A stretch of 64,000 nucleotides of DNA from a virus. Position numbers and translations under genes: made by a program. Numbering within the stretch: position 1 is the first letter of the stretch; every line of letters begins with the position of its first letter. A model generated the notes under the pieces. That model had not been told where the DNA came from, did not search any database, and saw only the letters and a list, made by a program, of their open reading frames with translations. The stretch lies in IMG/VR virus record IMGVR_UViG_3300042894_002308, positions 62,001-126,000 of that record. One strand, given 5' to 3'. Positions 1-64,000 of the stretch are shown in pieces.

Positions 1-1836
1 CGCATCAGGAAGTGAAATTGTACGAGCTGCTGTTGGGTCTACTACAGTTAGTGTAGTTTCATTAGCATTATCGGATGCACCTTCAAATATTATATTAACG
101 GGGATAAAATCTTCACTATTGGTTGTTTTTGTACCAAGATAGAGATCACCACCAGAAATTTGAACTTGCCCTTGTGCATTACCACCATTTGTTACAACCA
201 ATGATGTCAATGATCCAAAATTGAGTCCACTTGTAGTGGGTGTTAATAAAAGATTACCGTATGGAGAAATTGCAAGATAATTTGTTGTTCCACTATTTGT
301 TTGAATAGTATTATTTGTATTACCTAAAGTAAGCGTAGAATTTCTAATAGATGCAGTACCTGAAGTACCACCCATTGTCAAAGTAGTAGCAGCACCACCC
401 AAATTCAATGTAGTTGCAGTTGTGTTTACGAGAGCAAATGAGGTACTTGCAGTTGTTATACTTGTTGTTATAGTTGGGCTTGTATTGAATACTAGTACAC
501 CACCACCACCAGTTTCATTGGAAATAATCGAAGCAAGTTGTGCTGATGTAGTTGATGCAAATTGTGCTAAAGTATCAGTTGTACGAGCAATATTTATAAC
601 AGTACCAGTTAAACCATTTACCGTTAAAACACCAGTATTACTGAATGTTAATGTGTTTCCAGACAAACTCAGATCAATTCCGTTGCCGTTGGTAATTCCA
701 ACAGCACCAGTAAGACCACGAATAGATGCTACACCAGTAACCGCACCTGTGAGTCCATTAAATGAAATTACATAATTGGTTGGTATTTCACCAGTTGCAC
801 CAGTGTTACCTTGAGGACCAGTACCACCAGTGTTACCAGTAGTTCCCTGAATACCTTGTGGACCAGTACCACCAGTGTTACCAGTTACTCCATTAGTACC
901 GTTGTTACCAGTATTTCCTTGTGGACCAGTGGGACCAGTGGGACCAGTGTTACCAATGGTTCCAGTTGGACCTGCGGGACCCGTGGGACCAAGCTGAGTA
1001 TACATAACCTGATTTGCTGAAAGAATTACAGAAGGAATTGCCGGTCTAGTTGGGTTTGTTCCTGCTGGATCTGCGATAAATTCTAAACGAGTATCAGATG
1101 TTCTCCACATTAATTCAACATAATCATTAGCATCAACTTGCAACATGTAGTTCCAAGCAGCAACGGTTTTAGCTGCTGCTGCACCACCCGAAACAGTTAC
1201 AATGGTGTTACTATCTGCAATATCTGTTCCGTTTTTACGGAACCATATATCAATAGTGTCTGTACCAGATCCAGAAACTCTATCAGCCTGTGCAGAAAAC
1301 TCAATGTTATATACGCCAGGATAACTGAATGTAATTCTTGAATTGGAAACAATACTTACACCATTAGAATTTGGATCTGTATTATTGTAAGTAATTGCAT
1401 AAGCAAGTGTTGTACCTGCTGCTGCTTGGTCTTGAGTTGACCAGAAACTACCCCAGTATCCTAAAGCTCCACCTGCACCAGTAGCACCAGTGTTTCCATT
1501 ATTACCAGTATTACCTTGTGGACCTGTTGGACCAGTATTACCAGTGTTTCCTTGAGGACCAGTACCACCGGTGTTACCAGTAGCACCAGTATTACCACCA
1601 CCACCTCCACCACCAGTATAGGCAATTGTTAGTGTATTGCCTGTTGGTGTTACAGATATAGAAGTTCCTGCAGCAATATTAATTGATCCACAAAGACCAT
1701 TTAATTTTGAAACATATTGCGTCAGACCACCTGCAGGACTATAAACATCCCATGCAATACCGTTCCATTGCCATGAACGACCACCATATGAGTAAATTTC
1801 ATTAAGTGCTGGTGATGTAGGAAAATCTAATGCCAT
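1..1836 (-). CDS. Collagen-like tail fibre/adhesin protein, 3' end beyond the window
   Basis: At least 612 codons are open from an ATG at 1836 to the left edge. The protein begins [19 protein letters not shown]. Collagen-type Gly-X-Y tracts (GNTGATG, GPQGNTG) lie near residues 75-119 and 280-349, separated by a globular part. After them comes a Ser/Thr/Asn/Gly-rich beta stem with NGLTG repeats. The last visible residues, [10 protein letters not shown], resemble the stems of other phage fibres. No Shine-Dalgarno precedes the ATG; a late-type element lies 7 nt upstream. It is inferred to be a virion surface fibre because it heads a series of similar genes. The receptor and the missing C-terminal tip cannot be judged. 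Confidence 0.85.
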
Positions 1837-1843
1837 GTGTTAA

Positions 1844-1851
1844 TATTTATG
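1844..1851 (-). promoter_or_regulatory. Late-type promoter element CATAAATA
   Basis: The minus strand reads CATAAATA, ending 7 nt before the ATG at 1836. It is one base from the T4 late box. Transcription would start about 2 nt before the start codon, and no Shine-Dalgarno is present. Confidence 0.55.
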
Positions 1852-1864
1852 TTATATTGCATAC

Positions 1865-4759
1865 TTACCAGAACTTAAGAGTACGCCACATTTCCTGACC
1901 AGTATGACGCATGACGTACAGATATGTTAAACCATCAACAGTTTTTACAATTTCAAATTTATTGCTGAGGGTTGCTGTGCTATGAGCATACGGAATAGAT
2001 GTTGCTGTTTCTACTTGGAACTTAGAAAGGTCTAGTTGATAAATGCGGTTTGTAGCATCTTTGGTGAAGTAATACGAATCAACTCCGTCATAGACATACA
2101 TGGAACCTGTAGTCAAAGTAGTTGTAATTGGTGTAATGAATGGCGTGAGTTCCCAAGTTGATGTTGGGATATCAAATATATCAAAAATATTTGAAGCACC
2201 ACCACGGGGAGAAATCAACCATCTTCCTTTTTTATCTACATCAGAAACACCAAACAGCCATTTTATATCAATACCTGTGCTTCTTGCTGGAATTTCATAA
2301 ATTGCATAGAACGTAGTTATGTCGTTTGAAGACAATGAAGGTATAGTAATTACTGTCCCAGTATTTGACGTTACTGAAACTTCTACGGTTGTTGTACCAC
2401 CAGAAGAAGAAGCGGTTCCTGCAATATAACGAATTCTTTTTCCTGCCAGATAGTTTGTTGGGAAATTTTTATTTGCATCAGTAACAGTTGTTGTTCCTGC
2501 ACCAGTAGTTACTATTCCATACGAGTCCATAATCTCATACTTTGAAGTTGCATCTGGTGTTGCAACGTTCCAAGAAGCCACGGTTAGAGTAGTTGCACTG
2601 TTGGAAGTGATTACAACATCATTTCCTTCTCCCGTTCCTGAAACAATTCTGACACGGCAGTTTTGATATTGATTGATTCTCCAGTTTTTGGTTGTGTCAA
2701 CCAAAGTTGTCGATGATCCTGAAGTCGCCCAACCCAACGGAGATCTTTCTGCTACTTTATCAATGCACATTGCACCGAATGGTCGTGCTTCTTGAATTAT
2801 GTAACGAGATGTTCCGTTTGTCATTGCTGAAATTGCAGATGACAAAGTTAATGTTGTTGCAGTATTTGCGGTAATACGTTTGGCACCCAAGTTAGTTGGA
2901 GACGTTCCCGGTGCTTGTACAAATACCACTCTTCCGACATGTTCGTTTGTATTCCAATTTTGAGAAGCATCTACAATCAAAGATGTGGTGAGTGAGCTGG
3001 CCGCAGTTGGGCTTTGTGTTGCGGCAGAATTTGCAGCAATGCTAAATGCGGTTAGAGAGTTTGTTCCTATGACTGCAAATGTATTGTTAAAAGTTGTTTC
3101 TGTGGCACAACCAGCAATAGTAACAAATTCACCATGCCTGAAATCGTGATTTACTGCTGTAACTACGTTTCCTACTTTTCCAACAGTAAGAGTTATTGTA
3201 AGACCAGAACCAGCACCACCTGAAGTGGTTGAAGAACCGTTTGCATAACCGCTTCCAGATGCAGCAAGTTGCAAAGATGTTACTAGACCACCACCAGTGA
3301 CTCCGGTAACATATACTTGACCGTTTGATCCTGTGGTTGTACAAGTAACTAAATCTCCTACCACATAGTTTGTTCCTGCTGCATTTACTGCAACGCTTAA
3401 AATACCGCTTGCGCTGTATGTTATGCTTGTTATTGCATATCCTTCATGTGGTGGTCCATAGGAACCAGTATTTCCGGCAGCAGGAGTTGCAGAAATTTGT
3501 CTAGCGACACCAGTATCTACGATTGGCGCACTTGACCACAAATCATTTTCAACCGAATATTGATACAGTGCTGATGAAGCGTTTCCAGCAAGCCACATTT
3601 TGTCGGTATCTCCGTATATTGCATAACCCGATGTGTTATCTGGAGTAATATCCCATTTCTTTTCAACATAAAAAGTATCTGATGAGTTTGCAGCAATTCT
3701 TCTTCGTTGTCCAATTCCTTGACCAGAAACAATTCTCAACTGATAATTTGCATAGCGGTCGTATTCATAAGTTGCTCCGGTTTGAACCAATGTTTTTGCA
3801 GCAGCAGAAGAAGCAGTCACACCGCTAATAAATACTCCACCAGCCTCACCTGTTCTGTCAATTGCAAAATCCGTACCTAAGGCAGCAGCATGATGCATTG
3901 GACCTGAAGGGGTTTTTGTGAACCAAGAATCCAAAAGAATATCATAGTATTGAAACGCAGCAAATGGTGTGGATGCAGCTGCTGTCATCAGCCAAATTCC
4001 ACCCGTCATTATTTGGTATATTGAACTTTCATCGGGAGTAACCGTCCAAGATGAATCTACAGTCAAAACACTGGATTCAATTACAAAGTTAGTTTGCGCA
4101 CCAGCAGTTGTAACTGGTACTGCAAAGGGGGTTACGGCAGAAAAACCAGTATTGTTAAAACAATCTACTGCTTGATGGTTGGTATCAGAGAATGTCAGAG
4201 TGGTTGTATCATTGTAAAGAATTCTTCTTACTTGAGACTGACCAGTACTGAATGTCAAACGACAGTTGTAACCGTCCCATTGATTAACTCTCCATTTTTT
4301 GGTAGAGTCACCGATTTGAGTTGCGCTGGCAGTTGTTGCCAAACCATTGTCGTGAATAATTCCATCCGAGCAAGCAGTAATTGTTCTTTCTTGTCCTGCA
4401 CCAGTACCATAAAGAATTCTAATTTTATTTCCTACACAAACATTCCCCAGTCTACCAAGTCCACCAATTTTTATGGTGGTGGAAGTTGCGCTGATTGTAT
4501 GTCCTCTGCTTCCAGAGTATGCAGCATATTTTCCGGCAACGGCAGTGGCAGGAGCAATATTTGGTGCAGCACATTCTTGCCATGAATCACTATAGGTATC
4601 ATATCGCCACATTGCCTGACCGACAATGTAGTACATATATCGTGCGGTTTCATCAGAGGACAACAAAGTAGCGGTGCTGCTTGTTGCTGTTGGGGCAAAG
4701 CGCATCCACTCAAATACTGGTTGATCAACTTGTTTCTTTAAAAGATTTGTAACTGGCAT
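1865..4759 (-). CDS. Large virion-associated repeat protein
   Basis: 964 aa, no enzyme motif recognised. The chain holds about six degenerate repeats of roughly 45 residues with the pattern RI-x-GTG-x-GQ-x-R-x-I, then TTLTV, then W-x-PD-x-(T/S)SxY; examples are KIRILYGTGAGQERTI, LRIVSGQGIGQRRRI and VRIVSGTGEGNDVVI. Such beta-rich repeats fit a propeller or an elongated virion protein. It starts at the ATG at 4759 with an AGGAA Shine-Dalgarno about 8 nt upstream. It sits between fibre genes and directly after the 207-aa gene, with which it probably forms a pair. A role in the tail fibre or baseplate rim is inferred from position only. Confidence 0.7.
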   Translation of the reverse strand: MPVTNLLKKQVDQPVFEWMRFAPTATSSTATLLSSDETARYMYYIVGQAMWRYDTYSDSWQECAAPNIAPATAVAGKYAAYSGSRGHTISATSTTIKIGGLGRLGNVCVGNKIRILYGTGAGQERTITACSDGIIHDNGLATTASATQIGDSTKKWRVNQWDGYNCRLTFSTGQSQVRRILYNDTTTLTFSDTNHQAVDCFNNTGFSAVTPFAVPVTTAGAQTNFVIESSVLTVDSSWTVTPDESSIYQIMTGGIWLMTAAASTPFAAFQYYDILLDSWFTKTPSGPMHHAAALGTDFAIDRTGEAGGVFISGVTASSAAAKTLVQTGATYEYDRYANYQLRIVSGQGIGQRRRIAANSSDTFYVEKKWDITPDNTSGYAIYGDTDKMWLAGNASSALYQYSVENDLWSSAPIVDTGVARQISATPAAGNTGSYGPPHEGYAITSITYSASGILSVAVNAAGTNYVVGDLVTCTTTGSNGQVYVTGVTGGGLVTSLQLAASGSGYANGSSTTSGGAGSGLTITLTVGKVGNVVTAVNHDFRHGEFVTIAGCATETTFNNTFAVIGTNSLTAFSIAANSAATQSPTAASSLTTSLIVDASQNWNTNEHVGRVVFVQAPGTSPTNLGAKRITANTATTLTLSSAISAMTNGTSRYIIQEARPFGAMCIDKVAERSPLGWATSGSSTTLVDTTKNWRINQYQNCRVRIVSGTGEGNDVVITSNSATTLTVASWNVATPDATSKYEIMDSYGIVTTGAGTTTVTDANKNFPTNYLAGKRIRYIAGTASSSGGTTTVEVSVTSNTGTVITIPSLSSNDITTFYAIYEIPARSTGIDIKWLFGVSDVDKKGRWLISPRGGASNIFDIFDIPTSTWELTPFITPITTTLTTGSMYVYDGVDSYYFTKDATNRIYQLDLSKFQVETATSIPYAHSTATLSNKFEIVKTVDGLTYLYVMRHTGQEMWRTLKFW

Positions 4760-4771
4760 AATATTTTCCTA

Positions 4772-5395
4772 TTAAGTGAATGATAATTTAGAACGAATTG
4801 CTTGAGCATAACAAGCTTGAGCGTCATTGGCTACACGCCATAGTTGGTGAAGTGGTGCTTCTGATATATATCCTAGAGTAGCGTTTGTATTTAAACTGTA
4901 GGGATTTCCTGTCGCAGTTTGTGCAAAATTTCCTGTGAGAATATTAGCGACTTGTGCTGTAACTGTTCCTGAAACAGGCATAGTTGTATTAATTTCAGTT
5001 GGGTTGGATGAATTGTTTGCGCCAATTGCTTCAATCGTAACTCTTTGTCGAAGTTTGCTATCTACAACAGCATTGCTTTCGAGCAATTTATTCATGCGGC
5101 GAAGAAGTGTTGCTAGACTTTCTTCATAACTCTCAACATCAATGTAAATTTGCAATGCATCAGTTGCATTCATGGATGCTGTATTATAATCTAAAGTCAG
5201 CACATTGCTAGCAAAACTTACTGCACCATTTGTAGAATCTGCAAAATTATAAATTATTGTGTTTGCAGTGGTATTGGTAATAAGAAGAATATTTGCAAGT
5301 GTAATAGTATATTGAAGACCTGTAAAAGTTACGGTCTTGGCTGCTGGATCAAAGATGTATCCACCTACTATATCTGTTCCGACTAATCTTTTCAT
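4772..5395 (-). CDS. Putative tail-fibre-associated virion protein
   Basis: 207 aa, not recognised as a named family. The N-terminal half (MKRLVGTDIVGGYIFDPAAK) is beta-rich. Around residues 105-125 is a charged helical stretch (SLATLLRRMNKLLESNAVV) that could trimerise. The C-terminus (HQLWRVANDAQACYAQAIR) looks like a short helical cap. Placed between a collagen-like fibre gene and the 964-aa repeat protein, it may be an adaptor or chaperone for one of them. The start at 5395 follows GAGAGG and a late-type element 13 nt upstream. Confidence 0.65.
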   Translation of the reverse strand: MKRLVGTDIVGGYIFDPAAKTVTFTGLQYTITLANILLITNTTANTIIYNFADSTNGAVSFASNVLTLDYNTASMNATDALQIYIDVESYEESLATLLRRMNKLLESNAVVDSKLRQRVTIEAIGANNSSNPTEINTTMPVSGTVTAQVANILTGNFAQTATGNPYSLNTNATLGYISEAPLHQLWRVANDAQACYAQAIRSKLSFT

Positions 5396-5408
5396 TTGTG
5401 TTCCTCTC

Positions 5409-5416
5409 TATTTATA
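5409..5416 (-). promoter_or_regulatory. Late promoter TATAAATA
   Basis: An exact TATAAATA on the minus strand, 13 nt before the ATG at 5395. It contains the TAA stop of the upstream fibre gene. GAGAGG lies between it and the ATG, so this case is intermediate between leaderless and leadered. Confidence 0.6.
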
Positions 5417-7376
5417 GCACAGTTGCCATAGCAATTACAAACGCATAATTCACAACACCATCTGCACCGGTGTTACCTTGTGGGCCTGTAGGACCTGTGT
5501 TTCCTTGAATACCAGTGTTTCCTTGAGGACCAATATCCCCCGTAGCACCAGTATTACCAGTTACACCTTGAATACCTTGAGGACCAGTACCACCAGTGTT
5601 ACCAGTTATACCCTGAATACCTTGAGGACCAGTGCCACCAGTGTTACCAGTTATACCTTGAATACCTTGAGGACCAGTACCACCAGTGTTACCAATTACT
5701 CCTTGAATACCTTGAGGACCAGTGCCACCAGTATTTCCTTGAGGACCAGGAACAACTGAATCAGCACCAGTAGCACCAGTGTTTCCTTGAGGACCTGTTG
5801 GACCTGTGTTTCCCTGAGAACCAGTTGGACCTTGAACAGTAGAAGCAGCACCAGTTGCCCCAGTGTTTCCTTGAGGACCTTGTGGTCCAGTTGGACCAGT
5901 TACACCTTGAGGACCTTGAGAACCATTAGTAGTTGGCTGAATCCACTGCGAACTATTGCCATCATCAATATAAACATATTCAATACCAGTATCGGAAGCC
6001 ATCCAACGGTATCCCATTGTAATACCAGGATCTGTTGGTTCTGACAATTGATAGTAGTATGTACTTCCCCCACCACCACCGCCTCCTCCAGAACCACCAA
6101 CAATACTAATATCTACATTTTTTCTTCTTCTGGTGATTGTAATATTGTCACCAATAAAATTAATCGTATTGGGATTACGAATAATTTTATCACCATTCAA
6201 ACTTATATCAACACCACCGCCACCAGCAGGTGTTGTCATTGCACCAATACGATCTATTGCCTTTTGAATATCATCATTTTTAAATGTATTCAGAACATTT
6301 GTAACGTGTTCTGAATGAAATGACAATACTCCATTATCTAATACAAGAGGAAATTCTGCTTCAAGTACTGGAGATTCTCCCGCAGGACCTTGAGGACCTA
6401 CGAGCCCATCTTTGCCTCGTTCGCCCTTTGCACCATTAGAACCCGGAATGCCCACAGGTCCTCGATCACCTTTTTCTCCCTTTTCACCACGAAGACCTTG
6501 CAGACCAATGGAGCCTTGAGGTCCAATCGGACCTTCAGGACCAACTCTACCTTGCTCACCTTGTGCGCCCGGAACACCTTGTGGACCAACCAATCCTTGA
6601 TCGCCTTGATCGCCTTTATCACCCTTGTCTCCTTGAATGCCTTGCTTACCTTGTAGCCCTTGTGCTCCTCGTGCACCGATATCTCCGTTATCACCTTTTG
6701 GACCTTGTGGACCAACTTCTCCTTGAGGACCGATTTCACCTTGTGGACCAACCTCTCCTTGAATACCACGATCTCCACGAAGACCTTGAATTCCTTGCTT
6801 ACCTTGAAGACCTTCATCACCCTTAAAACCTTGAACACCCATAACTGGTGTTGTTTCTTTAACTATAGTTCGTTCTATAATTTCAATCTTGGTCTTTGGT
6901 GCAACTGGCTTTACTGCTGGTAATTTTACAGGTATAACAACTTCTTCAAACAAATTTTTAATCTGATGAGAGTTACCATAAAATTTAATAACTTTGTTTG
7001 TATCTTTTTGAATGAAATAATGCTCACTGATACCGTGACCAAGTTGCATTTTTTCATCATACGGACAAGAAGAAATTTCTTTCAGTACTTGATTCTGTAA
7101 TAAAGAACCAATAGGTCTTTTAACTTTGAAAGAAGTTCCTTGAAGTCCTTCAAAGGTTTGTACTGGAATGAATAATTCTTTAATTTTAGAAGAATTACCT
7201 TCGATTAAATATTCTTCACCATCAGAATTTCTTAGATATAATTGTGATATACCAGACCCAACTCTTATAACTTTTGGATTTGTCAGATATTCGACAATGT
7301 GGTATTCACAGCCTTGCAGCAGTTCTGAGTGCTGTTTTGCCAGTTTTAAAGATGTTTTGTTCTTTCCGAAGAACAT
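5412..7376 (-). CDS. Collagen-like tail fibre protein with duplicated N-terminal domain
   Basis: 654 aa. Residues 1-150 hold two copies of a small domain: GSGISQLYL...[11 protein letters not shown] and GHGISEHYF...[12 protein letters not shown] long Gly-X-Y tract follows at about 178-340, rich in GEKGDRG and GPQG triplets. A globular region runs from 340 to 480 and contains SDTGIEYVY and QWIQ. A second Gly-X-Y tract at 480-640 includes a 15-residue repeat present four times. The protein ends in a short hydrophobic tail, [14 protein letters not shown], rather than a folded tip. Collagen-like tracts in phage fibres form trimeric stalks (family knowledge). The start at 7376 has no Shine-Dalgarno; a late-type element lies 6 nt upstream. 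Confidence 0.85.
5551..5730 (-). repeat. 45-bp tandem repeat, four copies, in a collagen-like gene
   Basis: Four in-frame units start at 5551, 5596, 5641 and 5686, each encoding a variant of [15 protein letters not shown]. The units differ by a few third-position or Ile/Val changes, so they are recent but not identical. They explain the repetitive DNA here; the spacing is codon-periodic with no spacers. Confidence 0.9.
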
Positions 7377-7382
7377 TTATAT

Positions 7383-7390
7383 TATTTAGG
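7383..7390 (-). promoter_or_regulatory. Late-type promoter element CCTAAATA
   Basis: CCTAAATA on the minus strand, 6 nt before the ATG at 7376. It lies just after the end of the upstream gene and there is no Shine-Dalgarno. The predicted start of transcription is at or next to the ATG. Confidence 0.5.
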
Positions 7391-7401
7391 GTCCGATTTC
7401 A

Positions 7402-10400
7402 TTAGACTGGAATACACTCAAAGTAAACACCATTATATGTAAATCCTCCACCAGTGCGTATACTACAAGTAATTGGATATAAATCTACACCTTCACCATC
7501 ACATACACTACCATCTCCTAGAGGCATTTGATTTGGATCTGTACTGCATAATGTACTACCAAATGGACCACCACGACCATCATAGGCATTATATGTAGTT
7601 CCACGTATTAACATTGCGAAACCAGCAACATCACGATCTACACCGCCTAAACTTATTGCACTATAAAATGCCGGTGAATTTAATATAGTCAAGCCACTAT
7701 AGGATCCTTTAAACAGACCAGGATCTATAGAGGCTAGACTTCCATATAGAGAATAATTTAACCACCAAGTACCTACACCTAGAGTAGTACCTCCAACATC
7801 ATCACCACTTAAACTTAATTGAATTAATTCCCCAACAACTGCAGTTGCACCTTGAATCTGTAATGTACCGTTTCCAGGTATAACAACACTTGAAGACGGG
7901 TATCCATTAGAGGATGTTTTTCTTGTCTGCCATATACTAGGTGTAGACAAGAATGTGCGTGGTGTTGGAATCCATCTATCAGATCCATTGTATGAAATTA
8001 TATCACCAGCACACAATCCGTTTGCTGGAAGATTTGGATATAATCTAGAAATTATTGCAGAACCATCTGTAACACCACTACTTCCACTACTACTACCACT
8101 AATTGTAATACTGTTCGATGTAGCACAAGTACCGATGGTAATATTTGATCCGGCAAGTAAAGTAACATCCCCTGTCAGTCCACCAAAACCAGTTGTAAAT
8201 AAACCATGAACACCTTGATTTGTAATAGTAACATTACCTGTTGCACCTGATACTGAAATAGCGGTTCCAGCAACAGCCGTGCATACACCTTGAAGTGCTC
8301 CAGTTTTTCCATTAAAACTTCTTACAACAGTACCAAGATAAGTTCCACTTACATTAAGATTATTACCACCAGTAACTGTGAGAGTTCCATATGCAATTGT
8401 ACTAACACCTTGACTAGCACCACCAATACTTAAGACAGCATCTTTTAAATTAACATTTGAGGTAACAAAACTACCAACGTGTGATAAACCTATACTTTTA
8501 GTAGTATCTGTTGATGTAATGCTATTAATATCAGTAAGATTAGATGATAAACTTAATGTTAAATTTCCTGTTCCTCCAACTGGACTTACATTAATTTGTG
8601 ATGATGTTCCAATTATTTGACGAACACCAGTATTAGTAATAGTTACATTGCCAGTAGAACCTGTTAAGAAAATTCCAGCTCCTGAGTTAACTGATCCAAC
8701 ACCTACTACATTACCGGTAAGACCATTAAATCTGTTGACAAGATTTCCTTCAATATCATTTACAGATCCATCAAAAGATATATTAGAAGCATACACATTG
8801 ATAGAATTAGTTTGATTTGTTATCTCTATTCCGGGTACTGTTTTACTTACACCAGATCCAACTTTTGTAACGTTACTACCATAAAGAGTTAATGCATCAT
8901 TAGTTGTATTGATAAAAATTCCACTTGCATTACACACACCCGTAATATAAACAGTATCATCAAGAATAATTGGACCACATGAGCCACATGCTCCAGTAGA
9001 TGAGAAGATTATAGAATTACCCGATAAAGTAATTCCCATATTATTTCCAGCAGCTAAAGTTACTGCACCTGTGAGACCATTAATAAAATTAATAATATTA
9101 GGTGCACTTATATTTCCGGAGAATGATGCACCAGATGCAGAAATACCTCTACTTGCACTCACAAGACCTGTAAAAGATGCTGTAATACCTTTCAGTGTTC
9201 CTGATAAAGTAACACCACGACTTGCAGAAATACCTGCATTAAACGTATTAAGTCCTGTGAAGTTTGCAGTAACACCTGTAAGAGTTCCACTAAGATTTGC
9301 ACTGGCACCATTGATTAACAGGCTATTAAAATTTACATCGCTTGTGGACACTTCAAGATAAGATCCAGTTTGATCGCCTATTTGTACACTACTGGTGCTA
9401 TCAAGTACTATAAGAGCACCAGTAGTAAGAGATATATTATTTGCAGAAGGGGTACTTAATACAATTGCACCATCACTATTAATGTTTAAACCCTCAGTCA
9501 CAATGTTTATCGGATTACCACCAATATAATTACTAATATTATCTGTGTAAATAGTACCAGTAGAATTGATAGTTAGTGCTGTTAAACTTCCTGTTGTTGT
9601 AACCATTGACCCTACACTAGGGGTATAAACCCATCTTGGTACAGAAGTATCAACATAAATTCCTGTGTTACCAGTTCCAGTCGCAAGAGCCAAACAGAAA
9701 CTTCCAGTTCCTGCTTCAGTAATTTGAATTCTAGACGTGCTTCCCGACGTTAATCCACTTGCATTACCTGTGAGATTTGTTCCGAGACCAGAGAAGCCAA
9801 CCGTAGAGGATACAAGTCCTGTGAATTCAGCACCACCTAATGTTACACCTGTTACTGCACCTGTTAGTCCGTTGAAAGTAATAACATAAGGACCACTTAT
9901 ACCATCGGCACCAGTATTACCAGGGGCACCAGTAGCACCAGTATTTCCTGCTGATCCAGTAGGACCTTGTATACCAGGATCACCTTTATCACCCTTTTGT
10001 CCAACAGCACCATTAAGATTTACATTCCAGTCATTAAAATATCCTGTACCTGTAACAGAATTAACGGTAAGAGATAAGTTTATACCAGTATAACCATTAA
10101 CTGTTGCAATAAAATATTGAGATAAACCGGCTGCAACTAAAACAGTTTGAACTTTAGTATAGGCTAATCCAGTTGGTATGGTTAACGTGACACCAGAACC
10201 AGAACAAATACCTGATAGGGTTATACCTACTTTGCTTGTGGTACTATAAATATCCCCAGCCAGACCAGTAGCACCAGTATTTCCAGTAGCACCATTGGCA
10301 CCAGTAGCACCCGTATTTCCTTGAGGACCAGTAGCACCCGTATTTCCTTGAGCACCCTGTGCTCCGGGATCACCTTGTTCACCGGGATTACCTTTTGCAC

Positions 10401-10554
10401 CAATATTACCTTGAACTCCCTGAGGACCTGTAGGTCCTGGAGGTCCTGTAGGACCCATTAAAGTACTACCAGGTCCAACGGGTCCTTGTGGTCCGGTGGT
10501 TCCAGGAACTCCATAAGGAGTTCCGTAAACTATTACATTAATGATGTCTTCCAT
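7402..10554 (-). CDS. Collagen-like long tail fibre protein
   Basis: 1050 aa. The N-terminus (VIVYGTPYGVPG) matches the N-terminus of the next fibre ([12 protein letters not shown]) and is probably a shared virion anchor. Gly-X-Y tracts cover about residues 20-100 and 185-215. Between them (about 98-184) is a module beginning GDIYSTTS and ending NLNGAVGQ that also occurs in the 1408-aa fibre. Residues 220-870 form a repetitive beta stem with many NGLTG and SGxxxG motifs. The last 180 residues form a globular tip with several Trp, Tyr and Cys residues, a candidate receptor-binding part. The start at 10554 has no Shine-Dalgarno; TATAAATA ends 9 nt upstream. Confidence 0.85.
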   Translation of the reverse strand: MEDIINVIVYGTPYGVPGTTGPQGPVGPGSTLMGPTGPPGPTGPQGVQGNIGAKGNPGEQGDPGAQGAQGNTGATGPQGNTGATGANGATGNTGATGLAGDIYSTTSKVGITLSGICSGSGVTLTIPTGLAYTKVQTVLVAAGLSQYFIATVNGYTGINLSLTVNSVTGTGYFNDWNVNLNGAVGQKGDKGDPGIQGPTGSAGNTGATGAPGNTGADGISGPYVITFNGLTGAVTGVTLGGAEFTGLVSSTVGFSGLGTNLTGNASGLTSGSTSRIQITEAGTGSFCLALATGTGNTGIYVDTSVPRWVYTPSVGSMVTTTGSLTALTINSTGTIYTDNISNYIGGNPINIVTEGLNINSDGAIVLSTPSANNISLTTGALIVLDSTSSVQIGDQTGSYLEVSTSDVNFNSLLINGASANLSGTLTGVTANFTGLNTFNAGISASRGVTLSGTLKGITASFTGLVSASRGISASGASFSGNISAPNIINFINGLTGAVTLAAGNNMGITLSGNSIIFSSTGACGSCGPIILDDTVYITGVCNASGIFINTTNDALTLYGSNVTKVGSGVSKTVPGIEITNQTNSINVYASNISFDGSVNDIEGNLVNRFNGLTGNVVGVGSVNSGAGIFLTGSTGNVTITNTGVRQIIGTSSQINVSPVGGTGNLTLSLSSNLTDINSITSTDTTKSIGLSHVGSFVTSNVNLKDAVLSIGGASQGVSTIAYGTLTVTGGNNLNVSGTYLGTVVRSFNGKTGALQGVCTAVAGTAISVSGATGNVTITNQGVHGLFTTGFGGLTGDVTLLAGSNITIGTCATSNSITISGSSSGSSGVTDGSAIISRLYPNLPANGLCAGDIISYNGSDRWIPTPRTFLSTPSIWQTRKTSSNGYPSSSVVIPGNGTLQIQGATAVVGELIQLSLSGDDVGGTTLGVGTWWLNYSLYGSLASIDPGLFKGSYSGLTILNSPAFYSAISLGGVDRDVAGFAMLIRGTTYNAYDGRGGPFGSTLCSTDPNQMPLGDGSVCDGEGVDLYPITCSIRTGGGFTYNGVYFECIPV

Positions 10555-10563
10555 GTGGTAATA

Positions 10564-10571
10564 TATTTATA
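10564..10571 (-). promoter_or_regulatory. Late promoter TATAAATA
   Basis: An exact TATAAATA on the minus strand, 9 nt before the ATG at 10554, in the short gap after the 1408-aa fibre gene. The leader would be about 4 nt, with no Shine-Dalgarno. Confidence 0.65.
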
Positions 10572-10592
10572 TCAAGTGCATGTTATTTAATT

Positions 10593-13500
10593 TTATACTG
10601 AAGCATAATTTTGTCCACCGATAAAGCCTAGAAAAGAAACTCCATTATCTACCGTTACAAAGGAGAATACATCAACTTTTTGTACTCCAGCAGATCCTGA
10701 AGTTAATGTTGGAGCCACTCCACCAGCCCATCGTACTTTGGATCCCCATGTAACTGTAGATGTTGGAGTATTCATCTGCAATATTAAAGTAAACCCAATA
10801 GTACGATTAGCCACTTCTGTTGGAACATTTGTTACTACAAAATTTGTAATACTAGAAGTTAATGCCACAGTAAAGACTTGAGCTTTGGAAAGATCTAAAG
10901 TAAGTGTACCACTATCAATCGATACTGCTGCATATGGTTCATTATACCACTGCAATGTTGGTTGGTAAATTGTATTTTTATTAAAATCTGCTGTCAAACC
11001 ACCAAAACTAGCAGGACCGGTTGGTATAACCGTAAAGCTTTTGGTAAAATTCTGAACTTCAGTAAAATTCTGAACAACATTTAATTTAGCAACATTTGTA
11101 ATTGCACCAGTATCAGTATTGATACTCAATACACCGCTATTTGTAAATGTGAGAGTATTTCCTGTGCTAGTAATTGATAATCCAGCAGAACCAGTAAACC
11201 CAACATTACCTGTTATACCTGTAACAGTATTAACAATATTAATACCAGATATGCCACCAGATCCTACAGTTATTTTTGTTGCAGTAAGATTGGCAGTAGT
11301 TAAATTGGCAGCACATACTCCAATAGTACCAAATTGGTTTAATTCTCCAGTAATACCATGAAAGCCATCATTAACTCTTCTATTGTTTACAGAAACTAAA
11401 TCCAATTCATATCTTTGATAATCACTTTGTGATAATCTATTAATTAATGGAACATAATAAGAAGATCCATGAGAATTATTACTAAGGAATAATTTATTAT
11501 AAGCAGTACCAGAACCATATGCATGACTACTTAATAACGATCCACCAGTACATCCAGTACTTCCACCCTCAGTCCCATTTGTTATACCTGTATAAGGTGA
11601 TATCTTGGCAACATAATTATTTGTTATTGTTGTATAAACAGCAGTCTGTGATGGAGTAGAACTAACAGCACCATCGGTATTTGATGATCTTGTACCAATT
11701 TGTGCTAATCTTTGAGATTCACCTTTTCCTATAATTGAATTTCCGTCTGCAGTTATAAAGAGTGGTTGAGTTGCTGATGCACCTGCAAGTCCGGAAGATT
11801 GAGTGCCATCATTCTCGGCTACAGATATAACACCTCCTCTATATACTCCAATATTTGCAGGAACATTATTAATAATAATATTATCTCTAACTGTATAGTA
11901 TTTTGGTCTACCCATACTAATATCAGTATAGAATGCTATTGCACTAGAGCTGTCATAAGGAACATTTCTTGTAGCTGCTATTGGCAAACCATCATCTGTA
12001 AATGGACTTTTTCCATCAGTAGTAACATCAAAGTGGAATGTATTATTGCTAACATTTCCAACAGCAATTTGAGGATTTATATGGGGTGAACCTCTAGCAA
12101 TAGATCTAACATTGCAATAAATTTGATTGCCAGTTATTGTAGATTCATCTCCTTGAATTTTTATTGAACGACCTTGGCAATTTGTAAATTTATTATTTGC
12201 TACAATACTACTTGCTGGAATAGTATTTGCACCATAAGTTCGTCCACCAAATAATACTACTCCATCTGCATCAGAGTTTCTATCAACATTTCCACCAGAA
12301 GTTCCTGTTAAAATATTTTCAAATACATTATTTGTTACATTAACCCATTCTGCGTATGTGATTTCTAAACCTCGGTTTGTCACAACAAAGGCTTGACAAC
12401 CACCACCAGTTATTCCAAGTGAAGATCTTAGTATATTTTTAAATAATGAATTTGTTACTGTAACACTTTTAAATCCACCCTCAATATAACATCCAAGACT
12501 TGCAGTTAAGGTAGAATCAGGTGCAAAAGTATTAAGAAACTGACAATTATTAATAAAAATTCGTGCGGTTGATTGAGAAGCAGAATAAGATTGAAAAATT
12601 CTAGAATTTGTATTATTTGCATCAAAAATTATATTTTCTAGATGAATATAATTGGTATCTCCATTTAATGTCAACATCCCAGCACCAGTAGCACCACCAT
12701 ATTTTATAGTGGCATTATCTCCTAAAAGTTTAATATCTTTACTAACAGGTTCAAAACCAAGTGCTGCATTTATTTTATATGTTCCATATGGAAAATATAT
12801 TGTTCCAGAAGAAATACCGGTAAATCCAAAGATAGCACCTAATGCTGTTTGAATAGCAGCTCTATCGTCTGTAACACCGTCACCAATTGCACCAAAGTCC
12901 TTAACAGAAAATACATCTTTCAATTTACTATCTATTGTACGAGCTACTGCGCCACTACCAGATTGTGTAAAGCAAAGACCAGATAGAGTTACATTACCAG
13001 TGGCTCCTGTATTACCAGTGGTACCAGGAGAACCAGTAGAACCTTGCAATCCTTGAGGACCAGCTTGCCCAATTGCTCCTGCAAGATTGATATCCCAATT
13101 ACTAAAATTTCCTGCACCAGAAACACCAGTAACTGTTAAACTTAATGTAACACCAGAATAGTTTACCATGGTGGCATTAAAATATTGAGTAACTGTAGCT
13201 GCTATTAATAAACTTTGAACTTTACTATAAGCTAAACCAGAAGGAACTGTTAACGTTACTCCACTTCCAGCCGTTAAGGATCCTAATGTAATTGAGGTAA
13301 TAGAAGTTGTTCTATATACATCTCCAGTATTTCCTGTAGGTCCTTGTAATCCAGTTGCACCTGTATTTCCTTGTGGTCCTGTAGCACCGGTATTTCCTTG
13401 AGGACCAGGAGCCGTTGAACCTGCACCCGTAGCACCAGTATTTCCTTGTGGTCCAGTAGCACCGGTATTTCCTTGTGATCCAGTAGGACCAGGAGCAGTA

Positions 13501-14819
13501 GAACCTGCACCAGTAGCACCAGTATTACCTTGTTGTCCAGTAGCACCAGTATTACCTTGAGGACCAGCAGGACCTGTAGGACCAGTTGAACCAACTCCAC
13601 CAATAGAAGATATTGTAATATTTTTACCAGATAAAGTTATACCAACATTGGAACCGGCAACTAAAGTAAGATCACCAGTAAGACCATTAAGTGATGATAC
13701 CCCACTAGTAATACCACCCGTAGAAGTAATAATTACACTATTTCCACTAATACCTAGTGTGACATTTTCACCGCCAATAAAATCTATAGATCCAGTAATA
13801 CCATTGATACTACGTACAACAGTTCCTTGATAACTTCCACTAATACCAATATTACCATTAATATATACTAAACCACCACTTGGTGTTAGAATCATATTTC
13901 CAGCTGATGAAAGATCTAACGTAGCATTTGTAAGAGCACCATCAGTAACATCGTTGTAAATAAGCTTTAGAATTTTTCCATCACTTTTATTAACTTCTAT
14001 CGCATGGGTTCTAGCTAAAACACTATTTCTATTAATCACAAGATTGGTATCAGGAGAAAGTGGATTTTGGTTTCGGATCTTAACCATATTAGAACTAGTT
14101 GATCCCAATACTTCTAAAACCGTTCCATAATTATTAGATTCTACATCACCCAATTGAACAAGACTACGATCTTGAAAGAATATTCCATCTTGTGCTCTAA
14201 AGTAAAAGAAACTAGTTGCAGACAACTCCGCTCCGCTTAGTTCTACTTCAAAACTTCCACTACCTACTAATACTGAATTAAGAGATAATTGTGATGGGTT
14301 AGGAGTATATCTAAGAGGAGAGAGTCCTCCATCAATTTTTAATGCTTGGTTACCACATCCACCAGCAAATACAAGATATTGTACATCTTCAGTATTGGTT
14401 GTAGTGAGAGCCATCTGTGTAGCAATACCATCATCTGCAGGAATAGTATCGTAAATAATTGTACCAACATTAGACGTATTACCATTAACAGCCGTACCGC
14501 TAACTTGAATAAATGTTATTTGATTACCAGAATATGCCGTAACTGTTCCGTAAATATAATTTCCAATATCTGAAAAACTTACTTTTATTGTATGCCCAAC
14601 AGATATTGCATTAGCATTTGCTGCTAGATTAACAGTTACTGTACTGCTAGTACCATAATTTACGGTAATAGAACCTGTAAAATTTAATAAAAAGAAACCT
14701 TGACCTGTATTACCTTGTGGACCAGCAGGTCCAGTTGATCCGGGTACTCCAGGAGCACCTTCAACAGCATACGGTGTTGGATATATAGTTACTTGAACTG
14801 TTTTGCTTGGATTTGCCAT
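10593..14819 (-). CDS. Giant tail fibre/tailspike with pectate-lyase-like beta-helix
   Basis: 1408 aa. The N-terminal anchor resembles that of the 1050-aa fibre. Collagen-like tracts lie near residues 18-35, 420-496 and 585-615, with the shared module (GDVYRTTS to NLAGAIGQ) at about 497-585. At about 635 begins [20 protein letters not shown], the signature of the Pectate_lyase_3 right-handed beta-helix; the helix with its NNxF turns runs to about 960. The C-terminus ([20 protein letters not shown], then SFVTVDNG and [10 protein letters not shown]) is a domain common at the ends of T4-like marine fibres. The beta-helix may bind or cut a surface polysaccharide; catalytic residues cannot be assigned by eye. 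The ATG lies 1 nt after the stop of the 132-aa gene, so translation is probably coupled. Confidence 0.88.
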
Positions 14820-14820
14820 A

Positions 14821-15219
14821 TTAGGAATTTGCAGTTACATCAGGAAGAGTTTCAATTTTTCCTCGTAATAGAGTTATTATACCACCATTATTTGGATATT
14901 GAAGTTGCATATCATAGAAGGAGGGAGTATATTCTGAAAAACTTTTAGTATATTGCGATCCAATAGTAATATAAACCAATCCACCTGTAGCACTTGCTGC
15001 TAGCCCACCAGTTACCCCATCAACTGGAATAACTGAAGATCCAACAGGAACTCCAAGTACATATGACACTAATAGACCACTTGGGTGATAACTTTTTCTA
15101 ACTTGCATCGATAAGGTAGCTCCACCCAAATTAAAGGTGTTTCCTGCTGCATTCGCAAGATTCATTACCCAAGTTAAAGTATCACCTTTTACAACAACTG
15201 GATTAAAGTTATCTGACAT
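14821..15219 (-). CDS. Small beta-rich virion protein, BppU-N-like
   Basis: 132 aa. The opening [20 protein letters not shown] and the ending [19 protein letters not shown] resemble the N-terminal domain of upper-baseplate (BppU-type) proteins that hold fibres on the tail; this is a weak, by-eye similarity. It is followed 1 nt later by the largest fibre gene, which fits an adaptor role. The start at 15219 is preceded by GGAG and a 5' leader carrying a hairpin and a distant late-type element. Confidence 0.65.
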
Positions 15220-15238
15220 TAATAGGATTCTCCAAAGA

Positions 15239-15264
15239 ATAATAGCCCTATTAAAGGCTATTAT
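15239..15264 (-). other. Stem-loop in the leader of the 132-aa gene
   Basis: ATAATAGCC and its complement GGCTATTAT form a perfect 9-bp stem with an 8-nt loop. It lies 19 nt before the ATG at 15219 and after the glycosyltransferase gene. No long T run follows on the minus strand, so it is a weak terminator at best. GGAGAATC occurs on both sides of it. Confidence 0.5.
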
Positions 15265-15275
15265 AGATTCTCCTA

Positions 15276-15283
15276 TATTTAGA
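15276..15283 (-). promoter_or_regulatory. Late-type promoter element TCTAAATA
   Basis: TCTAAATA on the minus strand, 56 nt before the ATG at 15219. The predicted leader of about 50 nt contains the hairpin at 15239-15264 and two GGAG motifs. It would drive the 132-aa gene and the fibre genes downstream. Confidence 0.55.
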
Positions 15284-15297
15284 AGCTTTGAAGATTA

Positions 15298-16515
15298 TCA
15301 GAGTTTAACGGTAGCTGCTGTAGGATTCATTACAAGTGTGGTTTTATTAGTTGCTTTAGCAACTTTTTCTGCCCACTCTTTGCTTTGATTTGCAAGAGCT
15401 TCTTGCATTTTTTGCATACCTTGCCCATAAATTTTATAATTATTGGCAATTCTTTCTCTATGTTCCTGTGGTAGGTGTGGTTCCTTTAGCAATTTTTCAC
15501 AAGTTGCAATACCAATTTCTGGTCTTCCAGTGTAATATGCAGTTGTGGCAATTTCATCAAAAATTCCCCATGCATAATTTGCCTTATCAACAAACAAAAT
15601 ATCATTTTCTGGAATAGGAATGCTGAGACCCAATGAAGCCACCAAGAATGCATTTCTTGGTCTATTATACTTGCGGTAGATACAAGAAAGGTGGTATAGT
15701 GGTTCTACTCTATTAGGAGCAGTCTCAAATGCCATCATAAAGGCATCTGCGATTTCATGAACAGGCTTACCTTGAAATTCACGACACATACCTACTCGCA
15801 TCCAAGAAAAGAATACTTCTTCGTGCCAAGATTCTAGTTTGATTCGTGCCATGTATTCAACTTCTGCAACATCATACATTCGTGCATCAAATGCTGATTG
15901 AGCAGCATAAAATTGTTTACGAGGTTGATTTGGATCTTTTTCAAGGTATGACTTAAGAATATGATAATCTTTAGTATACTTTTCGATGTCATTGGCAACG
16001 GCTCGTGAACGACAACCTTCAGTACGAACTTCCCATCCGTAATTACCTTCAAGCTTTTTGACATTCATGGGCTGTTCGCACATTGCATATTCATGCAATG
16101 GTTCTTCGTACCACCACTTCTTTTTGGCAACATTGAAAACCTGTGCACGAAGCCACTGAAACTCGCCTCGTTTGATCTGCACAACATAACCATCCAATTC
16201 ATCATCAAAAGATGCTACTGGTAATTCTCCAACAAGAAAATCATCAGCATCAATCATCATAACCCACTTGGTTTTTCCCATGCACGCTTCTAATGCTTTT
16301 GATCGATTAGTTCCGAAATCAGACCATTCGTGATCTAAAATTTCACCAGGAATTCCCTTTTCATCAAAGAACTTTTTAATTATTTCTTTTGTGTTATCTG
16401 TTGAACCTGTATCACAAATAACATAATAATTAATAAATGGTGCGCATGAAGCCAAACATCTTTCGATATTTGGTGCTTCGTCCTTAACAATCATAGATAG
16501 TGTCAAATTATACAT
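15298..16515 (-). CDS. Family 2 glycosyltransferase with TPR-like C-terminal part
   Basis: 405 aa from the preferred start at 16515. The N-terminus has the GT-A fold signature of GT2 enzymes: LSMIVKDEAPNIERCL, then CDTGSTDNT, then MMIDADDF with the metal-binding DxD-type motif. The C-terminal 250 residues are helical and TPR-like, as in SunS-type transferases. An in-frame ATG at 16521 overlaps the AAGGA that is properly spaced (about 5 nt) from the ATG at 16515, so the shorter form is preferred. It follows regA by 8 nt and precedes the fibre block, which suggests (inference) that it glycosylates a fibre or a host surface glycan. Confidence 0.8.
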   Translation of the reverse strand: MYNLTLSMIVKDEAPNIERCLASCAPFINYYVICDTGSTDNTKEIIKKFFDEKGIPGEILDHEWSDFGTNRSKALEACMGKTKWVMMIDADDFLVGELPVASFDDELDGYVVQIKRGEFQWLRAQVFNVAKKKWWYEEPLHEYAMCEQPMNVKKLEGNYGWEVRTEGCRSRAVANDIEKYTKDYHILKSYLEKDPNQPRKQFYAAQSAFDARMYDVAEVEYMARIKLESWHEEVFFSWMRVGMCREFQGKPVHEIADAFMMAFETAPNRVEPLYHLSCIYRKYNRPRNAFLVASLGLSIPIPENDILFVDKANYAWGIFDEIATTAYYTGRPEIGIATCEKLLKEPHLPQEHRERIANNYKIYGQGMQKMQEALANQSKEWAEKVAKATNKTTLVMNPTAATVKL

Positions 16516-16523
16516 AGTCATCC

Positions 16524-16949
16524 TTATGAATTAAAAAATTTACGTAACGATCCGGTATTAAATTTAGGAACTAATTCCCAATTTTGTTTTTCTGTATGTT
16601 TTATTACTTTTAAACCATTGATTGGCATACTGTCTTTCACTTTATCTTTATCAATAATTTCTAGTAGTTCCCATTCTTCTAGTAATTTTACTATCGCATT
16701 TCTTCTTTTCAAATCTTCTTCAGATACATTTGAAGGAAGACCATCTAATGCAAACAATTCTTTAAAGTGGGCAATTATATAAACTTCATCTTTATGAATT
16801 AAATGGCATGATTGATAAAGAACATTTTTTCCTTTTGGTGATACACCAATACGAGAAAGAGTTTCACGTATAACCATGAAATCTTCTTCATCTAAAAGAT
16901 TAATATGAATGCCAATATTTTTAAATGTTTTATCAGATAGATCAGACAT
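16524..16949 (-). CDS. regA: RegA translational repressor of early genes
   Basis: 141 aa, clearly RegA-like: the run VLYQSCHLIHKDEVYIIAHF aligns with T4 VLYQSCHILQKKGLYYIVHF, and EDLKRRNAIVKLLEEW with T4 EDEVRRDSIAWLLEDW. In T4, RegA binds AU-rich initiation regions of early mRNAs, including those of genes 44 and 45, and blocks ribosomes. As in T4 it lies directly downstream of 45, 44 and 62. A good AAGGA lies 6 nt before the ATG. It has about 20 more residues than T4 RegA, mostly at the two ends. The scarcity of Shine-Dalgarno leaders in this phage makes its targets interesting. Confidence 0.93.
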   Translation of the reverse strand: MSDLSDKTFKNIGIHINLLDEEDFMVIRETLSRIGVSPKGKNVLYQSCHLIHKDEVYIIAHFKELFALDGLPSNVSEEDLKRRNAIVKLLEEWELLEIIDKDKVKDSMPINGLKVIKHTEKQNWELVPKFNTGSLRKFFNS

Positions 16950-16966
16950 AACAAATCCTTACTAAA

Positions 16967-17347
16967 TTACCTCACACCACCAGTATCAAGGGCTTTGCGT
17001 ATTTCTTGCAAATCCTCAGTACTCAGTATATTTAGTACTTCCCTAGCCTTGGATTCTGTGTAACCATATGCCTGCTTTATTAGAGTTACATTCTCTTCGG
17101 TATCTTTACGCAACCAAGGAGAAAACCGCTTCTTTTTACGCACAGCAAGTCTATAAAAATCAAATTGACTCTTGTTGTCTAACCAAGGAGAACAATTCAT
17201 CTCGTTAGCATGAAATAAGGTATCTGCAAAATAAGACAAACACCGATTGACTACAAACGGTGTATATGCCTTGACTGCACCCTCATCTGTATCAAGTAGA
17301 GGCTTCTTGTCATGGTTTATGCTAGATAGAAAGTCTTTTAGTTGCAT
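16967..17347 (-). CDS. 62: Clamp-loader small subunit gp62
   Basis: 126 aa. It matches T4 gp62 in position (between 44 and regA) and in style: YTPFVVNRCLSYFADTL near residues 30-46 and DFYRLAVRKKKRFSPWLRK near 64-82 are characteristic. With gp44 it forms the ATP-driven loader that puts the gp45 clamp on DNA. The length is shorter than T4 gp62 (187 aa) but usual for marine relatives. The ATG shares one base with the gp44 stop (TGATG), so translation is coupled. Confidence 0.9.
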   Translation of the reverse strand: MQLKDFLSSINHDKKPLLDTDEGAVKAYTPFVVNRCLSYFADTLFHANEMNCSPWLDNKSQFDFYRLAVRKKKRFSPWLRKDTEENVTLIKQAYGYTESKAREVLNILSTEDLQEIRKALDTGGVR

Positions 17348-18291
17348 CAGTTAAACTCGCAGTCCATCATAAGTTGAACAATCAATGCCATTGTATTAAT
17401 TTCTTGGTCTGCTGCAAATGCAGACTTATATTGATACTCAGCAATAATAAGAATAGCCTGTGGTATAGAAGGGTTTTTAAGAGATGTATATAGTTCCGTA
17501 TATAGACGCTTATAAAAATCCGATGTATTCAGATCTAGATTCTGTACCACCCACTTACGGCATGATACAAAATCCTTATTCTTCATAAATCCTAGAAGTT
17601 CCTTGTAGGACTCACTGCTACCCTGACCAAGAACTCCGATATCAATACTACCTGCCGATGCATATCTCTGTAGTTCATTGATAATACGGCGAAGATCAGG
17701 AAAATGCTTCTTGACAAGATTGACAATTACTGTCTTTTCATATGGAATCTTCTCTTGTGCAAGAATATATTCCACACGCTTCATCATTGCAGATGCAACA
17801 GTAGCCTTCTCAGCAGTGGGAACTGTAAAATCAATACCGGTGCAACGAGAGTGCAATGGCTCAATGATACGATTCTTGTAGTTGCAAGTCATGATGAATC
17901 TGCAGTTTTTTGCAAATTCTTCAATGGCTCCACGAAGAGCAGGTTGAATTGATTGTGCATTTGCATAATCAAACTCATCTAAAATTACAACCTTGAGATT
18001 TCCACTTAGGGAAACCGTTGAGGCATAATTACGAATCTTCGTGCGTAGTGTATCAATACCGTTCTCTTCAGAACAGTTAATAATAATACTTTCGGCACCG
18101 ATGTCATTGGCAAGAGCACGGGCTACGGTTGTCTTTCCCGTACCCGCCTTGCCGTAGAGCATCATATTAGGAATTGTACCTTCCTTGATCATACCATTAA
18201 AAATAGTGGTAAGATCAATAGGAAGAATACAATCAGATAATGACTTGGGTCGATATTTTTCAACCCAGAGCAAACTATTAATATCAGACAC
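17347..18291 (-). CDS. 44: Clamp-loader AAA+ ATPase gp44
   Basis: 314 aa. Walker A is GKAGTGKTT at residues 47-55, Walker B is VVILDEFD near 108-115, and the SRC arginine-finger motif (PLHSRCTG) lies near 148-155. The opening LLWVEKYRPKSLSDCILP is the classic gp44/RFC start. It loads the gp45 clamp together with gp62. The start codon is GTG at 18291, only 2 nt after the gp45 stop, with GGGG as a weak Shine-Dalgarno. In T4 this gene is a RegA target, and a weak start would fit such control. Confidence 0.95.
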   Translation of the reverse strand: MSDINSLLWVEKYRPKSLSDCILPIDLTTIFNGMIKEGTIPNMMLYGKAGTGKTTVARALANDIGAESIIINCSEENGIDTLRTKIRNYASTVSLSGNLKVVILDEFDYANAQSIQPALRGAIEEFAKNCRFIMTCNYKNRIIEPLHSRCTGIDFTVPTAEKATVASAMMKRVEYILAQEKIPYEKTVIVNLVKKHFPDLRRIINELQRYASAGSIDIGVLGQGSSESYKELLGFMKNKDFVSCRKWVVQNLDLNTSDFYKRLYTELYTSLKNPSIPQAILIIAEYQYKSAFAADQEINTMALIVQLMMDCEFN

Positions 18292-18293
18292 AA

Positions 18294-18965
18294 TTAACCC
18301 CGCTTGATAGCGATGTAGTAAGCAAGTTCCAGACTCTTATGAGTAAACTTAGAGATAATAGTATCACTTAATTCCACAGTGTATGAACCGGGAATAAACT
18401 TAATCTCAGATACATTCAAAGTACCTTCAAAATCTTTTCCAGTATAATTTTCATCAAGAATGATTTCAAAACTATTGGTTGTACTTTGGCTAGAATCGTC
18501 AACCATAATACGAAATGAACCATCTTTACCCATCATACGAAGATCACTTACCTGTAGAATACTTGCTGCCTTCAAAATTTCATTTAGATCCTTTTCATCA
18601 AGATCAAACTTGATGGTGGTCTTTGGCATCTTCAGTTCTCTAGTAGGAACCGTTAGGAGGCTTGGTTCTGAGTAATAGTATGTAACACTTGACCTACCAT
18701 TAGAAATCACTACATGGGTATCGTAGAACTCTAAATCGGGGTTTGAGAACATGCTTACAATACCCAAAAACTTGTTCAAATCCCAAATAGGAACATCAAC
18801 ATCAAAGTCTTCTGATATAGTAGCCTCAACGTAAATATTCTTACCAGGAGAGATAGTCTTTAGGACGTTTCCTGGTGAAATAAGAATATTTGAATTGATT
18901 GATGCAAAATTCTTGAGAATGTTATAGGTGTCTTTTGATAGACGCATTTTTGTCACAGTTTCCAT
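18294..18965 (-). CDS. 45: Sliding clamp gp45
   Basis: 223 aa, about the size of T4 gp45 (228 aa). MRLSKDTYNILKNFASINSN near the N-terminus and the ending KFTHKSLELAYYIAIKRG are typical of the clamp. It forms the trimeric ring that tethers the polymerase and, in T4, activates late promoters through gp33 and gp55, both of which are encoded in this window. The assigned start is the ATG at 18965 with a poor AAAGA upstream; an internal Met lies at residue 7. It is cotranscribed with the 50-aa ORF just before it. Confidence 0.94.
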   Translation of the reverse strand: METVTKMRLSKDTYNILKNFASINSNILISPGNVLKTISPGKNIYVEATISEDFDVDVPIWDLNKFLGIVSMFSNPDLEFYDTHVVISNGRSSVTYYYSEPSLLTVPTRELKMPKTTIKFDLDEKDLNEILKAASILQVSDLRMMGKDGSFRIMVDDSSQSTTNSFEIILDENYTGKDFEGTLNVSEIKFIPGSYTVELSDTIISKFTHKSLELAYYIAIKRG

Positions 18966-18984
18966 ATATAAATCTTTCTAAAAA

Positions 18985-19137
18985 TTAATCACGTTCTTTA
19001 CGATAAACGATATCGTTAAGTTGCTGCTTCTGTTCGTGGCGATCACCACGCTTACTTCTCTTCTGTTGCTTCTTGCCTAAACCTGATGGCTTATTCTTGC
19101 CTCGGTTACTAAACTTCTGAAAACTTTCCTCGTTCAT
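18985..19137 (-). CDS. Small basic protein upstream of the sliding clamp
   Basis: A 50-aa ORF, MNEESFQKFSNRGKNKPSGL then GKKQQKRSKRGDRHE and NDIVYRKERD. It is strongly basic and hydrophilic, without a recognised domain; an RNA- or polymerase-binding role is conceivable because T4 keeps RpbA beside gene 45, but there is no sequence match. It starts 6 nt after the -10 of an early-type promoter, so its mRNA would be leaderless. It heads the 45-44-62-regA operon. Confidence 0.7.
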   Translation of the reverse strand: MNEESFQKFSNRGKNKPSGLGKKQQKRSKRGDRHEQKQQLNDIVYRKERD

Positions 19138-19143
19138 AGCCCT

Positions 19144-19171
19144 AGTATATCTCCTGTATTGAAATAGTCAA
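19144..19171 (-). promoter_or_regulatory. Early-type promoter TTGACT-N16-TATACT
   Basis: On the minus strand TTGACT (19166-19171) and TATACT (19144-19149) are separated by 16 nt. The -10 ends 6 nt before the ATG at 19137, which places transcription start on the ATG. The same hexamers recur before uvsY and gp32. It would drive the 50-aa ORF, 45, 44, 62 and regA. Confidence 0.75.
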
Positions 19172-19452
19172 ATCTGAATCCATTGAAATCCTGTAGGATC
19201 TTTATACCAAATATATAATATACCTGTATCAGCCATCCACAATTGATTTTCTGATGGTTTTATAGGAGGAACAGAACTTTTAAAAGTTTCTGTTATTCCA
19301 GTGAGAGACCAACTATTTGGTTCTTGTAGTGGACTTGATATTGTTGTTGTTTTGCAAATGTATGCTCTTCCTTGATTTATAACAACATCACCTATATTGT
19401 AGGTCAGGGATGAGCCATTTGCAGATTTAAATTTAAACTCGCCTCTAAACAT
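19168..19452 (-). CDS. Small virion-like protein with carbohydrate-binding-type repeat
   Basis: 94 aa. YNIGDVVINQGRAYICKTTT followed by SWSLTG resembles the small chitin-binding (CBM5/12-type) fold, in which a strand pair GDVV...YxC precedes a Trp. The C-terminus, LWMADTGILYIWYKDPTGF then QWIQI, parallels a segment of the 654-aa fibre ([16 protein letters not shown] then QWIQP). It is therefore probably a small virion or fibre-tip protein although it sits between gp46 and the clamp operon. The start at 19452 has no Shine-Dalgarno; TCTAAATA ends 6 nt upstream. Confidence 0.7.
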   Translation of the reverse strand: MFRGEFKFKSANGSSLTYNIGDVVINQGRAYICKTTTISSPLQEPNSWSLTGITETFKSSVPPIKPSENQLWMADTGILYIWYKDPTGFQWIQI

Positions 19453-19458
19453 TTAAAA

Positions 19459-19466
19459 TATTTAGA
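19459..19466 (-). promoter_or_regulatory. Late-type promoter element TCTAAATA
   Basis: TCTAAATA on the minus strand, 6 nt before the ATG at 19452, overlapping the stop of gp46. It gives a late-class start for a virion-like gene placed inside the early replication module. Confidence 0.6.
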
Positions 19467-21183
19467 TATTTGTCTTTATCTTTGAAAAGTTATTTTTCTT
19501 TTCAAATTGCATACTTTGATCAAATTTATCTACCAATTGATCTGCCTTGTGACTAATGATATAGATAGAGCATTTGTTGGTCATCTTATTTAAAATTTTC
19601 ATAAAGGCTTCAGTACCAGCAGCATCAAGAGATGAGTCTAAAATCTCATCAAAGATTAATAGGTTGCAGTTAAGACTATTTTTCATTCGTGCAACTTCAC
19701 GCCAAGTCAATAGAATTGCCAAGTCAATACGTTGTTTCTCTCCCTCAGAGAAAGAGGAATATGAGAATGCATCTCGGTATCGTGACTTAATTGTTTCCTT
19801 GAACTCTTCATCGATGGTGAAGTCAACATAGAGATTAAGCTTTCCGAGGAACTTGTTAACGAGTCCATTGATGATGGGAACATAGTGTGCAATAATGCGA
19901 CTTTTAAGACCGCCATCTTTGAGTATATCATAGACAATATCATGATGTATTTGTTTTGTAATCAGTGCGTCCAATTGACTAGTAGCATTTTTTTTCTCTA
20001 GTTCTGCATCTTTAATTTTTTGTAATAGTGTAGTCTCACTCTCATTAACCAATTTTTTATTCTTTTCTTTTTTCATAAAACTAAGAGAAGATTGATTACT
20101 AATAATCTGATATGAGATATCATTATTATCGGACTGATGTTTTTGTTTGAGTGTCTTTAGTTCTTCTATTTCAGTTTGAAGTTCTAAAAGTTCTGCATTT
20201 TTCTTTTTGGCAATAATAATTGCTTTACGGCAATCTTCCAACTTAGATTCTTTATCTTGAATATGTTTTTCTTTTTGAAACTTAGGTAGATTCTGACCAC
20301 AACACTTACATAAGGCAGTTTCCTTAAGAGACATAATCTCTTCAACCAAAGTTGTTTCTAATACCTCTGCCTTGGTTAACATAGCAGGAACATCTTTTAG
20401 AGCACTCAGGCTTGTCAACTTCTTGGTAAGTTTAGCAGATACATCTTTCAGATTCTTTTCATGTTTTTCCTGAAGTATAGTATCATCTGAAATCTTAGTT
20501 GTATAATCTTGAATAGATGCTTCAATAGACTTAATCTCTTCTACCGCTGTAGTTTGTATTGTTTCTAATACTTCTTTTTGAGACTTAATCTTTTCATGTA
20601 CAATCTTTAACATACTTTCTTGTTCACCAAGAGACATTTTAAGACTTGATAGTTGTCCCTTAACATACAGATTCATGTCAGCAAGAATATCAAGATTGAG
20701 AAGACCTTCAATGATCTTACGTCTTTCAGCAGGAGTTAATTGCATGAAAGGAACAAAGTTAGATTTACCAAGAATAACTACCTGCTTGAATGCTGCGTAA
20801 TCAAAACCAAGAATATTTTCTTCAAACATTTCTTGGTAGTCTTTAGTCTTTGCATTTTGGTCAAGCATTTCTCCATCTTTATAAATCTCAAAAAGTTTGG
20901 GTGCAAGACCACGACGAACTAGAAAATGACAATTGGATTTCTTAAATTCAATTTCGACAACACAATGTTTAGCATTAACTGTATTAACTAGTTGTGGAAT
21001 ATTAATTGGTCTAAATGGTTTGCCAAACAAACCAAAGCACAGAGAGTCTAATAAAGCAAAAGACTTTCCGTTTCCATTAGTACCTGTGACTAAAGTGGTT
21101 TTATAATTGTCGAGTTTGATCTCAGAAAAATTATTACCAAAGGAACCAAAGTTTTTAAAACGAACTGTTAGAAAATCTATCAA
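19462..21183 (-). CDS. 46: Recombination endonuclease subunit gp46 (Rad50/SbcC-like ATPase)
   Basis: 573 aa. Walker A GTNGNGKS is near residue 35. A long coiled coil carries a zinc-hook motif CKCCGQNLP near residue 295. The ABC signature FSEGEKQRIDLA and Walker B LLIFDEILDSSLD are near the C-terminus. This is the SMC/Rad50 layout of T4 gp46, which works with the gp47 nuclease in DNA-end resection, recombination-dependent replication and host DNA breakdown. Its start overlaps the gp47 stop by 4 nt (ATGA), as expected for a stoichiometric pair. Confidence 0.95.
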   Translation of the reverse strand: MIDFLTVRFKNFGSFGNNFSEIKLDNYKTTLVTGTNGNGKSFALLDSLCFGLFGKPFRPINIPQLVNTVNAKHCVVEIEFKKSNCHFLVRRGLAPKLFEIYKDGEMLDQNAKTKDYQEMFEENILGFDYAAFKQVVILGKSNFVPFMQLTPAERRKIIEGLLNLDILADMNLYVKGQLSSLKMSLGEQESMLKIVHEKIKSQKEVLETIQTTAVEEIKSIEASIQDYTTKISDDTILQEKHEKNLKDVSAKLTKKLTSLSALKDVPAMLTKAEVLETTLVEEIMSLKETALCKCCGQNLPKFQKEKHIQDKESKLEDCRKAIIIAKKKNAELLELQTEIEELKTLKQKHQSDNNDISYQIISNQSSLSFMKKEKNKKLVNESETTLLQKIKDAELEKKNATSQLDALITKQIHHDIVYDILKDGGLKSRIIAHYVPIINGLVNKFLGKLNLYVDFTIDEEFKETIKSRYRDAFSYSSFSEGEKQRIDLAILLTWREVARMKNSLNCNLLIFDEILDSSLDAAGTEAFMKILNKMTNKCSIYIISHKADQLVDKFDQSMQFEKKNNFSKIKTNI

Positions 21184-22226
21184 TCTTCATCCTTTGACAT
21201 TGCGGCATTATATGCTGAGTTTATAATATCAGCAAGCACATTTTTATTAATTGATTTTTCTGTAACCGTATCAATCTCTTCATGAAGTAACTGTAGCGTA
21301 TCTTTATGAATGTCAACAGCCACTATATCAGGGTTTGCTGTTACATCTTCTGTAACGGCTAACTCTGCTACTCCTGCTTCATAGAACTTGTCCAAGTACT
21401 TTTCAAAGGCAGGACCTTTAGTTCGGTTCTTAATAAAAATCTTAACATAAGTATCTTTAAACTTTGAGTATTCTAATTTTTCTGGGTTGGTTTCATCGTA
21501 GTCAAACGTATAGAAAAGCTTTTTTGGATTCTCAATAAATTCAAGCGTTCTTGCTGCAAAATCAAATACATGAAACCCTTTGGCTTCCCAAACGTCCGAG
21601 AAAGCCATTTGGTACTGAGATCCCAGGTAATGTATATTATCCCGGCTAGATTTAATATGATAATGCCCAGTAAGAACATATTCAAATTTGTCAAAATGTT
21701 TTGGGTCATAGCCATGCTCAATAAATATACCACGAATACTCTGAAAACCACACAACTCTAAATGTCCTAATAATAGAGAGCATGTTGTGTTAGTAATAAA
21801 CTCCGCTGACTGAATCTCATTCTCTGGGTTGATCCAAGGCAATAACGCCACACAACCAGCAGATGTTTGAATCTCTGTTGGTTCTGAATGAATCTCCCAG
21901 TTTGAATATTGTTGTGCAATTTCTTGTAAAGAATTTACGGTGTTGTTATTCTTATAATAGGTATCATGATTACCACATATGGCAATACACTTTACGCCAA
22001 GTTCTTGTAGTGGTTCAAAGAACCTTGTACGAACCTGTTGAAGAGTCTTAAAATTAATATATTTTCTACGATCAAAGACATCACCTAGGTGAAAGATGGT
22101 CTTGATGTCGTTGTCTCTAATATATGGAAATAACTGTCCCTCAAAGAAGGACATGAAGTATTCCAAGACTATTGGGGAATCTGCTTTATACCCAAAGTGG
22201 GTATCGTTAAGAATAACTGCTTTCAT
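21180..22226 (-). CDS. 47: Recombination endonuclease subunit gp47 (Mre11/SbcD-like)
   Basis: 348 aa. The metallophosphoesterase motifs appear in order: NDTHFG at residues 8-13, HLGDVFDRR near 46-54, CGNHDTY near 84-90 and TGHYHIKSS near 186-194. These residues hold the two metal ions of Mre11 nucleases. The length is that of T4 gp47 (339 aa). It overlaps both gp55 upstream and gp46 downstream by 4 nt, so the three are translationally coupled. Confidence 0.95.
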   Translation of the reverse strand: MKAVILNDTHFGYKADSPIVLEYFMSFFEGQLFPYIRDNDIKTIFHLGDVFDRRKYINFKTLQQVRTRFFEPLQELGVKCIAICGNHDTYYKNNNTVNSLQEIAQQYSNWEIHSEPTEIQTSAGCVALLPWINPENEIQSAEFITNTTCSLLLGHLELCGFQSIRGIFIEHGYDPKHFDKFEYVLTGHYHIKSSRDNIHYLGSQYQMAFSDVWEAKGFHVFDFAARTLEFIENPKKLFYTFDYDETNPEKLEYSKFKDTYVKIFIKNRTKGPAFEKYLDKFYEAGVAELAVTEDVTANPDIVAVDIHKDTLQLLHEEIDTVTEKSINKNVLADIINSAYNAAMSKDED

Positions 22227-22795
22227 ATATCTAATACGTCTTTTTTACTTTTTCTTTTCTTTTTTACTTTAAGTTGTTTAGGCGGATTTAACATATCATC
22301 AAAACGTACCATGTCAAGATCTGTTAAACCAAAGAAATCTCTTCTACCAATATCAATACCAGCATAAGTTTCATTAAACCAATTATGAAAGTCTTTGTCA
22401 TTTTTCTGTTCAGCAAATTTATATTGAACATATTTTTCTTTCTTTTCTTTGTTTATTATACGAACAAAAGAAAACCAGCAGATTTGGGTCAAATAACCAA
22501 AAGGGCTGCTGGACTTTGCTGGATCAAAATTTCCAATATATGTTATGCAATTTAATACTGCATCTGATACCATTTCTTCTCTATATGGATAGTTTGCAAA
22601 ATTTGGTCTATATGATAATCTTGATGCTATTTTAAGTACACATTCGCCTATGAAATCTGGAAGTTTGGGTTTCTTACGACCTGCATTTTCAGCATCATTT
22701 GACTTTTTACGATAATCAACTAAAGCATTATATAAATCAGAATTACTTACGTAATCTGCATCTGATGCTTTTTTTTTCTTGGATGGGTTTTTCAC
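22223..22795 (-). CDS. 55: Late-transcription sigma factor gp55
   Basis: 190 aa. It aligns with T4 gp55: DYVSNSDLYNALVDYRK against T4 NYVNNKELLQAIIDWK, and FGYLTQICWFSFVRIINKEK against T4 [20 protein letters not shown]. gp55 binds core RNA polymerase and recognises the late box TATAAATA, for which many matches lie in this window. The start is a GTG at 22795; an out-of-frame ATG two bases earlier (ATGTGA) meets a stop at once. The N-terminus is Lys-rich. No Shine-Dalgarno is seen. Confidence 0.93.
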   Translation of the reverse strand: MKNPSKKKKASDADYVSNSDLYNALVDYRKKSNDAENAGRKKPKLPDFIGECVLKIASRLSYRPNFANYPYREEMVSDAVLNCITYIGNFDPAKSSSPFGYLTQICWFSFVRIINKEKKEKYVQYKFAEQKNDKDFHNWFNETYAGIDIGRRDFFGLTDLDMVRFDDMLNPPKQLKVKKKRKSKKDVLDI

Positions 22796-22801
22796 ATTAA
22801 T

Positions 22802-22829
22802 ACTTTACTACATTATAAAGACTAATCAA
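22802..22829 (-). promoter_or_regulatory. Possible early-type promoter for gp55
   Basis: On the minus strand TTGATT (22824-22829) and TAAAGT (22802-22807) are 16 nt apart. The -10 matches only four of six bases of the usual TATACT. Its 6-nt distance to the GTG at 22795 is the same as at better sites, which is why it is listed. Confidence 0.35.
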
Positions 22830-23809
22830 GCTTTATTTTTTAATTTATCTAACCAATAATCTACCATTTCATCCATCATATCATTAAAAGTAATTTTAGG
22901 ACTCCATCCTAACTTTATTTTGGCTTTGGTAGAATCACCTCTAAGGTAATGCAATTCTTCTGGACGATGATATTTTTGTGCATTGTCTACGTATAGATTA
23001 ACATCCAAATTAACACGATCAAAAACATAATTAACCATTTCTCTAACTGATCTGGTTTCTCCAGTTGCTAAAACATAATTGTCAGCAACATCTTCTTGTA
23101 ACATCATCCACATTCCCTCAATATAATCTTTTGCGTGACCCCAATCACGTTTAGCATCAAGATTTCCTAAAAATAACTTTTTTGACAATCCTAGTTTAAT
23201 TTTTGCTGCTTCTAATGCAACTTTATTAGTAACAAAGTTAATTCCTCTACGAGGAGATTCGTGATTAAAAAGAATACCAGAACTAATAAAAAGTCCGTAT
23301 GACTGTGAATAGTTACGACAAAGAGTATGTGCATATAATTTAGAACAACCATATGGACTTACGGGTACGAGTGGTGTGGTCTCTCGTTGAAAGCCATCAC
23401 TATCTACTGAATTGCCAAACATTTCTGATGTTGCTGCATGATAAACTTTAGAATGTGGTGAAAAACGTCTTACTGCTTCTAAAACAGCTAATGTACCACC
23501 GCCATTTACATCTAAAGTATATTGTGGTAGATCAAAAGAAATTTGAACATGTGATTGTGCTGCCAAATGATATATTTCATTTGGTTGTAGTTTATTAATA
23601 ACAGTTTCAATACTAATTGGATCCGTTAAATCTGCATAATGTAGAGTAATTAAATCTTCATCATGCAAATGTTGAATACGCGTTGTTTGAGATTCTGGTA
23701 CAGAATTTCTTCTGATTGTTCCGTGAACTGTGTAATTTTTTTTAATTAAAAACTCAGCAAGATAAGAAGCATCTTGACCATTTGCACCGATAATTAAAGC
23801 TGTTTTCAT
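22826..23809 (-). CDS. gmd: GDP-mannose 4,6-dehydratase
   Basis: 327 aa. This extended SDR has the NADP-binding motif GANGQDASYLAEFL at residues 8-21, the Thr/Ser-x-Glu active-site segment ATSEMFGN, and the catalytic YxxxK in SPYGCSKLYAH. The segment YHLAAQSHVQISFD and the RR(N)S and SPRRG motifs are specific to GMD. It converts GDP-D-mannose to GDP-4-keto-6-deoxy-D-mannose, the precursor of GDP-fucose, GDP-colitose and GDP-perosamine. It is the last gene of the sugar island, 1 nt after the ColD-like gene, and is followed by gp55. Host GDP-mannose would be the substrate. Confidence 0.94.
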   Translation of the reverse strand: MKTALIIGANGQDASYLAEFLIKKNYTVHGTIRRNSVPESQTTRIQHLHDEDLITLHYADLTDPISIETVINKLQPNEIYHLAAQSHVQISFDLPQYTLDVNGGGTLAVLEAVRRFSPHSKVYHAATSEMFGNSVDSDGFQRETTPLVPVSPYGCSKLYAHTLCRNYSQSYGLFISSGILFNHESPRRGINFVTNKVALEAAKIKLGLSKKLFLGNLDAKRDWGHAKDYIEGMWMMLQEDVADNYVLATGETRSVREMVNYVFDRVNLDVNLYVDNAQKYHRPEELHYLRGDSTKAKIKLGWSPKITFNDMMDEMVDYWLDKLKNKA

Positions 23810-23810
23810 A

Positions 23811-24965
23811 TTAATTTATATTCCTGTTAACAATATTACAAATATAATCTATTTCTTCATCAGTCATATCCGGATTATTAGGTAAATATAATCCATTATC
23901 ATGAATAATATCAGAAAAAGGATATGTTTTTTTACCATACACTGTATAATAAAATGGCTGTCTTGACATAGATCCACAAACCAATGGACGACATTCTACA
24001 TTATTTTTATTTAAATCTTTTACTATTAAATTTTTATTTAGATGTATTATAGGGTAAGCAAAATTGCTTATAAAATTTGAAAAATCAATTTTCCAATATG
24101 AGTTAGAAATATTTTTGTGATATCTTAAAAAATTAGAATATCGTTTTTGATTTTTTTCTTCTAATGTTTTTAACTGTGATAGACCTATATAAGCCTGAAG
24201 ATCTGTTGATCTTAAATTAAAACCAGGATAATAAAAAGTATAAAGATTTGTAAAATCATCTACATCAAATTTTTCTTTTAAGTTATTTTGTGTTTCTTTA
24301 CACAAATCACGACTCCATCCATGAGATCGTATTGATTTTAAAATTTCATACGTTTCAAAATCATTTGTAGAAACTAAACCACCTTCTATGGTTGAAAAAT
24401 GATGACCATAGTACGTTGAAAAAGAAGACATTAAACCAAATGTTCCAGTTTTTTTATCACCATACATTGATCCAACACTTTCACACGAATCTTCTATTAA
24501 GATCACATCATATTTTTCACAAATTTCAACAATCTCTTTCATTTTATTTGGAAAACCTAAAACATGAACTAAAATAACACAAGAAGGATTTTCTTTTTTG
24601 CATATCTCTTCTAAATGATTTGGATCTAAACCTAAAGTTTCTTTATCGGTATCACAAAGAATTAATTCCATACCTAATTGCATTATAGGTGTAATCGTCG
24701 TTACCCAGGAAACACACGGAGCAACAATTTTATTATTTTTTAATTTGTTTGAGACTTTTAACGCCTGAAACATTGCTAAATTGGCTGAAGAACCAGAATT
24801 AACAAAAACAGAGTATTTGACACCTAGCCACTTAGACCAAGCCTCTTCAAATTCTTCTGTTAATTTTCCTTTTGTTAGTTGTGGGTAGGTTTTTAACCAT
24901 AGACACAAATCATCTATTTCATTATTTCTAATAGTATCTTTAACTAATTTGATTGGAAGATTCAT
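23811..24965 (-). CDS. DegT/DnrJ-family PLP enzyme, ColD-like (His in place of the PLP lysine)
   Basis: 384 aa from the ATG at 24965 (a GTG lies 3 nt earlier). The fold is that of sugar aminotransferases: ILVHVLGFPNKMKEI, LIEDSCESVGS and YYPGFNLRSTDLQAYIGLSQ. At the site that normally carries the PLP-binding lysine the protein reads STYYGHHFSTIEGG, so His replaces Lys. That change is known in ColD and RfbH/E1, which remove the C3 hydroxyl instead of aminating. The next gene, gmd, makes exactly the ColD substrate, so a GDP-4-keto-3,6-dideoxymannose product is inferred. The start is supported by AAAGG 8 nt upstream. Confidence 0.85.
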   Translation of the reverse strand: MNLPIKLVKDTIRNNEIDDLCLWLKTYPQLTKGKLTEEFEEAWSKWLGVKYSVFVNSGSSANLAMFQALKVSNKLKNNKIVAPCVSWVTTITPIMQLGMELILCDTDKETLGLDPNHLEEICKKENPSCVILVHVLGFPNKMKEIVEICEKYDVILIEDSCESVGSMYGDKKTGTFGLMSSFSTYYGHHFSTIEGGLVSTNDFETYEILKSIRSHGWSRDLCKETQNNLKEKFDVDDFTNLYTFYYPGFNLRSTDLQAYIGLSQLKTLEEKNQKRYSNFLRYHKNISNSYWKIDFSNFISNFAYPIIHLNKNLIVKDLNKNNVECRPLVCGSMSRQPFYYTVYGKKTYPFSDIIHDNGLYLPNNPDMTDEEIDYICNIVNRNIN

Positions 24966-25311
24966 CACTTATACCTTTATAAATTTTAACAGAATTTTCT
25001 AAAAGTGATTTTTCATTTAAAATGCACTGATCGATCATTGTATTTATTGCCTGTATATATGTCGGACGTTTTTGTTTAAAACAAATATCAATTTTTCTTT
25101 TAATATTTGCCAATTCTTCATCTGTTTTTGCTACACCAGCCATATCTTCTAAAAACCACGTTCTTATATGTAAAATACAAAGTTTTTCTATAACTTCTCC
25201 CAAATTATCAGTAAATACATATTCATTTGGTAATTCAGGAAGAGACTGACTCAATAATGTTTTTTGTACTGTTTCTTTTATGATGTTTTCGATTTCAATT
25301 GCAGTTCTCAT
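24940..25311 (-). CDS. Small helical protein, DUF4254-like
   Basis: 123 aa, predicted all-helical. The segment LHIRTWFLEDMAGVAKTDEE then LANIKRKIDICFKQKR resembles DUF4254 proteins, small helical proteins found in sugar clusters; the match is by eye and tentative. It overlaps the ColD-like gene by 26 nt and begins with an ATGA overlap with the SDR gene, so it is coupled to both. It may be a partner of the sugar enzymes, but no activity can be assigned. Confidence 0.6.
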   Translation of the reverse strand: MRTAIEIENIIKETVQKTLLSQSLPELPNEYVFTDNLGEVIEKLCILHIRTWFLEDMAGVAKTDEELANIKRKIDICFKQKRPTYIQAINTMIDQCILNEKSLLENSVKIYKGISDESSNQIS

Positions 25312-26066
25312 AGTGTGTTATTCATTTCTTTGGTTAGTATATCTAATAGCTGACTTTCCGTCCAATCAATTTTTGTTTTATTGTAAAATACATTTTTTCT
25401 ATAAATGGATTCTTTATCTATATTTTCAGTAACATAATCATTATAGTTCATTCCAAAATTATTATATAATTTTTTAATAAAACTGTTTATAAAAATTGTA
25501 TTACCTGTACCTATAATAGAATCTGTTTTTTGAGTTAGTGCTTGGTTTACAACAAAACTAGGATGTAGTAATTCTCTATAAAAATGTGTATCTCCTATTT
25601 CTATTTTATTTTTAAATCTTATTGAGTCTATAATTTTTCCAAAAAGAAATGGAGGTAGTCTATATATTGAATTAAAATTAAAAGGATACATAATTCTTAC
25701 ATTACTGTAATGTGTTTTCAAGTATGCTGTGATATTTTCTTTAGAAAAAATGTAATCAGAATAATGATAATTAATTGGCGTATCTAGGCTTATTGCTCCA
25801 TTACAATTATTCCAAAGTTCAGCTGTTGAAAAATATATTATATGATTGGCTTTTAGTTTTTTTATTATACTTTTGGTATAATCTACATTTATTTTATAAA
25901 AGGAATCATCATTATTTTTATAAGTTTTTTGTTCTGCAAAACACAAATATACAGAATCCCAAGTAGTATCAAATATATTGGATTCAATATTTCGAGAAGA
26001 TATCTTTACCATATCGGTAGGAAAATAATGAGCTAATTGAGATGTATTTCCTATAACTAAATTCAT
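25308..26066 (-). CDS. Short SDR-type NDP-sugar reductase/epimerase
   Basis: 252 aa. It starts MNLVIGNTSQLAHYF, a degenerate Rossmann start (GNTSQL in place of GxxGxxG). Further features are IIYFSTAELWN (the Ser-Thr of the SDR triad) and YSDYIFSKENITAYL, which carries YxxxK. It is clearly related to NAD-dependent epimerase/dehydratases but shorter than most. In colitose synthesis a ColC-type epimerase-reductase follows ColD; this gene is the only candidate for that step here (inference). The divergent glycine motif leaves cofactor binding open. Confidence 0.7.
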   Translation of the reverse strand: MNLVIGNTSQLAHYFPTDMVKISSRNIESNIFDTTWDSVYLCFAEQKTYKNNDDSFYKINVDYTKSIIKKLKANHIIYFSTAELWNNCNGAISLDTPINYHYSDYIFSKENITAYLKTHYSNVRIMYPFNFNSIYRLPPFLFGKIIDSIRFKNKIEIGDTHFYRELLHPSFVVNQALTQKTDSIIGTGNTIFINSFIKKLYNNFGMNYNDYVTENIDKESIYRKNVFYNKTKIDWTESQLLDILTKEMNNTL

Positions 26067-26956
26067 AAAAATTTTTTGATTTCTTGTTCTATTATATCAT
26101 ACATAGAATCAAAAGCAAAATTATTTGACCATATTTGTTCTGCACCAAGTAGATTATGTTCTTTCATATCTATCCAATGTGCATCTTCATAAAGTTTGGT
26201 AAATCCTATAAGTTTTTTATTTGCATTTAATAAATTTGTTTTTGTAAAACAACAACAATATGGTCCACTACCTCTACCAACTATAATATCACAGTGGGTA
26301 GAAAGATATGAGATTTCATTTAAATCATTACCAGTGCTTTGAATGATATCAGAAGTATATTTAATATTTTCTAATATTATTTTATTAGAATTATCAGTTA
26401 ATAAAAACATACAATTTGTGTATTTTTTTGCTAATCTATCAATTATTATATTCATATCAAAATTTATAGATTGACCAGAAAGAACATTTCCATTACAAAC
26501 TAGTATTTTTTTTATATGTAAATTTTCTGCAATAAAAGTATCAATGGATTTAGTATTATATAAATTAAAATTTATCTCAGGAACATAAAAAAATGGACTC
26601 TCTATTTTTATATTCAATAATTCATACATATTTGTATATTTTTGATAATTTCCATTTAAACAACATCCACCATTAAATAAATATTTTCTCTCTGATGAAC
26701 CTATCCATGTATTAATTAATACATTGGTTTGATCAACCAATAATTCATGTTCCATACAATGATACAAGTTGTAATCTGAAAATTCTATTTCATTAATATC
26801 TTGAAATATTTTTTTATTACAATTAGTTGAATATGTATATGGAGCAGTAGCATTAATTTTTATTATAATATCTTTTATAAATTCTCTTGAATAATGAATA
26901 TCGCCATAATGACCCATATTATGGAATATAATTTTTTTATTATCTATGTTAGACAT
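26063..26956 (-). CDS. Putative GT9/GT-B-like glycosyltransferase
   Basis: 297 aa. The N-terminal FHNMGHYGDIHYSREFIKDI looks like the GDxxxxxP-type loop of heptosyltransferase-like (GT9) enzymes. The second half has LVCNGNVLSGQS and, near the C-terminus, LSTHCDIIVGRGSGPYCC, comparable to the acceptor/donor loop SxxDLxVGxxSGP. No full motif set is present, so the family call is tentative. It lies between a GT10-like gene and the SDR with short overlaps on both sides. Confidence 0.6.
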   Translation of the reverse strand: MSNIDNKKIIFHNMGHYGDIHYSREFIKDIIIKINATAPYTYSTNCNKKIFQDINEIEFSDYNLYHCMEHELLVDQTNVLINTWIGSSERKYLFNGGCCLNGNYQKYTNMYELLNIKIESPFFYVPEINFNLYNTKSIDTFIAENLHIKKILVCNGNVLSGQSINFDMNIIIDRLAKKYTNCMFLLTDNSNKIILENIKYTSDIIQSTGNDLNEISYLSTHCDIIVGRGSGPYCCCFTKTNLLNANKKLIGFTKLYEDAHWIDMKEHNLLGAEQIWSNNFAFDSMYDIIEQEIKKFL

Positions 26957-27902
26957 TTAAATTTTCCTTTATGATAGTTTCTAGTCTTTTTGAGTAGTTG
27001 ATAGCGTATTTTTTTGCTTCATTAAAATTATGTTCTATAACTACTTGTTTATCCAAATAATAGGATTTCAAATCAATAGAATTTATTTTATTCAAAAAGT
27101 CATTTTCATTCTCAAAGATAATAAAACCATCTAAATCAAAATAATCACCTATATTTGGACATCCCCAGTATATAGGTACAGTTTTGGTAATTAAACAATC
27201 TATTAATTTTTCACTAAAATAATTTTTTTCTTGAGAATTTTCTATTATTATAGAAAATTTTGATTTAAATAATTCCATTTTATCATCATTTGGTAAGATA
27301 CCATCATGTTCATCATGTAACTTCCACTGTAAATGAGTATTACTATAGTAAAATAATGATTTCATATTAATATTTTGTTTAAGGTTCCAGATTTTTTTTC
27401 TTAATCTGTAACCCTCAACCATTTCTAATGCACGTTGACTTTTATTTGTTATTAAAAAACTAATAGTATTATCTTTTACGATAGAAAATCCATCAAAATT
27501 ATCATCAATATAACCCAAATAAGTTGTATCACCAAGATGTTTATTTAACCATGTTGTCCCATATAAAAATAATTTAGAATTAGGTAATAATTTTAAAAGA
27601 TCTTGATTAGATGTTAGTATCAAATCATAAAAAGAAGAAAATAGTATAATATCATTATCTATTTCTTTCATATAACATACTTTGGGTTCGCTAGAATCAA
27701 CATACACTTTAAAACTAGGTGAAGTATTGGGATACTCAGCATCTATAATAAATGTATTATCAATACTATTAGAATAATTTTTTAATATATGTTGGGGGTT
27801 ATTATTCTTTAAAAATCGTGTTACATGTATTTCAACGGATCGATCAAAATCCATTAATTCTGGCTTCAATAAATGTTCAGCATTATAAATTTTAGGTATC
27901 AT
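26949..27902 (-). CDS. GT10 (alpha-1,3-fucosyltransferase-like) glycosyltransferase
   Basis: 317 aa. The C-terminal part has the GT10 core: FSIIIENSQEKNYFSEKLID followed by TVPIYWGCPNIGDYFDLDG and FIIF. In fucosyltransferases this segment binds the GDP-sugar donor. The N-terminal half (acceptor domain) is divergent. A GDP-linked donor agrees with gmd in the same operon. It overlaps its paralogue (27892-28722) by 11 nt and the GT9-like gene by 8 nt. Confidence 0.8.
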   Translation of the reverse strand: MIPKIYNAEHLLKPELMDFDRSVEIHVTRFLKNNNPQHILKNYSNSIDNTFIIDAEYPNTSPSFKVYVDSSEPKVCYMKEIDNDIILFSSFYDLILTSNQDLLKLLPNSKLFLYGTTWLNKHLGDTTYLGYIDDNFDGFSIVKDNTISFLITNKSQRALEMVEGYRLRKKIWNLKQNINMKSLFYYSNTHLQWKLHDEHDGILPNDDKMELFKSKFSIIIENSQEKNYFSEKLIDCLITKTVPIYWGCPNIGDYFDLDGFIIFENENDFLNKINSIDLKSYYLDKQVVIEHNFNEAKKYAINYSKRLETIIKENLNV

Positions 27903-28722
27903 TGTATATTTCTTTTTCTATTTGTTCAAAAAGACAGTCATCAGCAATTTTATGATTTAAACACAGTTCATAGTTCTCTTTAATAGCATCCATTTTTGAC
28001 CAATAGTATTCTGGAGATAGTTTATTAATATCAAAATTATCATCTAATATTATAATCCCATCTTTATTGAATATGGTATCTATATCAGGAGCACCATAAT
28101 AAATTGGTATTGTACCTGTAGCAAAGCAATCCATAATTTTTTCTGTGTAATAGGTAGAATATTTTCCATTTTCTATTACTATAGAATAGTAATAATCATT
28201 TAATACGTCTTCTTTTTTTATAAATGGATTAAACAATCTACCATAATAATCTATTAGGTAATTTTTTGATTTAAATTCTTCCATTTTTTTATTTCTAAAA
28301 TTATGTCCCTCTGTTATGGTTTTACCAGAAGAAATCATAGAAATTAATTTATTTTTTTTATGTATTTGTTTATCTATAACCCAAGTCTGATTTGAGGCTG
28401 GAGGTATGTATTCAAAAATATCATCTAGTAACAAATAATCCCTATCATGAATAAAGATTTTTTTATAAACACCTTTTAAATCTCTATAATTATTTTTAAT
28501 AAATTCATACTGCTTATAAGATATACTTTTAGATTCACATAACCATAAAAATTTATTAATAGAAGTACTAGATATTCCTCCAAGAATATCATAGTCTTGA
28601 TACACCTCAATACCCGAATCAGTTTTATTATTGTGTACCCATACAAACTTAGTTGGATTCAAATATCCACATGATGATGGTGCATGTGTAAATGGACTAC
28701 CAAATGAAGAAATTTTTATCAT
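27892..28722 (-). CDS. GT10-like glycosyltransferase, second copy
   Basis: 276 aa. The GT10 core is SIVIENGKYSTYYTEKIMDC followed by TGTIPIYYGAPDIDTIFNKD, close in pattern to the adjacent GT10 gene but with YYGAPD where that gene has YWGCPN. The start MIKISSFGSPFTHAPSSC is unlike the paralogue's. The two genes are probably an old tandem duplication that now serves two acceptors or linkages (inference). It ends by overlapping the next gene and follows the FkbM gene by 1 nt. Confidence 0.78.
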   Translation of the reverse strand: MIKISSFGSPFTHAPSSCGYLNPTKFVWVHNNKTDSGIEVYQDYDILGGISSTSINKFLWLCESKSISYKQYEFIKNNYRDLKGVYKKIFIHDRDYLLLDDIFEYIPPASNQTWVIDKQIHKKNKLISMISSGKTITEGHNFRNKKMEEFKSKNYLIDYYGRLFNPFIKKEDVLNDYYYSIVIENGKYSTYYTEKIMDCFATGTIPIYYGAPDIDTIFNKDGIIILDDNFDINKLSPEYYWSKMDAIKENYELCLNHKIADDCLFEQIEKEIYNDT

Positions 28723-28723
28723 T

Positions 28724-29335
28724 TTAATAAGCTTTTATATACAAGGCATCACCCCAAGTATATCCATCCCACGCAGTAACTTCTCTTTTAAACCCATAAT
28801 TATTTAAAAAAGAATCTATTTCTTCTACCATAGGACAATTTTTATATAATTCTGCACGATTTACTTCGCATAAAATATAATCTACTTTAAGTAGTATGTC
28901 TGTAGATCCTTTTAATACTTCTAATTCATATCCCTGTACATCCAATGTCAGTAAAGTATAATTAAATGATTTATTAGTAAAATATTCATTTAATGTGATA
29001 ACCTCTACCTGTTCTGTTCCAGTAAATTTTATTCCAGGATATTGCACACAGTGTAATTGTGGTTCAAGTAGTGAACTAGATTGACCATCGTTTACTTGTT
29101 CTGTATGCATAGTCATAATACCACTAGAAGACCCTAAGGCTTTATTCTCAATAGTAAGATTTGGCATTGAACCAAGTTTATTAAAAAGTTTGTTATATAC
29201 TTCTTTTTGTGGTTCAAACATTAAAATATTTTCAGATAATTTTTTTAATGTTTCGTACTCATTTCCATGATGTGCACCAATCTGAATAATTCCAGATATA
29301 GGTTTTGTAATATATTTTGTAATATCAAATAGCAT
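28724..29335 (-). CDS. FkbM-family methyltransferase
   Basis: 203 aa from the ATG at 29335. Motifs of FkbM SAM-dependent enzymes: GIIQIGAHHGNEYETL (SAM-binding motif I), ENILMFEPQ, and LLTLDVQGYELEVLKGS. Members O-methylate sugars or similar hydroxyls. A longer reading from 29407 would overlap the GT11 gene by 73 nt; the ATG at 29335 shares its A with the GT11 stop (TAATG), the normal spacing in this operon, and is preferred. It may cap the glycan with O-methyl groups (inference). Confidence 0.85.
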   Translation of the reverse strand: MLFDITKYITKPISGIIQIGAHHGNEYETLKKLSENILMFEPQKEVYNKLFNKLGSMPNLTIENKALGSSSGIMTMHTEQVNDGQSSSLLEPQLHCVQYPGIKFTGTEQVEVITLNEYFTNKSFNYTLLTLDVQGYELEVLKGSTDILLKVDYILCEVNRAELYKNCPMVEEIDSFLNNYGFKREVTAWDGYTWGDALYIKAY

Positions 29336-30123
29336 TATATTATAATCCAATCTTTGCAATAAATATCTGACCAATTTTTTGGCATATTTGGTTCTGCACC
29401 GAACCATTTACTAGGAGCAATAACTTGTTTACTTTCACTCAACCATGCTCCCCACCAACTAAATGAACTATTTGCAATTATATGATAATCACACATAGTC
29501 ATTAAACACATATCAATATTTTCATTTTTTGTATCGGGAATACAAAAAGGTCTTTTTAAATCTTTAAAAAGTTCTGCTGCTTTTTCATTATCATCACTAA
29601 TAATAAAAAGAAAAGCATTATCTGGAATTTTATTTAAAGCCTCCTGGTAATATTCCATCGTACATACTGGATGATTATCTGGCAAATTTAAATAATCACC
29701 TAACCGTATATGCAATGAGACTGCTAATTTTTTACCAATTTGTCTTATTGTGTCTGCTTTATTTTTTATTTCTGCAGTAAATTCAAATTCTTTTAATAAA
29801 TCTTGTCTATAATCAATAAAATATTTTTCACTTTGAAAATATCCAATTATATCTGTATTATCTGCAATACCAAATATACCTGCATTATATGTAAAATTAC
29901 GTTCTTGAGCTCTATGAATATTTTTAATTCCTGAGCTATCTTTTGCAGTCAAATTTAAAAAAGCACTATCTAAATACAAATTTAAATATGAATTATCAGA
30001 TTTTGTCTTATAAGGAATACCAAATTCATATCCACGAGTTTTAGCAATAGAAAATAATGTTGCATATTGAAACATTTGGTTTCCCATTCTACCATATTTT
30101 CCTAACATGTTAAATGTTATCAT
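29335..30123 (-). CDS. GT11 (alpha-1,2-fucosyl/colitosyl-type) glycosyltransferase
   Basis: 262 aa. The GT11 marks are all visible: GRMGNQMFQYATLFSIA at residues 11-27, SLHIRLGDYLN (HxRxGDY, donor binding) near residue 135, and IIANSSFSWWGAWLSE near residue 215. GT11 enzymes use GDP-fucose, and some (WbgN, WbwK type) use GDP-colitose, which fits gmd and the ColD-like gene in this operon. It starts with an ATGA overlap on the GT25-like gene. Donor choice is not decidable from sequence. Confidence 0.9.
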   Translation of the reverse strand: MITFNMLGKYGRMGNQMFQYATLFSIAKTRGYEFGIPYKTKSDNSYLNLYLDSAFLNLTAKDSSGIKNIHRAQERNFTYNAGIFGIADNTDIIGYFQSEKYFIDYRQDLLKEFEFTAEIKNKADTIRQIGKKLAVSLHIRLGDYLNLPDNHPVCTMEYYQEALNKIPDNAFLFIISDDNEKAAELFKDLKRPFCIPDTKNENIDMCLMTMCDYHIIANSSFSWWGAWLSESKQVIAPSKWFGAEPNMPKNWSDIYCKDWIII

Positions 30124-30755
30124 TGAAAAATAAAATTCCTATTGTGTAAAGGTTTGTCAGTCAATGATTGCCATTTATTGGCACTATCACGATCATTAGA
30201 TTGATATATAAGTGGAACATTTGGTGTATAAACTTTATACTGGTATTGTATTGCGGCTGTACCGATGTCCCATGGTTTATCTAATGTATATAAACAATGC
30301 CGACCAACCGCAGCCATCTGTTGCCGAAATAGTGGGGTAACATATAAAATAGCATGTGCAGCTAAAATCCCACCAATTCGTAAATAATTTTCATGAAGTT
30401 GATTAGTATTATAATGCATATTACCATGCGAAATTCCCAAATATACTCCATCAGAATCATCTGGAATTTCAATAATAGGATTAAAATTTTCCATAAACTC
30501 AATATCATCTTCTAAAACTAGAAGTGGTGATGAATATCTTATATCTTCCAATATATCGATATGAGATTGCCCACAACCCCTATAATGTGCAATAGATATG
30601 TCTGTGTTCGGTGGTGAAGGAATAACTAAACCAGATTTTCTATGAGTATTTTTAAACTCATATTTTTCAAATCTTTGTTTCATGATTTCTGCATTTTTTG
30701 TTGCAGAATCTAAATTAATCCATACGACTGGAATTTCACGTAAATCAATAATCAT
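30120..30755 (-). CDS. GT25-like LPS-type glycosyltransferase
   Basis: 211 aa. It begins MIIDLREIPVVWINLDSATK, the NLD/DR start of GT25 enzymes, and has LLVLEDDIEFMENF with the acidic ED(D) motif near residue 75. It then reads GGILAAHAILYVTP, as in family members. These enzymes add galactose or glucose to lipooligosaccharide. It is the first gene of the sugar island, reads away from uvsY, and has a good early-type promoter 14 nt upstream and GAGG as a ribosome site. Confidence 0.75.
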   Translation of the reverse strand: MIIDLREIPVVWINLDSATKNAEIMKQRFEKYEFKNTHRKSGLVIPSPPNTDISIAHYRGCGQSHIDILEDIRYSSPLLVLEDDIEFMENFNPIIEIPDDSDGVYLGISHGNMHYNTNQLHENYLRIGGILAAHAILYVTPLFRQQMAAVGRHCLYTLDKPWDIGTAAIQYQYKVYTPNVPLIYQSNDRDSANKWQSLTDKPLHNRNFIFQ

Positions 30756-30769
30756 AAGACCTCACAATA

Positions 30770-30797
30770 AATATAATACATCATATAAAGATGTCAA
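30770..30797 (-). promoter_or_regulatory. Early-type promoter TTGACA-N16-TATATT for the sugar island
   Basis: On the minus strand TTGACA (30792-30797) and TATATT (30770-30775) are 16 nt apart. A GAGG lies before the ATG at 30755, so this transcript has a short leader. It probably drives the whole ten-gene island and may read into gp55. Confidence 0.75.
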
Positions 30798-30806
30798 GTT
30801 ATTTAG

Positions 30807-30834
30807 TTGACTTTTTTCTAAAGTACATTATACT
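30807..30834 (+). promoter_or_regulatory. Early-type promoter TTGACT-N16-TATACT for uvsY
   Basis: TTGACT (30807-30812) and TATACT (30829-30834) are 16 nt apart. The -10 ends 7 nt before the ATG at 30842, and no Shine-Dalgarno is present, so the transcript would be leaderless. Its -35 lies 9 bp from the -35 of the divergent sugar-island promoter. Confidence 0.75.
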
Positions 30835-30841
30835 TTATCAA

Positions 30842-31279
30842 ATGAATTTAGAAGACCTTAAGAATAATATTACTAAAGATTCCCAAATAGACTCTACAGA
30901 ATTAGGTGTAGAGGCTCTTAAGATACCTCAAATACACGCCAAGTATCTTAATATGCTTACAGACTTTAAATTGCTTTTGACCAAGCATCAGAATGATTAT
31001 GCAATTCAAAGATTGCGTAAATGGAAAATTTTGACTGGTAAGGCTTCAAAAGAAGAATTAGAAGCATGGGGAGAAGAACCATTTGATTTGGATCTACTTA
31101 AGACTGATGTAGAAAAGTTTATTGACGGTGATCCAAAGATGGTAGACTTAAAGTCTAGGGTGGCTGTTAATGAGATTAAGGTAAAAATGGTGGAAGAATT
31201 TTTAAAAGCCATTAATAATCGAAACTTCAACATCAAGTCTGCCATTGACTGGCAAAAAATGATGAATGGCATAGTATAA
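30842..31279 (+). CDS. uvsY: Recombination mediator UvsY
   Basis: 145 aa from the ATG at 30842. The N-terminus MNLEDLKNNITKDSQIDSTE matches T4 UvsY MRLEDLQEELKKDVFIDSTK almost residue by residue, and the C-terminal AIDWQKMM resembles the T4 end. UvsY loads the UvsX recombinase on gp32-coated ssDNA. A longer reading from 30791 would start inside the promoter and add residues absent from T4, so it is rejected. The gene is followed by uvsW, as in T4. Confidence 0.92.
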   Translation: MNLEDLKNNITKDSQIDSTELGVEALKIPQIHAKYLNMLTDFKLLLTKHQNDYAIQRLRKWKILTGKASKEELEAWGEEPFDLDLLKTDVEKFIDGDPKMVDLKSRVAVNEIKVKMVEEFLKAINNRNFNIKSAIDWQKMMNGIV

Positions 31280-31282
31280 ATA
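31275..31282 (+). promoter_or_regulatory. Late promoter TATAAATA before uvsW
   Basis: An exact TATAAATA that includes the uvsY stop, 4 nt before the GTG start of uvsW at 31287. There is no Shine-Dalgarno. In T4 uvsW is known to be a late gene, which agrees. Confidence 0.65.
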
Positions 31283-31286
31283 TTAT

Positions 31287-32789
31287 GTGGATATTGAAGT
31301 CGAATCTGTAGATGAAGTTCGTTACTACGTCAAAACAGAAAAAGGAATCAAGCAAGAATTACGAGATTATTTCTCGTTCATGGTACCTGGTGCCCAGTAC
31401 ATGCCTATGTTCAAACGGCGTATATGGGATGGAAAGATCCGGTTATATGATATCCTTACATCTACTCTTCCTCGTGGTTTAAAAACTTATCTTGATAAGT
31501 TTTGTAAAGACCGCCAATACACTTTAAATATTAAAGAGAGCAGGAATCCCCTATGCATAACGGAGGAGAAACTTCTGGACTTCTACGAGACACTAAAAGT
31601 TTCTGTAAAGAAACAGCGGGTCAAAATGCACCCCCACCAAAGCCAAGCAATTCTGCACGCTATCAACGCTCACCGGTGTGTAATAGTATCTCCGACAGGT
31701 TCTGGAAAAAGTTTAATAATCTACGTCTTGCTCCGCTATCTACTCTCCGTAATAAAATCAGACAGAAAGATTTTAGTTTTGGTTCCAACGGTGGGGCTGG
31801 TTACACAGATGGAAACAGACTTCTTTGATTATTCAAAGACAGATCCTTCTTGGCTATCAAGAAAATATATTCATAAAATTAGTGCTGGTTTAGATAAAGA
31901 TACTAATAAGCAGATAGTAGTCTCTACATGGCAATCAATATATAAGTTGCCAAAAGAATGGTTTGATCAATTTGATGCTATCTTTTTTGATGAGTGTCAT
32001 CAAGCCAAATCAGAATCAATCAATATGATTGGACAGAAGCTTACCAAGGCATGGTTTCGTATCGGTACTACGGGTACACTAGATCAAACAGAAGCACATC
32101 GACTCAGTATAGAAGGTATCCTAGGTCCAGCCATTCAATTTATTCAGACAAAGAGCCTAATGAACAAAGGGTTGCTTGCTACTCTTGCTGTTGACTGTAT
32201 TGTATTAAAATATACAGACCAAGAGAAACAGGATATGAAGAAGCAAAAATATCCTGATGAAATCAAGACTATAATAAGTAATAGTAGGAGGAATGAATTT
32301 GTCAAAGAACTCGCAATTCATACCAAAGGCAACACCCTCATCCTCTTCAACTATGTCGAAGGACACGGGAAACCTCTCCACTCTCTCATTGAGGCAGCAG
32401 GAACGGATAAGAAAGTATATCTTATTCACGGAAAAACAGAAGGTGAAGCAAGAGAATCAATTCGCCGTATCGTGGATACACAAACTAATGCCATATTGGT
32501 TGCGAGTTACGGTACTACTAGTACTGGCATTAACATTGTCAACATTGATAATATTATCCTTGCCTCTCCTACGAAATCTGTAATTCGTTTACTACAAAGT
32601 ATTGGCAGAGGTTTAAGGACATCTGCTAAAAAGAAAACTTTGAAAGTTTATGATATTGTTGATGATCTTTGTTACATGTCATACAAGAACCATGTTTATA
32701 GACATTTTGAAGAACGAATCAAAATTTATAAAAAAGAAAAATTTGATTACAGAATAATGTCTATGCCACTACCTAGCGATGATAAATAA
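31287..32789 (+). CDS. uvsW: RNA-DNA and recombination helicase UvsW
   Basis: 500 aa, the length of T4 UvsW (about 500). Motif I is SPTGSGKSLII near residue 133, motif II is DECHQAKS near 236, motif III is GTTGTL, and motif VI is LLQSIGRGLRTS near 435. The N-terminal double-stranded DNA-binding part reads DIEVESVDEVRYYVK and RRIWDGKIRLYD, as in T4. UvsW unwinds R-loops and branched DNA and shifts replication from origins to recombination. The start is a GTG; the ATG two bases earlier is in another frame and stops after eight codons. Confidence 0.94.
   Translation: MDIEVESVDEVRYYVKTEKGIKQELRDYFSFMVPGAQYMPMFKRRIWDGKIRLYDILTSTLPRGLKTYLDKFCKDRQYTLNIKESRNPLCITEEKLLDFYETLKVSVKKQRVKMHPHQSQAILHAINAHRCVIVSPTGSGKSLIIYVLLRYLLSVIKSDRKILVLVPTVGLVTQMETDFFDYSKTDPSWLSRKYIHKISAGLDKDTNKQIVVSTWQSIYKLPKEWFDQFDAIFFDECHQAKSESINMIGQKLTKAWFRIGTTGTLDQTEAHRLSIEGILGPAIQFIQTKSLMNKGLLATLAVDCIVLKYTDQEKQDMKKQKYPDEIKTIISNSRRNEFVKELAIHTKGNTLILFNYVEGHGKPLHSLIEAAGTDKKVYLIHGKTEGEARESIRRIVDTQTNAILVASYGTTSTGINIVNIDNIILASPTKSVIRLLQSIGRGLRTSAKKKTLKVYDIVDDLCYMSYKNHVYRHFEERIKIYKKEKFDYRIMSMPLPSDDK
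32781..32788 (+). promoter_or_regulatory. Late-type promoter element GATAAATA
   Basis: GATAAATA overlaps the end of uvsW, 16 nt before the ATG at 32805. A strong AGGAGG lies between. The first base differs from the T4 box and the element sits partly in coding sequence, so it may be chance. Confidence 0.35.
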
Positions 32790-32804
32790 ATTAGGAGGGT
32801 TACT

Positions 32805-33473
32805 ATGTCTGACGAAGCACAAGAAACTCCCTGTGATGGTAATGTACGAGTAGTAAAGCTTATTAATGGCGAAGAACTATTAGGAATAGTTCAAGATGTT
32901 TGTACAAACCATATTTCAATGATACTTCCAGCAAAAGTTGAAACAGCATATTCAAAAGATGAAAATGGATTATTAATTGAATATGTTAAATTAACAAATT
33001 ATGCAGCAAGTGTAATAAATAGTGAAATTGTTTTAAATAAAAATGCAATCATGTTTATTGGTGATCCAATTCCAGATATGTTAATTATGTATCAAACATT
33101 TTCTGAAGCTATGAAAACAGATCCAGAATCAATTAGAACCAGTACACTGGGTGAAGGTGTATCTAACCCACAAGCTGGACTTATGATGCTAAATGAGCTT
33201 TTTAATAATGAAGATTTTGTAAATTTTGTAAATGACATGATTGATAGTTTTGAGGGGTCAGAGGTCATATTGGATGATGAATTAGAAGAAATAGAAGAAT
33301 CTGAGCAGCAGGAACCCTCTGTAGAGGATCTGTTGGTTGAGGAGGCTCCGAAGCCACCTAAGCCTGTAAAACGCCGTACAATGAATCCTGAAACTAAAAA
33401 ACTACCATTTAATCCAGATAGCAGCCCAAATTCGGCTGAAAGCTGGTCAGATAATCCAGAAGATTATATTTAA
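32805..33473 (+). CDS. Protein with Sm/Hfq-like N-terminal domain and acidic-basic tail
   Basis: 222 aa. Residues 13-85 look like an Sm/Lsm-type barrel: VRVVKLINGEELLGIVQDV starts with the GE/GxxxG pattern of the Sm1 motif. Residues 150-180 are acidic (ELEEIEESEQQE) and the end is Pro/Lys-rich. Similar proteins occur in T4-like phages without a known role; RNA binding or a scaffold part are possible. It has a strong AGGAGG Shine-Dalgarno and converges on the 174-aa gene, overlapping it by 4 nt. Confidence 0.65.
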   Translation: MSDEAQETPCDGNVRVVKLINGEELLGIVQDVCTNHISMILPAKVETAYSKDENGLLIEYVKLTNYAASVINSEIVLNKNAIMFIGDPIPDMLIMYQTFSEAMKTDPESIRTSTLGEGVSNPQAGLMMLNELFNNEDFVNFVNDMIDSFEGSEVILDDELEEIEESEQQEPSVEDLLVEEAPKPPKPVKRRTMNPETKKLPFNPDSSPNSAESWSDNPEDYI

Positions 33474-33994
33474 AGCATATTGTTTAAATTTTCTGGTACA
33501 TCTGGGCAGAAATCATAATAAGCAAATTTAAACTGACATGTTGCTTTTTGTATGATTGCATCCGAACTATCGGATTGAAAAACCAACCCACTCAGTTTAC
33601 TGGGAACAATATAATTAAATGTTACTTTTGTTACTGGGCAATTAGTAGAAGCACTGTAAATTATTAAATTTGCTTCATGATGCCAATCTTGGTAATCGGC
33701 ATTATAGTCAGTATCATTTTCTATGTTTGCTAAATTTCGCATCCAAGAATAAATACTTTGCCAATTTTCCAAATTTGAATCAACTATAAATTCTACATTT
33801 AAAGTTTCGTAGTTGAACTGCATTGTTGGAATAGGAATTGTTGTACCTAAAGTAGTTGGTTGATTTACTTCTGGAATTGTACAACCTGGTAAATTTGCTT
33901 TTTGGCAATTTAATTCAAATTGTTTAGTTCCTCTTCCAAAAAATAAATTAAAGTAACTATTGTATAGTGGATTTAAATTTGTTGTGCAGCTCAT
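33470..33994 (-). CDS. Tail-tube-family protein (gp19/gp54-like) after the capsid gene
   Basis: 174 aa. The segments LPGCTIPEVNQPTTLG, FNYETLNVEFIVDSNLENW, SIYSWMRNL and CQFKFAYYDF follow the gp19/gp54 tube-fold pattern (beta barrel with the signature VDxxLENWxxxYxWM). It is downstream of gp23, where T4 has the vertex gene 24. It may form a tube cap or initiator rather than the tube itself (inference). The start at 33994 has no Shine-Dalgarno; AATAAATA ends 5 nt upstream, after a terminator. Confidence 0.7.
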   Translation of the reverse strand: MSCTTNLNPLYNSYFNLFFGRGTKQFELNCQKANLPGCTIPEVNQPTTLGTTIPIPTMQFNYETLNVEFIVDSNLENWQSIYSWMRNLANIENDTDYNADYQDWHHEANLIIYSASTNCPVTKVTFNYIVPSKLSGLVFQSDSSDAIIQKATCQFKFAYYDFCPDVPENLNNML

Positions 33995-33999
33995 AATAT

Positions 34000-34007
34000 T
34001 ATTTATT
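34000..34007 (-). promoter_or_regulatory. Late-type promoter element AATAAATA
   Basis: AATAAATA on the minus strand, 5 nt before the ATG at 33994 and directly after the gp23 terminator, which makes an independent start for this gene likely. The predicted first base is the A of the ATG. Confidence 0.6.
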
Positions 34008-34015
34008 TAAAAACA

Positions 34016-34043
34016 AAGACCTCCCCATTTCTGGGGAGGTCTT
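34016..34043 (-). terminator. Terminator after the major capsid gene
   Basis: The perfect stem AAGACCTCCCC/GGGGAGGTCTT (11 bp, loop of 6) is followed on the minus strand by TTTGTTTTT. It ends the gp23 transcript. The core and loop (CCTCCCC, ATTTCT, GGGGAGG) are nearly the same as in the terminator at 59844-59871. Confidence 0.88.
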
Positions 34044-34072
34044 GAAGTTTTAATTACTTACTTTCCGTTTGA

Positions 34073-35500
34073 TCAGATGGTGTTACCATGTAGATGGGTA
34101 ACGTTGGTCAAGCGGTAGTATTGGTTCAAACCAGCAGTCAATGTCTCGCCGTCAGGAATCTTGTTACTATTGATAACAAATGGGTTGGCTACAACACCAT
34201 AACGAGTCTTGAACGCAATACGTGGTTGGAAAGTGTTAGGATCGACTGCACGTACCATTTGTAGCGGAACGTATGGGCAGTAGAACAGACCAGCATCGTA
34301 TGGAGATTCACCCTTATAGCCAGCAACGAAGAAGTTGACACCTAGTGGTGAATATGGATCGATATAGACGCGGATCTTACCACTCAGAACACCAGCAAAG
34401 GTGCTTTGAGTATCATCAGCACTCATTTGTGGAGCAATACCAGGGCTGAGGCTCATGAAGCCAGACATGGCTAGAGCAGCAGCAGTATCGCTGTCACAGA
34501 TGATGAAGTTACCCTTACCACGGCGGGTTTCCTTAGCGATTGCATTGCATTCACGTTCGATTTGGAAACTGAGACCACGGAAACGTTCAGCAGACCAACG
34601 ACCATCAGAGTCGTTATCTAGATCGTATACACCCTTTGTTACAAGGTCATTTTGTTGTGAACCAGCTCTAGCAACATAGTAAATGGTCCTGACGATTTCA
34701 CGATTGATTTCGGCAAGAATTTCTGTGCTGAGAAGATTGGCCAACTCTGCTTCGGCATCAAGACCGTGAACGGCCTTAAGGTCTTGTGCAAGTTCGACAG
34801 TGTAATTACTGCTTAGTGCACGAGTCTTGGCTTGTACTGCAACACGGTCAATGCTGAAGTTCATTTGGTTCCAAGATGCATATTGTGCACCACCTGCACC
34901 ACCAGCACTACCAATACCTTCACCATAATTGGTGAGGATACCACGTAAAGAAGCAAGTTGAGCAGCGGTTGAAGTTACACCTGCAGCAGCATTCCAACCT
35001 GAAGAAAGACCCGATCCAGCGGTGATACCACCGAAGGCACCGAGAGTCCAACCCGAACCACCGAATTGTGCTTGTGGCTCTTGGAACATAGCTTCAGTAT
35101 AAGCATTGCTACCATATGAACCACCTGCACCAGATCCGCCATAATTAGAGCGCATGGCAAAAATTAGGCCTGTTGGAGCGGTCATTGGTTGAACGCCACA
35201 GATATCGTATGCCATTAGATTCGGCATAGCACGACGAATCAATGAAATGAGTACTGGGTCGTAACCGGAAACTTGACCAGTGTTGTAACCAGATGAGGTG
35301 GATGGACCACCAAGGTTATTGTTGCCACCCATATCTTCATAGAGGTGCTGTTGACGAATGGACTGCTCTTGGTTCTCTAAAAGAACAGCAGTAACCTTTT
35401 TACGATAATCATCCTTAATTGCAGGAAGAGCCTCGTGATTGAGGACTGGATTCCATTTTTCTGTTAAAATATCATACGGTGTGTTTTCTTGAAATTGCAT
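34073..35500 (-). CDS. 23: Major capsid protein gp23
   Basis: 475 aa; T4 gp23 is 521 aa. Typical segments are LISLIRRAMPNLMAYDICGV near residues 84-103, PTGLIFAMRSNYG, SFQIERECNAIAKETRRGKG near 310-335 and KTRYGVVANPFV near the C-terminus. It builds the HK97-fold shell on the gp22 scaffold. A likely gp21 cleavage site of type LxE is LYE at 53-55, near the T4 position. An AGGAG lies 11 nt before the ATG, and a late-type element 28 nt upstream. Codons and G+C look more tuned than in neighbouring genes, as expected for the most abundant protein. Confidence 0.96.
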   Translation of the reverse strand: MQFQENTPYDILTEKWNPVLNHEALPAIKDDYRKKVTAVLLENQEQSIRQQHLYEDMGGNNNLGGPSTSSGYNTGQVSGYDPVLISLIRRAMPNLMAYDICGVQPMTAPTGLIFAMRSNYGGSGAGGSYGSNAYTEAMFQEPQAQFGGSGWTLGAFGGITAGSGLSSGWNAAAGVTSTAAQLASLRGILTNYGEGIGSAGGAGGAQYASWNQMNFSIDRVAVQAKTRALSSNYTVELAQDLKAVHGLDAEAELANLLSTEILAEINREIVRTIYYVARAGSQQNDLVTKGVYDLDNDSDGRWSAERFRGLSFQIERECNAIAKETRRGKGNFIICDSDTAAALAMSGFMSLSPGIAPQMSADDTQSTFAGVLSGKIRVYIDPYSPLGVNFFVAGYKGESPYDAGLFYCPYVPLQMVRAVDPNTFQPRIAFKTRYGVVANPFVINSNKIPDGETLTAGLNQYYRLTNVTHLHGNTI

Positions 35501-35528
35501 AGTAGTTAATTCTCCTAATGAGTTAAAT

Positions 35529-35536
35529 TATTTAGT
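35529..35536 (-). promoter_or_regulatory. Late-type promoter element ACTAAATA for gp23
   Basis: ACTAAATA on the minus strand, 28 nt before the ATG at 35500, in the gp22-gp23 gap. The leader of about 23 nt carries AGGAG. Together with the terminator at 34016 it defines a single-gene gp23 transcript. Confidence 0.55.
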
Positions 35537-35547
35537 AAAGTGAAATA

Positions 35548-36573
35548 TTAGACTCTTTTGTTAAGTCTACCTAGTGCTCCAATGTAGCTTTCGACTAGTG
35601 TTGTTGGAGCTTGTTTTACGGATGAGAACGTTTGCTCAGGATCAGCTTGACGAACTGGAGCTGGGCGACGATTCATGTAATTCTCACGAATAGCAACGAG
35701 CTTTTCGCGATATTCTTCTGGTGTAGTGAAGTTTACGTTTTCCATTAAATTTTGAAGCTTAGAAATTTGAGTATCTGCCAAATCGCGGGTCTCGGCAACA
35801 AAGATGCCAGCGCATTCGGTTAGCGATACTTCCTTGCGAAGATCCATGGTGTACTTAACGGATTCATTGAGTTTGTTTTCTAAGTCTCTATTTTGAGCAT
35901 AAAGTTCATCTAGAACGTTGTACTTCTCTGAAGGGACATCAATGTAATGATTCTCAAAAAGATTCTTCAGACCACCGATAAAGTTTTCGGCAATTTGAGT
36001 CTTGATGCCTTGTTCAACGGCGACAGCATTGTCTGTCATCCATTCTTCGACAACATAGTCTAGATAATCGTCAACCTTCTCAACAAGAGATTCGGTTACG
36101 GTATCAAGATAGTTCTTAACGTTTTCATCAACTTCTTCAACGATAGATGCTACTTTTCTTTCTACGCGGTCTGAAACTGCGGCTTCAAAGATTGCATCTA
36201 GTTGATTGACCAAAGAAGCAGGAACATCTTCGCCTAAAAGAGAAATCAAAGCATCATGGAATTGTGCTCTAGTTTCTTCAGTGGTTTCGACTGGTTCGTC
36301 TTCGCCACCTTCTTCCATTTCTTCTTCATCTGAATCTTCATCAGAAGATTGTGTTGGGGCTGCACGCATACCAGCGGAGGCTGACATTGTAGCTGGAACT
36401 CCTGGCTTACCCATACCACCAAAGGTAGCAGGCATTGCATTGATGACTGGTTGGGCAATCATATCAGAGCCACCAAGTGCATCATTTACACCACCTCCGG
36501 CACTTTGTGAATAGCCACTTGCCATACCGGTAGAGTTTGCTTCAGAAATCATATTATTTTTCTTGTTTTTCAT
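35548..36573 (-). CDS. 22: Prohead scaffolding core protein gp22
   Basis: 341 aa. It is acidic and helical in the middle: DEDSDEEEMEEGGEDEPVE near residues 77-95, then LLGEDVPASLVNQLDAIFEA and VEKVDDYLDYVVEEWMTDN, the last shared with gp22 proteins. The C-terminus RPAPVRQADPEQTFSSVKQA is basic. In T4 gp22 forms the core around which gp23 assembles and is then digested by gp21. The order 21-22-23 is conserved, with one extra gene between 21 and 22. It has a late promoter 21 nt upstream and AAGGA. Confidence 0.9.
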   Translation of the reverse strand: MKNKKNNMISEANSTGMASGYSQSAGGGVNDALGGSDMIAQPVINAMPATFGGMGKPGVPATMSASAGMRAAPTQSSDEDSDEEEMEEGGEDEPVETTEETRAQFHDALISLLGEDVPASLVNQLDAIFEAAVSDRVERKVASIVEEVDENVKNYLDTVTESLVEKVDDYLDYVVEEWMTDNAVAVEQGIKTQIAENFIGGLKNLFENHYIDVPSEKYNVLDELYAQNRDLENKLNESVKYTMDLRKEVSLTECAGIFVAETRDLADTQISKLQNLMENVNFTTPEEYREKLVAIRENYMNRRPAPVRQADPEQTFSSVKQAPTTLVESYIGALGRLNKRV

Positions 36574-36594
36574 GTGAAAGGAATCCTTGTAAAT

Positions 36595-36602
36595 TATTTA
36601 TA
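36595..36602 (-). promoter_or_regulatory. Late promoter TATAAATA for gp22
   Basis: An exact TATAAATA on the minus strand, 21 nt before the ATG at 36573. AATAAATA lies directly upstream at 36603-36610. The leader of about 16 nt carries AAGGA. This is the most T4-like late promoter in the window. Confidence 0.75.
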
Positions 36603-36614
36603 TATTTATTAACT

Positions 36615-37301
36615 TTACGGGTAACCAGGTAATTTATATCCTAGAGCCGATAACCGTTTTGCTTCTTCTGCTTCTTTAGCTGCTTTGATTGCTTTAGCTA
36701 TTGGAGATTCTTCATCTGCAGAAGCACTTTGTGGAATTTCAAGTGGAACCCAAGGTTTTCCAGCTCCCTGTGCGGCGAGTGCAACTTGATTGATACCCAT
36801 TTTTTTAACATTTGCATCAAAGTAATTTGCACCACTTAAATCAGCAAGATTATTCAACATACCTGCTGCTAAATCTCCAGGCAATCCAGCTGCAAATTTG
36901 GCTGCAGTTCCAATTATTGGTAAATCAGTTACAGCTCTTGGAAGCATTTTACCAAGTAATCCACCTGTTGCTCTAGCCGCGCCAGCAAGATCACCCAATA
37001 CTTTGCCTGCTCCATACATACCCATTGCACCAGTCATGTTAATACCTGAATCACCAAACAAAGTAGACTTTGATCCTATACCAGTTTTTCTAACTTTAAC
37101 TCCGGGAACTGGAAGAGCAGCAGATCCAGTAGATCCACTTGTTATTGGAGTAATTCCAGTACCACCACCAGATCCAGTGGGAGGTACAGCCTCAGTTAAA
37201 ATAAATGCTTCTAGAAATTCACGATCCAAATTACAAGTAATTCTTTTGTTTAAAGATTCTATCAAGTAATTTTGAGTTTTAACTGAGAGTGTTGATTTCA
37301 T
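36615..37301 (-). CDS. Gly/Ala-rich head-core-region protein, unknown
   Basis: 228 aa, not recognised. The N-terminal 35 residues are helical (LIESLNKRITCNLDREFLEA). Then come a Pro/Gly/Ser linker and a Gly/Ala-rich hydrophobic middle (GAMGMYGAGKVLGDLAGAAR) that could be membrane-seeking or internal to the head. The Lys/Glu-rich helix AIKAAKEAEEAKRLSALG is near the end. It sits between protease gp21 and scaffold gp22 with a 4-nt overlap on gp21, so it is probably an inner core or ejected head protein (inference). Confidence 0.6.
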   Translation of the reverse strand: MKSTLSVKTQNYLIESLNKRITCNLDREFLEAFILTEAVPPTGSGGGTGITPITSGSTGSAALPVPGVKVRKTGIGSKSTLFGDSGINMTGAMGMYGAGKVLGDLAGAARATGGLLGKMLPRAVTDLPIIGTAAKFAAGLPGDLAAGMLNNLADLSGANYFDANVKKMGINQVALAAQGAGKPWVPLEIPQSASADEESPIAKAIKAAKEAEEAKRLSALGYKLPGYP

Positions 37302-37945
37302 GATAATTTGCGAAAGTAATCGTTAAATACTTTAACGATATTTTTGTTTAAATTTCTCTTTGAAGATTCATGAATTAATTTTTTAGCAGCAGAGTGTTCT
37401 CTTTCTTGCCAACTACCATGCACAAACATCCATTCGCGACCTTCCATGATTCCATTTACAAATGCATTTGGAGCAGATGGATCAGCAACGATGTCAATAG
37501 CGGCTAACATAAAGTCTTCTTGAACTTCTTGGTAACCATTCTTGGATTTTAAAGAACCCATACCACGAGTGGATACGCCAAGTTGTGCACCTTCATCAAT
37601 GAGATTCTTTACAATCTTGCCCATTGGAGTATCAAGAACTTTAGCTTTGCCATAGACGTTTTTGCCGTCTTCGTACAGTTCTTTTACAATGTGTGAAACT
37701 CTATCCAAATTTACAGTAGGACCAGTTGGGTGGTTAAGTTCACCCATTGCTCTTCCCTTTGCAACATATTCAGTGATATACCGTTTGCACTCTTTGAGCA
37801 AAGTGTTTTGTGGGTATATACGACCATTTCGGTTTTTAGTATCAGATTGCATGAAAACACCTTCAATAAAGTAGGTCTTCTCGCCGTTTCCGAGATTTTC
37901 CTTAACGTACTTGATGTCTTCAGTTATTTCCGTAATTAATTTCAT
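37298..37945 (-). CDS. 21: Prohead protease gp21
   Basis: 215 aa, as in T4 (212). The catalytic residues of this serine protease family are visible: His in MGELNHPTGPTVNLDRVSH near residues 66-84 and Ser in GVSTRGMGSL near 122-131, with Asp in DIVADPSAPNAF. It processes scaffold and capsid proteins during head maturation. The start at 37945 overlaps the 54-aa gene by 4 nt (ATGA). Confidence 0.94.
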   Translation of the reverse strand: MKLITEITEDIKYVKENLGNGEKTYFIEGVFMQSDTKNRNGRIYPQNTLLKECKRYITEYVAKGRAMGELNHPTGPTVNLDRVSHIVKELYEDGKNVYGKAKVLDTPMGKIVKNLIDEGAQLGVSTRGMGSLKSKNGYQEVQEDFMLAAIDIVADPSAPNAFVNGIMEGREWMFVHGSWQEREHSAAKKLIHESSKRNLNKNIVKVFNDYFRKLS

Positions 37946-38106
37946 TGTTTAGTCTTTGGCTTTAAAATAGCTTTTGCTACGTTCTTGTATTGTTCTTCTA
38001 AACGTTGTGCAGCTTTTCCAAACAAAACTTTACCAGTTTGTTCTTTAAAAGCAACAGCATTTTCTTCTACGATATTTTTTAGCATTTGCCGAACGTTGTT
38101 TTTCAT
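37942..38106 (-). CDS. Small prohead core protein in the gp67/gp68 position
   Basis: A 54-aa ORF between the 137-aa gene and gp21, with 4-nt overlaps on both sides. It reads MKNNVRQMLKNIVEENAVAF then KEQTGKVLFGKAAQRLEEQY and KNVAKAILKPKTKQ. It is basic, helical and amphipathic. In T4 the small core genes 67 and 68 lie between 20 and 21, so position suggests an internal head-core peptide. There is no clear sequence match. Confidence 0.75.
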   Translation of the reverse strand: MKNNVRQMLKNIVEENAVAFKEQTGKVLFGKAAQRLEEQYKNVAKAILKPKTKQ

Positions 38107-38516
38107 AATAGTTTCGTTACCTTCTGTGAAAAATTGATGTGCTCTTTGAATTTAATTCCGTCTTCAAATATTTCTGAAATCATTTTTTGTCTATTTTGTG
38201 GATTCAAAGATTCAAACAATTGTTTCAAACTATGGATTTCAGATTCAGTAATATTTATACTTGAACCATTTTTAAAGTTATAAACCCCACCCTTAAAATC
38301 ATTAATAAAGTCTATAAATTCTTTTAGTTCTCTGGTATTTTCAGTGTTAGTAACTCTAGAAAATAACTTACGTTCTACTAAACTTTTGGACTCTTTTACG
38401 GTTTTATCTAATTTTATAGCCAGAGTTTGAATAATATTTTGTTTAAAAAAATTATTGTTTTCGGCTAATAGACTTCTAACTCCGTGTTTTAGTAATAATT
38501 TTGTGGTAGGTATCAT
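38103..38516 (-). CDS. Prohead core protein candidate in the gp67/gp68 position
   Basis: 137 aa, helical and basic: KLLLKHGVRSLLAENNNFFK, ESKSLVERKLFSRV and FESLNPQNRQKMISEIFEDG. Its place between gp20 and gp21 is that of T4 gene 68 (141 aa), a core protein cut by gp21. Similarity in length and position supports that role; the sequence itself gives no decisive motif. It overlaps the gp20 stop by 4 nt. Confidence 0.65.
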   Translation of the reverse strand: MIPTTKLLLKHGVRSLLAENNNFFKQNIIQTLAIKLDKTVKESKSLVERKLFSRVTNTENTRELKEFIDFINDFKGGVYNFKNGSSINITESEIHSLKQLFESLNPQNRQKMISEIFEDGIKFKEHINFSQKVTKLL

Positions 38517-40093
38517 TGTTGTTGTCCTGCGTCCTCGGCTGACATTCCTTGTGCTGCTTGTTGTGCAGCCATAGCAGCCTGTTCCTGTGCAATACGTTGA
38601 CGATCAATTGCCATTTCTTTCTCAAGACCTTTGAGTTCTTCAGGAGTGTATCGCAATATATTTCGTTTAATGTATTCTGTTGAGAAATATTTACCAACAT
38701 AGGGTTCAACATACGACAACATTTTAACACGTTCTGCAAGTATTTCTGCTTCTTTTAAATCCCAGAAATAATTATCAGTAGTAAAAATAACATTGATGTC
38801 ATTCTTTAAATGTCGCCAGTCTTCATCCGTCATTACACCTTTAAGCAACAACTGAACTCTTAATGTATCAAGGAATAACCTTGAGAATTGAAAACGAAGA
38901 CGATCAATAAACTTATAGAATTTAATTTCTTCACGAGATATTTCTGTAGATCTACCCATGTTGAAACCATTTGTTTCTGGTTGCAAACGACTCATTGGAA
39001 CGTTTAAGCAACCATATAGTTTCTTTTTGAAGTATTCTGCATCTTCAATTTGTGAAAGAGATTGGGCTCCAGGAAGCGTAGTAATTTCTGTACCACGTGA
39101 ACCTTCACGGCGAGGTAACCAGTAATCTTCCAGTACAGACATGTGCTTACGCTCATCTCTTACTTCACCGGTATCTTGATTATAAGTAAGGCGTGTGCGG
39201 AAACGGCTCATCATGTCGCGCATGTACTGTTCAGCTTTTTGTTTTGGTAACTGACCAACGTCTACGTAAAAAATACGACGTTCTGGTGCACGAGCAATTC
39301 TATAAACCAACAAGGCATCTTCCATTTGACGCAACATGTTTAGTGGACGAATTGCTTTATGTAAATAACCTAAAACACGTTTGCTATTTAAATCAACCAA
39401 TCCAGATGGAACATATACAACACTGTCTAACGATAAATGAAGACCTTGTGGACCAGTAAGTACATAAGATTCTTTATCAGTATTTGTATAAATGTAATAT
39501 TCTTCGATATCTTTAATGATAGATACCATTTGATTTTTTGAAGATTTGTCAACTTCTTTATGAACCTTACGAACTTTTTTAATCTTTAAAGGATCAATTG
39601 GTATAATATCTTTGATACCTTCATTTGGTAGGTCTTTATCAATAACCAAATTATAATAAATTTTAGAATCAATATACCATCGTCTAAAAATTTCATATGA
39701 TTTATGATTAAAATCTAATAGATGTAAGATTGTATCAAATTCTTTATATATTTTTGTTTTGATTTGATCGGAAACTGGACAATGTGTTAAATCTAATTTA
39801 ACTGGTTTATGATCAGTTCCTTGAACTATCGACGCATTTACAATTTCATCAATCGCATTATCTAATTCAGGATATACAGACATATTTCTGTACATGATAA
39901 TTGACTGTGTTTCATCACGTGTTGATGCTGCATAATCTAAAGCTGTACCAAAAAAACCACCAGCCTCAATTGTAACCGTACCGTCATAAACTTCTGGTGC
40001 AGTTATAGCCTGTACAGGACTAGCCTGTTCTAGGCTTTTCTTGTTCTCATCTTTTTTCTTACCAAAATAAAATCCTAAAAGCGGTAGTTCCAT
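38513..40093 (-). CDS. 20: Portal vertex protein gp20
   Basis: 526 aa, the T4 length (524). Segments typical of gp20 include YRNMSVYPELDNAIDEIVNA near 67-86, FRRWYIDSKIYYNLVID near 135-150, IRPLNMLRQMEDALLVYRIA, FYVDVGQLPKQKAEQYMRDM and EILAERVKMLSYVEPYVGKY. It forms the 12-fold portal for DNA entry and starts head assembly. The C-terminal 30 residues are Gln/Ala-rich. The Shine-Dalgarno AAGGTG lies 6 nt before the ATG. Confidence 0.96.
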   Translation of the reverse strand: MELPLLGFYFGKKKDENKKSLEQASPVQAITAPEVYDGTVTIEAGGFFGTALDYAASTRDETQSIIMYRNMSVYPELDNAIDEIVNASIVQGTDHKPVKLDLTHCPVSDQIKTKIYKEFDTILHLLDFNHKSYEIFRRWYIDSKIYYNLVIDKDLPNEGIKDIIPIDPLKIKKVRKVHKEVDKSSKNQMVSIIKDIEEYYIYTNTDKESYVLTGPQGLHLSLDSVVYVPSGLVDLNSKRVLGYLHKAIRPLNMLRQMEDALLVYRIARAPERRIFYVDVGQLPKQKAEQYMRDMMSRFRTRLTYNQDTGEVRDERKHMSVLEDYWLPRREGSRGTEITTLPGAQSLSQIEDAEYFKKKLYGCLNVPMSRLQPETNGFNMGRSTEISREEIKFYKFIDRLRFQFSRLFLDTLRVQLLLKGVMTDEDWRHLKNDINVIFTTDNYFWDLKEAEILAERVKMLSYVEPYVGKYFSTEYIKRNILRYTPEELKGLEKEMAIDRQRIAQEQAAMAAQQAAQGMSAEDAGQQQ

Positions 40094-40104
40094 GTTTCAC
40101 CTTG

Positions 40105-40626
40105 TTAATCTTTTGTAATATCACTAATTTCAATATAATCAAACGCAATAATAACGTTAAAACTATTTAACGTATTTGGATTACCCATATTAAGTGGAAT
40201 CGGTTGAATTCCGGTAGGCCAACAACCATTCAAAATCCATTCTTTTTGTGGATTCTGGTTACCATTTATATCTAAATGTTGAATTTTCCAGTTATATGCT
40301 TTATAATCATCTGGATCTATCGTGCTAACATTTGTATCATGATTATTAATAAAATCTTGCCATTTTTGGATTCTACCCCAAATGTTGTTGCTACCAGTAT
40401 CATCCCAAACATTGAAAGACCATGTACCGTAATCTCTTTCTCCAGGATAGTGATAAAATCTTCCAAAATGTTGATAACTAATTGTTTTTACTGCTGAATT
40501 TGGAATTGTTGTAGCGCGAACATGATAATCTGTAAAACCACCACCAGTTGGAAAACTGCCCGTAATACGAAAACGGTTTTTTCTATTTCCACCAAAGAAG
40601 TTATTTTTAAAATCATTAATTAGCAT
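40105..40626 (-). CDS. 19: Tail tube protein gp19, copy 2
   Basis: 173 aa; T4 gp19 is 163 aa. It shows the tube-family pattern: NRFRITGSFPTGGGFTDYHV, HYPGERDYGTWSFNVWDDTG, then a helix and the C-terminal strand FNVIIAFDYIEIS. It resembles its neighbour (40628-41170) in order of motifs (FKNxFxGGxRxNRF, PGxRxYxTW). Two tube genes in tandem are unusual; one may form the tube and the other a specialised ring. Only 1 nt separates them, and no promoter is seen between. Confidence 0.87.
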   Translation of the reverse strand: MLINDFKNNFFGGNRKNRFRITGSFPTGGGFTDYHVRATTIPNSAVKTISYQHFGRFYHYPGERDYGTWSFNVWDDTGSNNIWGRIQKWQDFINNHDTNVSTIDPDDYKAYNWKIQHLDINGNQNPQKEWILNGCWPTGIQPIPLNMGNPNTLNSFNVIIAFDYIEISDITKD

Positions 40627-40627
40627 T

Positions 40628-41170
40628 TTAAGTATTATAGTTGTCTTGTATTTTTAAGTAATCAAAAGTTAAAGTAGTACTAAAAGAACTAAATCCTGCA
40701 TCTCCCATGTTTAATTCCACTTCACCCACAACCGATGGCCAACATTTGTAAAGTGTTATTGTTTTTAATAAACCACCATTTGCATCTAATTGTTTTACTA
40801 TCCATGTTTTTTGTAAAGAATCATAATTAAAATCATCAGAATCTACTAAATGTGTGTAATGTCCATCCATCAATTCTGACCATGTATGCATAGATTTCCA
40901 CAAATTCTGAGTATTATTATCATCGTATATACCAACTGCCCACGTACTATATTGTCTATCTCCGGGTAACAATAACATTCTACCGCGATAAGGAACCGGA
41001 ATTGTATTTATTTGAGTTCCCGGTAAAGATGCAGATACCATTTTAAATGTAGCATCGGATTGAGTAAATGGAACTTTTGTAGGCCATGAAGGAACAACAA
41101 CAAAGCGGTTTGCACGGGTTCCTCCATTAAACCCGTTTTTAAAATTGATTATGGAGTTTCTATTTGCCAT
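40628..41170 (-). CDS. 19: Tail tube protein gp19, copy 1
   Basis: 180 aa. Motifs: IINFKNGFNGGTRANRFVVV, LPGTQINTIPVPYRGRML, LPGDRQYSTWAVGIYDDN and the C-terminal TLTFDYLKIQD. This is the gp19 fold, which stacks as hexamers inside the sheath. It follows the gp18 sheath with a TAATG overlap, the standard place for the tube gene, so it is the more likely main tube protein. Confidence 0.88.
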   Translation of the reverse strand: MANRNSIINFKNGFNGGTRANRFVVVPSWPTKVPFTQSDATFKMVSASLPGTQINTIPVPYRGRMLLLPGDRQYSTWAVGIYDDNNTQNLWKSMHTWSELMDGHYTHLVDSDDFNYDSLQKTWIVKQLDANGGLLKTITLYKCWPSVVGEVELNMGDAGFSSFSTTLTFDYLKIQDNYNT

Positions 41171-42465
41171 TATTGTGTTACAACAGTTAGTGATACTTCA
41201 AAACTATCCAAGCTCAAAATTGGTTGAACGACAACTGTCATATTAAGTGACGTGCTAAAATCATCATTGTTCGTACTATCACATGTAATTTGTGTAGCTG
41301 CTGTAAACAAAAATTGACTATACTTACTGAGAGCCGTTCTTATTTCAGATGTTACATACGTTCTTGTTTGTGTATCGTTGGGTTGGAACAAATATTTCAT
41401 ACCAATATTTGTTAAATCTTGGTATATTGCAGATTTAAGTTTCGACACACCAATTCGATCTTCAGCTATAATTGTTGCATTTGCTGTTACACCAACCAAA
41501 TCCGCTCCCAAGAAATTAGGAGCACTTTGATTGTTTACAAAGAAATTTAAACGATTTGTTTTTAATGATTCTTTTAAACTGCTATTCCATTCAATAGCAT
41601 TACTTATATTTCCATTTAATACTTTTGCAAGATTTATACCAGCAACAGTTAAATATAGTTGATTTCTGTTTTTAGATCTAGCAAAGAACCCACCAACATC
41701 ACCTACTGCTGGGATATTGTAAGTAATTTTACTACCATTAACTAAAGATGCAGTATCTAAGTCTGCAACTGTTTTAATACCATACACATTAAACATTCTA
41801 TCTGCTATTTCTCCGGTGCAGTTACCAGATAAAGATACATAATCACCCATAGTTAAACCATTTCCGGTAACTCCTGATGAATCAGCTATGGATGGGAAAA
41901 TACCAGTAGAATAGTCTTGAGAAATTAACCATTGGACTAAATTACTTGTTGCAGCTTGACCAATAATAACATCTAATTTTTTATTTGTATCTGTTTGATA
42001 TTTGGTAAATCCAGTCGGTCCGCCTGCAACAACTAATGTTCCACCATATGCCAAATAATTAATTGCATGTAAAAAATCATTACCAACGGTTCTTGGAGTT
42101 ATACGAGTAACATTTTGTACAACACCTGTTTTTTCAAACATTCCAAAAGTGCCACCTGAATTTTGTGCACTTATCATAAAACCAGTAATTCCAGAAAGTT
42201 TATTTAAATCTCCTGCCAAATCTTGAGGATTTGTGTATACAATATAAGTATCGCCTGTAGTTCCTTTTGGTGGGGTATATCGATATCGTCTGGAATACAC
42301 TAGCCATCCAAATAAACCACCTGGATCATTGCCTGCTGCACCCGAAACACCGTTAAATGTGACACCAGCATATCCTGTTCCGAGCTGCATGCCTGCTAAA
42401 AGAACTACAGATGTACTTTCTTTAGTATATTGATTAGTGCTGAGAAATGAGCTTAATGATGGCAT
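41170..42465 (-). CDS. 18: Contractile tail sheath protein gp18, short form
   Basis: 431 aa, against 659 in T4. The conserved core is kept: NRNQLYLTVAGINLAKVLNG, EDRIGVSKLKSAIYQDLTNI and the C-terminal DSFEVSLTVVTQ. It therefore seems to have lost the outer protruding domains of the T4 protein rather than the contractile core. N-terminal YAGVTFNGVSGAAGN is Gly-rich. It starts with AAGGA 7 nt upstream and a late-type element 23 nt upstream. Confidence 0.88.
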   Translation of the reverse strand: MPSLSSFLSTNQYTKESTSVVLLAGMQLGTGYAGVTFNGVSGAAGNDPGGLFGWLVYSRRYRYTPPKGTTGDTYIVYTNPQDLAGDLNKLSGITGFMISAQNSGGTFGMFEKTGVVQNVTRITPRTVGNDFLHAINYLAYGGTLVVAGGPTGFTKYQTDTNKKLDVIIGQAATSNLVQWLISQDYSTGIFPSIADSSGVTGNGLTMGDYVSLSGNCTGEIADRMFNVYGIKTVADLDTASLVNGSKITYNIPAVGDVGGFFARSKNRNQLYLTVAGINLAKVLNGNISNAIEWNSSLKESLKTNRLNFFVNNQSAPNFLGADLVGVTANATIIAEDRIGVSKLKSAIYQDLTNIGMKYLFQPNDTQTRTYVTSEIRTALSKYSQFLFTAATQITCDSTNNDDFSTSLNMTVVVQPILSLDSFEVSLTVVTQ

Positions 42466-42488
42466 TTAGATTCCTTATTCTGTCAAAA

Positions 42489-42496
42489 TATTTAGC
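42489..42496 (-). promoter_or_regulatory. Late-type promoter element GCTAAATA for gp18
   Basis: GCTAAATA on the minus strand, 23 nt before the ATG at 42465, immediately after the gp17 stop. The leader carries AAGGA. It would drive gp18, both tube genes, gp20 and probably gp21. Confidence 0.55.
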
Positions 42497-42499
42497 ATT

Positions 42500-44158
42500 T
42501 TATGCTGGGTACCAAATTAAACCACCTTGCACAAACTCTTCACCATCATCTTCATTTTTTTGTTGTGGTGATATTAATATGTTATCATCTTCTGGATTTG
42601 ATCCTTCTTCATAATTAAATTTACCTTGTTCGATCAAATCTGCAAAATAATCTTGTCTCGTTAACCATGCAAAAAACACTAAAGACATGACTAAATCGTC
42701 ATGGTGACCATCTTCGGCTTTAAAAGTATTAGATTTTGATACAAATGCCGTAAGTTCTGCAATTATTCTTTCATCATTTAATAAAATTTTGTCGTCTTCA
42801 ATAAGTCGCTTTAAAATAGCACATCCAATTTTTTTAGTTTGTGCTGTAGTACGTATTCCCATTTCATTTTTACCAACTCCACCAAAACCCTGTGATAGAA
42901 TTTGTCCTTTTCTTCCAAGAACTTTTGTCATTAAAACATTTTCATATTCTAAATCGGTATGCAATATACCGGAAACTTGCCCCCCCAGATCATTTGTTTC
43001 TATTAAAACAAATGCATTATTATATAATTTTGCTGCAGAATTTAATACAGTTGGATAATGAAATGGACTTATTGTATTATTTCTGTATGTGGACACAACT
43101 TGATAAGGAGTAGTTGTAGCATCTATAATGGTATAGGCAGAGTAATCAGCACCTTGCCCACGTGACACGTCTGCCTGCAAGAAATACGTATGATCTTTTT
43201 CAGGATATGCAAATGTTCGCAAACCTTCATTTGTTTCATATAAAGGTTCTTCACCAGCCAAAACATTTAATTTACTAGTATTAATTAATGTATTACTAGA
43301 ACCTAAAAAACTACATCCATACTCTTGTTCAAACTGTTCAGGGCTTGTATTAGCAATCTGCTCTTCTGCCCATACATCGTCTCTTTTTGGTCCACCCGGA
43401 GATATAGGAACGTCTCTCCAACTTACTTCTACTGGAATAAATTTATTTTTTTGTTTATGACCATCAACTCTATTTGCATCAATCCATAATTTATGAAAAT
43501 GATTGAGTCCATTAGGTGTAGATACAATTACAAGTTTTGTAGTGGTACCAGCTGAAATTGTTGGATATGTTGATGCATAGAATTCTTCTGCAATATGTGA
43601 GGGCAAGAAGGCGTATTCGTCTAAAAGAAGAAAGTTAAATGAACCACCACGGATTGCAGCAGATGATGTTGCATCACACATTACTCTAGATCCGTTTTCT
43701 AGCTTCATTGATGTCTTATTCCATTCTACGACACCTTGTTGTAAAAACTGTGGTAAGTTTTCATATGCTAATTGCAGTTTAGAATATAGTTCATCTTTTG
43801 CTGTTTTTAATCTGTTAGCTAAAATTGCTACACTAACGCTTTGATTAAATGTTATGTAATGACAAATATATCCAATAACCGAAGTAGACTTTCCAGACTG
43901 ACGAGGCCATTTAGAAATAACAAATCGATTTTTGTGAATTTGATTAACAAATTTTTGTTGATAATCATATAACTGTAAAGGCATAATACCTTTATCAAGA
44001 GTTTTTACTTTTACGTATTTACTACAAAAATAGACAGGATCATTAGCACACTTGATATATTCTTCAAGCTGCTCTTTTGAATATTGTATATCTACACCAG
44101 GTGGTTTTAATTTTGAGTTATTTCTATACCCAATATTATTGCTGTTTTGCGCCTTCAT
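42500..44158 (-). CDS. 17: Terminase large subunit gp17
   Basis: 552 aa. The ATPase domain has a Walker A of terminase type, WPRQSGKST at residues 84-92, and Walker B FLLLDEYAF near 173-181. The nuclease domain has acidic residues in FLQADVSRGQGADYSA, FVLIETNDLGG and GHHDDLVMSL. It packages DNA into the prohead through the portal and cuts concatemers. Its start overlaps the gp16 end by 23 nt, with GGAGG 6 nt before the ATG. The C-terminus is acidic. Confidence 0.96.
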   Translation of the reverse strand: MKAQNSNNIGYRNNSKLKPPGVDIQYSKEQLEEYIKCANDPVYFCSKYVKVKTLDKGIMPLQLYDYQQKFVNQIHKNRFVISKWPRQSGKSTSVIGYICHYITFNQSVSVAILANRLKTAKDELYSKLQLAYENLPQFLQQGVVEWNKTSMKLENGSRVMCDATSSAAIRGGSFNFLLLDEYAFLPSHIAEEFYASTYPTISAGTTTKLVIVSTPNGLNHFHKLWIDANRVDGHKQKNKFIPVEVSWRDVPISPGGPKRDDVWAEEQIANTSPEQFEQEYGCSFLGSSNTLINTSKLNVLAGEEPLYETNEGLRTFAYPEKDHTYFLQADVSRGQGADYSAYTIIDATTTPYQVVSTYRNNTISPFHYPTVLNSAAKLYNNAFVLIETNDLGGQVSGILHTDLEYENVLMTKVLGRKGQILSQGFGGVGKNEMGIRTTAQTKKIGCAILKRLIEDDKILLNDERIIAELTAFVSKSNTFKAEDGHHDDLVMSLVFFAWLTRQDYFADLIEQGKFNYEEGSNPEDDNILISPQQKNEDDGEEFVQGGLIWYPA

Positions 44159-44582
44159 TTATAACCTCCACATCAATTACTTTTTCAGTACTTCTCTCTT
44201 TATTTAACAGATTTTGTAGATCTTTTGTTGATCCAACAAATACTGAATTATTAGTTTGAGTCAATTTAGTGGCAGTGGCAGAGGTAATATCTTTGGCACT
44301 TTTATGTACAGAAAGCACATTGTTATTTAAATCTGCCATAGTTTTTAACATTATGGCAACTACTTCAAATGCACGCGGACTATCTGATTCGGTTGCTACT
44401 TTTAATACACTTTCTAAAGCAAGGTTACCATTTTGAATTAAATCTTTGAGATTATTTTGAACCATCTCATAGTCTTTACCAAAATTATTAGAATTAAAAG
44501 TTCCACCAACTAAATTCTTAGAAGACTCTGGTTTAGATGGTTCAACATCAAATAGTTTTGCTAAATTTTTATTTAAAGTCAT
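44136..44582 (-). CDS. 16: Terminase small subunit gp16
   Basis: 148 aa; T4 gp16 is 164 aa. The middle part, ATESDSPRAFEVVAIMLKTM followed by HKSAKDITS, aligns with T4 AKNADSPRHMEVFATLM and HKDMKDITS. It regulates gp17 and takes part in choosing DNA for packaging. It lies directly before gp17 with overlap and 4 nt after gp15. Confidence 0.92.
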   Translation of the reverse strand: MTLNKNLAKLFDVEPSKPESSKNLVGGTFNSNNFGKDYEMVQNNLKDLIQNGNLALESVLKVATESDSPRAFEVVAIMLKTMADLNNNVLSVHKSAKDITSATATKLTQTNNSVFVGSTKDLQNLLNKERSTEKVIDVEVINEGAKQQ

Positions 44583-44586
44583 TATC

Positions 44587-45243
44587 TTAATCTATTTCTA
44601 TAATTGGATTGATAGTAGTAATTGTAGTAAAACTTTGTACTTCACCAAATATCCATGATTTAGCTACAAATTGAAATGAAGCAATATTTAAACGACGAGA
44701 AGAAAAATCACCTTCATATTTTTCTGTTATACTATTACTTTGCATAATAATAGGAATATCAAGATTTGTTTGTACATCATTCATATCAAGCCTAATAGTA
44801 TGATCTGGCACAAAATATGGCATTATTTGTTCAACAATTTGAAGTAAATCATCAGTATGTCGGGTATACGCATATAAATTAAATACAACATTTACAGGAA
44901 TCTGACTTTTAATTTTATTTCCATTAGCCTGACATACATCATTAACACTTTGATTTGTATTAAGCGCATACCTACCCAATCTTCTTGATGGATCCGGTGA
45001 AATATTAGACATCATAAAACTTATAATAGGTACTTGGACTTCAATACGAGTACCGTCTGTTATTGATGACGGTTGCAATAACCGTTGAATAAATTTTTCT
45101 TGAGCAGCATAATGCACTGGAACGCGAATTAAAAATGGATTGCCAGTATCTGGATCTTTATGTTGTATTTCAATATTACTAAACAAAGAACCAAATCCAA
45201 CAACCAATTTTCTTAAATTTTCATTATAAAAGTTTCCAAACAT
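44587..45243 (-). CDS. 15: Tail completion/sheath stabiliser gp15
   Basis: 218 aa. The start MFGNFYNENLRKLVVGFGSL then FSNIEI matches T4 gp15 (MFGYFYNSSFRRYATLMGDL, FSNIQI), and RVPVHYAAQEKFIQRL matches T4 RVPITYASKEHFMMKL. gp15 caps the tail end and joins it to the neck. AAAGGAG lies 6 nt before the ATG. It is one of the clearest tail genes here. Confidence 0.94.
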   Translation of the reverse strand: MFGNFYNENLRKLVVGFGSLFSNIEIQHKDPDTGNPFLIRVPVHYAAQEKFIQRLLQPSSITDGTRIEVQVPIISFMMSNISPDPSRRLGRYALNTNQSVNDVCQANGNKIKSQIPVNVVFNLYAYTRHTDDLLQIVEQIMPYFVPDHTIRLDMNDVQTNLDIPIIMQSNSITEKYEGDFSSRRLNIASFQFVAKSWIFGEVQSFTTITTINPIIEID

Positions 45244-45253
45244 TTAAGCTCCT

Positions 45254-45931
45254 TTATGAACAACTAATATCCGAGTTACATTCATCAAACGGATTATTGG
45301 GATCAAATCCGTAACTTATTCCCTCTTGTTTAAGGATGTCGTTAACTCCCATAGTTGTGCCCAGTATATTATTTAAAGGAATTACAGTAGAGCCAGAAAG
45401 ACCTCTTGTTGTTGTATATGGTGAATTGATTGCAGTATTTGGTGTGTCAATCTTTTCGTAGCTATAAGTAAACAACTCTGCAGTTATTTGATATGAATAT
45501 AATTTACCTAATGGATATAAAGGGTTTTCATGTTCTACAAAGTTAATTTCAAATAACGATTTTGATAATGGAAAATATATAAGATCACCTTCTCTGGGTC
45601 TTATAATTGTAGCATCATATGTTGTTACTTCTTCTTTAAATCTTTTACGCGCAAGTAATAAAGATATTTTATCACGAATTTCTAATCCGAATTGACTTAT
45701 TACATCGGTGCCGTCAAATCCTTTATAAGATTGAATATACATTTCTATAGTATAAATCTGTTCAAAAGAAGACGCTGGATCTTCACCAAAAATTTTATCT
45801 ATACTAAAATATTTTCTAGGTACATAATAACAATCCTGACCCATAGCTTGTATCAATTCAACGGTAAAACTTTCAACTAATGATTGTTCTGGGCCAAAAC
45901 TTGTAAGATTAAGATATCTATTTGTTGCCAT
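45254..45931 (-). CDS. 14: Neck protein gp14
   Basis: 225 aa. The gp14 signature is LVESFTVELIQAMGQDCYYV then PRKYFSIDKIFGEDP, with YIQSYKGFDGTDVISQFGLE following. Together with gp13 it completes the head for tail joining. It lies 1 nt after gp13 and 10 nt before gp15, the T4 order. TAGG lies 6 nt upstream of its ATG. Confidence 0.92.
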   Translation of the reverse strand: MATNRYLNLTSFGPEQSLVESFTVELIQAMGQDCYYVPRKYFSIDKIFGEDPASSFEQIYTIEMYIQSYKGFDGTDVISQFGLEIRDKISLLLARKRFKEEVTTYDATIIRPREGDLIYFPLSKSLFEINFVEHENPLYPLGKLYSYQITAELFTYSYEKIDTPNTAINSPYTTTRGLSGSTVIPLNNILGTTMGVNDILKQEGISYGFDPNNPFDECNSDISCS

Positions 45932-45932
45932 T

Positions 45933-46763
45933 TTAACCTATCATGGGATCTACTGGTAATTCATGGGTTTTGAGTAATGTCGCCTCAATTACATCTAATT
46001 CTTTTTGAGCATCTTGCATTATTGCTGCGGAGTTTATAGAAGCTCCACCTGGAAGTGGTATACCAGCATATTTCATTAAATTTTGAGCCCACTGTTTCTT
46101 TAATAGTGCTCCATAATGTCTCTGAAAAATACGATCACTCCAAACTGTTGGATGATACTCAGGATTTACTTTTACATATGCTTCAACCATCAAATATGAC
46201 CCAGCTGGAATTAAACTTTGTTGAGTTTCTAAAAATAATCTTTGAGTAGTATTTGTATACGTAAATGAATATGGGTAATTAAATACATCATTTATTAGTT
46301 CAAGATAACTCATAGCTTCCATATAAGTTGCCATTGGACCTTGAGCCAAACCACCTTGATTAAAGTACAAACCAAAAAAATCAAATAAAGTCATCTGATA
46401 CCGCAAATCAAACATATAATCACCAACAAGATTGCCGGGAGCATATACTTTGCTTATAGTGCGTATATCACTAGCCATTGGCCAAAATCCTGTAGCTCCA
46501 GTCTCGGATGATGTAACTGACTGTGCACCCAATCCATAACCAAATTGTGATACGTCAAAATACTTTTTTGCAACATTTTCTACAGTTACTGGAACAACAA
46601 ACTGTGCTCGTTCATTAAAATTATAATGACGTTCATACAAATACTCCAAAGATTCGTCTAAACGATCATGTGCCTGTTCTGCATCAACATTTATTTGAAT
46701 TACAGGAGCACCGAGTTTTCTATATGTAAAATCAATAAATTCTTGACGGGTAGTTATGGCCAT
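45933..46763 (-). CDS. 13: Neck protein gp13
   Basis: 276 aa. MAITTRQEFIDFTYRKLGAP and the following VIQINVDAEQAHDRLDESLE are typical of gp13, as are the helical C-terminal segments YGALLKKQWAQNLMKYAGIP and LPGGASINSAAIMQDAQKEL. With gp14 it forms the head-tail connector. The start at 46763 has no Shine-Dalgarno; CATAAATA ends 5 nt upstream. It probably opens the transcript 13-14-15-16-17. Confidence 0.93.
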   Translation of the reverse strand: MAITTRQEFIDFTYRKLGAPVIQINVDAEQAHDRLDESLEYLYERHYNFNERAQFVVPVTVENVAKKYFDVSQFGYGLGAQSVTSSETGATGFWPMASDIRTISKVYAPGNLVGDYMFDLRYQMTLFDFFGLYFNQGGLAQGPMATYMEAMSYLELINDVFNYPYSFTYTNTTQRLFLETQQSLIPAGSYLMVEAYVKVNPEYHPTVWSDRIFQRHYGALLKKQWAQNLMKYAGIPLPGGASINSAAIMQDAQKELDVIEATLLKTHELPVDPMIG

Positions 46764-46768
46764 AGAAA

Positions 46769-46776
46769 TATTTATG
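46769..46776 (-). promoter_or_regulatory. Late-type promoter element CATAAATA for gp13
   Basis: CATAAATA on the minus strand, 5 nt before the ATG at 46763 and overlapping the end of the 150-aa gene. Transcription would begin at the A of the ATG, with no Shine-Dalgarno. Confidence 0.6.
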
Positions 46777-47224
46777 AATTCTCAATAATTTTATTAACTT
46801 GAGAAATCAATTTTTCTTTTTCTTCACTATGACCAATAGTTACTTGAATAAGTTCCAATTCGTTAGGATCAAATGCTTCAATCATCTCTTTTCGCAATTT
46901 AACTTCTATTGGTTTAAAATTTGGGTCATAATTGCTAAATCCAGGCATTTGCATTGGACAATTTAATACTGGATAATCTAATTTTGAATAATCTGTACTT
47001 TCTGCCATTAGCCATGTGTGTGGTTTGTCACCGCAACCACACCCTCCACAATAGTGTTTTGTAGAATCTACATCACTTTGTTTTAAAAATGGACAGGTGG
47101 TAGTTAAAGTACCTCCACCAAAACAAGAAAGAATTCTTAATTGTTTAGTTGGAATATCTGTTTTAGTATTTGATAAGCCACGTGAAGCTAAAGACGCAGC
47201 AAACATAATCATTTTAGTAAACAT
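46772..47224 (-). CDS. Cysteine-rich putative zinc-binding protein
   Basis: 150 aa, function unknown. A Cys cluster reads LSCFGGG, TTTCPFLKQ, HYCGGCGCGDKPHTW and VLNCPMQ, so up to seven Cys and two His could hold metal. A similar layout (CxxCP, CSSCGCS, HKLWMPDLVCP) occurs in the 201-aa gene at 61542-62147. It lies between a baseplate gene and gp13, and its position suggests a minor virion or assembly factor. Residues 1-20 are hydrophobic (MIMFAASLASRG) but are not a clear signal peptide. Confidence 0.65.
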   Translation of the reverse strand: MFTKMIMFAASLASRGLSNTKTDIPTKQLRILSCFGGGTLTTTCPFLKQSDVDSTKHYCGGCGCGDKPHTWLMAESTDYSKLDYPVLNCPMQMPGFSNYDPNFKPIEVKLRKEMIEAFDPNELELIQVTIGHSEEKEKLISQVNKIIENS

Positions 47225-47228
47225 AAAT

Positions 47229-47864
47229 TTAAAAAGTCGAATAATTGACTGACATACCGGCAGGAACTATATATTTTTCAATAAATGATTTATATGAAGT
47301 TAAGTTTGACTGTTCTGCAGTGCTTATTTTAATTTCTATAGTGGTATATGCACCAGTATCTATGAACACGCTATTCCAAGGTATTCCTAATAAAGAACAT
47401 ATTGCATATTTTATTGCTGCAGGAGTACCCTTACAATTAAAATAATTTGTATCAGATTTAATTAAAAAAGTTCTTAAATTTTGAATAATTCTTTGAAACT
47501 CTGTTGTACTAAAATCAGCACCAGGAAAATAAAAATCTGCCAATGCTTCTAAAAATATATCATTTGTAAAAAGTGGAACTCGTATTGTTTCCCAATTTAA
47601 TTGTGCGCCATATCCATACTCTTGACTCAATAACCATCTTAAATAATTTTTTATCAAAGGAACAATAGTTACATTATTTGGATTGTCAGAGTATTCTTTT
47701 AGTATCCATTGTGGAAATAATGATTCTACTGTTAGCTTATCACCCAACCAAGGTTTATCTAAATTTATATAATAATCACTACCTGCTGCAGTAGAAGCAG
47801 TTTCTGACAATAAATTCATTTTAGTGTCAAGAGATAAAGCTAAATTATTTAATAGTAATATCAT
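47229..47864 (-). CDS. Baseplate-wedge-region protein, P2 gpI-like
   Basis: 211 aa. LFPQWILKEYSDNPNNVTIV then LIKNYLRWLLSQEYGYGAQL at the front, and NYFNCKGTPAAIKYAICSLL GIPW later, recall tail proteins of the P2 gpI/baseplate-wedge type, in which a helical region is followed by a KGTxxAI segment. It starts in an ATGA overlap with gp6, so a role in the wedge near gp6 is inferred. It has no firm T4 counterpart. Confidence 0.65.
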   Translation of the reverse strand: MILLLNNLALSLDTKMNLLSETASTAAGSDYYINLDKPWLGDKLTVESLFPQWILKEYSDNPNNVTIVPLIKNYLRWLLSQEYGYGAQLNWETIRVPLFTNDIFLEALADFYFPGADFSTTEFQRIIQNLRTFLIKSDTNYFNCKGTPAAIKYAICSLLGIPWNSVFIDTGAYTTIEIKISTAEQSNLTSYKSFIEKYIVPAGMSVNYSTF

Positions 47865-48940
47865 TGTGTATATACTAAACGTATTCCAGCAAGTTTTCTA
47901 GCATTTAAATAAGTCATTAATGCTGTTTGATTTGATGCAGATAAGTTTGTAACATATACATTTACTGTACCAGGTACACAACAATCATTAACAACAGTAA
48001 TATAATCTTCGCTTTCAGTGCCACTTATACCAGATCCTAAAATTGCATTAATATAATCTGATATGGTTACACAACGATCTTGACCAGTGGCTTGAAAAAG
48101 TAAACTATATCTTGCACGATCAACACCAATTAAATTATATCCACCTGTTGGCAAATCAGTTGTATTAAATTGTGCATCAGATCTAGATGTAATGCTTGCA
48201 TTATTTGAATCAGTTCCATTTGTTAAAACAGCTTTAATTAAAACAGTACTTGATGACGTTAATGTTTTAGCACTTGGAAAATTATTTGTAACAATATATC
48301 CTTGTGGTCCGTTTATTACTGTAAACGTATTTTGATTTCCTGTTGCTGCTGTTGAAGATTTATCAACCCTAGTCCATTTATTCACTACACCAGAATTGGT
48401 TGTGCTTTCATAAAATGTAATTGTCCGGGGATCCACTGTATACGGAAGTTGACATGATTGTGTATCATAGTCATAATTTGTATAACTAACAACCTGTGTT
48501 CCAGAATAAAGAGTAGTTGTTTTTGCATTTCCAGCAGGAACAGAATTTATATTGAAAAAATATGCAATAGCTCCAGAACTTGTTGTAGCTTGGAATGTTG
48601 TATAATCTTGTAACGTTGCTCCAACAGCTGTAATAGTTCTCGTAGTACTTGCTCCTTGGACTGGAGCTATGAGAACCGAATTATTAGCTGCAATACCCAG
48701 TAAACTATTTAATAAGGTAGTTGTGGTAGCAAAAGAATTAACATAACCAAACTGTGCATATACACCATTATATGCTGTTACAGTGGATAGCAAATTAATT
48801 AATAAATTTGCTGTGCTTGCATTGTTTGCAAAATCTATATCAGCCAATTCAGGTTGTTTGGATAAAAAAGAAATTAATGATGTTTTAATATCATCAAAAT
48901 CTAAAGAAGCGACTGATAAATTTTTAAGTTGGTAGGTCAT
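47861..48940 (-). CDS. 6: Baseplate wedge protein gp6, short form
   Basis: 359 aa, against 660 in T4. The N-terminus LSVASLDFDDIKTSLISFLS resembles T4 gp6 SSLDFKKVKDSLVSYL, and ANLLINLLSTVTAYNGVYAQ resembles NVLLDVLSYNTIYNAYLL. The rest has the baseplate-J-type beta region, ending with DYINAILGSG and VNVYVTNLSASNQTALMTYL. gp6 forms the inner ring of the wedges. The C-terminal dimerisation part of T4 gp6 may be absent or supplied by the 211-aa neighbour. The ATG shares bases with the gp25 stop. Confidence 0.88.
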   Translation of the reverse strand: MTYQLKNLSVASLDFDDIKTSLISFLSKQPELADIDFANNASTANLLINLLSTVTAYNGVYAQFGYVNSFATTTTLLNSLLGIAANNSVLIAPVQGASTTRTITAVGATLQDYTTFQATTSSGAIAYFFNINSVPAGNAKTTTLYSGTQVVSYTNYDYDTQSCQLPYTVDPRTITFYESTTNSGVVNKWTRVDKSSTAATGNQNTFTVINGPQGYIVTNNFPSAKTLTSSSTVLIKAVLTNGTDSNNASITSRSDAQFNTTDLPTGGYNLIGVDRARYSLLFQATGQDRCVTISDYINAILGSGISGTESEDYITVVNDCCVPGTVNVYVTNLSASNQTALMTYLNARKLAGIRLVYTQ

Positions 48941-49320
48941 TATAGATTAACCTCTACAAAGGTAGTAGCATCTGTTTGAGTTGATATTCCATCTGTTATT
49001 GAATAAGTTACTGTAAATTGAAAGCTATCTTGAGAAGCGTATGTTGTATAAACAGATATATTATACAATTTTGGAATAGCAGCTTGAATAGATCCAGCTA
49101 AAGATGCTTGTAGGGCTGGAAGGTTAGCTTGACCATTAAAAATATAATCAAAATAATTAGACCCAAGATTCATACTTGATAGTAGTTCACCTTTTTGTGT
49201 TTTTAATACAACTTCTATGTACTGTGCATAGGCATTAAAACCACTTACTGTACCAATATCTTTTTTTGGTCCAGATACATTGATTTTTTCTAATAATATT
49301 GAAAAATCTTTTTTAGCCAT
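48940..49320 (-). CDS. 25: Baseplate wedge protein gp25
   Basis: 126 aa from the ATG at 49320. The core YAQYIEVVLKTQKGELLSSM followed by LGSNYFDYIF corresponds to the gp25 segment in which a helix and the KGxxxxxxxxGxxxxxxxF motif precede the strands. gp25 joins the wedge to the sheath start. A longer reading from 49368 would overlap the upstream gene and add a Met/His-rich stretch, so it is rejected. No Shine-Dalgarno is present; TCTAAATA ends 5 nt upstream. Confidence 0.88.
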   Translation of the reverse strand: MAKKDFSILLEKINVSGPKKDIGTVSGFNAYAQYIEVVLKTQKGELLSSMNLGSNYFDYIFNGQANLPALQASLAGSIQAAIPKLYNISVYTTYASQDSFQFTVTYSITDGISTQTDATTFVEVNL

Positions 49321-49325
49321 CAGAA

Positions 49326-49333
49326 TATTTAGA
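49326..49333 (-). promoter_or_regulatory. Late-type promoter element TCTAAATA for gp25
   Basis: TCTAAATA on the minus strand, 5 nt before the ATG at 49320, directly after the 269-aa gene. The predicted first transcribed base is the A of the ATG. Confidence 0.6.
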
Positions 49334-50143
49334 TCATGGATAATATGGACCACCATCATCAGAACCACTATAGTCTGGAGCTATATTAGATAATGATAAT
49401 GCAGTTTCATGCGTTCCAGAATTTGTAAACACATGTTTGATTCCCATAACGTAATATAAACCATTTAATACAGAATTTTCTTTTGAATAGGGATATCCAC
49501 TTATTCCGTTTAAACGAACAAGCATAACTTGACCAACTTTTAAATTAAAATCTCCAGCTACAGTAACATTTACTTTTCTTCCGTATTGTAAAGCATCAAC
49601 AAATTCTGCACGTTTAACTGGAGTTTCTACTGGAGTATTCCAAAAAGAAGCAACATTTAATCTGTGTTTAATATATGCTTCATATCTTGGTGCTAATTCC
49701 GGACAGGTACAACTGTATGGAGCATCTGGAGTTCCCCAAAGACATCCAAGCCAATCTAGTCCCAAAGAAGAACTAGCAGCTACTTGATTACATTCTTCTG
49801 GTGGATCATTTAATAAAAGATCTACAGGCGTAAAAGTATTTAATAGATTAATAGTCGGAACCCCGGCTCCTGTCCATAAAGTATAACTACTAGCAGTACC
49901 TCCAGAACTACCACTGCTACCGCTGCTACCTGAACTCGTTGAAGTTCCAGTATAAAATCCTATAGCAGTAGCAATTTCTTGAACTCCAGGAAATCGTGTA
50001 AAACAATCATCTAAACTAGATGGTGCATTGGTAACTCCTCTGGTAATGGAAGAATTGGCACACTGATAAGAATCTTTACTCGTTACAGAATATAATGCAG
50101 TTTGTGGATGATTTGATCCATATGTTAATATTTGTCCTGACAT
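49334..50143 (-). CDS. Baseplate hub-region protein with Ser-Gly linker
   Basis: 269 aa. A low-complexity linker SSGSSGSSGSSGG lies near residues 68-82, followed by a Cys-rich part (CNQVAASSSLGLDWLGCLWG, YSCTCPELAP). The C-terminal VNVTVAGDFNLKVGQVMLVR then LNGLYYVMGIKHVFTNSG resembles the last domain of gp27/gpD-type hub proteins (G-x-Y-x-V-x-x-x-x-H). A hub role agrees with its place next to the 679-aa gene. The start has AGGA upstream. Confidence 0.65.
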   Translation of the reverse strand: MSGQILTYGSNHPQTALYSVTSKDSYQCANSSITRGVTNAPSSLDDCFTRFPGVQEIATAIGFYTGTSTSSGSSGSSGSSGGTASSYTLWTGAGVPTINLLNTFTPVDLLLNDPPEECNQVAASSSLGLDWLGCLWGTPDAPYSCTCPELAPRYEAYIKHRLNVASFWNTPVETPVKRAEFVDALQYGRKVNVTVAGDFNLKVGQVMLVRLNGISGYPYSKENSVLNGLYYVMGIKHVFTNSGTHETALSLSNIAPDYSGSDDGGPYYP

Positions 50144-50158
50144 AAATTAATCCTATTT

Positions 50159-52198
50159 TTATTGATTATTACCATTAACTGTAGTTGATGTAGTTTGACA
50201 GCTACCATCTACAACATTTTCTGCCCAGAAATAACTTAAAAATTTATTTTGATATTCTGGATAAACTTGATTGCCACTTTCTGATAATAATGTAGTTAAT
50301 GGAATCTGATACATTTTTACAATATGAAATATGTCAGCAGAATCTGGTGGAGTAGCACTTCCATTAGTTCCTATTGCTCTATATTGAAATCCAGATGGAA
50401 TATTAGAAGGACTCCAACCAGGTGGAAGATAGGATGATGTTAAACCGCGTTCATTTACATTTATTGCCCATGTATCATCTTGTGTTGCACTAGATGCAAC
50501 TGAATCTAAACTCCAATTTTCTAATTGATGAAAATAATATGACGCTGCACCTGATGATCCACCTGATCCTCCAGAAGAACCAGACATTCCAGCTGGACCA
50601 CATGCTCCATATATGGCATTAAATTTAAGTTTATTCCATTTATATCTGTATTTTTTTGCATTTCCTGGTACAGATCCACTTATTCCAGAAACGCTATCTG
50701 GTTCATAACGTTGTAATAAAGCAAAAAAATCTTGTTCTGGTTGTTTGCCCATACAACATAAAGAATACATTACAAAATTTTGAGCTTCTATTTCTCTTAA
50801 TTTTTTTAATCTGTCTTCAGATGCTCCTGTTAGGGTAGATTGAAATACATCATAACGAATGTCAATAACTTTTTGTAAATACGTATCTATTCCATTTATT
50901 CCAAGAGAAGTGCTTGTAGCAGGAAGATCTTTATCATCTGGATAGTGGGGATGTATCGGAGTCATATCAAACATGTTTTTCCACATATCTGGACTATCCA
51001 GATATGGCATGTAGCCACTCTCACCCATCAATACCATATTATAATAGCTCTTCTCAGTACCATATTGATTTCCTAACAAATTTGATATTGATTTATCATT
51101 TGTAGGTAATTGACCATCAAAATATCCCCAAGGATGATCAATAAAGATATTATCTCCACCTTTAGGGGCAGTTGTTCCACGTCCATATATACTTACTACA
51201 TCAATATTATATTTTTGTCCATCATCTTGAAAATGAAAAGTTAAATTTTTTGTAGTATTACGTTCTGATTCAATAATAGCATCTGATAAAGCATCTCCAG
51301 TAAGACCTAAATTTACTTCTACTGTATTTGTATCCAAATACTTTGGAGTTTTTCTTATGTAATAATAATTTTTAGAAATCCATTGATATGCTGGATTAGT
51401 AGCAGCAAAGTATGCTTTTCTATAATATCTACCATCAATATTTCTTGTAACTTGATCACCATCAAAAACTGCCACACTTCTCACTTCATCTATTACAGTT
51501 GCAGCAGAAATATCATCAGCTAAGTTACGTTCAAAAGATTTAAAATTCATTGCCCCATCAAAAGAAGTCCAAAATGCAAAATTTGCATCTCCCTTATTAT
51601 TTACTGCACCATTGCACAAATACTGCATAAATTCAATAACATTATCTGGTATTGCTTCTTCACCACTATTATATGGAATTAAAGGACGATATAAGAAAAA
51701 ATTTGATGCAAAATCATTATATCCATAAGTTGGAGCATTACACACAGTTCTTAATTTAACTATTAATTCATTTATACCAAAAACAGTTGGTTTTTTAATT
51801 CCTAATAAATTATTTACAGAATTTTTAGATAAAAAGGTATAATGCTGATTAGTAAAATTAATTGCAACTAAAGTTATTTCGCTATCTGACGCCGCATTAT
51901 TAATATAAGAAACACTTGTTATAGGAAAAGTATAACTATTTCCATTAAAAAATTGAAGAATAATATTTTGTATATCATTTTTTTGTATAAATGATACAAT
52001 ATCATTTAAGTCCGTTACAACAAGAGTACCTGCTGGTAAGGTATCTGTTACATTTTCTACCATTTCAACTTTTTCAAAACGACATTCTGTGTTTTGTTTT
52101 ACTATATCAATAGCAAAATTAGTTGATGTTGCGGGTGATTGTAAAAATAAAGATTTTACACTAGAATATGCCGGATTAAAATTCTTAGTATTTGCCAT
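50159..52198 (-). CDS. Large baseplate hub protein, possibly gp27-like
   Basis: 679 aa. The N-terminal 230 residues (FAIDIVKQNTECRFEKVEMV, VVTDLNDIVSFIQKNDIQNI) look like the tube-like domains of hub proteins such as gp27, in which NDIVSFI-type segments recur. The C-terminal part has a Gly/Ser patch (GPAGMSGSSGGSGGSSGAAS), also seen in the preceding hub gene. A direct gp27 match cannot be shown by eye. It ends 15 nt before the 269-aa gene and follows the gp53-like gene by 1 nt. Confidence 0.65.
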   Translation of the reverse strand: MANTKNFNPAYSSVKSLFLQSPATSTNFAIDIVKQNTECRFEKVEMVENVTDTLPAGTLVVTDLNDIVSFIQKNDIQNIILQFFNGNSYTFPITSVSYINNAASDSEITLVAINFTNQHYTFLSKNSVNNLLGIKKPTVFGINELIVKLRTVCNAPTYGYNDFASNFFLYRPLIPYNSGEEAIPDNVIEFMQYLCNGAVNNKGDANFAFWTSFDGAMNFKSFERNLADDISAATVIDEVRSVAVFDGDQVTRNIDGRYYRKAYFAATNPAYQWISKNYYYIRKTPKYLDTNTVEVNLGLTGDALSDAIIESERNTTKNLTFHFQDDGQKYNIDVVSIYGRGTTAPKGGDNIFIDHPWGYFDGQLPTNDKSISNLLGNQYGTEKSYYNMVLMGESGYMPYLDSPDMWKNMFDMTPIHPHYPDDKDLPATSTSLGINGIDTYLQKVIDIRYDVFQSTLTGASEDRLKKLREIEAQNFVMYSLCCMGKQPEQDFFALLQRYEPDSVSGISGSVPGNAKKYRYKWNKLKFNAIYGACGPAGMSGSSGGSGGSSGAASYYFHQLENWSLDSVASSATQDDTWAINVNERGLTSSYLPPGWSPSNIPSGFQYRAIGTNGSATPPDSADIFHIVKMYQIPLTTLLSESGNQVYPEYQNKFLSYFWAENVVDGSCQTTSTTVNGNNQ

Positions 52199-52199
52199 A

Positions 52200-53045
52200 T
52201 CAACTATACTTAGCCGTCACAAATGAAGACTGAAGCACTCCCAACTGAGAAGGAATAAAAACTTGAATTTGTTTAGAGTTATTTTTTACAGTTTGCAAGG
52301 CTGTGTATAATACAGGAGAAGTAATACCTAATAATGGTGTAGATGCTGGCAAATATGTATCTAATGTGGGATTGGATGCCGTGCTTTCTTTATCTATTAT
52401 TTTTGCATCATATTCTAATACCTGTGAAAGTACTTTATTTGAATATAATTTTTTGTTTCCAGTATAATAAGTTCCTGCCCATGTAAATGTTTCATCATCA
52501 TTTTTTTTCAATACTGTTACATTTTCGGCAGTACCAGTAACATTTATAAATGGTCCTGTTCCACCATATTGTGTTCCAATAATCATATTTCCATCATAAT
52601 ATGATGTGCTTTCAATTAACGCAAACTGCCCCTGAATATTAAAATTTCCAGTATAACCAAATGTATATGATCCACCAGTATTACCAGTTACAGGAACAAT
52701 TATACTTCCAATTGGAAATGCTGTTCCTCCAGTTACTGCTCCAGGTGAGGGTAATAATATTAAATTAATTTTATCAGCATTGTTTTTAGAAAACAAAAAT
52801 GGATTTAGTGTTAATAAATCAAAAGGATTTATTGTTTTATTAGCACTTAAAAAAGTCCAAAAATTATTAGTATCAATATATGTCTGATAAGACGCTTCAA
52901 TTAACGTAGTTTTATCATCTACTGAAATAGTATTTGTATCTAATTGTTTTTTGGTAATATCAAGATAAGTAAAAAAATCAGAAATTACAAAATCACCGAT
53001 TGAAGTGGTAAATGTTGTTTTTGGTAAGTTATTAAAAAATTTCAT
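52200..53045 (-). CDS. Baseplate wedge protein, gp53-like N-terminus
   Basis: 281 aa. The segment VDDKTTLIEASYQTYIDTNN followed by FWTFLSANKTINPFDLLTLN parallels T4 gp53 RLRTYYIKGSPRPEELAN...YWVLLMCNDNYDPY, the part that docks to the wedge. The C-terminal 180 residues are an additional beta domain (GGSYTFGYTGNFNIQGQFAL). It starts in a TAATG overlap with gp48, and T4 gp53 and gp48 genes are also linked in related phages. The call is moderate. Confidence 0.65.
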   Translation of the reverse strand: MKFFNNLPKTTFTTSIGDFVISDFFTYLDITKKQLDTNTISVDDKTTLIEASYQTYIDTNNFWTFLSANKTINPFDLLTLNPFLFSKNNADKINLILLPSPGAVTGGTAFPIGSIIVPVTGNTGGSYTFGYTGNFNIQGQFALIESTSYYDGNMIIGTQYGGTGPFINVTGTAENVTVLKKNDDETFTWAGTYYTGNKKLYSNKVLSQVLEYDAKIIDKESTASNPTLDTYLPASTPLLGITSPVLYTALQTVKNNSKQIQVFIPSQLGVLQSSFVTAKYS

Positions 53046-53923
53046 TATCTACTCCTTGGGTCTGGACCGGGAGATGAAAGGAAGAAATCATTTCCACCCT
53101 GTGAATATACCGTAGATACTTCTGATTTAGACAATACAGTATTCATAGTCGGATCATATGTTCCGGTTTCAAACTCTGTGAATAGTAATCCAAGCAATGT
53201 AATACTAGATCCACCATTTGGTAAGTATCTTACAATTGGATCAGATGCATCATTTTTTTCAACTTTAATAGTTTCAAGAACACAGACTAAAGGCTCACCC
53301 ATCCAATTTGCTGATAAAGGACCATTTGAATTACCACCTACATTTAAAGGTATTTGATTTCCGGGAGATACTTGTAAAACCCATAAATTTTGAGGATATG
53401 ATCTTTCAGGCAAACCTTCTACTACCGTAGGATATGAACACTTTCTAAAGGTTCCTACAATATTTTCAATTTCTATACTTTCTTTTTCATTTTTTGGAAC
53501 CAGTACATATTGAAAAAAGTATTTTTTTCTACCTTCAGATACCATAGTATATTCAGCAATATTACTAAATCTTCTAAAAGTAGAGGTGGCAAACATTCTT
53601 TCCCAGTAAAATGTAGCTGGCTGCAACATGCGCTTCAACACATTGATTGTGCCTTTGACACCACCGCCTGCGTTAGCAATGCCTGCTGCCGTCAGGACGG
53701 GTCCCACTGGATTATTGTTACTTTCACCGTATTCATGTGCAACTTGGAAGCCTGGTTCCTTTGGCATCGGAAGCATTATATGCTGTTGATTACGTTGAAT
53801 AACACCACCTCTGGTTCGTTCATAGTTTACCAAAGAATATGGTGCACTATAAAAATTTAACCAAAGAGGTTGTTCAGCTGCTGAATTTGACCCACTGCTA
53901 GAAGGATATTGATAGAAACCCAT
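53045..53923 (-). CDS. 48: Baseplate tail-tube cap protein gp48
   Basis: 292 aa. Gly/Pro-rich start, then GGVIQRNQQHIMLPMPKEPG. The middle has the gp48/gp54 pattern: KYFFQYVLVPKNEKESIEIE followed by FRKCSYPTVVEGLPERSYPQ and the C-terminal LLGLLFTEFETGTYD. gp48 lies atop the hub and starts tube assembly. The gene is the first of the long minus-strand tail block. TCTAAATA ends 6 nt before its ATG and no Shine-Dalgarno is present. Confidence 0.85.
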   Translation of the reverse strand: MGFYQYPSSSGSNSAAEQPLWLNFYSAPYSLVNYERTRGGVIQRNQQHIMLPMPKEPGFQVAHEYGESNNNPVGPVLTAAGIANAGGGVKGTINVLKRMLQPATFYWERMFATSTFRRFSNIAEYTMVSEGRKKYFFQYVLVPKNEKESIEIENIVGTFRKCSYPTVVEGLPERSYPQNLWVLQVSPGNQIPLNVGGNSNGPLSANWMGEPLVCVLETIKVEKNDASDPIVRYLPNGGSSITLLGLLFTEFETGTYDPTMNTVLSKSEVSTVYSQGGNDFFLSSPGPDPRSR

Positions 53924-53929
53924 ATAAAA

Positions 53930-53937
53930 TATTTAGA
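53930..53937 (-). promoter_or_regulatory. Late-type promoter element TCTAAATA for gp48
   Basis: TCTAAATA on the minus strand, 6 nt before the ATG at 53923. It lies back to back with the plus-strand element at 53945-53952; both give transcripts that start at or next to their ATG. Confidence 0.65.
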
Positions 53938-53944
53938 TATATTC

Positions 53945-53952
53945 TCTAAATA
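53945..53952 (+). promoter_or_regulatory. Late-type promoter element TCTAAATA for gp4
   Basis: TCTAAATA on the plus strand, 5 nt before the ATG at 53958. An AGG lies in the gap but is too close to the ATG to work as a Shine-Dalgarno. It pairs with the divergent copy at 53930. Confidence 0.65.
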
Positions 53953-53957
53953 TTAGG

Positions 53958-54386
53958 ATGGCGTACAAAACAATCTTTAATCCAAAGAATCCTAAAAAGT
54001 ATGCAGGAGACGCATCAAAGATCGTTTGTAGATCTCTTTGGGAGCGAAATGTATGTAATTTTTGTGACGAACACCCAAATATTTTAAAATGGGCTTCTGA
54101 AGAAATTGCCATTCCATATTTTAGCCCGGTAGATAAAAAAATTCACAATTATTTTCCTGATTTTTTAATTCAATTTAAAAATACAAACGGGATACAAACA
54201 TGGATGGTGGAAGTTAAACCAAAAAAACAAACCTATTTAAAAGAAAATGCATCTAAAAAAGAACAAATTATTTGGAGTATAAACAGCGCAAAATGGGAAG
54301 CTGCAAAAAAGTATTGCGAGACAAACAAAATACAGTTTAAAATTTTTACAGAAAAAGAACTATTCAGTAATGGCAAACACAAATAA
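53958..54386 (+). CDS. 4: Head completion protein gp4
   Basis: 142 aa. It aligns with T4 gp4: NPKKYAGDASKIVCRSLWER against NPEKYIGNVKKIIYRSLWER, and WASEEIAIPYFSPVDKK against WSSEEIVIPYFDPVKGK. The residues E...PDF...EVK (YFPDFLIQF, VEVKPKK) form a PD-(D/E)xK nuclease-like centre, as in TnsA. gp4 completes the filled head and may trim DNA. It is the first gene of a short plus-strand late operon. Confidence 0.92.
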   Translation: MAYKTIFNPKNPKKYAGDASKIVCRSLWERNVCNFCDEHPNILKWASEEIAIPYFSPVDKKIHNYFPDFLIQFKNTNGIQTWMVEVKPKKQTYLKENASKKEQIIWSINSAKWEAAKKYCETNKIQFKIFTEKELFSNGKHK

Positions 54387-54966
54387 TTCAAATAATTCAA
54401 TTATAGGTATTAAAGATTTCTTTTCAAGACATAGGGGTTTACAAAGAAATAATAGATTTTCTATGTCTTTTTTAAATCTACCAGAAAAAATACCTCAAAT
54501 TCAAAACTTTGATTTCAATCCTTTATCTGTAGCAATATCTGGAAGAGCTATCGATGGTGTTGCTGACAATCTTGCTGGATATGGTCTTGGACGTACTGTG
54601 CCAAGATCACAAAAATTTCCAGAAGGCGTTATGCTAAATTTTCCAATAACAAATGATCACCAAATAACATATTTTTTTAATGAATGGTTTAATGCAATTT
54701 ATGCTGGTGGTAGACAAAAAGGTGATTATACTAAACCATTTCAATTATCATATTATGATGATATCATTTATAATACTCAAATGAATATAAATTTTTTAGA
54801 TCCAAACGGAAATATAAATGCTACCTATGAATTTTATGAAGTATATCCCGTAGAATGTCTTCCTATGGAATTAAGTATGTTAAAAAACGATCTTTATTCT
54901 GTGTACAGTGTTTTAATGATGTTTAGAGATTTTAATTTTGTGTTACCAGTTATCCCAACAATTTAA
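54370..54966 (+). CDS. Tail-tube-family protein (gp54/gp19-like)
   Basis: 198 aa. GIKDFFSRHRGLQRNNRFSM, VPRSQKFPEGVMLNFPIT, YFFNEWFNAIYAGG and YEFYEVYPVECLPMELSM follow the tube-fold pattern, including the V-YP-x-C/V-P segment used by gp19/gp54 for hexamer contacts. It is a candidate for the tube initiator gp54 (T4 320 aa), shortened. The start overlaps the end of gp4 by 17 nt. It is the fourth tube-family gene in the window. Confidence 0.72.
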   Translation: MANTNNSNNSIIGIKDFFSRHRGLQRNNRFSMSFLNLPEKIPQIQNFDFNPLSVAISGRAIDGVADNLAGYGLGRTVPRSQKFPEGVMLNFPITNDHQITYFFNEWFNAIYAGGRQKGDYTKPFQLSYYDDIIYNTQMNINFLDPNGNINATYEFYEVYPVECLPMELSMLKNDLYSVYSVLMMFRDFNFVLPVIPTI

Positions 54967-54979
54967 ATAAGTATTAATT

Positions 54980-55648
54980 ATGGATCCAAATATTTTACAA
55001 TCAATAGAACAATTAATGCCTCGTTATGAGGCTGAACTTCCTTTTAGTAAAGAAAAGGTTACATTTACACCGTTTAGAGTTAAAGATGCAAAAAATATAT
55101 CAATAATTCTTCAAGAAGAAAATAAAAAATTATCTTTAATAGCATTAGTTGAAATTTTAAAAACAAATACACATGGTGTGAATGTATTAGATTTATGTCT
55201 TGCAGATGCTGAATATCTATTTTTACAAATAAGATCAAAAAGTGTTGATGAACGATTAAACCTAATACGAAACGAAGAAAAACTTCAACTGTATATTTTT
55301 GATATTAAACATAAAAATGAGATAGTAACAGAAACTATAAACATTTCACCTGAAATAAATTTAGTATTAGAAACACCAACAATCAATAATTTAATTAAAC
55401 TAAACTCTTTAGAAAAAGAAGACTTAATAAAAAGTTGTATTAAAAAGATTGTTGTAAAAAACGAAATATATTATCCAAACAAATTTCTTCCAAAAGATTT
55501 AAAAGATATATTAGATAATCTTCCAATGTCTATGCTTGGTAAATTTGAAAACTTTTTATCAAATCAACCAGAACTTTATGCTATATTGGAAACAAAAGAA
55601 GGTCCAAAGGAGGTCAGCGGGTTTTTAAATTTTTTTATCTTTCGGTAA
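54980..55648 (+). CDS. 26: Baseplate hub assembly protein gp26 (T4_baseplate family), zero-frame product
   Basis: 222 aa. LPFSKEKVTFTPFRVKDAKN at residues 20-39, then VNVLDLCLADAEYLFLQIRS near 73-92 matches the T4_baseplate family (gp26-type), in which DxxYLFLxLRxxS is the hallmark. Position before a small TrpTrp-Glu-Arg ORF in the -1 frame suggests that it is a tail-assembly chaperone made in two lengths. The zero frame ends FLNFFIFR. TTTAAATA lies 10 nt before the ATG. Confidence 0.85.
   Translation: MDPNILQSIEQLMPRYEAELPFSKEKVTFTPFRVKDAKNISIILQEENKKLSLIALVEILKTNTHGVNVLDLCLADAEYLFLQIRSKSVDERLNLIRNEEKLQLYIFDIKHKNEIVTETINISPEINLVLETPTINNLIKLNSLEKEDLIKSCIKKIVVKNEIYYPNKFLPKDLKDILDNLPMSMLGKFENFLSNQPELYAILETKEGPKEVSGFLNFFIFR
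55606..55636 (+). other. Probable programmed -1 ribosomal frameshift site
   Basis: AAAGGAGG (55606-55613), a perfect internal Shine-Dalgarno, is followed after 10 nt by the slippery heptamer T-TTA-AAT (55624-55630) in the zero frame of gp26. T-TTT-TTT (55630-55636) follows directly. The order and spacing match E. coli dnaX, where an internal Shine-Dalgarno 10 nt upstream stimulates -1 slippage. The zero-frame stop follows at 55646. Confidence 0.7.
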
Positions 55649-55830
55649 AGTTTTTTGATTTAAAAGATTATTTTACAACAAACTTTACCTTAATAAATAA
55701 TTTTAATTGGAACCTGTATGATTTAGATAATATGCTTTGGTGGGAACGTGAAATATATGTATCGCTGCTAATAGATTACCAAGAACAAAAAAAATACAAA
55801 GAAACAAATAATAAAATTCAAGGTTTTTAA
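55630..55830 (+). CDS. Frameshift extension of gp26, chaperone C-terminal domain
   Basis: The -1 frame is open from the slippery site to TAA at 55828 and adds 66 residues, giving a fusion of about 283 aa. The extension reads VKFFDLKDYFTTNF, then NFNWNLYDLDNMLWWEREIY and SLLIDYQEQKKYKE. It has no ATG or GTG start after the AAAGGAGG at a usable distance; the first ATG (in DNMLWW) would leave only 32 residues. The WWER-x-x-Y helix is like the small C-terminal domains of tail chaperones. Without frameshifting this 180-nt gap would be unexplained. Confidence 0.7.
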   Translation, partial: FFYLSVKFFDLKDYFTTNFTLINNFNWNLYDLDNMLWWEREIYVSLLIDYQEQKKYKETNNKIQGF

Positions 55831-55833
55831 TAT

Positions 55834-56262
55834 ATGATAGACAATCCAAATGATTTTGTATTAGATATATCTGCTGAACAACAAGCATTTAGCAATTCTA
55901 TTATGTCTTCTTCTGAGCAGATGCAAGAGATACAAAGTAATCCAGATGCTATTCGACTTCCTGATTCAATGTCATATACTCCAGCCAATGTGGATGTTAG
56001 TAATGCCACGACCGCAGAAGCATCAAAAGTTGCTATGGATTTAACTATTAAATTTGATCCAGAAGAACAATATAAAGCGTTAAAGGAAACAGTTGATGGT
56101 ATGCAAAAAGGAATACAGGAACTTGGCAATGAGCAACAGTCTAAATGGATTCCTTTTCCAAAAGCAGTAAACAACTTTGAAGAAAAACCAATATTAGAAC
56201 AAACTAATTTAATTTTTGAAGAAAGACGTTCTAAATTTTCTGAATATCCTCGTTGGGCATAA
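55834..56262 (+). CDS. Virion-assembly-region protein, unknown
   Basis: 142 aa, starting 3 nt after the frameshift extension ends. It is acidic at the N-terminus (MIDNPNDFVLDISAEQQAF), has a coiled-coil-like middle (DPEEQYKALKETVDGMQKGI) and ends FEERRSKFSEYPRWA. No family was recognised. The place after a gp26-type gene suggests a hub or tape-measure-associated factor. A bidirectional terminator follows at once. Confidence 0.65.
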   Translation: MIDNPNDFVLDISAEQQAFSNSIMSSSEQMQEIQSNPDAIRLPDSMSYTPANVDVSNATTAEASKVAMDLTIKFDPEEQYKALKETVDGMQKGIQELGNEQQSKWIPFPKAVNNFEEKPILEQTNLIFEERRSKFSEYPRWA

Positions 56263-56287
56263 AAAAAGCCCCTTGCGGGGCTTTTTT
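56262..56287. terminator. Bidirectional terminator between convergent genes
   Basis: GCCCC/GGGGC with loop TTGC, flanked by A6 and T6 so that the stem extends to 11 bp. It serves the plus-strand gp4-gp26 operon and the minus-strand gp32 gene. Confidence 0.92.
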
Positions 56288-57144
56288 CAGTCATTCTCCA
56301 TTTCGGAGAAGTACTTCAGCGGGTCTTTTTCTTCAACATCATGTTCAGCAAGTGTATCCTTAACATCATCTTCGATGCTATTGGACTCGGTAAACTGAGC
56401 ACGAATATCATCTCCAGTAGCCTTCTTTAGACGAGCCTGAAGTTCTTCATAACTCTTAAACTGACTCTTGTCAGTAAACTCCTTAAGAGAATACTGCTTC
56501 TTCCAAAGCTCTTCTAGCTTCTTGTCATCACCACCAAGAAGTGGTACTGGAGCAGCAAACTCTGAACGATCATAGTTTACGTAACCACCAACATTACGAA
56601 TCTTGATCTTAAAGTCTGCACCAGTCCAGAAGTTAAATGGATCAACTGCAACTTCATCCTTATACTCTGGGTGAGCAAGACTCTGAATCTTTTGAAAGAT
56701 CTTTGTACCATATTGATAAAGGAAGTTCTTTCCCTTGTTTTCTGGATTTGCTGGATCTTCAATAACAAGAATATTAGAGATATAAGTCAACTTGCGCTTA
56801 CGAGTGCGTGCAATATTCTTATCATCTTCAATACCACTATTCCACAGTTCTGTGTTTGCCTGACAGATTGGGCACTTCTCCCCTAGAGTTGTAAGGCAGT
56901 TTTCAAACAGCCACCCACCCTTACCTTTAAATGCGTGACTATAAACTGCTACAAATGGTGTGTCATCTCCCTCAACTTCTGGGAGAAACCGAATTACTGC
57001 ATAGCCGTTGCCAGCCTTGTCAATACCCGGCTTCCACAGCCGATCATCCTTGTAGCTGTCCTTTGAAGACATCTTATCAAGACGTTCCGTTAGAGATGCG
57101 ACTGAGTTCTTACTCTTCTTCTTAAAATCTGAAAAACCTGCCAT
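56287..57144 (-). CDS. 32: Single-stranded DNA-binding protein gp32
   Basis: 285 aa; T4 gp32 is 301 aa. The zinc ligands keep the T4 layout: His70-X12-Cys83-X7-Cys91-X2-Cys94, in YSHAFKGKGGWLFENC and KCPIC. The N-terminal basic LAST-like segment (KKKSKNSVASLTERLDK) and the acidic C-terminal tail (DVEEKDPLKYFSEMEND), which contacts other replication proteins, are both present. GGAAAG precedes the ATG. The leader carries a hairpin, as expected for a protein that represses its own mRNA in T4. Confidence 0.95.
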   Translation of the reverse strand: MAGFSDFKKKSKNSVASLTERLDKMSSKDSYKDDRLWKPGIDKAGNGYAVIRFLPEVEGDDTPFVAVYSHAFKGKGGWLFENCLTTLGEKCPICQANTELWNSGIEDDKNIARTRKRKLTYISNILVIEDPANPENKGKNFLYQYGTKIFQKIQSLAHPEYKDEVAVDPFNFWTGADFKIKIRNVGGYVNYDRSEFAAPVPLLGGDDKKLEELWKKQYSLKEFTDKSQFKSYEELQARLKKATGDDIRAQFTESNSIEDDVKDTLAEHDVEEKDPLKYFSEMEND

Positions 57145-57157
57145 AATAAATCTTTCC

Positions 57158-57174
57158 CCAAGGAACTACCTTGG
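57158..57174 (-). other. Hairpin in the gp32 leader
   Basis: CCAAGG/CCTTGG forms a 6-bp stem with a 5-nt loop, 13 nt before the gp32 ATG and just upstream of GGGGAAAG. T4 gp32 represses its own mRNA by binding from a leader pseudoknot; this hairpin may be the counterpart. Confidence 0.5.
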
Positions 57175-57190
57175 CCTAATAGTTGTTATT

Positions 57191-57218
57191 AGTATATAAC
57201 CTATTTCTTGTTAGTCAA
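57191..57218 (-). promoter_or_regulatory. Early-type promoter TTGACT-N16-TATACT for gp32
   Basis: On the minus strand TTGACT (57213-57218) and TATACT (57191-57196), 16 nt apart. The -35 overlaps the stop of gp33. The leader of about 40 nt carries a hairpin and a Shine-Dalgarno. Confidence 0.8.
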
Positions 57219-57444
57219 CCGGAAGTTGTTTGTTTTTTCCTTTTTTCAACAAGTGAAGATTTTGTGCTTCTTGTTGAATTTTTTCAATTATGGGTTTTGT
57301 TAAAAGTTTACCGGTAGCCGATGGGTCTAAACCCATTTCGTCACCTGCAGACAAAACACAATCCATAAAAGACAATTTTGTTTTTTTAACTAAGTAGAGA
57401 ACTTTATTTGAAAATTTTTCTTTAGCTGTATCATCTATGTACAT
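57211..57444 (-). CDS. 33: Late-transcription co-activator gp33
   Basis: 77 aa; T4 gp33 is 112 aa. The pattern MDCVLSAGDEMGLDPSATGK followed by LLTKPIIEKIQQEAQNLHLL parallels T4 LEATTAFLEENSIPETQFAK then FIPSGIIEKIQSEAIDENLL. gp33 links RNA polymerase carrying gp55 to the gp45 clamp at late promoters. The acidic N-terminal leader of the T4 protein is missing. It starts at the ATG at 57444, 7 nt after a -10 element and without a Shine-Dalgarno. Confidence 0.85.
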   Translation of the reverse strand: MYIDDTAKEKFSNKVLYLVKKTKLSFMDCVLSAGDEMGLDPSATGKLLTKPIIEKIQQEAQNLHLLKKGKNKQLPVD

Positions 57445-57451
57445 AATATAC

Positions 57452-57480
57452 AGTATATACCGAATTTACAGGAAATCCAA
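57452..57480 (-). promoter_or_regulatory. Early-type promoter TTGGAT-N17-TATACT for gp33
   Basis: On the minus strand TTGGAT (57475-57480) and TATACT (57452-57457), 17 nt apart. The -10 ends 7 nt before the ATG at 57444, so the transcript would be leaderless. The -35 is weaker than that of gp32. Confidence 0.6.
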
Positions 57481-57492
57481 TAAATTAAAGAG

Positions 57493-57500
57493 TATAAATA
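57493..57500 (+). promoter_or_regulatory. Late promoter TATAAATA for the 331-aa gene
   Basis: An exact TATAAATA, 31 nt before the ATG at 57532. The leader carries AAAGGA 6 nt before the ATG. It is divergent from the early gp33 promoter. Confidence 0.7.
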
Positions 57501-57531
57501 TTGATGATAAACAATCTTTAAAGGATAACAG

Positions 57532-58527
57532 ATGAGCCTATCACCTTATTTCGGAAGCAATTACTTAGGATTAAACACTGGAGCCACCGCATTTATTGGT
57601 GCAGATCCAATTTATGATGTAGGTGGTAGTTATACGTATTATGTACAATATTATAAGGCTGTATTTGGTGCGTCTGGTGCATTTGATGCTGTAAGTGCAT
57701 CTAATCCTTTTCCTGTAACAGTTACCAATGGACTAACTGCAACGATAGCTGGAATTACAGGTACAGTTACAATTCAAGGTACTCCTAGCGGAACTGCAGT
57801 CCCTGTTTCCGGTAGTGTAGTTGTAACTGGTCTTACTGCTTCTCCTGTACCAGTTTATACACCACCAGGATGTCGTGTAGAAGTTACCGGTGGACGATAT
57901 TTAAATAAATTGACAGATACTGTTTCTGTATTTGGTCCAAGTGGAAATACTTGGATTTATTCTAATATGGTTAATGCCAGTGGCGTTGCTATTGGAACTA
58001 CTGCAAATCCAATGCAAGTAAGTTTTAGTGGAATTACAATTACTGCAAACATTGCTGCAACTGTAGGTGTAACTAATGATTCTGCTGGTAATGGATTAAG
58101 AATCCAAGGCATGTCAGGTGGAACGAATGTTCCAGTACAAATACAAAATACAGTAACAATAGATGATGCTGATATTTTATCTGGTATGACTGCTATTTAC
58201 ACACAAGTAGTATCTTTAAATAGCAATTTAAGTGCAATCGGTGCAGCAAGACCTTCATCATTCAAGACTGGTAGAGCCTCTTCAACATTCTCTAGTGTTA
58301 CTCAGGTTGATAGTGGTGGGTTTACATGTCAAAATGGTATAAACATCAAAGCACTATCTACTAATACAGATTTTATCTATATTGGAAATACTGGAGCATT
58401 TACAGGTTCTTCTACTGGCTACGCCTTAGATCCAGGTGATGAAACTTTCCTGTCTTTAGTAAATACAAATAAATTATGGGTTGTTGCTGCCAGTGGAACT
58501 CAAACTATAACTTATATGGCATCATAA
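57532..58527 (+). CDS. Virion protein, beta-rich, possibly head decoration
   Basis: 331 aa, not matched to a named family. It is Gly/Ser/Thr/Val-rich with several PVxVxGxxA-type strands (NPFPVTVTNGLTATIAGITG, TVTIQGTPSGTAVPVSG). The C-terminal 80 residues (SFKTGRASSTFSSVTQVDSG, FIYIGNTGAFTGSSTGYALD) look like a compact beta barrel. An exact late promoter and a strong Shine-Dalgarno suggest abundant late expression, as for a decoration or fibre protein. The next gene follows 1 nt later. Confidence 0.65.
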   Translation: MSLSPYFGSNYLGLNTGATAFIGADPIYDVGGSYTYYVQYYKAVFGASGAFDAVSASNPFPVTVTNGLTATIAGITGTVTIQGTPSGTAVPVSGSVVVTGLTASPVPVYTPPGCRVEVTGGRYLNKLTDTVSVFGPSGNTWIYSNMVNASGVAIGTTANPMQVSFSGITITANIAATVGVTNDSAGNGLRIQGMSGGTNVPVQIQNTVTIDDADILSGMTAIYTQVVSLNSNLSAIGAARPSSFKTGRASSTFSSVTQVDSGGFTCQNGINIKALSTNTDFIYIGNTGAFTGSSTGYALDPGDETFLSLVNTNKLWVVAASGTQTITYMAS

Positions 58528-58528
58528 T

Positions 58529-59839
58529 ATGCCCGTATATCCATCATCACCATTTACATTAAATACAGTAAGATCATATAAAAATTATGGTCTTATAATA
58601 CAAGGTAATACCTATGACCCAATTTGGTCTAAAGGGTGGTTGTTATCTTCACCAAATATTTCAATACAAGGAACAACTTGTTATATTGATTATTCTCAAT
58701 CATTTGATACTTCAGATAGAATATATTTAAAAAGAACATTTGGTGGATTGTCTGCAGGAGGAACATTTTATGTTTCACCAACAGAATATTATGATGCGTT
58801 AACAGATACTAGAACTACTTTAGGTGGTACTTGTAACTTTAACAGTACATTAAATGAAGGTAAAATAATTGTAGCAAATGTTGCTTCTGGTTTAACTTAT
58901 ACATCTGGATATAATTTTTATAATAAAGAAAATTTTATTAAACCTATACAGTATACTTTTACTACTAGTGGTTCAACATCTAATAATTTTATTATTAATA
59001 CTATACCAGCAACATCATCTTTAACATTTAAAAAAATGGGATTTCTTGGAAATGCTTTAGGTTTTCAAGAATATATTGATATATCTGGTGCAACTAGTAC
59101 TAATACTGGTCGCATACAAATTGACAGTGTGGCTACATTAAAAGATAATCAAGAAGTATTATACTTTACAACTGGAGTTACAAATCAATCTTTAGTATCT
59201 TCATCTACTGAAGTAAAGATGTATATTCGTGGAAGATCCTTTGTAGAACAAATACAAGAACCAGAAAATATTAACGGAATCTACCGAATACACAATTCAA
59301 ACAATCAAATAATTGATTGTTATGAAAATCAAAATTTTTATCAAACTTATTTAAGAAAACAAACATTAGGTGCAACATATACTGGATACTGGGTACAATG
59401 CGAAACATGCCCAAACAGTATCTACAGTCAGTCACTTTCAGCAGATAGTGCTCAATCAAATCTAGTATTTGATAATAATTTATTTTTGTTTATTAGTCAG
59501 ATAATAACAAACGTAGCATCTACGGTATTACCAACATACACATATGGTGTGTTTACACAAAGAACTTTATCTGGAAGTGCACAAAGTGCTGCTAGACTTA
59601 CATTTTCTGTTAATGTTGGTTTAAAAATAGATTTAAGTCATGCATCTTTGCAAGGATGGGCGTTTGAAGTATTTGCAGATTCACAATTTACTTTACCTTT
59701 GTCAAATAACATTTATTTTTCTGGTCAACCAGGATACGGTCAAGCATATGTTTTGGTTGTAAGCGCAACTGATGTTCCTCGGACACTGTATTGTAGATTA
59801 GTTGGTCCACAAACGTTGACCATGGTTATCAATATATAA
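58529..59839 (+). CDS. Virion protein, unknown, beta-rich
   Basis: 436 aa, no family recognised. It begins MPVYPSSPFTLNTVRSYKNY. The middle is beta-rich (TFTTSGSTSNNFIINTIPAT). The C-terminal 130 residues (LTFSVNVGLKIDLSHASLQG, YFSGQPGYGQAYVLVVSATD, LYCRLVGPQTLTM) resemble a jelly-roll tip. It is coupled to the 331-aa gene, so the two may form one structure such as a head fibre. The transcript ends at the terminator at 59844. Confidence 0.6.
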   Translation: MPVYPSSPFTLNTVRSYKNYGLIIQGNTYDPIWSKGWLLSSPNISIQGTTCYIDYSQSFDTSDRIYLKRTFGGLSAGGTFYVSPTEYYDALTDTRTTLGGTCNFNSTLNEGKIIVANVASGLTYTSGYNFYNKENFIKPIQYTFTTSGSTSNNFIINTIPATSSLTFKKMGFLGNALGFQEYIDISGATSTNTGRIQIDSVATLKDNQEVLYFTTGVTNQSLVSSSTEVKMYIRGRSFVEQIQEPENINGIYRIHNSNNQIIDCYENQNFYQTYLRKQTLGATYTGYWVQCETCPNSIYSQSLSADSAQSNLVFDNNLFLFISQIITNVASTVLPTYTYGVFTQRTLSGSAQSAARLTFSVNVGLKIDLSHASLQGWAFEVFADSQFTLPLSNNIYFSGQPGYGQAYVLVVSATDVPRTLYCRLVGPQTLTMVINI

Positions 59840-59843
59840 AAAA

Positions 59844-59871
59844 ATAAACCTCCCATTTCTGGGAGGTTTAT
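59844..59871. terminator. Terminator between convergent genes
   Basis: ATAAACCTCCC/GGGAGGTTTAT, 11-bp stem with loop ATTTCT. A-rich on the left and T-rich within the right arm, so it can act on either strand. Core and loop match the gp23 terminator. Confidence 0.82.
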
Positions 59872-59893
59872 ATGTCGTTAATTACAATTTGTA

Positions 59894-60130
59894 TTAACGA
59901 GATCGATTACGGGTTACCCGGTAATACGAACGACCATTCTTTGTTTCGCGAACTACAGTATAGTTCAAATCAAAACGATCAAAGGCCTCACGAAGATCAC
60001 TCATAGTTGCACGCATGTTTGTAACACGGAAACGCTTACGAGCCTCTCCAGCAGTCAGTGGGGAACCACTGCGCATATAATCAAACACCTTTTGAATCAT
60101 AGTCGGACGATCAACATTAGTAATTTCCAT
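59894..60130 (-). CDS. Small winged-helix-like protein
   Basis: 78 aa. MIQKVFDYMRSGSPLTAGEA followed by RKRFRVTNMRATMSDLREAF looks like a helix-turn-helix with LTAGEARKRF as the first helix and NMRATMSDLRE as recognition helix. The ending VVRETKNGRSYYRVTR is a wing. It is Arg-rich and may bind DNA. It has its own strong early-type promoter and a GAAAGGAAAG leader, which suggests early expression as a regulator. Confidence 0.72.
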   Translation of the reverse strand: MEITNVDRPTMIQKVFDYMRSGSPLTAGEARKRFRVTNMRATMSDLREAFDRFDLNYTVVRETKNGRSYYRVTRNRSR

Positions 60131-60161
60131 AACACTTTCCTTTCTTATAAGAAGTTACTAC

Positions 60162-60189
60162 ATAATACACCATATATCTGATCTGTCAA
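60162..60189 (-). promoter_or_regulatory. Early-type promoter TTGACA-N16-TATTAT
   Basis: On the minus strand TTGACA (60184-60189) and TATTAT (60162-60167), 16 nt apart. The leader of about 25 nt carries AAGGAAAG before the ATG at 60130. The only nearby gene on this strand is the 78-aa winged-helix protein. Confidence 0.75.
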
Positions 60190-60196
60190 GTAATTC

Positions 60197-60204
60197 CCTA
60201 AATA
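60197..60204 (+). promoter_or_regulatory. Late-type promoter element CCTAAATA
   Basis: CCTAAATA on the plus strand, 21 nt before the ATG at 60226. The leader carries GAAGGAGG, a strong Shine-Dalgarno. It is divergent from the early promoter at 60162. Confidence 0.5.
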
Positions 60205-60225
60205 ATTCTGACTGAAGGAGGCTTT

Positions 60226-60825
60226 ATGGAACAGAAGAGTCATCAGTTTATAAAATTTGTACGCAAACATCTTGCCCAATATGGTATGAAACTTATACTT
60301 GGACGTGGTAAATCTGTAAATGTAGACGGTTTTCGCTGTTCTGGATGCTTTGACGAGTCTGGAAAGGCAATTCGGGTAGCCAGACACTGTAATGAATTTT
60401 TACATGTTCTAGTTCATGAATATTGTCATTTTTTACAGTATATTAATAGCAGTAAAGTATATGAAAAGTCATATAAAGCCTCAAATATTGTAGATGGATG
60501 GTTAAAAGGTAAAAATTATGCTCCAAAAGATGTCAAAAGAGCATTTTTTATTGTTCGATCAATGGAAAGAGACTGTGAAAAGCGTGCTGTACGTATTATT
60601 AATGAATTTAAATTAAAAATTGATACCAAAATGTATTCCAAACGGGCTCACGTATACATCTATAGCCATTTCATGATGGAAAAATCACGAAAGTTCTATT
60701 CTTTCAAACAAAATCCATATTATAGCAAATGCGTTCTACGCATCATGCCTTCTAACATGGCTGTTCTGAGTCATGTATCTATTCCATCAAAGATTTATTC
60801 TGTTTTAGAATCTTTGATGAAATGA
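60226..60825 (+). CDS. Putative zinc-dependent peptidase-like protein (HExxH)
   Basis: 199 aa. LHVLVHEYCHFLQYINSS near residues 65-82 contains HEYCH, the HExxH zincin motif, and SMERDCEKRAV near 113-123 supplies a possible third ligand (Glu). The rest is basic and helical. A SprT- or WLM-like fold is possible, but no family is certain. It could act on a host or virion protein. It has a strong Shine-Dalgarno, and its end overlaps the convergent 121-aa gene by 31 nt. Confidence 0.75.
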   Translation: MEQKSHQFIKFVRKHLAQYGMKLILGRGKSVNVDGFRCSGCFDESGKAIRVARHCNEFLHVLVHEYCHFLQYINSSKVYEKSYKASNIVDGWLKGKNYAPKDVKRAFFIVRSMERDCEKRAVRIINEFKLKIDTKMYSKRAHVYIYSHFMMEKSRKFYSFKQNPYYSKCVLRIMPSNMAVLSHVSIPSKIYSVLESLMK

Positions 60826-61160
60826 CTCTGAGCATATTTTGCAACAAACTTGGTAAATGGTTGTTCACCATAGGGCCAACGATCAATTGGATCCATAAAC
60901 CCATGTTGAATTAGATCATCAATGTGTTCATCCATCATTGATAGAGTTACATCATCTACATTCCATTTAAGTTCATCATCATGATCAACAGACGGTTCGT
61001 CTGCAGCATTGTGTTCTGCAACTGCAAGATCGGATATCTTTGCAAGATTTCCAAGAATTTCTAATGATTTAGCACATTGATAAAAAAGATCCTTGTTGAT
61101 AGGATCTTCTTCTTTGCGTGCTAGTTTTCGGACTTCGTATACTAGTTCTGAAATTTTCAT
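60795..61160 (-). CDS. Small acidic protein, unknown
   Basis: 121 aa, acidic. The N-terminal helix reads LVYEVRKLARKEEDPINKDL, then HNAADEPSVDHDDELKWN, then DRWPYGEQPFTKFVAKYAQS. Nothing was recognised. An AGGAG lies about 8 nt before the ATG at 61160. It follows the 120-aa gene by 8 nt, so they share a transcript. The 3' end overlaps the convergent gene at 60226-60825. Confidence 0.65.
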   Translation of the reverse strand: MKISELVYEVRKLARKEEDPINKDLFYQCAKSLEILGNLAKISDLAVAEHNAADEPSVDHDDELKWNVDDVTLSMMDEHIDDLIQHGFMDPIDRWPYGEQPFTKFVAKYAQSHFIKDSKTE

Positions 61161-61168
61161 ATTAACTC

Positions 61169-61531
61169 CTAGGACAAGGTTAGTAAGTACTTGGTTTGTT
61201 GTACCAAACCGAGCATCTCATCCCGTATATTTAACAAGGCAGTTTGATCTCCACCAATTTCTTTTGGTAATTCTTGAGTTAAATATTCTTCAAATGAACT
61301 TAATACTTGCATAGCAGTTGTTTTATGTGGTCCATTTAAAGTTAACTCATTAACATCTTTCAATTCATCTTTACCAAAAGTTCCCATATATGTTTCTGCA
61401 AAGGTATCAAGAAGAGCATCAATACCTGTATAGGCAGCTCCTAGTGCTATATGTGCGGCATATGATTTAGTTCCCCAGTGGTGGAGGCGTAATTCATTTT
61501 GAAAATTTAAGATTATTTTAATGCATGACAT
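61169..61531 (-). CDS. DUF5856-like helical protein
   Basis: 120 aa. FQNELRLHHWGTKSYAAHIA at residues 10-29, then DALLDTFAETYMG, match the pattern of DUF5856 phage proteins (LHWxTKSYAxHxAL, with a D-x-F-x-E-x-Y segment), which may have a Dps/ferritin-like four-helix fold. His and Glu residues are spaced as in that fold. The biochemical role is unknown. The start at 61531 has no Shine-Dalgarno; AATAAATA ends 7 nt upstream. Confidence 0.72.
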   Translation of the reverse strand: MSCIKIILNFQNELRLHHWGTKSYAAHIALGAAYTGIDALLDTFAETYMGTFGKDELKDVNELTLNGPHKTTAMQVLSSFEEYLTQELPKEIGGDQTALLNIRDEMLGLVQQTKYLLTLS

Positions 61532-61538
61532 AGTATAC

Positions 61539-61546
61539 TATTTATT
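61539..61546 (-). promoter_or_regulatory. Late-type promoter element AATAAATA
   Basis: AATAAATA on the minus strand, 7 nt before the ATG at 61531, overlapping the end of the 201-aa gene. No Shine-Dalgarno is seen, so a nearly leaderless transcript is predicted. Confidence 0.55.
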
Positions 61547-62147
61547 CTTTCTGGTCTGTATTGATTTCTTCATCTGATTCTTTTTTCTTAAAAAGATCCC
61601 CAACAGATTGAATAATTCCTTTTACAGAATCTATTGCATCTGCTGTATTAAAGCCTTCACCAGCCTCTTTAGGAAATTTATTTAAAGGACATACAAGATC
61701 TGGCATCCATAATTTGTGAGAAAGGGCTGCTCTTGGATTCTTTGCACTACAACCACAACTAGAACACCAACCAATAGATTCAGAATCTGGTTTAAAATTA
61801 TTTCTTCGTGGGCATCCCATACATAATGCTTTTCTTTTTTCAAAAACTTCTTCAGATACTTTACCAGTTAATAACTGAGATCCCTCTATTTTTGTATATG
61901 AGATTGCATTTTTTAAGAATGGTTTATTCTCTTGAACGGGTGTTTGTTCAATAGTAAGTTCAGTTACATTTAATTGTTTTCTTTCTTTACAAACAAAACA
62001 ATTTACTGATTGTGGATTTATGTTTTTTAAAGAACAAAATGTTTTACATTCTTCTACATTTACACTCCAATATTCACAATTTATTTTTTCATATGAAATA
62101 TTTGGAGGACACTTATATCTATCTTTTAAAAATAAATTATCTGACAT
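61542..62147 (-). CDS. Cysteine-rich putative zinc-binding protein
   Basis: 201 aa. An N-terminal cluster (YKCPPNISYEKINC, ECKTFCSLKNI, CFVCKERK) is followed by a second one near residues 108-155: ALCMGCPRRNNF, GWCSSCGCSAKNP and HKLWMPDLVCPLNKFPKE. The second cluster (CxxCP...CxxCGC...HxxWxxxxCP) is like that of the 150-aa gene at 46772. Such treble-clef or rubredoxin-like knuckles bind zinc. The C-terminus is charged. It follows the large Cys-rich virion gene by 9 nt and has no clear function. Confidence 0.72.
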   Translation of the reverse strand: MSDNLFLKDRYKCPPNISYEKINCEYWSVNVEECKTFCSLKNINPQSVNCFVCKERKQLNVTELTIEQTPVQENKPFLKNAISYTKIEGSQLLTGKVSEEVFEKRKALCMGCPRRNNFKPDSESIGWCSSCGCSAKNPRAALSHKLWMPDLVCPLNKFPKEAGEGFNTADAIDSVKGIIQSVGDLFKKKESDEEINTDQKE

Positions 62148-62156
62148 ATATCACCC

Positions 62157-64000
62157 TTAAATTAACGTTACATTACAAATTTGTGGATTATCAAAATCAT
62201 CCCATATTTCTGGACACGAAAATCCATCAACACCACTCCAACATTTTGGATTAATCATTTGTGTTTGTGGATCGGCTTCCCATTGTTGTAATGTTTTAAA
62301 AGTTGAAACTACATAACTATTATCAAAATCAGGACAATTAGTTGGATTCGGAATACAAGCTGCATATTGTGGTGTTTTTCTTCCACATAAACTGTGACCC
62401 CATGTCATTCTAATATCACTATCACAACAATTTGTAAGTCTTTTAGATTCAACATATACATATATTGAATATACTGGAGAATTGACGTATACAGTATATT
62501 CTATTCTTCGTATTAATTTATCTCCACTTGGTATATCTGTTACAATGGCATCACCTATATCAACTCGATCTCCGGGAATACCTTGTATGATATCTCGTGG
62601 ACCACCAATCCAGTATGTGTCTGGGGCTCCCAAATCTATTACTGTATATTTACCTTCTGATGCTGCTTGTAATGCAGCAATGTATGTACTTAATCTACAC
62701 CCATTGGCTTTAACTAATGGACCAAGATCAAGCGGTCCTGGAGGAATTCCATCACATGTACCTTCAGCATAAATGTTAAATGGATAAGGTGAACCTGTGC
62801 CTGCAGTACATTCTGGATCAACTATAACACACTCAGTTATTATTTTATATGCTGCATCTCTAAGAACATTTGGTTGATTTAAATCACTTTCAAGATCTGG
62901 CAAACCTACATCATTTTTTATACCACATTCTGTTTGTCTACCATAACATTGTTGTCCCAGTCCAGATCCCCATATAGCACTACCTACATTAGGCAGATTA
63001 TATGGTCCAGTTTGTGGTTCACCATTATTAAAAAATATTGAAAAGGGTGACAATGTATAAACACATAGTCTAGGTTTAGATGAATTTGGAACATCTGATC
63101 CTGGAAGAGGTGGGCACTGTGGAGTGCGACAATTTCCTCCAACAGTTTGTTCTTCAGAGTAATAATAACTATTGGATAAACTTAATTTTGCTGTAAAACT
63201 ACTACTATCAATAAATGGTGTTTCTCTAAAGTCATAAGAACAACTACAGTCGTTTGTAATAAGAGTACAATCTGACAAAAATGTTCCTTGACCAGTATAA
63301 TTTATACTAAAATTAACATTAGCATTAAATGGTGACTTTCCATTCCATGGTTCTGAAACTTCTGTGCAACAGTTTTTTGGTTCAGTATCACCAGAATTAT
63401 TTGATCCTAGTCCACCACTATTTCCAGTATTATTGCAATCTTGATTTGGTGCAGAACACTCTGTGCAAGGATTTTCTAAAATAACATCATTAATAGTTCC
63501 ACGTTCTTGAATACTGTCACCAAATGGTTCCCACAAACTTGTTTTAAACGCCAGATAATACCATCCATTTTTCCTAGTATAAAATATTTCTGGATAAGAA
63601 TCTACATCATCACAAGAATAAAATGAATTGGGGCAAGTTGTTTTATTGCAAGGACAATATTCAAAACCCCAGCATGATTGTGGTGTGTTATTATTTGGAA
63701 TTTCACATATTGGAAAGGCGTATATACCTTCACAACAGTTAGCCCAAGGTTTACATGCAACTTCAGTTATTTCTGCATCTTCTGGTAACATATAATCGGG
63801 ATCACATGGAGCACCGCATTGAAATAACAAATAATATAATTCACCATTGTACTTAAAAGTTTTATATAAAACTTCTGATAATTCACCTGTACGAGATAAC
63901 TCTTGGAATCCAGTTGCACCTGAACCACCTGATAAACCAAAAGTGCTATCTGGACATGTAAATGCTCCTAATCCACCTCCACCATATCCACCACCTAAAC
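62157..64000 (-). CDS. Cysteine-rich virion protein, 5' end beyond the window
   Basis: The frame is open from the right edge to a stop at 62157, at least 613 residues. A TTG at 63830 is not the true start, because the frame continues upstream through LGGGYGGGGLGAF and SGGSGATGFQELSRTGELSE. More than 40 Cys are seen, often in CC or CxxC pairs (ANCCEGIYAFPIC, CPCNKTTCPNSFYSC), together with many Asn, Pro and Gly residues. This looks like a disulphide- or metal-stabilised extracellular or fibre-like virion protein. No family was recognised. AAGGGTG before the next ATG indicates an operon with the 201-aa gene. Confidence 0.75.
   Translation of the reverse strand, partial: LGGGYGGGGLGAFTCPDSTFGLSGGSGATGFQELSRTGELSEVLYKTFKYNGELYYLLFQCGAPCDPDYMLPEDAEITEVACKPWANCCEGIYAFPICEIPNNNTPQSCWGFEYCPCNKTTCPNSFYSCDDVDSYPEIFYTRKNGWYYLAFKTSLWEPFGDSIQERGTINDVILENPCTECSAPNQDCNNTGNSGGLGSNNSGDTEPKNCCTEVSEPWNGKSPFNANVNFSINYTGQGTFLSDCTLITNDCSCSYDFRETPFIDSSSFTAKLSLSNSYYYSEEQTVGGNCRTPQCPPLPGSDVPNSSKPRLCVYTLSPFSIFFNNGEPQTGPYNLPNVGSAIWGSGLGQQCYGRQTECGIKNDVGLPDLESDLNQPNVLRDAAYKIITECVIVDPECTAGTGSPYPFNIYAEGTCDGIPPGPLDLGPLVKANGCRLSTYIAALQAASEGKYTVIDLGAPDTYWIGGPRDIIQGIPGDRVDIGDAIVTDIPSGDKLIRRIEYTVYVNSPVYSIYVYVESKRLTNCCDSDIRMTWGHSLCGRKTPQYAACIPNPTNCPDFDNSYVVSTFKTLQQWEADPQTQMINPKCWSGVDGFSCPEIWDDFDNPQICNVTLI

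Follow-up and report, generated by a model that had tools for sequence, protein, structure and literature searches.

A probable programmed -1 frameshift in gp26 of an uncultured T4-like phage and the sequence elements that surround its slip site

Introduction

Most long-tailed phages need a short and a long tail-assembly chaperone (TAC). Phage lambda makes gpG and gpGT in the same short/long arrangement as the 222-aa and 283-aa products discussed below, a likeness of layout; the slippery heptamer of lambda G/GT differs from the T-TTT-TTT found here. The E. coli dnaX gene, whose protein is unrelated to the chaperone, has the same three parts as our locus (a Shine-Dalgarno (SD) sequence upstream, an X-XXY-YYZ heptamer and a stem-loop downstream). 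Its heptamer is A-AAA-AAG with the SD sequence about 10 nt away, compared with T-TTT-TTT and 15-16 nt here. Among T4-like phages, Vladimirov and colleagues reportedly found in 2022 that frameshifting is apparently conserved in several groups, while T4 itself is said to use genes 26 and 51.

The tail-assembly chaperones of T4-like phages were identified as gp26/gp51 by Vladimirov, Gautam and Davidson (Virology 2022, 566:9-15), as cited in PMC10885494 and PMC12846349. In the account given by the PRFect paper, some T4-like phages have one short and one fused long gene (PMC10885494), and the Adele paper credits the same work with poly-T slippery signals in the TAC-N genes of T4-like phages (PMC12846349). 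A preliminary description of the present locus had held that gp26-type genes are not usually described with a frameshift; going by these two accounts, poly-T sites in T4-like phages had already been published. This kind of frameshift is already known in T4-like phages; the window adds a further, well-marked case with an unusually complete signal, and the novelty of our work is limited to this case and a fuller description of its stimulators.

Here we describe at the sequence level the probable frameshift by which one group of uncultured T4-like phages would make its long tail chaperone. The window, i.e., the whole stretch of viral DNA analysed, is 64,000 nt long (64 kb). We conclude that it very likely contains a programmed -1 frameshift in gp26 that gives rise to a TAC-N/TAC-NC pair. 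The preliminary description had proposed a -1 frameshift making a chaperone fusion, which is strongly supported by the comparative evidence given below. The two domains and the combination of a short form with a long fusion are the same as in the T4-like TACs of Vladimirov et al. (2022), as far as the citing papers relate them. In the window clade the heptamer is accompanied by a strong SD sequence 15 nt away and by a hairpin that is conserved in the core of the clade.

Results and Discussion

The two reading frames

The coding features of the locus are as follows.
54980..55648, + strand: gp26 homologue of 222 aa, the putative short tail-assembly chaperone (TAC-N); identified by PF12322, phrog_150, profile comparison with T4 gp26, and AlphaFold2
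55646..55648, + strand: TAA, zero-frame stop of gp26
55636..55830, + strand: -1 frame extension, gp51/TAC-C domain, 64 residues after FF; identified by phrog_634, alignment with T4 gp51, and dN/dS

The gene at 54980-55648 matched the Pfam family T4_baseplate (PF12322) at 2.1e-22, above the curated cut-off, and phrog_150 at 2.3e-22. Profile comparison with T4 gp26 gave 97.9% (E 4e-13). For structure prediction by AlphaFold2 the N and C domains were folded apart. The N-domain model was confident (pLDDT 89) and found 54 matches in BFVD (E up to 0.001) to predicted T4-type baseplate hub proteins; besides many T4-type hub proteins, the matches included a single 'tape measure chaperone' of phage Moon (1.8e-4). 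Foldseek comparison of this model with the PDB gave no significant match, the HK97 tail-assembly chaperone 2ob9 having the top probability among the 50 PDB matches listed at a level that is at best suggestive (0.33, E 1.4). A PDB sequence search with the N domain returned no match. None of the window proteins scanned could be identified as a tape-measure protein.

In the -1 frame, 66 codons (FFYLSVKFF...KIQGF) are open between 55630 and the stop at 55828-55830, and this frame encodes FFYLSVKFFDLKDYFTTNFTLINNFNWNLYDLDNMLWWEREIYVSLLIDYQEQKKYKETNNKIQGF. The preliminary description had called it coding-like, and this is confirmed. It had missed that the ORF belongs to a known protein family: the translation matches phrog_634 (gp51, "baseplate hub assembly catalyst") at 5.6e-16, and hhalign placed it against residues 201-245 at the C-terminal end of T4 gp51 (E 2.5e-5). 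dN/dS in the -1 frame was 0-0.19 where computable, a sign of coding constraint. The AlphaFold2 model of the C domain was all-helical and of lower confidence (pLDDT 74). PDB sequence matches of the C domain were dismissed as chance coiled-coil similarity. The fusion TAC-NC would be 283 aa long and would accompany the 222-aa short form. The 135.8-kb contig to which the window belongs, which may be incomplete, contains one gp26 domain and one gp51 domain; a second copy of either was sought in this contig and none was found, and with a single copy of each domain no separate long gene was seen in it.

Could gp51 be a separate small gene, expressed by translational coupling or re-initiation after gp26? 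The database records of P-SSM2, P-TIM68, Mosig and DLP_6 annotate it as its own CDS, and an ATG overlaps the gp26 stop (CAATGA) in three relatives (L036-L038) and stands directly after the stop in P-SSM2. Within the window, however, no ATG, GTG or TTG precedes the ATG at 55732 in the -1 frame, and this ATG lies 34 codons into the conserved gp51 domain, in agreement with the earlier statement that the frame lacks a start codon of its own near the SD sequence. The SD sequence is too distant from any possible start. A search for homologues in which the small ORF possesses a start codon and an SD sequence of its own, named in the preliminary description as a refuting test, turned up some ATGs at the gp26 stop or directly behind it. 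They are not conserved and lie within conserved -1 sequence, with conserved -1 residues upstream of them, and the heptamer is universal. We consider a separate gp51 gene very unlikely.

In L036, L037 and L038, where the TGA stop overlaps the -1 ATG and the hairpin described below is missing, a re-initiated gp51 product might exist besides the fusion. In the four public records (L001-L004: P-SSM2, DLP_6, Mosig and P-TIM68), the gp51 CDS begins after the gp26 stop, and the conserved -1 residues behind the heptamer are cut off. The separate CDS in these records is probably a widespread annotation error, and the small 'gp51' gene that many cyanophage records list is probably a truncated annotation of the fusion rather than a free-standing gene.

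The proposed slip site

Three overlapping heptamers are found at the end of gp26.
55624..55630, + strand: T-TTA-AAT, zero frame, 10 nt after AAAGGAGG; at most a secondary slip site
55627..55633, + strand: A-AAT-TTT, not conserved and absent from the preliminary description
55630..55636, + strand: T-TTT-TTT, conserved slippery heptamer; at 104/104 loci the FF codons read TTTTTT[T/C]

Relatives were collected by IMG/VR scans at 24-100% identity, and complete junctions were counted at 104 loci, 85 of them distinct. At every one of the 104 loci gp26 ends with two Phe codons, written as zero-frame T-TTT-TTT or T-TTT-TTC, and the gp51 domain follows in the -1 frame. The codon before the two Phe ends in T in all 85 distinct junctions, and the residue that it encodes can be any of seven amino acids (Ser, Asn, Asp, Arg, Thr, Ala or His). 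With the codon usage of the window, and with relatedness ignored, the probability of this outcome is ∼1e-18. The junction is not a chance arrangement, because the -1 frame matches phrog_634 (5.6e-16), AAGGAGGT is single in the window, and the layout recurs in more than 100 related loci.

A single base in a homopolymer separates the two frames, as it would in one gene broken by mutation (a pseudogene) or by a sequencing error, and an error in the T run had been named earlier as a possible refutation. Contigs from three other metagenomes (L007-L009) have a junction identical to that of the window, which speaks against such an error; the same layout at more than 100 loci and strong purifying selection in both frames refute the broken-gene explanation, to which we give practically no weight. 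Seven-T runs can also provoke slippage of RNA polymerase (UUUUUUU, PMC4066793), and the fusion would then be made from a mixed population of mRNAs. This origin appears quite improbable: at most loci (63 of 104) the run stops at six T, with C as the next base, and the conservation of the SD sequence and of the RNA hairpin points to the ribosome.

The preliminary description had placed a zero-frame T-TTA-AAT heptamer before T-TTT-TTT. Both are present, but the conserved slip site is T-TTT-TTT; T-TTA-AAT occurs in few relatives (L007-L013 and L021), apart from L021 the closest ones, and is absent from most others. Slippage mainly at 55624-55630 would use a canonical heptamer at the classical 10-nt distance from the SD sequence, an arrangement shared by those few relatives. 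It is nevertheless an unlikely main site, as T-TTA-AAT is missing in most relatives in which the spacing of SD sequence and T7 run is unchanged (e.g., L014, L016, L030-L040), and the hairpin would then be 13 nt downstream. Slippage at 55624, 55627 or 55630 gives the identical protein ...GFLNFFYLSVK..., so mass spectrometry of a junction peptide cannot locate the slip. In three loci (L052, L089 and L108) a zero-frame stop directly follows the two Phe codons (TTT TTT TAG or TAA), and slippage there would adjoin the stop.

The upstream Shine-Dalgarno-like element

55606..55614, + strand: AAAGGAGGT, putative internal SD-like stimulator, 15 nt before T-TTT-TTT; recognized by its uniqueness, fixed spacing and choice of GAG

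The claim of a perfect SD sequence within the coding sequence, 10 nt before T-TTA-AAT, holds, with AAAGGAGG located at 55606-55613. AAGGAGGT occurs once in the 64-kb window, at this site. The GAGGT core was found at a constant spacing of 15 nt in 17/17 aligned sequences of the window clade, and the full AAGGAGGT in 12 of 16 relatives from this clade. The Glu codon within GAGGT is GAG in all 17 sequences, and GAG makes up 16% of the Glu codons of the window.

The gap between SD sequence and heptamer is about 15-16 nt in the window clade, as against 9-10 nt in the marine/cyanophage group; the window value falls inside the range of 6-17 nt in which stimulatory SD-like sequences were searched in PMC4066793. 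In the marine/cyanophage group the SD-like core lies at a Glu-Gly pair 9-10 nt before the heptamer. There the Gly codon is GGG in 16/18 sequences with Glu GAA and in 6/38 with Glu GAG (Fisher p 2e-7, relatedness ignored), and GGG accounts for 21 of 357 Gly codons in the gp26 bodies of the group. Judged from the codons, this Glu/Gly pattern is what would be expected from selection for AAGGG or GAGG pairing. Four members of the T-TTT-TTT group (L047, L065, L080 and L097) keep the heptamer without an SD-like sequence at 9-10 nt.

The downstream stem-loop

55644..55653, + strand: GGTAAAGTTT, 5' arm, starting 7 nt after the heptamer
55680..55689, + strand: AAACTTTACC, 3' arm; kept by the core of the clade, whereas outlying members have lost it or differ

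A stem-loop 7 nt downstream of T-TTT-TTT had been missed in the preliminary description. It spans 55644-55689 with a 10-bp stem and a folding energy of -13.0 kcal/mol (z -4.1), which was matched by 0/200 shuffles. When the stretch was recoded synonymously with the -1 peptide kept and the codon usage of the window, 8 of 5000 recodings folded as well (p about 0.002). Over 16 clade sequences the mean hairpin z was -3.0, compared with -0.3 for control stretches of gp26. Downstream structure is common in the marine group too, where it is weaker and more variable (mean z -1.8 vs. -0.6 in controls).

The nucleotide sequence over the hairpin is under extra constraint: synonymous divergence between the window and 11 relatives was 0-0.38 within the hairpin, against 0.27-0.99 elsewhere in the C domain. 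In L039, where the window stem is lost, the corresponding values were 0.74 and 0.89; this sequence has another stem (GGTAAGAT...ATCTTACC), which begins almost as far from the heptamer as the window hairpin does. The window hairpin is absent, weak or different in L027, L036, L038, L039 and L040. Outlying members of the clade lack the hairpin, and for this reason RNAalifold over the whole clade returned a different, weak structure (-2.2 kcal/mol). Since the covariation signal is weak, the hairpin is best described, from the sequences at hand, as specific to part of the clade.

Proposed mechanism and relation to phage T4

From these elements we infer ribosomal slippage, its efficiency, and a chaperone role on the tape-measure protein. 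Most ribosomes would read gp26 to its stop and produce the 222-aa TAC-N. A minority would move back one base at T-TTT-TTT (55630-55636), where both Phe-tRNAs can re-pair perfectly, and would continue in the -1 frame to give the 283-aa TAC-NC bearing the gp51 domain (TAC-C). Two elements would promote the slippage: AAGGAGGT, by pairing with 16S rRNA, and the stem-loop that begins 7 nt behind the heptamer. The tape-measure protein would then be covered by the short form in many copies and the long form in few, and tail-tube subunits would be recruited through the C domain, as in the case of lambda gpG/gpGT.

T4 gp26 matches the N domain only and aligns to its end at GLKEFF, whereas T4 gp51 (249 aa) has an N-domain match and a phrog_634 match at its C-terminus. 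T4 gp26 corresponds to the short form of the window, and T4 gp51 to the long form, whose C domain it shares. In T4 the genes 26 and 51 are separate and divergently transcribed, while the window has one gene with a frameshift.

We think it probable that the frameshift signal of the window clade has become a full three-part cassette (strong SD sequence at 15 nt, T7 heptamer and dedicated stem-loop), that relative to the sister marine groups (same heptamer, SD sequence at 9-10 nt, other and more variable structure) the slip site has stayed in place while stimulators were replaced or relocated, and that T4 gave up the site by means of separate genes. These phages would provide a natural series in which to follow the turnover of frameshift stimulators at an unchanging slip site and the origin of the two separate genes of T4.

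Neighbouring sequences in the window

55834-56262, + strand: 142-aa ORF directly after the gp51 domain

This ORF had no significant family match. Between it and the convergent gp32 gene (56287-57144, - strand) lies a perfect GC-rich hairpin (56263-56289) flanked by runs of A and T, and its sequence reads as a two-way terminator. Elsewhere in the window, 5415-7376 and 7405-10554 (- strand) encode large tail-fibre-like proteins with matches to several collagen-like or repetitive tail-fibre families.
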